A DNA stretch of 22,649 nt, taken from positions 1 to 22,649 of the IMG/VR virus record IMGVR_UViG_3300010403_000059; one strand, written 5' to 3'. Positions 1 to 22,649 of the stretch are shown piece after piece; the stretch's first letter is position 1; each line of letters opens with the position of its first letter. The stretch comes from a virus. The notes below the pieces were generated by a model that made no database searches, was not told where the DNA came from, and saw nothing but the letters and a program-made list of their open reading frames with translations. Both the position numbers and the translations under genes were made by a program.

Positions 1-1
1 C

Positions 2-1153
2 ACGTTGCCGACCAGCTTTGATACCCAGTCGGCGGCGGCCGGTGTTGCGCTTTCGTTCAACCCGGTGGAAGCGGGCACAGATGGCGGCGGTGATGTCGGT
101 CAGCAGATCATCGACATCGGAGATGCGATCAACGACGGCACCGGTGATCCGGTGCGGGTTGCATTCGACAAGTGCAATCATAATTTCACCGAGCTTTATG
201 AGGCGCAGTACGAATACGTTAGCTATTACGGCACAGAAGAGGAGCCGATCGAAGGTAAGATCGCCCAGTTTGTCGCCGGCGGCGTAGGTGAAGAATACGT
301 CATCCAGGGTGTAGATGCCGCCACGCTCGGCATCGAAGGGCCACAAGGGCCAGCGGGGCCGGCGGGCGCGACCGGCGCGGCTGGAGCCCCAGGTGCTGCA
401 GGGGCCACAGGCCCATCCGGCCCATCCGGTCCATCGGGGCCGAGCGGACCATCGGGACCATCCGGCCCGAGCGGCGGCGGGCTGCTGGCGATCCGGGTGT
501 TCTCGACCGCGGGGAGCACGACCTACACGCCTACCTCTGGGATGGTGAACTGCATCATCGAGGTTTGCGGGGCGGGTGGTGGCGGCGGGGGCGTCGGTGC
601 TGCAGCCGGAAATCAATACGGCGGATCGGGCGGCGGATCGGGTGCCTATTCGCGCATCATGAAGACGGCGGCGCAGGTGGGCGCCTCGCAGAACGTCACG
701 GTCGGCGCCAAGGGCACAAGTTCATCCAATGCCAACGGCACAGCGGGCGGTGACACCTTTGTCGGAGCCAATCTGGCGGCCAGCCTGTGCGGCGCCAAGG
801 GCGGATCGGGCGGGTTGCGGGTGAATTCGAGCGTTGGAACGGCAGCACTAGGCGGCGCCGGCGGCGCGTCGGCGTCAGGCGTGGGCGATATCAAGGCGGG
901 CGGCAACGCCGGCGGCACGGGCGCATATATCGCTTCGGCAACATTTATTCAGGTAAGCAGCGGGTTCGGCGGCAGCAGCTATTTCGGCGGCGCCCCGAGC
1001 GGCGTCACCTGGCCGACCTCATCGGGCGCCACCGCCGGTCGCAGTGCCGATGTTTATGGCTGCGGCGGCAGCGGTGCAGGCGGCTACGACACCGGCGCGG
1101 CCGCGGGCGGCGCCGGCTCGGACGGCATCGTCATTATCACCGAATACAAATAG
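2..1153 (+). CDS. Collagen-like, glycine-rich phage fibre protein (5' end cut by window)
   Basis: The frame is open to the left window edge, so the true start lies upstream and the first TTG (position 5) is not trusted. Residues are numbered from that TTG. Residues 36-66 contain a segment (GDAINDGTGDPVRVAF) that I recognise as common in phage fibre or structural proteins. Residues 112-159 are about 16 uninterrupted Gly-X-Y triplets, including seven consecutive Gly-Pro-Ser. The rest, to 382, is very rich in Gly, Ala and Ser and ends in GIVIITEY, an ending I know from Gly-rich phage fibre tips. It probably forms a trimeric stalk with a glycine-rich tip, acting as a virion surface fibre. It lies upstream of the head-tail connector, so it could be a head fibre rather than a tail fibre. 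No signal peptide is expected. The fibre class is well supported; the location on the virion is inference. Confidence 0.75.
   Translation, partial: TLPTSFDTQSAAAGVALSFNPVEAGTDGGGDVGQQIIDIGDAINDGTGDPVRVAFDKCNHNFTELYEAQYEYVSYYGTEEEPIEGKIAQFVAGGVGEEYVIQGVDAATLGIEGPQGPAGPAGATGAAGAPGAAGATGPSGPSGPSGPSGPSGPSGPSGGGLLAIRVFSTAGSTTYTPTSGMVNCIIEVCGAGGGGGGVGAAAGNQYGGSGGGSGAYSRIMKTAAQVGASQNVTVGAKGTSSSNANGTAGGDTFVGANLAASLCGAKGGSGGLRVNSSVGTAALGGAGGASASGVGDIKAGGNAGGTGAYIASATFIQVSSGFGGSSYFGGAPSGVTWPTSSGATAGRSADVYGCGGSGAGGYDTGAAAGGAGSDGIVIITEYK
338..481 (+). repeat. Collagen Gly-X-Y repeat with seven Gly-Pro-Ser units
   Basis: There are 16 glycine-started triplets in frame. Positions 410-472 encode seven Gly-Pro-Ser units in a row. 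Ser codons vary (TCC, TCG, AGC) and so do Gly and Pro codons, so the repeat is kept at protein level rather than being a fresh DNA expansion. It is uncharged, unlike the second collagen block at 2251-2412. Confidence 0.85.
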
Positions 1154-1164
1154 CGGAGCCTGCG

Positions 1165-1458
1165 ATGGCACTCGATTATGCGGCATCGGCGGAATTGATG
1201 AAGGACGGTGCCTTCATCGATCGGGTGAAAGTCGCTTGCCTGAAATATGCCAGCTACATCCTCAATGAGCCGGTCAACACGCCTGCACATTCGACTCGGA
1301 TTCGCTGGGCGCAATCCACGACAGAGAATCCTGACCATGCCGCGCAGACCATCACGCCGCCGGTGGTGATGGATGCGCAAGTGCAACAGGACGGTGCCGC
1401 CATCACCGACACTGCGCTGCAGACATCAGTTGAGACCACGATTAACCGACTGCTGTAA
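1165..1458 (+). CDS. Small conserved phage protein of unknown function (97 aa)
   Basis: ATG at 1165 is preceded by GGAG at 1155-1158, a well-spaced ribosome binding site, and lies 11 bases after the previous stop. The protein is soluble and mixed alpha, with no membrane segment. It resembles a small protein I know from many alphaproteobacterial prophages near capsid and connector genes. The recognisable features are an N-terminal MALDYAASAELMKD-type start, a central R-x-R-W-A-Q motif, a PPVVMDAQVQ stretch and an ITDTALQ..V..TIN ending. No enzymatic motif is seen. Its place between fibre genes and the connector suggests a minor head or neck role, but this is only positional inference. Longer in-frame extensions upstream run through the Gly-rich gene and are Arg-rich shadow translation, so they are rejected. 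Confidence 0.7.
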   Translation: MALDYAASAELMKDGAFIDRVKVACLKYASYILNEPVNTPAHSTRIRWAQSTTENPDHAAQTITPPVVMDAQVQQDGAAITDTALQTSVETTINRLL

Positions 1459-1460
1459 TC

Positions 1461-2135
1461 TTGATTACTGCCGACAGCACCCTCTGGACCGCTGACACCC
1501 ACTGCGTCACTGCCGATGGTCGCGTCGTCTGCATCGACGCGGAACTACACGAAGCGGCGGCTTCGCTTGATGCGCTTGATGCGGTTACGGATGTTGCGGC
1601 AGCAGTTGCCGAGGCAGCAGTTGCTCTTGACCAGATAGACGCGGCTGTCGGCGCGCAGGTTCTGTTCGGGACCGTGGACGAGGCCGCAGCCGCCGCCGAC
1701 GTTCTCGATGCCGACGTTGTTGCCGCCGAGGTTCCGGTCAGTGGCGGCGGCTACTACCCGCGGCCGCCGCGTCCATTCCCGGTCGCTGGCTACGGCTTCG
1801 GCATCCTGCCGCAGATCGAGGGCGAAGCCCATGGCGTCGTCGGTGTTGTCGGTGCGGGCGTCGGGACGCTTCCCGGCCTCGTCGGCGAGGCGTCCGGATC
1901 AGTCGGCGTCGCGGGTCGCAGTGCAGGGCAACTCGCCCTCGTCCGCGCGGCGGCGATCGGCAACAGCGGCCAGGCCGGCGCGGCGGTCGCGGTTCTCAAG
2001 GGTCTGTCGGTGCAAAGCGCGGGCGTCGCCGCTGTGCGCGGCGTGGGCGTCGGCATCATCGATATCAAAGGTGTCGCCACCGGCCGATATGACGATGACG
2101 AGGCCGCGGTGATGACCTTCCTGCTGGCGGCATAA
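1461..2135 (+). CDS. Ala/Gly/Val-rich repeat protein, probable virion fibre or decoration
   Basis: The start is taken as TTG at 1461, two bases after the previous stop; no ATG or GTG fits better, so the start is uncertain. There are three parts. Residues 1-95 are Ala/Asp-rich with acidic amphipathic repeats such as [12 protein letters not shown] and [13 protein letters not shown]. Residues 95-110 are a Pro/Gly/Tyr linker ([14 protein letters not shown]). Residues 111-215 are five consecutive units of exactly 21 residues, the first two clearly alike (GxGxLPxxxGEAxGxVGVxG) and the later three diverged. No enzyme motif or membrane segment is visible. Such short hydrophobic/Gly repeats often build beta-solenoids or trimeric beta-prisms in phage fibres. 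The Ala/Asp motif recurs in the small protein at 17408-17776. Function unknown; structural role is inferred from context and composition. Confidence 0.6.
1791..2105 (+). repeat. Five tandem 21-residue (63-base) protein repeats
   Basis: In the 1461-2135 protein, residues 111-131, 132-152, 153-173, 174-194 and 195-215 line up with no gap. A Gly closes each of the first four units, and a Gly or Ala stands near position 4. Units 1 and 2 share [11 protein letters not shown] / [11 protein letters not shown] and VGVVG / VGVAG. Units 3 to 5 keep the spacing of small and hydrophobic residues rather than the sequence. DNA identity is low beyond units 1 and 2. Confidence 0.6.
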
Positions 2136-2145
2136 GGATAAGGGC

Positions 2146-2766
2146 ATGAGCATTCCCGCCCCGCAGTACACCTTTAACGAGGCCATCGGCGTCTGCCTGG
2201 CCATGTGCCAGCGCGCCCTGTCCGAGGTTCGCTCACTGGCGCGCATGCCGGGACCGCCCGGCGATACCGGCCCGGAAGGCAAGCGCGGGCTGCAGGGCGA
2301 GCGCGGCGAGAAGGGCGAGCGTGGCGAACCCGGCAAGCCTGGTGCCGTCGGGGCGGCGGGCATTGACGGCAGGAACGGCGAGCGCGGGGCGAAGGGCGAG
2401 CCCGGCCGCAATGCCTCCGACCTGACGTATCTGGAAGAGCGCCAGGCCGACTTGCTCGGCCGCGTGCTCAAGACCGCAACATTCACGACGCCAGACGGTG
2501 GCCGCACGTTGCGCTGGGCCGTGGGCGAGGCCGTCCATGAGATCAAGACCGCCATCGTGCTCGATGCCGGCGTCTGGAAAGAGGGCAAGGACTATGCCGC
2601 CGGCGATGCTGTCAGCCATGGCGGGTCGCTCTTCATCGCGCAGGCCAATACCACCGCCAAGCCCGGGGCATCGGACGACTGGCGCCTCGCCGTCAAGCGC
2701 GGCAATGACGGCCGCGATTACCGGCCGGAGGAAGAGCGCGCGCTCAAGCCGGTCAGGTTCAAGTAA
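2146..2766 (+). CDS. Charged collagen-like phage fibre protein with carbohydrate-binding-like C-terminus
   Basis: ATG at 2146 follows AAGGATAAGGGC, a purine-rich ribosome binding site. Residues 1-34 are helical and contain two Cys. Residues 36-89 are 18 perfect Gly-X-Y triplets, many of the KGE/RGE/ERG kind, whose salt bridges are known to stabilise bacterial collagens lacking hydroxyproline. Residues 93-140 form a helical and beta connector. Residues 144-186 ([14 protein letters not shown]...[14 protein letters not shown]...DWRLAVKRG) resemble the small aromatic carbohydrate-binding modules (CBM5/12-like) found on phage fibres. The stop codon abuts the ATG of the connector gene, so the two are probably translated together. 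The role is a trimeric fibre or decoration that may bind sugar; that it binds sugar is inference from the module. Confidence 0.75.
2251..2412 (+). repeat. Charged collagen Gly-X-Y repeat (18 triplets)
   Basis: This block covers residues 36-89 of the 2146-2766 protein. Every third residue is Gly with no break. X and Y positions are dominated by Glu, Arg, Lys and Asp. The composition differs sharply from the uncharged Gly-Pro-Ser block at 338-481, so the two collagen segments are not recent duplicates. Confidence 0.85.
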
Positions 2767-3387
2767 ATGCATTCGATCCTCGAGATCATCGACGAGTCGA
2801 CCGACAGCGCGGGGCCTGACCTGATCAGCCTCGACGATCTCAAGCTCGCGCTCGGCATCGAAGGCGCGACGGAAGATGCCGCGCTACAGGCGGCAATCAC
2901 GATGCAGTCACGGCTGATTGCAGAGTATTGCAACCGCCGCTTAGGGCTGGCCGAGGTATTGGAGACATTCACCGTCGATCGCAACGAGTACATGCTCGAG
3001 CGGCAGGCACTGACGCTGTCGCTCTATCCGGTGGTCGAGATCATCGAGGTCTCGACCGCAGGCGCCACCGCGGCCGACGTTGACTTTGATCCGGCCAGCG
3101 GACGGCTGTGGATCGACGGCTGCTGGGCCGAGACAGTCGTCGCCGTTCTCTACCAGGGCGGCTACGACCTGCCGGAAGAAGCGCCCGCGCGGCTGCAGCA
3201 GGCGGTCATCCAGGCGGTGAACGAGAACCGCACATCCGGCACGCGCGATCCTACGATCCGCGAAGTGCAGCACGGCGACACCCGCGTTGCCTATTTCACG
3301 CCATCGCTGTCGACCGCGTCATCGGGGTATCTCTCGGCGATCGTGGTTGATCTCATCAAGCCGTATCGCCGTTTGCACGTTGCCTAG
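2767..3387 (+). CDS. Head-tail connector protein, HK97 gp6-like
   Basis: The ATG directly follows the previous TAA. The 206-residue protein has the pattern of the phage gp6-like connector family. It begins with an N-terminal helical segment (ISLDDLKLALGI...EDAALQAAITMQSRLIAEYCNR) and a beta region with L-x-L-x-x-Y-P-V-V-E-I. This is followed by VLYQGGYDLPEEAPARLQQAVIQAV and a C-terminal helix ending near a conserved L.PYRR. In family members this protein forms a ring under the portal and joins the head to the tail. The length is on the long side of the family, as in many proteobacterial phages. Its position just after the fibre genes and before neck genes fits. This is one of the safest functional calls in the window. 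Confidence 0.88.
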   Translation: MHSILEIIDESTDSAGPDLISLDDLKLALGIEGATEDAALQAAITMQSRLIAEYCNRRLGLAEVLETFTVDRNEYMLERQALTLSLYPVVEIIEVSTAGATAADVDFDPASGRLWIDGCWAETVVAVLYQGGYDLPEEAPARLQQAVIQAVNENRTSGTRDPTIREVQHGDTRVAYFTPSLSTASSGYLSAIVVDLIKPYRRLHVA

Positions 3388-3399
3388 GGAGGCCTCGCC

Positions 3400-3641
3400 A
3401 TGTCACTCGGTGGAATCCTGTTAGGTATTATCAATGTGGCAATCGTCGTTGCCATCCTCTTGCTGGTGGGCGCAATCATCCTTTGGTTCTGTTCGTGGAT
3501 GGGTATCGCGGTGCCGGCAACGTGCAGAAGGGTTATATCGCGGTGGTGGCGCTGATCGCGCTTTACCTCATCGTCGCGCTGCTGCTGGGCATACCGTCGA
3601 TCCGCATCATCGGTGGCATGCCGGGAATGCTGCTGGCATGA
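3400..3641 (+). pseudogene. Small two-helix membrane protein, split by an apparent -1 frameshift
   Basis: ATG at 3400 has a strong ribosome binding site (GGGAGG, 3387-3392). The initial frame gives a 51-residue peptide stopping at 3553-3555. It carries one clear membrane helix (residues 5-30) and then turns Arg-rich. From about 3516 the frame one base back encodes NVQKGYIAVVALIALYLIV, a second strong membrane helix, and ends at TGA 3639-3641, which overlaps the next ATG as ATGA. Adding one base in GTG-CCG-GC-AAC would join the halves as VPANVQKGY. I infer one ancestral protein of about 80 residues with two membrane helices. Either a one-base loss or sequencing error broke it, or a -1 ribosomal shift joins it. 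There is no canonical slippery heptamer; a weak G_GGT tetramer lies at 3501-3504. Function unknown. Confidence 0.6.
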
Positions 3642-4276
3642 GCGCATTCTGGCCGGTCCCGCGCGAGTGGGAAGGCGAGACCGCCTTCATCGTCGGCGGT
3701 GGGCCGTCGGTGCTCGAGGTCGACCTCGAGGCCCTGCGCGGCCGGCGCGTCATCGTCATCAACTCTAGCGTCTACGCCGCGCCATGGGCCGACATCCTCT
3801 ATTTCGGCGACTGGCGCTGGTGGAACGAACCGGAGAACCGGGCGGCGGTCGCGAGCTTCCGAGGCCGCGTCGTCACCACCTCGCGCATGGTGTCGGAAGC
3901 CAAGAATGTGCTGGTCTGCCGCAAGACCAATCCGCCGGGGCTCGCGCGCGAGCGCGATAGCCTGATGCAGAAGTGGACCTCGCTCACGGCCGCAACCAAT
4001 CTGGCGGCGCATCTCATCGGGCCTGATGGCACCATCGTCTGGCTCGGCATCGACGGCAAGGCCGCGGCAGACGGCCGGACCTGGCACCACAAGCCGCATC
4101 GCTGGGCGCCGAAGAAGGAACGCTACGATCGCCACCGCGCCGATCTCGCCACCATGGTCGAGCCGCTGCGGACCATGGGCATCACGTTATGGAACGCCAG
4201 CCCCGGCAGCGCCTATGCCGATCTGTGGCCGGTCATCGATCTGCAGGACGTATTGAGGGAGCGGCGTGCGGCATAA
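3638..4276 (+). CDS. DUF115/MptE-like Rossmann-fold protein, possible glycan-modifying enzyme
   Basis: ATG at 3638 overlaps the upstream TGA (ATGA), suggesting coupled translation; no separate ribosome binding site is seen. A longer in-frame ORF from 3434 runs through the membrane protein in the wrong frame and is rejected. The 212-residue protein begins WPVPREWEGETAFIVGGGPSV (TAFIVGGGPSV at 15-25). This glycine-rich N-terminal loop is typical of the DUF115/MAF/MptE-like and sialyltransferase-like Rossmann proteins. It continues with VIVINSSVYAAPWADILYFGDW (39-59), where these families have a conserved N and D near the substrate site. WLGIDGK and HHKPHRWAPKK follow. The partner genes are a glycosyltransferase and a methyltransferase, which supports a role in making or attaching a sugar. 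Substrate unknown; an inactive structural role cannot be excluded. Confidence 0.6.
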   Translation: MSAFWPVPREWEGETAFIVGGGPSVLEVDLEALRGRRVIVINSSVYAAPWADILYFGDWRWWNEPENRAAVASFRGRVVTTSRMVSEAKNVLVCRKTNPPGLARERDSLMQKWTSLTAATNLAAHLIGPDGTIVWLGIDGKAAADGRTWHHKPHRWAPKKERYDRHRADLATMVEPLRTMGITLWNASPGSAYADLWPVIDLQDVLRERRAA

Positions 4277-5159
4277 ACCCATCCTCGTTCGCGGGATGTG
4301 GGGAATGGGGGACTGCGTATACAGCCGGCCGTTCGTGCGTGCGGCGGCAAGGGACTACGAGCTTCACCTCGAGACGCCGTGGCCTGAGCTTTACGCCGAT
4401 CTCGATATCAAGTTTGTCTGCGGCAGTCGCAAGCTGCGCACGCAGCAAAAGAACATGGCGCGGCAACCGTCCGATCGGTGGGTGCGATCGGCGCCGATAC
4501 CGATGCGCGAGATCAAGGTCAGCTATGGCAGAGAATTGACGACTGCCTCGATCATCAATGCGCTCGAGCATAGATGGGCAAAGCTGAACGTCGGCTTTAA
4601 TCCGGCGCTGTTCGATCTGCCGGACTTAGGCGCATCGCCGGTCAACGCCGACCGCCCGATCGCGGTCATCCGGCCGGTGACGGTACGCACCGAATGGCGC
4701 AACGAGGCGCGCAACCCGCGGCCAGAATATGTCGCAGCGATCGCCGCCGAACTGATGGCAACCCATACCGTGGTCGCCGTCGCCGACCTCGCGCCGAACG
4801 AGGAATGGGTCATCGGCGAGCCGCCACCGGCGCACCGCTACTTTGTCCACGGCGAGCTCTCGGTGCGCGAGCTGCTCGCCCTGGTGCGCGACGCAGACAT
4901 CGTCATCGGCGGCGTCGGCTGGATCGTGCCGGCGGCGCTGGCGCTCAAAGTCAATGCCTTCGTCATCCTGGGCGGCCACGGCGGCCACAACGCACCCGAG
5001 AAGATCACCGACCCACGGCTCGATCTGAGCCGCATCGGATTTGCCAAACCGGAGAAGTTCTGCCGATGCACGAATATGCTGCACACCTGCGACAAGACGA
5101 TCGCGGACCCGCTCGGGCAGTTCTCCCGCTGGTGGGGCAGTTCTCGCGCCGCTGCCTGA
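4266..5159 (+). CDS. Glycosyltransferase family 9-like (heptosyltransferase-like) protein
   Basis: GTG at 4266 overlaps the previous gene by 11 bases. The 297-residue protein has an N-terminal MWGMGDCVYSRPFVRA (11-26), matching the start of GT9/heptosyltransferase-like proteins (glycine loop, then R-P-x-x-R). The C-terminal half has ADIVIGGVGWIVPAALALKV (210-229), the usual acceptor/donor-side motif where a D and a G-G-x-G precede a hydrophobic helix. A Cys cluster follows (C266, C268, C275 in FCRCTNMLHTCDK), which I recall from phage homologues. The fold is expected to be GT-B. GT9 enzymes transfer ADP-activated heptoses to LPS, but phage relatives have unknown donors and acceptors. It sits between a DUF115-like gene and a methyltransferase, so it may modify host surface glycan or virion proteins. 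Confidence 0.65.
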   Translation: MRHKPILVRGMWGMGDCVYSRPFVRAAARDYELHLETPWPELYADLDIKFVCGSRKLRTQQKNMARQPSDRWVRSAPIPMREIKVSYGRELTTASIINALEHRWAKLNVGFNPALFDLPDLGASPVNADRPIAVIRPVTVRTEWRNEARNPRPEYVAAIAAELMATHTVVAVADLAPNEEWVIGEPPPAHRYFVHGELSVRELLALVRDADIVIGGVGWIVPAALALKVNAFVILGGHGGHNAPEKITDPRLDLSRIGFAKPEKFCRCTNMLHTCDKTIADPLGQFSRWWGSSRAAA

Positions 5160-5770
5160 CCTGGTGGCTGCAGCACGGCATCGGCTACTACCCGGTCGAG
5201 GCCGGGCACGCACCTTACGATCAGGACTATTTCGACAGCTTCGATCGCAACGCCCAGACCGAGCTCGGCCGCGCCCTGATGCAGGCGCGATTCAACTTCG
5301 TCGAGCGGCATTATCGCGGGACGCTGATCGATGTCGGCATCGGCTCGGGTGCCTTTGTCGAACTGCGCAACCAGCGTGGGCGCTCGACCTACGGCTACGA
5401 TGTCAATCCGGCCGGTCTCGCCTGGCTCGAGCAACGCATGCTGCTGGTCGATCCGCATCTGGTCTCGTTCGATGCCGTGACCTTGTGGGACGTGCTCGAA
5501 CACATCCCCGATTTCCAGTCGCTGCTCGCCAATGTGCGCGAATGGGTCTTTCTCTCGCTGCCGATCTTCCGCGACGCCGAGCACGCGCTGAGATCGAAGC
5601 ATTTCAAGCCGGAGGAGCATTGCTGGTACTTCACCCGCAATGGGCTGGTGTTTGCAATGCAGACCTGCGGCTTTGCGCTGGTGTCGGAAAGCAACATCGA
5701 GACCGAACTCGGCCGCGAGGACATCGGGACGTTTGCCTTCCGAAGGGAAACCTCACCGTGTCCAGCCTGA
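5132..5770 (+). CDS. Class I SAM-dependent methyltransferase
   Basis: The domain is clear: motif I LIDVGIGSGAFVE (65-77), GYDVNP (88-93) with the acidic residue that binds SAM ribose, and LWDVLEHI (118-125). The C-terminal half continues with FLSLPIFRDAEH and EEHCWYFTRNGL, typical of small-molecule or sugar methyltransferases (Methyltransf_11/23-like). GTG at 5132 is chosen because it overlaps the previous gene by only 28 bases. ATG at 5066 is in frame and would add 22 residues but overlaps by 94. Neither has a convincing ribosome binding site, although GGAG at 5051-5054 lies 11 bases before 5066. It probably methylates the product of the neighbouring glycosyltransferase; that link is inference. 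A DNA methyltransferase is unlikely, as no (D/N/S)PP(Y/W/F) motif is seen. Confidence 0.75.
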   Translation: MGQFSRRCLTWWLQHGIGYYPVEAGHAPYDQDYFDSFDRNAQTELGRALMQARFNFVERHYRGTLIDVGIGSGAFVELRNQRGRSTYGYDVNPAGLAWLEQRMLLVDPHLVSFDAVTLWDVLEHIPDFQSLLANVREWVFLSLPIFRDAEHALRSKHFKPEEHCWYFTRNGLVFAMQTCGFALVSESNIETELGREDIGTFAFRRETSPCPA

Positions 5771-6720
5771 TCAACCGCATTCAACGCGCGATGCTCGGTA
5801 GCGCGGGCGCGGAGAAGGTGCGTGCTCTGCTGCATGAGCTTGCCATTCCGGCCGGCGGTTCAGGTGGCTCGATGCGTGAGGTTCGCCGCGGTTTCCTGCG
5901 GCCCATATCAGACGAGGCGATCTTGCGCGATGCACTCGCTGATCTCGGTCTTAGCGGCGGCGGCGGTGGTGGCACCCAATCGCTGTCGAGCATTCGGACT
6001 GCGATCCTGCATAATTGGAGCGGCAACGAGGCTGCGCTGCGTGATGGACTTGATGGCCTGATCGAGCCGGGAGATCTAGCGAGTGGCGGCGGCGCAAGCC
6101 CTGCATGGTTGGAAACATTCCGCACACCCAATGGTGATCTGCCGCGTGCAGGTTTTGCCCTCGTGGGCGGTGAGGTGAAATGCTGGGATGGTACTACAGA
6201 TGAGATTGGCATCGCCGACCTGATCACCAATGGCACCGCTGACGGCAGCGGTTTAATCGTTCTCGACAGTGCGTCTCATTTCATTTTGTCGGCGGCGTTC
6301 GTCGAGCAACTCAAATTCCCTGCTACTTATTTGATAGCGGGTAGTTATTCCGAGGGTACGATTCCTGTCCTCAATTTCTTTGAAGAGACGTTCCCGCCAT
6401 TGAAGTATGTCAGCATTTATCACAACTATGTTTCAATTACTTCCGATGATTTTGACACCGTTTATTTGGAGGCGTCCACGGGCGGTGCCCTTCAAGGAAG
6501 GACAGCCGCGACTGTCTCACTTACCAAGGTTGCTATTTCCCAGGATGGTGAAGCCACTGCTGTCTCAGGTCCAGGCAGCGTTGATTTTGCGGATAGTGAG
6601 ATAGCATCCGTTTTTCTCTATGGAAATGAAAACCAGGCCTACACCGGGCGCTGCACTGTTTTGTTTGTTTATGGCCAGCAAGCAGATGCTGATCTCATCA
6701 GCATGAGCACCCCGCCATGA
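5758..6720 (+). CDS. Unrecognised protein with lower-GC C-terminal half, possible fibre or adhesin
   Basis: GTG at 5758 overlaps the methyltransferase end by 13 bases and has a purine-rich leader (GAAGGGAAA). The in-frame ORF upstream of this start is Arg/Pro-rich shadow. The 320-residue protein begins with helical segments separated by Gly linkers (about 28-40, 65-72 and 103-108). Two of them look alike: RPISDEAILRDALADLGL and HNWSGNEAALRDGLDGL. The second part (about 120-320) is predicted mostly beta, with many aromatic and Thr/Ser/Asp residues, and has no known motif that I can name. From about 6230 the DNA is visibly richer in A and T than its neighbours, suggesting a separately acquired tip domain. 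Function unknown; a lectin-like jelly roll is one guess. Confidence 0.6.
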   Translation: MSSLINRIQRAMLGSAGAEKVRALLHELAIPAGGSGGSMREVRRGFLRPISDEAILRDALADLGLSGGGGGGTQSLSSIRTAILHNWSGNEAALRDGLDGLIEPGDLASGGGASPAWLETFRTPNGDLPRAGFALVGGEVKCWDGTTDEIGIADLITNGTADGSGLIVLDSASHFILSAAFVEQLKFPATYLIAGSYSEGTIPVLNFFEETFPPLKYVSIYHNYVSITSDDFDTVYLEASTGGALQGRTAATVSLTKVAISQDGEATAVSGPGSVDFADSEIASVFLYGNENQAYTGRCTVLFVYGQQADADLISMSTPP

Positions 6721-7073
6721 CCATCGACTATAGCGCGCTGCTCTACGACCCGGTCTATGCCGAGCTTGGTGTGCCGGCGACATTGTCCGTCGGAACGGCG
6801 GGCGAGGTTACAATCACCGTGATCGATGAAACCCGGCCGAAGTCCAACATCAATGGAACCATGGAGGTGCGCACAACCGGGCCAGGCGCCTTCGCCCGCA
6901 TCCCTGAACTCGCCGAGAAAGGGATTGTGCGCGACGATTATCAGGGGGCGTCGCTGACCTTCAATGGTCGCTCCTGGCTCGTGCGCTCGCATGAACTGCG
7001 CGGCAGTCCGAACGGCGAGGATGTCGGCGAGGTTCGCTTTCTGCTCAAGGCCATCGAGTCGAGCGATGGCTGA
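6717..7073 (+). CDS. Putative head-closure or head-tail joining protein (118 aa)
   Basis: ATG at 6717 overlaps the upstream TGA (ATGA). The small, largely beta protein starts TIDYSALLYDPVYAELGVPATLS. That form, an opening that fixes a phage coordinate gene to its target followed by a small beta barrel, is common in lambda gpFII-like and related head-tail joining proteins. It has no enzyme motif, no membrane helix and no Cys. In siphophage order the gene between connector and tail terminator is usually the head-closure protein, which is where this lies once the glycan cassette is ignored. The call rests on size, fold impression and gene order, not on a motif I can prove. Confidence 0.55.
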   Translation: MTIDYSALLYDPVYAELGVPATLSVGTAGEVTITVIDETRPKSNINGTMEVRTTGPGAFARIPELAEKGIVRDDYQGASLTFNGRSWLVRSHELRGSPNGEDVGEVRFLLKAIESSDG

Positions 7074-7512
7074 CGTTCGCGAGGACATTCTGGCGCGTCT
7101 GCTCGAGGTGGCCGCCGCCGTTCCTAACGTCCGCTGGGCACAGCGCAATAGTGTCGATGTTCCCGAAAACCTATTGCCGGCGGTGATGGTGTTCGACGCC
7201 GACGAGGAAACCACCGACACGCACAACCGTCCATCCAACAGCCCGTTCATCGTGCAGATGACACCCGAGATTGTCTTCATGGAGCAGGCCGACGAGGTTG
7301 GGTCCGATCTGACCACACTGCGCCGTGAATTCATCAAGGGGGTGCTGTACGACGCCGAGCTCAACAACCTGGTCGCCAAGTCGAGTCCGCGCGGCAACGG
7401 CGCGATCCGCTATCTCGGCTGCAACACCGATTTCGGATGGGGGCGCTCGCAGAGCGGATTCCTGCGGGTGCTGTTCATGTTCAAGTACACGCTTCGACCG
7501 GAAGAACTTTAG
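7066..7512 (+). CDS. Putative tail terminator or tail-completion protein (148 aa)
   Basis: ATG at 7066 overlaps the previous gene by 8 bases; a longer in-frame opening from 6964 lies inside that gene and is not needed. The protein starts with ADVREDILARLLEVAAAVP, an amphipathic helix typical of tail terminator proteins (start of the form x-x-I-x-x-R-L), then alternates strands such as LLPAVMVFDADEE and FIVQMTPEIVF. It ends FLRVLFMFKYTLRPEEL, a final strand typical of the family. It sits immediately before the tail tube gene, which is the usual place for the terminator that caps the tail and joins it to the head. The assignment is by order, length and overall pattern. Confidence 0.6.
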   Translation: MADVREDILARLLEVAAAVPNVRWAQRNSVDVPENLLPAVMVFDADEETTDTHNRPSNSPFIVQMTPEIVFMEQADEVGSDLTTLRREFIKGVLYDAELNNLVAKSSPRGNGAIRYLGCNTDFGWGRSQSGFLRVLFMFKYTLRPEEL

Positions 7513-7530
7513 AAAGGGAAAGGAACTGCC

Positions 7531-8058
7531 ATGCCCACGTCACCCAACGTCAACAACTATCACATCGGTAAAGGCGTCGTTTCGTTCAAGGAGGCCGGTG
7601 CTTCGGTCTTTACCGATCTCGGCAATGCGCCGTCGTTCGTCTACACGCCAGAGGTCGAGAAGAAAGAACACTTCTCCTCGCGCGAGGGCATCAAGACCAA
7701 GGACTTTACCGCCATCACCCAGGCCGGCGCCACGATCAAGATGACGCTCGACGAGATCACCGGCAACAACCTGGCGTTCTTCGCGCTTGCCGAGCAAGGC
7801 ACCGACACCGATGGCAACATGACGCTGAGCGGCTTGTCGAAGACCGAGTTCACCGGCGAGATCAAGGTGGTCGGCACCAATGACATTGGTCAACAGGTCG
7901 ACTTCCTCGCCACCGTCTCGTTCGTCCCGTCCGGCGATTTCAGTTTCATCACCGATGAGGATGACTTCACGGTGATCGAGATCGAGGCCGAGGTGCAGAA
8001 GGATGCCAACGGCTTCTTCGGCGTCTGGACGATCCGCGACGAGGCTCCGTCGGCATAG
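7531..8058 (+). CDS. Major tail tube protein
   Basis: ATG at 7531 has a strong ribosome binding site (AAAGGGAAAGGAA, 7512-7524), fitting a highly expressed gene. The 175-residue protein shows the tail tube pattern. It starts NNYHIGKGVVSFKEAG..VFTDLGNAPSFVYTPEVEKKEHFSSREG, where the E-K-x-E-H-x-S motif is typical of this class. ATIKMTLDEITGNNLAFFAL follows, then beta strands ending in FGVWTIRDE. It polymerises as hexameric rings around the tape measure. It is followed by the chaperone pair and tape measure in the standard order. This is a confident call, though the exact subfamily cannot be named without a profile search. Confidence 0.8.
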   Translation: MPTSPNVNNYHIGKGVVSFKEAGASVFTDLGNAPSFVYTPEVEKKEHFSSREGIKTKDFTAITQAGATIKMTLDEITGNNLAFFALAEQGTDTDGNMTLSGLSKTEFTGEIKVVGTNDIGQQVDFLATVSFVPSGDFSFITDEDDFTVIEIEAEVQKDANGFFGVWTIRDEAPSA

Positions 8059-8066
8059 GAGACAGT

Positions 8067-8540
8067 ATGGCAGACCTTCTGGACATTGCACCATCGACCG
8101 CAGTCGAGGTCGTCAAAATAGGCGAGCATCGGGTTAAGGTGCACGGCATTTCCGTTGATGCCATCGCGTCTATTGTCGCACGGTTTCCGGGGTTGAAATC
8201 GCTCGCCAGCGGCGATACCGGCGGCGATGTCATCATGCGCATGATTGAGGGATGCGGTGCTGCTGCTGGTCCTATCATTGCAGCAGGATGTGGGCATCTC
8301 GGTGACGAAGAATATGAACGCCTCGGGGCCAAGCTATTGCCCGAACAGCAACTCAAGTTTCTGCGCGCAATCCTCGGACTAACATTCCCAAACGGACTTG
8401 GCTCCTTCATTCAGGAACTGACGAGCCTGATCGGCGGAGCCGACGAAGAGGCAAAGAGAATCTACAAAGTGCGCTTGAGGCAATCGCCGTTGACATCACC
8501 GCCCTTATCCGACGCGGATTCCCACCCGACTATGCAATGA
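8067..8540 (+). CDS. Tail assembly chaperone, gpG-like
   Basis: ATG at 8067 follows GGAGACAGT, a good ribosome binding site eight bases after the tail tube stop. The 157-residue helical protein (start ADLLDIAPSTAVEVVKIGEHRVKVHGISVDAIASIV) resembles G-type chaperones that coat the tape measure during tail assembly. It lies where G and GT genes always lie, between tube and tape measure. Its last 25 residues (VRLRQSPLTSPPLSDADSH...) are low-complexity and Pro/Ser-rich, as is usual for the non-shifted tail of G. The TGA overlaps an ATG in the next frame (ATGA, 8537-8540). The -1 frame from about 8453 continues as a separate conserved segment (see the GT entry). Confidence 0.72.
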   Translation: MADLLDIAPSTAVEVVKIGEHRVKVHGISVDAIASIVARFPGLKSLASGDTGGDVIMRMIEGCGAAAGPIIAAGCGHLGDEEYERLGAKLLPEQQLKFLRAILGLTFPNGLGSFIQELTSLIGGADEEAKRIYKVRLRQSPLTSPPLSDADSHPTMQ

Positions 8541-8692
8541 CGCTGTCGTGGCGCCAGATCGTTGCCTATCTCGAATTTAATGCCAAGCTCGACCGCATCG
8601 ATCATGTGAACGATCTGATTGTTACTGCCATCGGCGCGCAGGGCGACAGTAAGGGAATTGAGAGCACACTGAAGGCGTGGGGCGGTAAATGA
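8067..8692 (+). CDS. Tail assembly chaperone gpGT-like fusion made by probable -1 frameshift
   Basis: The frame one base behind gpG has no stop from the end of G to TGA 8690-8692. From about 8456 it reads ENLQSALEAIAVDITALIRR, then GFPPDYAMTLSWRQIVAYLE and a short basic end (TLKAWGGK). This is the hydrophobic and charged pattern expected of the T part. Joined to the first 130 residues of G it gives a G-T fusion of about 208 residues. Such fusions, made by programmed -1 shifting, are standard in siphophages and recruit tube subunits to the tape measure. Candidate slip sites are A_AAG at 8453-8456 and the heptamer C_CCA_AAC at 8387-8393. ATG at 8537 could instead start a 51-residue T alone. Frameshift efficiency cannot be judged here. 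Confidence 0.6.
8453..8456 (+). other. Candidate -1 frameshift site A_AAG in G/GT
   Basis: In the G frame the codons read GCA-AAG-AGA. Slipping the Lys tRNA back one base, from AAG to AAA, enters the T frame at GAG-AAT-CTA, which is open to 8692. A_AAG tetramers are known weak bacterial slip motifs. This location joins two well-formed coding segments (ADEEAK then ENLQSALEAI), which is why it is preferred over the canonical-looking C_CCA_AAC at 8387-8393. From that heptamer the shifted frame would first read about 20 residues of poor, Arg-rich sequence. Confidence 0.4.
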
Positions 8693-9243
8693 AATTTGAG
8701 GTCAAGACCGACCAATCGGTTTGGCAGCGAATGCTTGAGGAGAAGCGGCGAAAGGTTGCCACCGCAGCGGTTGCCGCCTTGCGCGAGACCGCTGCCAATG
8801 CCGTGCAGGAGGGACGCCAGAATATCGGGGAGGCCGGACCTGGGTTTACGCGGGCGAAGTGGCAAAGTGGATTGCAATACCGGACCATGGAGGCGACCGA
8901 AGGCGGGGAGCCGTCGCTGCAGGCCAAAGCCGTCGTCTTCCACACATATGGCATCGCAGGAGTGTTCGAGCGCGGTGCCACCATCTCGGGCAAGCCGATG
9001 CTGTGGATACCGACCAGGCATGGGGCGCCGACCGCCAGCCGCTCGGGCAAGAAACTCACCTCGGCCACGATCGGTGGCAAGCCGATGCTGTTCGATGCCG
9101 ACGACAGGGATCGCCAGCGCAAGCCGCTCTATATCGGCGTTCCATCGGTTACCATTCCGAAGAAATTCCGCATAGGCGAGATCGTTAAGGAACACGCGGC
9201 AAAATTCCGCGAGCTATTCAGCAAACATTTCAAGGACGCGTGA
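8689..9243 (+). CDS. DUF6441-like / HK97 gp10-like tail or neck protein
   Basis: ATG at 8689 overlaps the GT stop (ATGA). The 184-residue protein has a long N-terminal helix with many Ala, Arg and Glu (RMLEEKRRKVATAAVAALRETAANAVQEG). A motif FERGATISGKPMLWIPTRHGAP (99-120) follows, typical of DUF6441 and loosely of gp10-like phage proteins, then a basic end. Gene order (after chaperones, before tape measure) differs from HK97, where gp10 precedes the tube. DUF6441 members are tail components of unknown detail. The sequence gives no enzyme motif and no membrane helix. The family call comes from memory of the motif and needs a profile search to confirm. Confidence 0.6.
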   Translation: MKFEVKTDQSVWQRMLEEKRRKVATAAVAALRETAANAVQEGRQNIGEAGPGFTRAKWQSGLQYRTMEATEGGEPSLQAKAVVFHTYGIAGVFERGATISGKPMLWIPTRHGAPTASRSGKKLTSATIGGKPMLFDADDRDRQRKPLYIGVPSVTIPKKFRIGEIVKEHAAKFRELFSKHFKDA

Positions 9244-9249
9244 CACGCC

Positions 9250-11793
9250 ATGGTAGACAAAATCTCGATCGGAATTGGGCTTGAAGGCGGCGATGATGTC
9301 CGCAAGCAGCTCGAGGAGATTGTCGGCGGCGTCGACGGTCTCAAGAGCGCGGCAGAAGAACTGGGCCAAGTTGATGCGACGCTGGAGGTCAGGGCTGAAG
9401 GTGCCGACGAGGCTAAGACCGGCATCGACGGTGTCAAGGGTGCGGCAGAGGAACTGGGCCAGACCGAGGCAACGGTAGAAGTCAAGGTCGAGGGTGCCGA
9501 CGAGGCCAAGACCAAGATCGACGATCTCAAGGGTGAGGCGGAAGAGTTGGGCCAGATCGATGCAACGGTGAACGTCAGCGCCGAAGGCGCCGCCGAAGCG
9601 AAGGGCCTGCTCGATCCACTCTCCCAGTCGGCGACCGTCATCAGTGGGTCCATAGACGCGCTTGGTCTTGCCTTCAGCAGAATGGGCGCCCGAATGACAA
9701 GGTCGCTCGGGCCAATCGGTGTTTTTGCCCGAGCATTAGGTCCGGTCGGCATCGCGGTCGGTGTTCTGGCAGGAACGCTCATCAAGTTTGGAGATTCCTC
9801 TGCAGATGCACTCAACAAGCTCACTGTCGAATCGGCAAAGCTGGGTTTGACTGCACAGCAACTCGATACATTGCAGCAGGCTTTTGGCAGGCTCGGCGTA
9901 GCTCCAGATGCGCTTGCTAGCAGTCTGGAGAAGTTGAAGCCGCTGCTTGGCGGCGGTCTCATGCGGGTTGGCGATATTGTTCCTCCTAGTGTTTTCACGG
10001 GACTGCAGCAGTTCATCGCCCAGCTCCAGCGTATGCCAGATGGCATTGATCGCACTAAACTTGCGCTCGCAACTCTGGGAGACGCCCTCGGCGGTCAAGT
10101 GATCGCAGGATTGCAGACGGGTACTATTAGTGCGAAAAATTTTGCGGCGGCGCTTGGTAGCGTCACGCCGGCAACACAACAACAGATCGTTGAGGCGGCC
10201 AAGTATCAACAGACACTCAATGGTTTGAATGCGGCATGGACCGAACTCAAGAGAGTTATCACGCCGATCACAACGCCTATATTGGAGTTCCTGACGCGGG
10301 AACTGACGATTATAAGAGCAGAAGTCAGCAACCTTGTTGCTCAATGGAATGTGCTGGTTGCGGCTCTTAAACTGTTTGGCAGTCCGCTGGAAGGCCAGGC
10401 AGAAGCGGCGCAGAAGGTTCGCGCGGCATGGGAAGAATTGCAGAAGAATAATGAGCAGTTGCGGCAGACATATCAGCAGGTCGGGCAGACGGCGCAGCAA
10501 GCCGGACAGCAGGCGGGTCAGGCAGGACAGCAGGCGGGTCAGGGCGTTTTGGTCTGGAATGAAGCTCTCGGCAGAGCCGTATTGAGTACACAGCAAACCG
10601 GCCAGGCAGCGCAGCAAGCCGGACAGCAGGCGGCGTCGGGTTTCATGGTTTGGGATGAGAAACTCGGAGCGATAACGCAGCAGCAGGCGGCACTAGCGCA
10701 GTCATCAGCGCAAGCAGGAGCGGCATCGACGCAAGCAGCGCAGCAAGGTACATCGGGATGGCAAGGACTTATTTCCGCGATCCAGGGGGCGGGTACCGAG
10801 CTTGAGGGTTTTATAAACAAGATGCTCGGCATCGCCTGGGACGTTATTTCAAGCGCCGGCGTGGCGGCATGGAACGCACTCACCGGCGCGATCCAGGGCG
10901 CAATCAATAAGCTGCTGGAGTTCATAGGACTGAAGCCAAGCGGTGGCGCGGCGGCGCCGGCAGCGGCGGGCGCGGCGGCGCCGGCAGCGGCGGGCGGTGG
11001 ACAGTTTGCCAGCGGCGGTCTGCTCGGTGGTCGTGGCACTGGTACGTCAGACAGCAATCTCGCCTGGCTTTCGCGCGGCGAATACATCATGCCGGCGCGA
11101 GTGGTGGCGCAGCCAGGCGTCGCGTCGTTTCTCGAGGCGCTGCGGCGTGGCGGGGGAATTCCGGGCTTTGCCGATGGCGGCTTTATCCGCGGCGTAACAT
11201 TCAGCGGCGGTGGCGGCATGGCCGACAAGATAGCCGACTGGATTGGCAGCATTGCGGGAGCAAATAACGAAACGCGCAAGGCGCTGGAGCAAATAGCGCA
11301 AAGCGTTGTCGGTGTCGCCGACAGCCTTACCGATAAACTGTTCCCAGTTGTGTCCGCTATGACTGATGCATTGAATGCTTTGAACAGGGGAGGGGGCAAC
11401 GCCCGCGGTGGGCTGCTCGGTGGTCGTGGCACCGGCACATCGGATAGTAACCTGGCCTGGGTTTCGCGCGGCGAGCACATCATGCCGGCGCGGGCGGTGG
11501 CGCGACCGGGCGTCCTGGCTTTCCTCGAGATGTTGCGGATGTCCGGCGGCGATCTGCGGCGGGTGCTTGACGGCATGGGCCGCTTCGCGCTCGGCGGCCT
11601 GGTCCCGCGGGCAATCCCTGCATTCGCCACTGGCGGCCTGGCCGGCGGCATGAGCAATGTCACCATTCAGTTTCCCGGCCTGCCCGAGATTGGCGGCCTG
11701 CGCGCCTCGTCCGGCGCGGTCGATGAGTTGCGCAAGGCGGCGGCGCTGGCGCAGGTCCGCTCCGGTGGCCGCAAGCCCTCCCGGTATTCCTGA
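9250..11793 (+). CDS. Tail tape measure protein
   Basis: This is the longest gene (847 aa), lying after tube and chaperones, with the composition of a tape measure. Residues 28-120 are three 31-residue repeats; 120-190 hold a hydrophobic stretch (GPIGVFARALGPVGIAVGVLAGTLI). A helical domain follows, then a long Gln/Ala/Gly coiled region (about 390-510) with AQQAGQQAGQ repeats and a twice-used V-W-x-E-x-L-G motif. The C-terminal third has Ala/Pro linkers and two copies of LLGGRGTGTSDSNLAW.SRGE..MPAR, a motif known from tape measure C-termini. At roughly 1.5 angstrom per residue the tail would be about 125 nm long, but only if all residues act as ruler. The start is ATG at 9250 with a weak ribosome binding site. 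The call is confident. Confidence 0.85.
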   Translation: MVDKISIGIGLEGGDDVRKQLEEIVGGVDGLKSAAEELGQVDATLEVRAEGADEAKTGIDGVKGAAEELGQTEATVEVKVEGADEAKTKIDDLKGEAEELGQIDATVNVSAEGAAEAKGLLDPLSQSATVISGSIDALGLAFSRMGARMTRSLGPIGVFARALGPVGIAVGVLAGTLIKFGDSSADALNKLTVESAKLGLTAQQLDTLQQAFGRLGVAPDALASSLEKLKPLLGGGLMRVGDIVPPSVFTGLQQFIAQLQRMPDGIDRTKLALATLGDALGGQVIAGLQTGTISAKNFAAALGSVTPATQQQIVEAAKYQQTLNGLNAAWTELKRVITPITTPILEFLTRELTIIRAEVSNLVAQWNVLVAALKLFGSPLEGQAEAAQKVRAAWEELQKNNEQLRQTYQQVGQTAQQAGQQAGQAGQQAGQGVLVWNEALGRAVLSTQQTGQAAQQAGQQAASGFMVWDEKLGAITQQQAALAQSSAQAGAASTQAAQQGTSGWQGLISAIQGAGTELEGFINKMLGIAWDVISSAGVAAWNALTGAIQGAINKLLEFIGLKPSGGAAAPAAAGAAAPAAAGGGQFASGGLLGGRGTGTSDSNLAWLSRGEYIMPARVVAQPGVASFLEALRRGGGIPGFADGGFIRGVTFSGGGGMADKIADWIGSIAGANNETRKALEQIAQSVVGVADSLTDKLFPVVSAMTDALNALNRGGGNARGGLLGGRGTGTSDSNLAWVSRGEHIMPARAVARPGVLAFLEMLRMSGGDLRRVLDGMGRFALGGLVPRAIPAFATGGLAGGMSNVTIQFPGLPEIGGLRASSGAVDELRKAAALAQVRSGGRKPSRYS
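9331..9609 (+). repeat. Three 31-residue tandem repeats in tape measure N-terminus
   Basis: Residues 28-58, 59-89 and 90-120 of the tape measure share the pattern (V/I)D(G/D)(L/V)K..AEELGQ.(D/E)AT(V/L).V..EGA.EAK. The period is 93 bases and the copies are in frame. The first two copies are closest. Each unit looks like a helix followed by a strand. Confidence 0.75.
11011..11547 (+). repeat. Duplicated RGTGTSDS segment in tape measure C-terminus
   Basis: Two copies of about 48 residues lie at 11011-11154 and 11404-11547, 393 bases apart. They share GGLLGGRGTGTSDSNLAW, SRGE(Y/H)IMPAR and PGV(A/L).FLE.L. Small differences between copies indicate an old duplication under protein-level constraint. 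A shorter 24-base GC-rich duplication (10945-10992) encodes an Ala/Pro/Gly linker just upstream. Confidence 0.75.
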
Positions 11794-12170
11794 TGCCGGC
11801 CTATACCCTGCTCGCGATCGACAGCATCGACTTCTCGCAGTACGCCGTGCGCGGCATCACCATGACGCTGGACCCGATCGACCAGGCCAAGAACGTGGCG
11901 CGCGATTGCCGCGGCGATCTGGCCGATATTTCGGTCGCGCAGTTCCGGCAGTACAAAGTTTCGATTACCTGCACCGACCACGAGGCGCCGGCACTCGCCG
12001 GCGTTTGGCCGGGCCAGGACATCACCATCACCTGTATCCCCGGCCTCGGCGGCGGCGATCCCGACGACGTGCTGACCATCCTGGCCAAGGTCACAAGCTG
12101 GAACACTTCGCGCGACGAATGGGCGGCCGAGGTGGCGTGGCAGCTCGAGGCCGAGCAACGGACACCCTGA
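11793..12170 (+). CDS. Small tail protein downstream of tape measure (125 aa)
   Basis: ATG at 11793 shares one base with the tape measure stop (TGATG), so translation is probably coupled. The protein is mostly beta, with PAYTLLAIDSIDFSQYAVRGITMTLDP at the start, a QYKVSITCTD strand and a C-terminal W-x-x-E-V-A-W-Q-L strand. It has three Cys and no membrane segment. Position suggests a distal tail or adaptor protein. No family can be named from sequence alone. It is a real gene by tight packing, codon pattern and absence of a better frame. Confidence 0.6.
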   Translation: MPAYTLLAIDSIDFSQYAVRGITMTLDPIDQAKNVARDCRGDLADISVAQFRQYKVSITCTDHEAPALAGVWPGQDITITCIPGLGGGDPDDVLTILAKVTSWNTSRDEWAAEVAWQLEAEQRTP

Positions 12171-12173
12171 TCG

Positions 12174-14162
12174 ATGCCTGCCGGCCTTCCCTATTTCGCC
12201 TGGATCGACGCCAGCGAGACGACGTTCGGTCCTGAACACATGCGCTGGGATGAGGCGGTATTCGAGTTCATCCTGTCGCAGCAAGAGGGCGACCCGGCGA
12301 GCCTGACCGCCAAAGTCCGGCGGCCGGTTAACGAGGCTGGCAGCGTGATCGGGCTGCTCGGTCCCGGCCGCAAGATATGGTGCTGGTTTGCCTTTGACTG
12401 CGGGCCGGCGCTGGTCAAGTTCCGCGGCCGCCTCGTCGGCATTCCGACCAGCATCTTCGAGGAGCTGGTGACGCTGGAGTTCGTGGCGCGGCCGTTCGAT
12501 GTCGTCGCGCAGAAGGAGGCCCTGGCGGAAACGCTGCGCGTGCTGCCGTTCTATGATCCGGTGGTGCTCGACAAGGAGCGACGCAAAGACCCTGATGTTG
12601 TGCTCGAGGGCTATACCGCCATCTGGCACTACGATCGCGAGACGCACATTCTGACTATCTCCGACGAGATCACCGGCGAGGACGGCCTGGTCGAGTTCGA
12701 CGGTGCGAGCGAAACCGGCAAGGTACTCTATGACGGGCTGGGCCTGACGTTAACCAGCGGGCCGCTGTCCCGTGTCGATGTCAGTGCCGAGTTTACCTGG
12801 ACGCAGCAGGCCGTCGGCACTGTCGACCTGACCCGATACATCATCGACATCGCGCGACCGATCACGGACGGCCAGGCCGGCTCGATTGCGTCATACACCT
12901 TGACGGCAGACAGTTGGCCGAAGCCCAAAACCGGGATCGGTGATGGCTGGGAAGTCGCGGAGTCAAGATGCTACGAGAACTATGATCTGACGCTGCGGCA
13001 ATGGACGAGCAGCACAACTGTCCTTGTTGAGACGGGAGATGGCCAAACCATCAACGGAAGTCGGACCCATTCGCGCAGCACGTTTGCAATTCCACCAGGG
13101 AGTATGACGGTTGGATTTGATATCCAAAGTACATGGAGTGTCTCATATAACGATGACGGTGATGCCACGGGATACAGCAGCAACTATTCGTCGACTGCTT
13201 CGGTCTTGCCGTTGCATCACATCACGCCGACACTGGTGGCAGGCTACAAAGCCGAACGGCAATGCACCGAGCTGGTGTCGTTCTCGTTGATTGCCGATGT
13301 CCAGCCGATCCTGACCGATCCCGAAGACGGCGAGGCCATGCGGATCGATGACATCCGCTCGGTCAATCTCAGCGATCCCGAAGAGGGGGTGCCCATCGGC
13401 GATCCGCGGCGACGATCCTACATCGCCACCGAGCGCGGCAACCGAAGCCTCGAGCACCTCATCGCGCTCGCGCGGGCGCACCTGATGAAACGCGCGCGGG
13501 TGGTCGAGATCGCGTTCGCGCCCAAGCTCGCGCGCATGCCCGAGATCACGCTGCGGAAAAATGTATCCCTGATTGAGCCGCGGGTCGGCGAGGCGGTGGG
13601 CAAAATCATCGGTTATTCGATCGCGCTCGACGGCTCGGATGGCCGGGTCAAATGCGAGGTTCGGATCGGCTGCACCATCGGCTATGGCGGCTCGCAGGTT
13701 GCGTTCGCAGGGACGCCGACCTATTGCAGCATCGATTATGTCGGTGCCGATTATCAGCAGTTCAACGATCGCGTGGTGCTGTTCGATGAAGGCGATACCT
13801 CGGTCGGTTATCAGCCGCCACAGGCGGCGCCGAACGATGACGGCATCGACTTCCTGTCGGCTCTCAGCGCGGAAGATGTGATCGACATCCCACTCACCGT
13901 CGAGAACCCGCCGCGGGATCAGCAGACCTACATCCTGCAGGCGACCATGGGTCATACCTTGCCGAGAACGCCGGCTGCGGACGACGCGGAGTTGCAGAAA
14001 TATTACGAGACGACATCCGAGCTTGCCGGCGCGGCATTGAGGCAAGTCGAAACCAAACTGATCTTCAAACTCAAGAGCATGACCAGGGAATTTTCCAGCG
14101 ACTACGAACTGCAGGTCACCGATTTAAAAATACCGACCGGCTATGATCTGGAGGCGGCATAA
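12174..14162 (+). CDS. Large tail-tip / baseplate hub candidate (662 aa)
   Basis: ATG at 12174 lies three bases after the previous stop. The 662-residue protein starts with LPYFAWIDASETTFGPEHMRWDEAVFEFILSQQEGD, followed by a K-V-R-R-P region and GRLVGIPTSIFEELVTLEFVARP. That form matches the N-terminus of tail-tip hub proteins (related in role to lambda gpL/gpJ or Mu gp44-like hubs): a beta barrel followed by rotated domains. The middle (about 270-350) is rich in Ser, Thr and Tyr and may be a surface insertion. The C-terminal part (about 400-662) returns to well-ordered sequence with YYETTSELAGAALRQVETKLIFKLKSM. Its role is probably structural at the tail tip, in contact with the receptor-binding genes that follow. 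Family assignment is by position and general pattern. Confidence 0.55.
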   Translation: MPAGLPYFAWIDASETTFGPEHMRWDEAVFEFILSQQEGDPASLTAKVRRPVNEAGSVIGLLGPGRKIWCWFAFDCGPALVKFRGRLVGIPTSIFEELVTLEFVARPFDVVAQKEALAETLRVLPFYDPVVLDKERRKDPDVVLEGYTAIWHYDRETHILTISDEITGEDGLVEFDGASETGKVLYDGLGLTLTSGPLSRVDVSAEFTWTQQAVGTVDLTRYIIDIARPITDGQAGSIASYTLTADSWPKPKTGIGDGWEVAESRCYENYDLTLRQWTSSTTVLVETGDGQTINGSRTHSRSTFAIPPGSMTVGFDIQSTWSVSYNDDGDATGYSSNYSSTASVLPLHHITPTLVAGYKAERQCTELVSFSLIADVQPILTDPEDGEAMRIDDIRSVNLSDPEEGVPIGDPRRRSYIATERGNRSLEHLIALARAHLMKRARVVEIAFAPKLARMPEITLRKNVSLIEPRVGEAVGKIIGYSIALDGSDGRVKCEVRIGCTIGYGGSQVAFAGTPTYCSIDYVGADYQQFNDRVVLFDEGDTSVGYQPPQAAPNDDGIDFLSALSAEDVIDIPLTVENPPRDQQTYILQATMGHTLPRTPAADDAELQKYYETTSELAGAALRQVETKLIFKLKSMTREFSSDYELQVTDLKIPTGYDLEAA

Positions 14163-14654
14163 ATGCCAGGGTTTGAAACCATCGTCCGGCCGGTTGTATT
14201 TCCCAACATCCGGCCAGTACCGACGCGATCGCTGCCGCCCGAGGATAATCCTGAGCAGGGCAAGTGCACGATCGGCGGTGGGGGCGGCGGAATCATCGCC
14301 GTCACTGAAAATATCAGCGTGAGCGGAAGTGTTCACAATCCGAAGGAAACCGAACGCCGGGTCGACCAGGTGCGAGTCTCTCAAAAGAACGAGGATGGAA
14401 CGATTAACCGGGAGAGTTTTGTCGAATTGGAAGTCGCAAACCGCATCACCATGGAGGATAGCGTGGCGGGTGACCCGCCGGAATTCGAGTCAGCACCCCC
14501 CGGCGTTGGTGACCCAGACGCCATTTACCCCAAAGGAGGTAAACAACTTTCGAAATATTATTACGCGCCCATCAAAGAGGCAGACAATATTGAGATCACA
14601 AAAAGGAACATCATCAAGAAGGAACCTGCGACGAAGGAGGGAAGCGGCGAATGA
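14163..14654 (+). CDS. Hypothetical phage protein between tail tip and fibre genes (163 aa)
   Basis: ATG at 14163 directly follows the previous stop. The 163-residue protein is hydrophilic, with Pro-rich ends and a Gly run (CTIGGGGGGIIAV, 35-47) that links to a beta-like middle (ENISVSGSVHNPKETERRVDQVRV). The C-terminal segment is rich in Lys, Glu and Tyr (SKYYYAPIKEADN). I do not recognise a family. An internal run CCCAAAGGAGG (14529-14539) looks like a ribosome binding site but has no start codon at a useful distance. A minor tail role is inferred from neighbours only. Confidence 0.55.
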   Translation: MPGFETIVRPVVFPNIRPVPTRSLPPEDNPEQGKCTIGGGGGGIIAVTENISVSGSVHNPKETERRVDQVRVSQKNEDGTINRESFVELEVANRITMEDSVAGDPPEFESAPPGVGDPDAIYPKGGKQLSKYYYAPIKEADNIEITKRNIIKKEPATKEGSGE

Positions 14655-15457
14655 CGATCGTTTTTGTCACCACCGGCGCCTGGGGTTCCGGCAGCGGCGC
14701 ACCTAACAGCGCGGCGCAGGTCGACGGCAACTTCTACGATGTCGATCAGCGCATCGTCGACCTCTCGGCCGATGTGGCCGAAGGCAAGCGCATCGACACC
14801 GTTACCTATACCGGCAACTCGATGACGTTCCATTTCACCGATGGATCGTCGCAGGTCATTCCCCTGCCGGTCGCCACTCTTGAATATGCAGGAAACTGGC
14901 AGAACGATACACCGTACACTCGCGCCAATATCATCACGGCGCCCGGCATCGGCGTGTTCCAGATACTCGAGGATCATACGACGCCACCGGCGCCGGCAAC
15001 CTTCAACCCGAATGCAACGGACGAGAGCACCGATCTAAACCCGCTCTATCAACTCTGGATGCCGCTGCGCGATGTGAACTACGACGCGGCGATCTTCGTG
15101 CCCGGCAGCATCCAACGCGATGCCGACGAGCTGCTGTTCCAGGGTGTGGCCAACCGCACGATGAAGTTCGGGTCCGGCGACGAGGGTGCCTATGCCTATC
15201 TCGATGTTGGCAACGACGCGCCCGGTGCCACCGATGTCATCCTGTCGATCGAATGGAACGGAACCGAGGTCGGCACCATCACGTTCCCGGCCGGCGGCGA
15301 CATTGATACCAGCGGTGGGCAGGTCGGCGAGTTCAACATTCCGCTGCCCGTGGGTTATGGCGAGGGCGACCGCTATGCGCTGCGGGTCACGCAGTCCGAC
15401 AATGCCGCGCCGGCGGGTCTGTCGGTGACGCTGCCGTTCATCCGCACGGATATCTGA
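14651..15457 (+). CDS. Tail fibre-type protein with small carbohydrate-binding-like module (268 aa)
   Basis: ATG at 14651 overlaps the upstream TGA (ATGA); GGAGGGAAGCGG at 14636-14647 is a good ribosome binding site. The N-terminus (VTTGAWGSGSGAPNSAAQVDGNFYDVDQRI) is the W-G-x-G-x-G-x-P...A-Q-V-D-x-N-F form that I know from phage fibre proteins. Residues 77-115 (LEYAGNWQNDTPYTRANIIT..GIGVFQILEDHTT) fit a short aromatic CBM-like module. The last 100 residues are a beta sandwich with IEWNGTEVGTITFPAGGD, a form I recall from phage adhesin tips. It is probably a virion fibre that contacts sugars. Binding specificity unknown. Confidence 0.65.
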   Translation: MTIVFVTTGAWGSGSGAPNSAAQVDGNFYDVDQRIVDLSADVAEGKRIDTVTYTGNSMTFHFTDGSSQVIPLPVATLEYAGNWQNDTPYTRANIITAPGIGVFQILEDHTTPPAPATFNPNATDESTDLNPLYQLWMPLRDVNYDAAIFVPGSIQRDADELLFQGVANRTMKFGSGDEGAYAYLDVGNDAPGATDVILSIEWNGTEVGTITFPAGGDIDTSGGQVGEFNIPLPVGYGEGDRYALRVTQSDNAAPAGLSVTLPFIRTDI

Positions 15458-15633
15458 TGGCCGAGCCGGCGGGACTTGGTCTCGACTTCCTGACGCAGAT
15501 TGTAAATGTACACTGGGCGAGCGGTCTCGCGGTTGAGTTCGGCAAGCAAGCCGAGGACGCGCCGAAACCGCCGGGGCCGTCGGCAACAAGCACAACTCAG
15601 CAGCTCAAAAGAAACAGGAGGAGAATTGGTTGA
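15457..15633 (+). CDS. Small ORF between fibre genes (58 aa)
   Basis: ATG at 15457 overlaps the previous TGA (TGATG), and the stop at 15631-15633 overlaps the next start (TTGA). The frame starts MAEPAGLGLDFLTQIVNVHW and ends in a Pro-rich, then basic tail (LKRNRRRIG). Without it a 170-base gap would remain in an otherwise packed operon, and the two overlaps favour a real gene. There is no family I recognise, no signal peptide and only one weak hydrophobic patch. The Pro/Ser/Thr stretch is low-complexity. It could also be leader-like sequence carrying the strong ribosome binding site for the next gene. Confidence 0.5.
   Translation: MAEPAGLGLDFLTQIVNVHWASGLAVEFGKQAEDAPKPPGPSATSTTQQLKRNRRRIG
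15616..15621 (+). promoter_or_regulatory. Ribosome binding site deciding a TTG start
   Basis: AGGAGG at 15616-15621 is a perfect Shine-Dalgarno core eight bases before TTG at 15630. It selects this TTG as the start of the LamG-like gene, since no ATG or GTG occurs near it in the same frame. Confidence 0.75.
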
Positions 15634-17408
15634 GCTATCTGGAACTGAAAGCCGCGCCAATCCCCGACATGACAAAGGGGATCATCTCGCTCTGGTTTCG
15701 CGATGCCAGGAAAAATAACCCACCGGAACCGCAAGCCTGGCCTTCCGGCTTGTGGTCGCCGGGCACCGACTCGATGGTGCCGCCGGATACATTCAAAGTC
15801 ATACAAGAGCAGGCGTTCAAGCATAACGTTTTTTTCTGGAACGCATATGGACAATTCATCACGGGTGGAGGTGTGACACTGCCTCTGTTTGAAAGCCCGT
15901 CGGTGATGATCCCATCGCCGCCTCCCTTTGTTGCCAATGGCATGCACATGATGCTGACCTTTGGCGATGCGCAGCAGAGTTACGATTATTGCGAATGGCA
16001 AGTGACATATCCTGGGGTGATTGAGGCGGTGAACTACGTCCCGATGTTGACTGCCGGTCCGCAGTGGTCTGCCACGGCGTGGCCACCGCCCTACGCGCCG
16101 TGGATCATGGCGGATGGCAAGTTCAAAGTGGCGACATTCGTGCTTTCGGGGTCTACGCCCAAGCCCGATCTCGTTCCGCAATCCTTCATCGGCGTGGACA
16201 AGGATGGATACTTGACGATCTGTCTACAGACCAACACCAAGGCGAGTTACAAGGGCTACGCCTTCCAGCTCGACAGGGCGACCGAGATACGAGCAACACT
16301 GAGTTACTTTCAGAGCCCGACCGACCTTCCGCCCGTGCCTGGGCAGTGGGTAAAGGTGCCGAATTATTGGGATGGTTATGAGTTCTGGTACAAGGATGTG
16401 TCCAACGAAGTCATGGGCGCACAGCCCGAAACATTCGTCATTGGTGGCCCGCCCGCGGCCTTTGACTTTATAACGATGCCGCCGGTTAGCGATGGCGCCT
16501 GGCATCATCTGCTATTCTCTTTTGATATTTCCGGTGGGGTGGGAGTGCAATGGCCGTCTCTGCTCACGGGAGGTGCACGGCCGCCGCCGAGTGTAGCAAC
16601 TGGATGCAAGGCCTGGCTGGCGCTGGATGACCATAATTATACCGGCGCGGCGCTGCAGCATCGGTTTGCAATGCATGATGGTTTCCAGTTGCCATTGCTG
16701 CCGGGAATGGGGACCGACGCCACCGGGTTCGGGCCTGTTACATCCGCGACTCGGGCCGTCATGAACCTGGAAGACAATGCCATCCTACCGAGAAACTGTT
16801 GGGTCATTTCCTTTCGCAATAGCCCGAAGCTAGGCCTACGACGGTTTGCCTCCACTGCCGGGTTATGGGAATTGGCATCCAGCACCTACATCAACAAGGG
16901 CGACTATAACTGGTTTAACTGGACCGGCTCGATATGGCCGCTGGAGGGCACACCCGGCGGGTTTGAGTGGAGGGGAGAGCTCCATCCGCCAAAGCCAAGC
17001 AATCCCGATCCCAAGACGTTCGATCTGCCGACCTACCAGTGTGACGGTTTCATCATTCCGGTTGCTGGTCATCCCATTGGCATCCCGGCATCCGAGCATC
17101 ATCTCGAGCACAACACCGGGATTGAAATGGCCGAGCTGCAAATCTGGGCCAACAGGACTATCGACACCGCTGATATCAGCATGCGCCGTTTATTCGTTGA
17201 CGGCAACGGCGAGCCGGTGTCACCCAGCAAGGCGGCGGAGGTGCTCGGCAAGCCAGACATTCTGTTGCATGGAAGCGGCAACTGGCAGAAAGGCAAGAAC
17301 ACCGGTGCGTCCGGCGCGGATGACGACGACAAACCCATACCGGCTGGTCAGTTTGTACCGGTTGCCAAGATCGAGAAGTTCAAACCAGAGCCGGAGTTGG
17401 GGAAGTAG
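15630..17408 (+). CDS. LamG/concanavalin-like phage adhesin (592 aa)
   Basis: The start is TTG at 15630, set by AGGAGG eight bases upstream. The 592-residue protein is beta-rich with many Trp, Tyr and Pro. Residues 289-300 (GAWHHLLFSFDI) carry the W-H-H-(x)-F-S-F-D motif of LamG/concanavalin A-like folds. Near 490-540, GIEMAELQIWANRTIDTADISMRRLFVDGNGEPV followed by LHGSGNWQKGKNTG is the ending seen in LamG-type phage proteins. An N-terminal domain with MTKGIISLWFRD is another possible lectin strand set. Pro-rich spacers separate the parts, so two or more jelly-roll units are likely. The role is virion attachment to a surface glycan or protein, by analogy with the family. Catalysis is not indicated. 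Confidence 0.68.
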   Translation: MSYLELKAAPIPDMTKGIISLWFRDARKNNPPEPQAWPSGLWSPGTDSMVPPDTFKVIQEQAFKHNVFFWNAYGQFITGGGVTLPLFESPSVMIPSPPPFVANGMHMMLTFGDAQQSYDYCEWQVTYPGVIEAVNYVPMLTAGPQWSATAWPPPYAPWIMADGKFKVATFVLSGSTPKPDLVPQSFIGVDKDGYLTICLQTNTKASYKGYAFQLDRATEIRATLSYFQSPTDLPPVPGQWVKVPNYWDGYEFWYKDVSNEVMGAQPETFVIGGPPAAFDFITMPPVSDGAWHHLLFSFDISGGVGVQWPSLLTGGARPPPSVATGCKAWLALDDHNYTGAALQHRFAMHDGFQLPLLPGMGTDATGFGPVTSATRAVMNLEDNAILPRNCWVISFRNSPKLGLRRFASTAGLWELASSTYINKGDYNWFNWTGSIWPLEGTPGGFEWRGELHPPKPSNPDPKTFDLPTYQCDGFIIPVAGHPIGIPASEHHLEHNTGIEMAELQIWANRTIDTADISMRRLFVDGNGEPVSPSKAAEVLGKPDILLHGSGNWQKGKNTGASGADDDDKPIPAGQFVPVAKIEKFKPEPELGK

Positions 17409-17776
17409 TGCTCGTTTGTAATATCAGCTACGCGCCGCCGAGAGTGATCGCGGCGGAGATTGCCGAGGCTGTTACGGCAGCGGACGTGACGGCAACCACA
17501 AATGTTGTTTTTGTCACGTTGATCGATGACCCGACATCGATCGTCGACATCTTCACCTCTCACCTCGGCGAGACCATGCTCGAGGCGGCGAGTGCCGCCG
17601 ATACCGTGAGTGTTGCCGGGTCCGTTTCCGGTGCGGTTGATGAAGCGGCAACCGCCACGGATGCACTGGATGCCACGGCACTAGTGCCAAGAAGCGGCAT
17701 GGTTGCAGGCGTGTTCGTCAACTCCGATGGCACCTCGCGCGAGGCCAACGCCAGCGGCATCATGGTCAACCTGTAG
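17408..17776 (+). CDS. Small Ala/Asp-rich repeat protein (122 aa)
   Basis: GTG at 17408 shares one base with the upstream TAG. The protein begins LVCNISYAPPRVIAAEIAEAVTAADVTAT, then repeats short acidic Ala-rich segments such as LEAASAADTVSVAG and VDEAATATDALDAT. It ends SGMVAGVFVNSDGTSREANASGIMVNL. The repeats resemble those in the N-terminus of the 1461-2135 protein, particularly VDEAA(A/T)A(A/T)D(V/A)LDA. That suggests shared ancestry or a common modular segment, perhaps a short coiled or beta stalk. No enzyme motif or membrane segment is seen. It lies between two adhesin candidates. Function unknown. Confidence 0.6.
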   Translation: MLVCNISYAPPRVIAAEIAEAVTAADVTATTNVVFVTLIDDPTSIVDIFTSHLGETMLEAASAADTVSVAGSVSGAVDEAATATDALDATALVPRSGMVAGVFVNSDGTSREANASGIMVNL

Positions 17777-17785
17777 GAAACAATC

Positions 17786-19111
17786 GTGGCAATTTACTAC
17801 GTCTATTCGGGTGCGGGTGGCTCCAACAACGGTTCGAGCTGGGCCAATGCCTTCACCACATTGACGACGGCATTCGCGACCGAGGTGGCGGGCGACACGC
17901 TTTATGTCGCGCACGACCACGCGGAATCAACTGCGGCCACGGTTACACTCACGTCGTCTGGCACGCTGGCCAGCATGACAAAAGTTATTTGCGTCAACCG
18001 CGCGGGTTCCGTTCCGCCGGTTGCCGCCGATCGCCGAGCCACCGCGCAGGTGACAACAACCGGGGCCAGTGCTTTGAATTTGAGTGGCACTGCAGTTCAT
18101 TACGACGGCATCATTTTTAATTGTGGCACCGGCGCATCGGCGGCGATATTAAGCGTGGCAAACGCCGGTCCCGGCAATATGCGGCTGGATAACTGCTCGT
18201 TGCGAATCAACACCACGGCCACCAATAGCGGCGCGCTGACGATCGGGGGAGGATTGATTGGAGGAATACACGTCGCGCTCAACAATACGACCTTATCATT
18301 TGGAGGAGTCAGTCAAAATATTCTAGCGTATGCCAACGTTAAATGGCGCAATACGCCATCGGCTTTGCTTGGGACGATTCCCACGACATTGTTTGGACCG
18401 CTAACAGCCCGCGGCGGCTCGGTCGAATGCGTCGGTGTCGATTTCAGCGCCGCGGGCGCGGGCAAATCCATTGTCGACGCAGTGCAGGCGTGCCAGGGTT
18501 CGACATTCCGGTTTATCGATTGCAAATTGCATGCATCCGTTTCCAAATCAACGACCCCTACATCAATGGGCCATCCCGAGATTGATTACATTCGTTCGGG
18601 ATCATCCGGTGTGAATTATGCAGTCGCCTCCATTCGTGCCGCTGCTACTCTTACCGAAGAAACCACGATCGTGCGCACCGGCGGGGCGTCGGATGGCACG
18701 ACGCCGATTGCCTGGAAGATCGTTACCACGGCAAACTGTACCTATTCGATACCATTCGAGTGCCCGCCGATCGCAATATGGAACAGTGTCGACGGCTCGG
18801 CGGTGACGGCCACGATCGAGGGCATCTGGGGCGGTGGGGCCGTGCCTCTGGATAATGAAATCTGGCTCGATATGGAATACCTCGGGGACAATAGCTCACC
18901 GCAGGGGAGCTTCGTCAACGATGGCATGGCCGACTTGCTGACGACGGCGGCCAACCAGACATCCAGCTCGGAAACCTGGGGCGGCTCTACCACCAAGTTC
19001 AAACTCGCGGTGACGTTCACGCCGCAGCAAGCGGGCTGGATTTATGCACGGGTCAAGTGTGCGAAGGCATCGACGACCTTCTACATCGATCCGCTTGTCA
19101 CGCTGACCTGA
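17786..19111 (+). CDS. Right-handed beta-helix-like phage surface protein (441 aa)
   Basis: GTG at 17786 is served by AGGAAA at 17775-17780, which overlaps the previous stop. The N-terminus (AIYYVYSGAGGSNNGSSWANAFTTLTTA) and AGDTLYVAHDHAES are the start of pectate-lyase-like right-handed beta-helix proteins. The middle keeps short strands with Asn, Gly, Ser and Thr turns (HYDGIIFNCGTG, NMRLDNCSL, VECVGVDFSAAG, FRFIDCKL) that fit coils of a solenoid. The C-terminal 130 residues look like a separate beta sandwich. Such folds occur in phage tailspikes, some of which cut polysaccharide, but others only bind. I see no catalytic set that can be asserted, so the call is structural. Confidence 0.68.
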   Translation: MAIYYVYSGAGGSNNGSSWANAFTTLTTAFATEVAGDTLYVAHDHAESTAATVTLTSSGTLASMTKVICVNRAGSVPPVAADRRATAQVTTTGASALNLSGTAVHYDGIIFNCGTGASAAILSVANAGPGNMRLDNCSLRINTTATNSGALTIGGGLIGGIHVALNNTTLSFGGVSQNILAYANVKWRNTPSALLGTIPTTLFGPLTARGGSVECVGVDFSAAGAGKSIVDAVQACQGSTFRFIDCKLHASVSKSTTPTSMGHPEIDYIRSGSSGVNYAVASIRAAATLTEETTIVRTGGASDGTTPIAWKIVTTANCTYSIPFECPPIAIWNSVDGSAVTATIEGIWGGGAVPLDNEIWLDMEYLGDNSSPQGSFVNDGMADLLTTAANQTSSSETWGGSTTKFKLAVTFTPQQAGWIYARVKCAKASTTFYIDPLVTLT

Positions 19112-19130
19112 TTCCAACAGGAGAAAACCA

Positions 19131-19715
19131 ATGACTGATGAACGCGCCCCCGCGCGCGAATGCAGCGACGCATCTGTAATCCGCGGCAGTGGAATCGGCG
19201 AGCAGGCTGAAGCGCATGGCCGTTACGAGATCGAGTGCATCGGCGCGGATGGTAAGCTGAAATGGCGCGACACGATCGAGAACGTGGTCGCTACCGTCGG
19301 TAAAAATTTGGCGCTGGATACGTTCCTCGCCGGATCGGCCTACACCGTGACCGGCCCTTACATGGGCCTGATTTCGTCAACGTCCTATTCGGCGACGGCG
19401 GCGGGCGACACCATGGCCTCGCACGCGGGCTGGCTCGAGGCTGGCGGTGCCAATGCGCCGACCTATACCGGCAACCGCAAGACCGCGGCATGGTCGTCGG
19501 CTACATCCGCATCAAAGGCGCTGTCGTCTGCGTTGTCGTTTGCGATTACCGGCACCGGCACCGTCAAGGGTGCGTTTATCGTCTACGGCGGCACTGCTTC
19601 CGCCACCAAGGACGACACCGGTGGCACGCTGTGGTCGGCCGGCACGTTTAGCACTGGAGACAAGCCGGTGGTCAATGGGGACACATTGAATTGCCAATAT
19701 TCGACGAGCCTATGA
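19131..19715 (+). CDS. Conserved phage tail-fibre-associated protein (194 aa)
   Basis: ATG at 19131 has a strong ribosome binding site (AGGAGAAAA, 19120-19128). The 194-residue protein has the form RYEIECIGADGKLKWRDTIENVVATVGKNLALDTFLAGSAYTVTGPYMGLISS. I recognise it as a widespread phage protein of unknown detail (G-x-L-K-W, then a V-G-K-N-x-x-L-D-x-x-L-A-G-S motif). It ends with a beta sandwich (VKGAFIVYGGTASATKDDTGGTLWSAG). Homologues usually lie with tail fibre and lysis genes, as here. It is probably a virion or fibre component. The N-terminal 25 residues, rich in Ala, Glu and Arg, may be poorly ordered. Confidence 0.65.
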   Translation: MTDERAPARECSDASVIRGSGIGEQAEAHGRYEIECIGADGKLKWRDTIENVVATVGKNLALDTFLAGSAYTVTGPYMGLISSTSYSATAAGDTMASHAGWLEAGGANAPTYTGNRKTAAWSSATSASKALSSALSFAITGTGTVKGAFIVYGGTASATKDDTGGTLWSAGTFSTGDKPVVNGDTLNCQYSTSL

Positions 19716-19834
19716 CCCCCCGCCACTACGAGGCGCTGCCGTGGATTATCATCTTCATCGTGGCGATGCTGGTGCTGGCGTTCCTGTCCTGGCTCGGCTG
19801 GGACCAATGGTCTGACCTGCGCGAGGTGACGTGA
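19712..19834 (+). CDS. 40-residue single-helix membrane peptide next to endolysin, holin-like candidate
   Basis: ATG at 19712 overlaps the upstream TGA (ATGA), and the TGA at 19832-19834 overlaps the endolysin ATG. The 40 residues start PRHYEALPW, then one membrane helix (about 11-28: IIIFIVAMLVLAFLSWLG) and a short tail (WDQWSDLREVT). Both overlaps and the hydrophobic core argue that it is real. A small hydrophobic peptide directly before an endolysin is a typical place for a holin or holin-like protein. However, 40 residues with one helix is very short and family membership cannot be shown. It may instead only couple translation of the endolysin. Confidence 0.6.
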   Translation: MTPRHYEALPWIIIFIVAMLVLAFLSWLGWDQWSDLREVT

Positions 19835-21378
19835 TGGCGGCGCCCGAATGGTTGATGATAGCCCGCGGGCTAGTGGGGACGAAAGAAGTCTCTGGCAGTG
19901 GCAATAATCCCGTCATCTTGGCTTGGGCTGATGAGATTGCGCATACCTATCCAGAAATGGCGACCTATTGCGATCTCTACCGTGCCGATGCCACTGCGTG
20001 GTGCGGACTGTTCGCTGGGGATGGGAGTACGGTGGCTGGCATTCGCCCCGTATTCGGGAAGACCGATACCGACAAGTTCCTTTGGGCGCGCGCGTGGCAC
20101 GATGAGGAGTGGGGATACCAATTGGCGACGCCGCGACTCGGCTGCTTCGTGGTGATGACGCGCGAGGGCGGCGGCCACATCACGCTCTATGAGAACGACT
20201 CCGGTTCGAACATTAGGTGCCTCGGTGGCAACCAATCAGACCAAGTGAATGTCGCAACCTTCCCGAAATCAAGCGTGCTCGCCTACATGTGGCCAAAAGA
20301 AGAAGGCGTTCCGCCGGAAGCACCGCGCCGCGAGCTTGAGCTTGGCGCGTCCGGTGTTGATGTCGGATATCTGCAGGGCACGCTCGGTTTGCCCATTGAT
20401 GAAAATTTTGGGCCGGTGACAGACGCGGCCGTCAAGGGATTCCAACGCGGGACGGGTCTTGAGGTCGACGGCATCGTCGGCCCGATGACCTGGGAAAAGA
20501 TCGACGAGTGCGCGCGGCGGATGGAGACCGGCAACGACGGCATTTCGCCCGAGCGCCAGGAGCAGATCGCCGAGCTGGTGCTTGAGCATCCGATCCAGAA
20601 GTTCGTGTGGGAAGACCGTGGCCGCTCGCCTTCTGGCTACGTCGCGGGAGTGGCACAGGTGTTCGCGCTGGCGCTGACCTGGCTCAAGGCCGGTGATCCG
20701 ATCGCGCTCGAGATGGCCGTGGGCGAAAGTGGCGACGGTCAGACCGACGTGCTCTCTTGGTACAAGCCGGAATTTGCCAAGCTTGGTATGGACAATTCGA
20801 CCGGTGGCCCGAACACCTTGCGCCATCTGTTTGCGTTCATGATCGGACTTGGTATGCGAGAAAGCTCTGGCCGGTACTACGAGGGGCGCGACATCACCGC
20901 GACGAACACCAGCGCCGACACAACAGAGGCGGGATGCCTGCAAATGAGTTGGAATATGCGTAGCGCCAGCCCGAGCATGGGCAAGCTACTTGAATATTTC
21001 TGGGGCGACCCGAACGGCTTCCTTCCGACGTTCTCGGTCGGCCTAACCCCGACTTCGGCCGGGCTGATGAACTACGGCACCGGCCAGGGTGCGGCCTATC
21101 AGTTCCTCGCCAAGTACAGTCCGAGCTTTTGCCTTTTGACCGGCGCCATTGGATTGCGTAAAAGATGTCGCCACTGGGGGCCGGTCGTGAGGAAGGAAGT
21201 TGAGCTAATACAAGAGGCGGATGATGTGCTCTTGCAGGTCCAGCGCATGATGGACAGTGCGCCCGTCGAGCCGGAACCCGAGCCCGAGCCGGTGCCCGAA
21301 CCTGATGAGGCGGCCGTCGTGCAGATCGAAACGATGGGCAAGGTGACCGTGTTCGTCAACGGTGTGCCGGTGCCTTAG
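19834..21378 (+). CDS. Multidomain phage endolysin (TIGR02594-type hydrolase, PG-binding and lysozyme-like parts)
   Basis: ATG at 19834 is preferred to GTG at 19831, as it overlaps the membrane peptide's stop. Residues 5-155 fit TIGR02594 NlpC/P60-like proteins: WLMIARGLVGTKEVSGSGNNP, catalytic Cys57 in AWCGLF and His115 in GGGHITLY. Residues 165-223 fit PG_binding_1 (L.LGASGVDVGYLQGTLGL..DENFGPVTDAAVKGFQ...GLEVDGIVGPMTWEKI). Residues about 250-460 contain a lysozyme/transglycosylase-like part with GLGMRESSGRYYEGRD, whose Glu343 would be the acid, and AGCLQMSWN. The end carries a Glu-Pro repeat (478-490) and a short beta tail. There is no signal peptide, so export needs a holin. Peptidoglycan cleavage for lysis is a confident inference; two catalytic activities is a weaker one. 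Confidence 0.78.
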   Translation: MAAPEWLMIARGLVGTKEVSGSGNNPVILAWADEIAHTYPEMATYCDLYRADATAWCGLFAGDGSTVAGIRPVFGKTDTDKFLWARAWHDEEWGYQLATPRLGCFVVMTREGGGHITLYENDSGSNIRCLGGNQSDQVNVATFPKSSVLAYMWPKEEGVPPEAPRRELELGASGVDVGYLQGTLGLPIDENFGPVTDAAVKGFQRGTGLEVDGIVGPMTWEKIDECARRMETGNDGISPERQEQIAELVLEHPIQKFVWEDRGRSPSGYVAGVAQVFALALTWLKAGDPIALEMAVGESGDGQTDVLSWYKPEFAKLGMDNSTGGPNTLRHLFAFMIGLGMRESSGRYYEGRDITATNTSADTTEAGCLQMSWNMRSASPSMGKLLEYFWGDPNGFLPTFSVGLTPTSAGLMNYGTGQGAAYQFLAKYSPSFCLLTGAIGLRKRCRHWGPVVRKEVELIQEADDVLLQVQRMMDSAPVEPEPEPEPVPEPDEAAVVQIETMGKVTVFVNGVPVP

Positions 21379-21462
21379 ACGACGACCATTCACCGCGCGG
21401 GCGTCGATTTAGCAACTGTTGACGTGCGGGTGCAGACGTAATTACAAGCACGGTCTAGCTAG

Positions 21463-21900
21463 AACTGCGACCAATCATTTGAGCCCAAATCCAATAAAGC
21501 GGATGGTAGCAACCGTTGTGTTGTGAGAGGCGTCCATTTAAGAAGCGGAGGCTCAAAATCATGCGTGCCGTCTTTGACTAATTTGATTGCCGTCAAACGT
21601 CCAAATTGCTTGAATAATAACGGCGACTACAAACCAAGCAATTGTAGATGGGTCACGCATACGGGCCGAAAAATATTCTGGCATTGTCGATGCCAGTGCG
21701 GCAATCGTAGGTTCTATCAAGCGTTAGGCCGCGCGGTCTTGCGCCCATGTCAGCAACTGCTATAGGCCAACCCATCCTCAATATCTTCACTATGGGGCCC
21801 GCGGGCATCAAGGTCTGCGAACGATGGCGAAAGAGCTTTAAGAATTTCGTTTATTAAGTCGATAAATTTGGGCATCGGACCGCTCCTACGGTTCGGGTCA
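21463..21900 (+). pseudogene. Decayed HNH-type (homing) endonuclease remnants
   Basis: The 575 bases between the endolysin and the next gene hold no intact gene but contain pieces of zinc-ribbon/HNH endonucleases common in phages. In one frame, 21514-21561 reads CVVRGVHLRSGGSKSC, the usual N-terminal segment before a CGC. In the same frame 21616-21654 reads NNNGDYKPSNCRW, the usual HNH C-terminal segment (D-N-x-G-D-Y-x-P-x-N-C-R-W), so the middle is lost. WHCRCQCGNRR (21679-21711) is a second N-terminal piece. In another frame 21801-21854 reads GIKVCERWRKSFKNFVY, the HNH core segment, then a stop and FGHRTAP. An 80-residue ORF (21523-21765) covers part of this and could be called a gene, but its order of motifs is broken. 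The base composition is AT-richer than the neighbours. Confidence 0.6.
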
Positions 21901-21942
21901 AGTGGCGGGGTTGGTGCCGCAAGCACCGATCCCGCTGCGCAT

Positions 21943-21948
21943 GGGAGG
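21943..21948 (+). promoter_or_regulatory. Ribosome binding site facing an ATA codon
   Basis: GGGAGG lies five bases before ATA at 21954. The next in-frame ATG (22002) has no ribosome binding site. In the frame back to the stop at 21855 there is no ATG, GTG or TTG. The site therefore marks position 21954 as the original start. Confidence 0.55.
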
Positions 21949-21953
21949 CTACC

Positions 21954-22313
21954 ATAAACCCCGGCATTACAGAAGAAATTGGCAAAGCTACCAACACCTT
22001 CATGGAGATCATGCGGGCGCAGCCTCTATCTTTGAGTTTAGTAATGATGAACGTGCTCTTGATCGTCTTCCTGTTCTACTCGCAGTCGCAAACGCTGACG
22101 CAACGGCAGGTCGCACTCGATCAGATCGTTGCGTGGCAGCGGCAGACCGACACGCTGATGGCTGGCTGTATATCGAAGGACGCGCTCGAGCTGGTGCTCA
22201 ACGCGGTCTTGCGCTCCGTGTCGCCGAGCATGCCGGTTCCGGTGCCGATACCGGATGGGCCGAAGCTGCAGAGCGATGACCAGCCGCACCGGCTATTTGA
22301 GATGCCGCCTTGA
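21954..22313 (+). CDS. Membrane-anchored protein downstream of endolysin, ATA or ATG(22002) start
   Basis: The product from ATA at 21954 starts xNPGITEEIGKATNTFMEIMRAQPLSLSLVM, a form that I recognise as the N-terminus of a small phage membrane protein. The strong GGGAGG site faces it, so ATA is either a rare start or a mutated ATG. If it is dead, ATG at 22002 gives 103 residues. One membrane helix (LSLSLVMMNVLLIVFLFY) is followed by a Gln/Thr/Arg-rich helical stretch, then CISKDALELVLNAVL, then a Pro-rich tail ending FEMPP. The layout (one N-terminal helix, a likely coiled region, next to an endolysin) is compatible with an accessory lysis protein such as an i-spanin, but no family motif proves it. 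The gene overlaps the next by four bases (TTGA). Confidence 0.58.
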   Translation: MNPGITEEIGKATNTFMEIMRAQPLSLSLVMMNVLLIVFLFYSQSQTLTQRQVALDQIVAWQRQTDTLMAGCISKDALELVLNAVLRSVSPSMPVPVPIPDGPKLQSDDQPHRLFEMPP

Positions 22314-22507
22314 GTGCGTCTGACGACACCCGCGATGTGATCCTGGCCGGGCTGCGCCATGCGTTGCAGATGCGGGTGGCCACCATCTGGAACAACGTCA
22401 CGCTTGAGGGCGCGCAAGAGCCTGGCCCGCGCTTCAAGGAAGGCGTCACCAAGGCCGTCGCGTATTATGAGCAGGCGGTTGCGGCGATCGATCGCATGAA
22501 ACTATGA
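22310..22507 (+). CDS. Small hypothetical phage protein (65 aa)
   Basis: TTG at 22310 overlaps the previous stop (TTGA), and the stop overlaps an ATG (ATGA, 22504-22507). The 65-residue protein (SASDDTRDVILAGLRHALQMRVATIW, then RFKEGVTKAVAYYEQAVAAIDRMKL) is helical, soluble and charged, with no Cys. Good codon pattern and the overlaps support it. I do not recognise a family. A role in lysis or late control would be guesswork. Confidence 0.55.
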   Translation: MSASDDTRDVILAGLRHALQMRVATIWNNVTLEGAQEPGPRFKEGVTKAVAYYEQAVAAIDRMKL

Positions 22508-22599
22508 GCGGCGCGGCGTGGAGCGGAATGGCTTGGCTCGCAACGACGCAGCGTGGGACAGCGCGGCAGGCCTTTGGGTTGGTGCGGGACGGATCGTAA
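22504..22599 (+). CDS. Very short ORF coupled to the previous gene (31 aa), doubtful
   Basis: ATG at 22504 overlaps the upstream TGA. The frame encodes 31 residues (SGAAWSGMAWLATTQRGTAR then QAFGLVRDGS) and stops at TAA 22597-22599. The ATGA overlap is the only positive sign; the peptide has no recognisable form and could be chance. No separate ribosome binding site is evident. Confidence 0.25.
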   Translation: MSGAAWSGMAWLATTQRGTARQAFGLVRDGS

Positions 22600-22615
22600 T
22601 AGAGATTTAGCTTTC

Positions 22616-22634
22616 GCGGAAGCCCTGATTCCGC
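22616..22634 (+). other. Short inverted repeat near the window end
   Basis: GCGGAA and TTCCGC form a six-base-pair stem with a seven-base loop. No T-run follows, so it is not a convincing intrinsic terminator. It may be chance in GC-rich DNA or the start of a larger structure cut by the window. Confidence 0.25.
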
Positions 22635-22649
22635 ACCCCGGTGACCTCC

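Follow-up and report, generated by a model that had tools for sequence, protein, structure and literature searches.

Positions 3638 to 5770 of a 22.6-kb viral fragment from IMG/VR (22,649 nucleotides; analysed as a whole and termed the window) raise the question of what a cassette of putative glycan-modifying enzymes does when it is encoded together with head and neck proteins, and on which molecule it acts. The window contains fibre/collagen genes, a connector gene, the cassette, a head-closure gene, tail genes (tail terminator, tail tube and tape measure) and an endolysin-like gene. The left flank of the cassette is a head-tail connector/adaptor gene (2767..3387, plus strand, as are all genes below; Phage_connect_1, 4.6e-6; phrog_442, head-tail adaptor, 1e-23). 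It is followed by a gene for a small two-TM protein (3400..3641), which has an apparent frameshift in the window and is an intact ORF in relatives, such as that at locus L023. The stop of this gene overlaps the ATG start of the DUF115/MptE-like gene (3638..4276) in the sequence ATGA. The 3' end of the DUF115-like gene overlaps the GTG start of the GT9-fold glycosyltransferase gene (4266..5159) by 11 nt. The start of the class I SAM methyltransferase gene (5066..5770) is placed at the ATG at 5066 rather than at ~5156, since the relatives are consistently ~230 aa long, and with this revised start the gene overlaps the glycosyltransferase gene by 94 nt. The end of the methyltransferase gene overlaps an accessory gene that starts with GTG at 5758, and this gene in turn overlaps the ATG of the head-closure (Hc1) gene (6717..7073), the right flank of the insertion, which is assigned from conserved order and weak matches (Phage_attach, 0.013; phrog_82, 0.046). 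Thus, apart from the methyltransferase start, the three overlapping ORFs are present where the preliminary description placed them, between the connector and the neck genes.

When the DUF115-like protein is used as a query, 80 viral loci are obtained, 64 of which hold both flanks. Synteny was counted by homology, because shadow ORFs confuse an ORF-based reading. The DUF115 gene is located between the connector and head-closure genes in 64/64 contigs with both flanks, and the dN/dS values between relatives (~0.06-0.28) indicate purifying selection on the three cassette genes. These results indicate that the ORFs are not chance ORFs. The earlier proposal of a three-gene glycan-modification cassette in the head-tail operon is supported. 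When the tail-tube protein, a query blind to the cassette, is used instead, 48 loci with both flanks are obtained; the cassette is present in 33 and absent from 15 of them. In most of the cassette-less loci the connector gene directly adjoins the head-closure gene (-7 to 134 bp), and in three a gap of 252-933 bp separates them. This result indicates that the cassette is a discrete insertion in a slot between these two genes. The pattern of presence and absence is partly clade structure, the cassette-less loci being all among the more distant members. The slot is also the site of large collagen fibre genes, which replace or follow the cassette at three loci (L023, 6205-8153; L024; L038), the fibre of L023 having an apparent chaperone-like domain at its end as read by eye. 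HNH-type endonuclease genes, likewise read by eye, are located inside or after the cassette at L076, L077 and L011.

The composition of the cassette varies in a characteristic manner. The same glycosyltransferase (type 1) and a Methyltransf_23-type methyltransferase are encoded as in the window in 52/64 contigs, whereas a divergent glycosyltransferase (type 2, ~30% identity) is encoded in 11/64, together with a Methyltransf_24-type protein in the loci read. In the remaining contig (1/64) the DUF115 gene is followed by a fibre gene. The exchange of the glycosyltransferase and methyltransferase as a pair suggests that both act on the same product. Both methyltransferase types (24, then 23) occur in tandem after the glycosyltransferase gene at L144, L146 and L192.

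The family assignments made from the sequence alone (DUF115/MptE-like, GT9-like and methyltransferase) prove right at the level of fold. In the profile search that had been proposed, the methyltransferase is the only one of the three proteins of the window with a significant Pfam match. The methyltransferase matches Methyltransf_23 (3.9e-15; 56.4 bits against a cut-off of 27) and phrog_6564 (1.6e-61), and D89, G91, G93 and G95 of its DxGxGxG motif are invariant in the alignment. Variants of this protein belong to sugar/small-molecule families, and one at another locus is of the TylF type (macrocin O-methyltransferase, 4.5e-19), which points to a sugar as the methyl acceptor. For the glycosyltransferase, nothing significant is found in Pfam, Glyco_transf_9 included; one relative reaches 0.069. 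It is therefore filed as GT9-like only. Its match to phrog_6804, a family of function unknown, is strong (1.7e-99), and its AlphaFold model (pLDDT 91) has a GT-B/GT9 fold, with Foldseek matches to TibC, WaaF, WaaC and 3tov (E from 2.5e-8 to ~1e-5). TibC (2.5e-8) and WaaF (2.6e-8) are the best PDB matches with practically equal E-values; the top ranks are mostly TibC (TM 0.57-0.66, as compared with 0.58 for WaaF and 0.52-0.55 for WaaC). G13, G15 and D16 of the N-terminal GxGD motif are invariant in 37 sequences, and D16 is the candidate catalytic Asp.

The C-terminal motif CxCx4HxC is found in 172/173 relatives of the glycosyltransferase and is absent from two divergent members. It was the prior sight of this invariant motif that prompted the comparison with TibC, an autotransporter protein O-heptosyltransferase (BAHT) in which four cysteines close to the C-terminus form an iron site (Cys339/342/358/370; PMC4358343). 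The two enzymes share the GT9 fold, TibC being the top structural match, and both have a C-terminal metal-type cluster. They differ in that the identity is 14-18%, the partner protein is different, and the phage enzyme has CxCx4HxC instead of the four-cysteine iron finger with TibC spacing. Thus, the modelled glycosyltransferase resembles GT9/TibC enzymes at the fold level, a likeness that does not establish a TibC-type activity.

The DUF115-like protein, a putative glycosyltransferase with the motifs GGGPS, LGxDG and HH-x3-H, has no Pfam match itself; 5/35 aligned relatives match PF01973 (MptE-like/DUF115; best 1.5e-7). This Pfam family is common to the Maf flagellin glycosyltransferases. The likeness to Maf/GT42 sialyltransferases consists of this family and of the label 'alpha-2,3-sialyltransferase' carried by phrog_4603, which the protein matches at 3.4e-22; there is no direct sequence or PDB match. 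The model of the protein (pLDDT 89) resembles viral MptE-like/DUF115 folds (TM 0.63-0.66) and has no significant structural match in the PDB, the best being human ST6GALNAC2 (not GT42; E 0.011, TM 0.38). The PHROG label is taken as a lead only, because viral MptE-like folds are matched instead of any PDB sialyltransferase at a significant level. A PDB sequence search with the glycosyltransferase and DUF115 profiles likewise returns nothing significant.

The trio is not confined to the lineage of the window. When loci are collected with the glycosyltransferase as the only query, the order DUF115-glycosyltransferase-methyltransferase is found in 53/57 loci with flanks. Most of these loci are within the interval from portal to tail terminator but at differing points, either MCP-adaptor or Hc1-gp10 (30 between head closure and gp10), the lineage of the window instead using the connector-Hc1 point. 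Other sites are capsid/adaptor, capsid/tape measure, beside lysis genes and lysis/terminase. The ordered trio is complete in enterobacterial-type prophages, in Pseudomonas phage PAJU2 and in Klebsiella jumbo phage Eowyn, where it stands apart from recognised structural genes. The glycosyltransferase profile is rare in a Pseudomonadota sample (2/398 genomes), and two prophages there carry the trio. All hosts named among the relatives are Gram-negative (soil bacteria, Pseudomonas and enteric bacteria). The DUF115 gene also occurs in Bradyrhizobium and Mesorhizobium prophages. It is present in 9/297 sampled genomes of the Bradyrhizobium family, and in nine loci from eight of these genomes it is located among head-neck genes (9/9; capsid, adaptor phrog_442/40, head closure phrog_25), in most cases with changing GT9-like, methyltransferase (Methyltransf_11, _24, TylF) and hexapeptide-transferase genes. 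The Mesorhizobium prophage locus L091 contains an open frame of 961 aa in which DUF115, glycosyltransferase, weak GT2 and methyltransferase domains are fused. In the Bradyrhizobium locus L090, the ninth, the DUF115 gene follows the capsid gene and is accompanied by a GT-D fold transferase; downstream of the capsid gene, the region 9114-13097 encodes a second DUF115-like protein, a fusion of GT-D and methyltransferase domains and one more putative transferase.

The preliminary description could not tie this combination to anything known, but the same ordered trio is present in the isolated phages PAJU2 and Eowyn, although functionally undescribed; no description of the trio or its function was found in the open-licence literature. 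In PAJU2, the three homologous families overlap in the same order between the head-closure and gp10-like/tail-terminator genes. In D3 all three genes are present, but the first is displaced to a site before the adaptor gene. In these Detrevirus phages the genes are labelled 'alpha-2,3-sialyltransferase', 'hypothetical' and 'methyltransferase', with no function described, and the identity to the window is 47% for the glycosyltransferase, 40-41% for the methyltransferase and only ~21% for the DUF115-like protein. In the Caulobacter/Brevundimonas jumbo phages (Dolichocephalovirinae) a DUF115-like protein (31-35%) is encoded adjacent to tail genes, with GT9 and methyltransferase genes also nearby in CcrColossus; however, the genes are not contiguous in the trio order and are beside tail fibre and lysis genes. 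At the level of description, mycobacteriophages resemble the present case in that a phage-encoded glycosyltransferase is thought to act on virion proteins. According to two papers (PMC12619734, PMC13313380), which cite Freeman et al. 2023, the C-termini of their capsid and tail-tube proteins carry the virion glycans; in some actinophages a methyltransferase accompanies the glycosyltransferase.

A Ser/Thr-rich capsid or tail-tube C-terminus of the mycobacteriophage type was not seen in the cassette phages, in which part of the capsids is readable. The collagen-like fibre, which the preliminary description favoured as a substrate, is rejected as a general one, since repeats without the cassette and the cassette without repeats are both common: collagen repeats are present in 9/13 cassette-less relatives, and none is found around the genes in Bradyrhizobium-family prophages (7/9 loci), Mesorhizobium, D3, PAJU2, Psp6 and Eowyn. 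The window encodes at 5-1153, upstream of the connector gene, a fibre with a (GPS)n collagen-like segment and a glycine-rich domain; this is an odd site for a tail fibre gene, and the product could be a head fibre.

These results fit a soluble glycan-decoration module. We consider it an even chance that the cassette acts in the cytoplasm, where a virion protein would be glycosylated and the sugar methylated. Synthesis of the three proteins would accompany that of the head and neck proteins. The virion protein would receive a sugar from the GT9-fold enzyme, and a second sugar would be added or transferred by the DUF115-like protein; the methyltransferase would O-methylate the sugar, so that virions would carry a variable methylated glycan. 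A virion protein is the predicted target because of the position of the genes across independent lineages and because the relative TibC acts on protein. This reading is supported by the slot (64/64), the order (53/57), the paired exchange of glycosyltransferase and methyltransferase, the fusion at L091, the TibC fold, the position of the nine Bradyrhizobium-family DUF115 loci among head-neck genes and the precedent of virion glycans in mycobacteriophages. In addition, none of the three proteins has a clear transmembrane segment (mean hydropathy at most 1.94). Counted against it are the negative substrate search, the E-value of WaaF close to that of TibC, the spacing of the metal motif and the two members without it, the lysis/terminase-linked and Eowyn copies, and a DUF115-like protein with no significant PDB match.

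The main rival is a late change of the host surface, in which a methylated sugar would be placed on LPS core during its synthesis, or on a different surface glycan, and the progeny would be spared re-adsorption to debris or spent cells. WaaF, the match at 2.6e-8, is a cytoplasmic LPS heptosyltransferase, the named hosts are all Gram-negative, and the copies that adjoin lysis genes fit a surface change as well. However, Gtr cassettes, unlike the trio, include a membrane/flippase-type partner, and the position of the trio tracks head-neck genes in most independent lineages; a surface role is considered rather unlikely. Less probable still is a passenger cargo with no bearing on virions, which would act on some small metabolite or on a defence molecule. 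The slot is permissive, in that it also accepts HNH-like endonuclease and fibre genes, and cassette-less relatives exist, but the order of the trio is kept in distant phages at differing sites, most of them among head-neck genes. Modification of phage DNA just before packaging, by glycosylation or methylation of bases, is very improbable, although a few loci are beside terminase genes and there is precedent for DNA hypermodification by viral glycosyltransferases (cited in PMC12619734). The glycosyltransferase fold is GT9, the methyltransferase variants are of sugar/small-molecule families, and an unsystematic look at the main loci revealed no base-hydroxylating or thymidylate-synthase-like partner; thyX is located ~2 kb from the genes in BUCT-ZZ01 only.

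If virions are indeed decorated by the trio, a glycan coat specified by phage genes is present in phages that infect Pseudomonas, enteric bacteria and soil rhizobia, with possible effects on antibody recognition, stability, adsorption or counter-defence. Three phage protein families whose current labels are 'unknown' or derive from remote similarity would then also gain a function. It is tentatively proposed, at somewhat less than even probability, that the trio represents an undescribed and widespread system in phages of Gram-negative bacteria, in which the DUF115-like core stays nearly constant while glycosyltransferase/methyltransferase pairs are exchanged, so that a variable methylated virion glycan would result, much as bacteria vary the glycans of flagellin or LPS.

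The accessory protein encoded next to the trio (5758..6720) has no Pfam or PHROG match and occurs in few relatives only (L007 and L011). Its N-terminus is kept and its C-terminus is variable, and it is possibly a modular binding protein.
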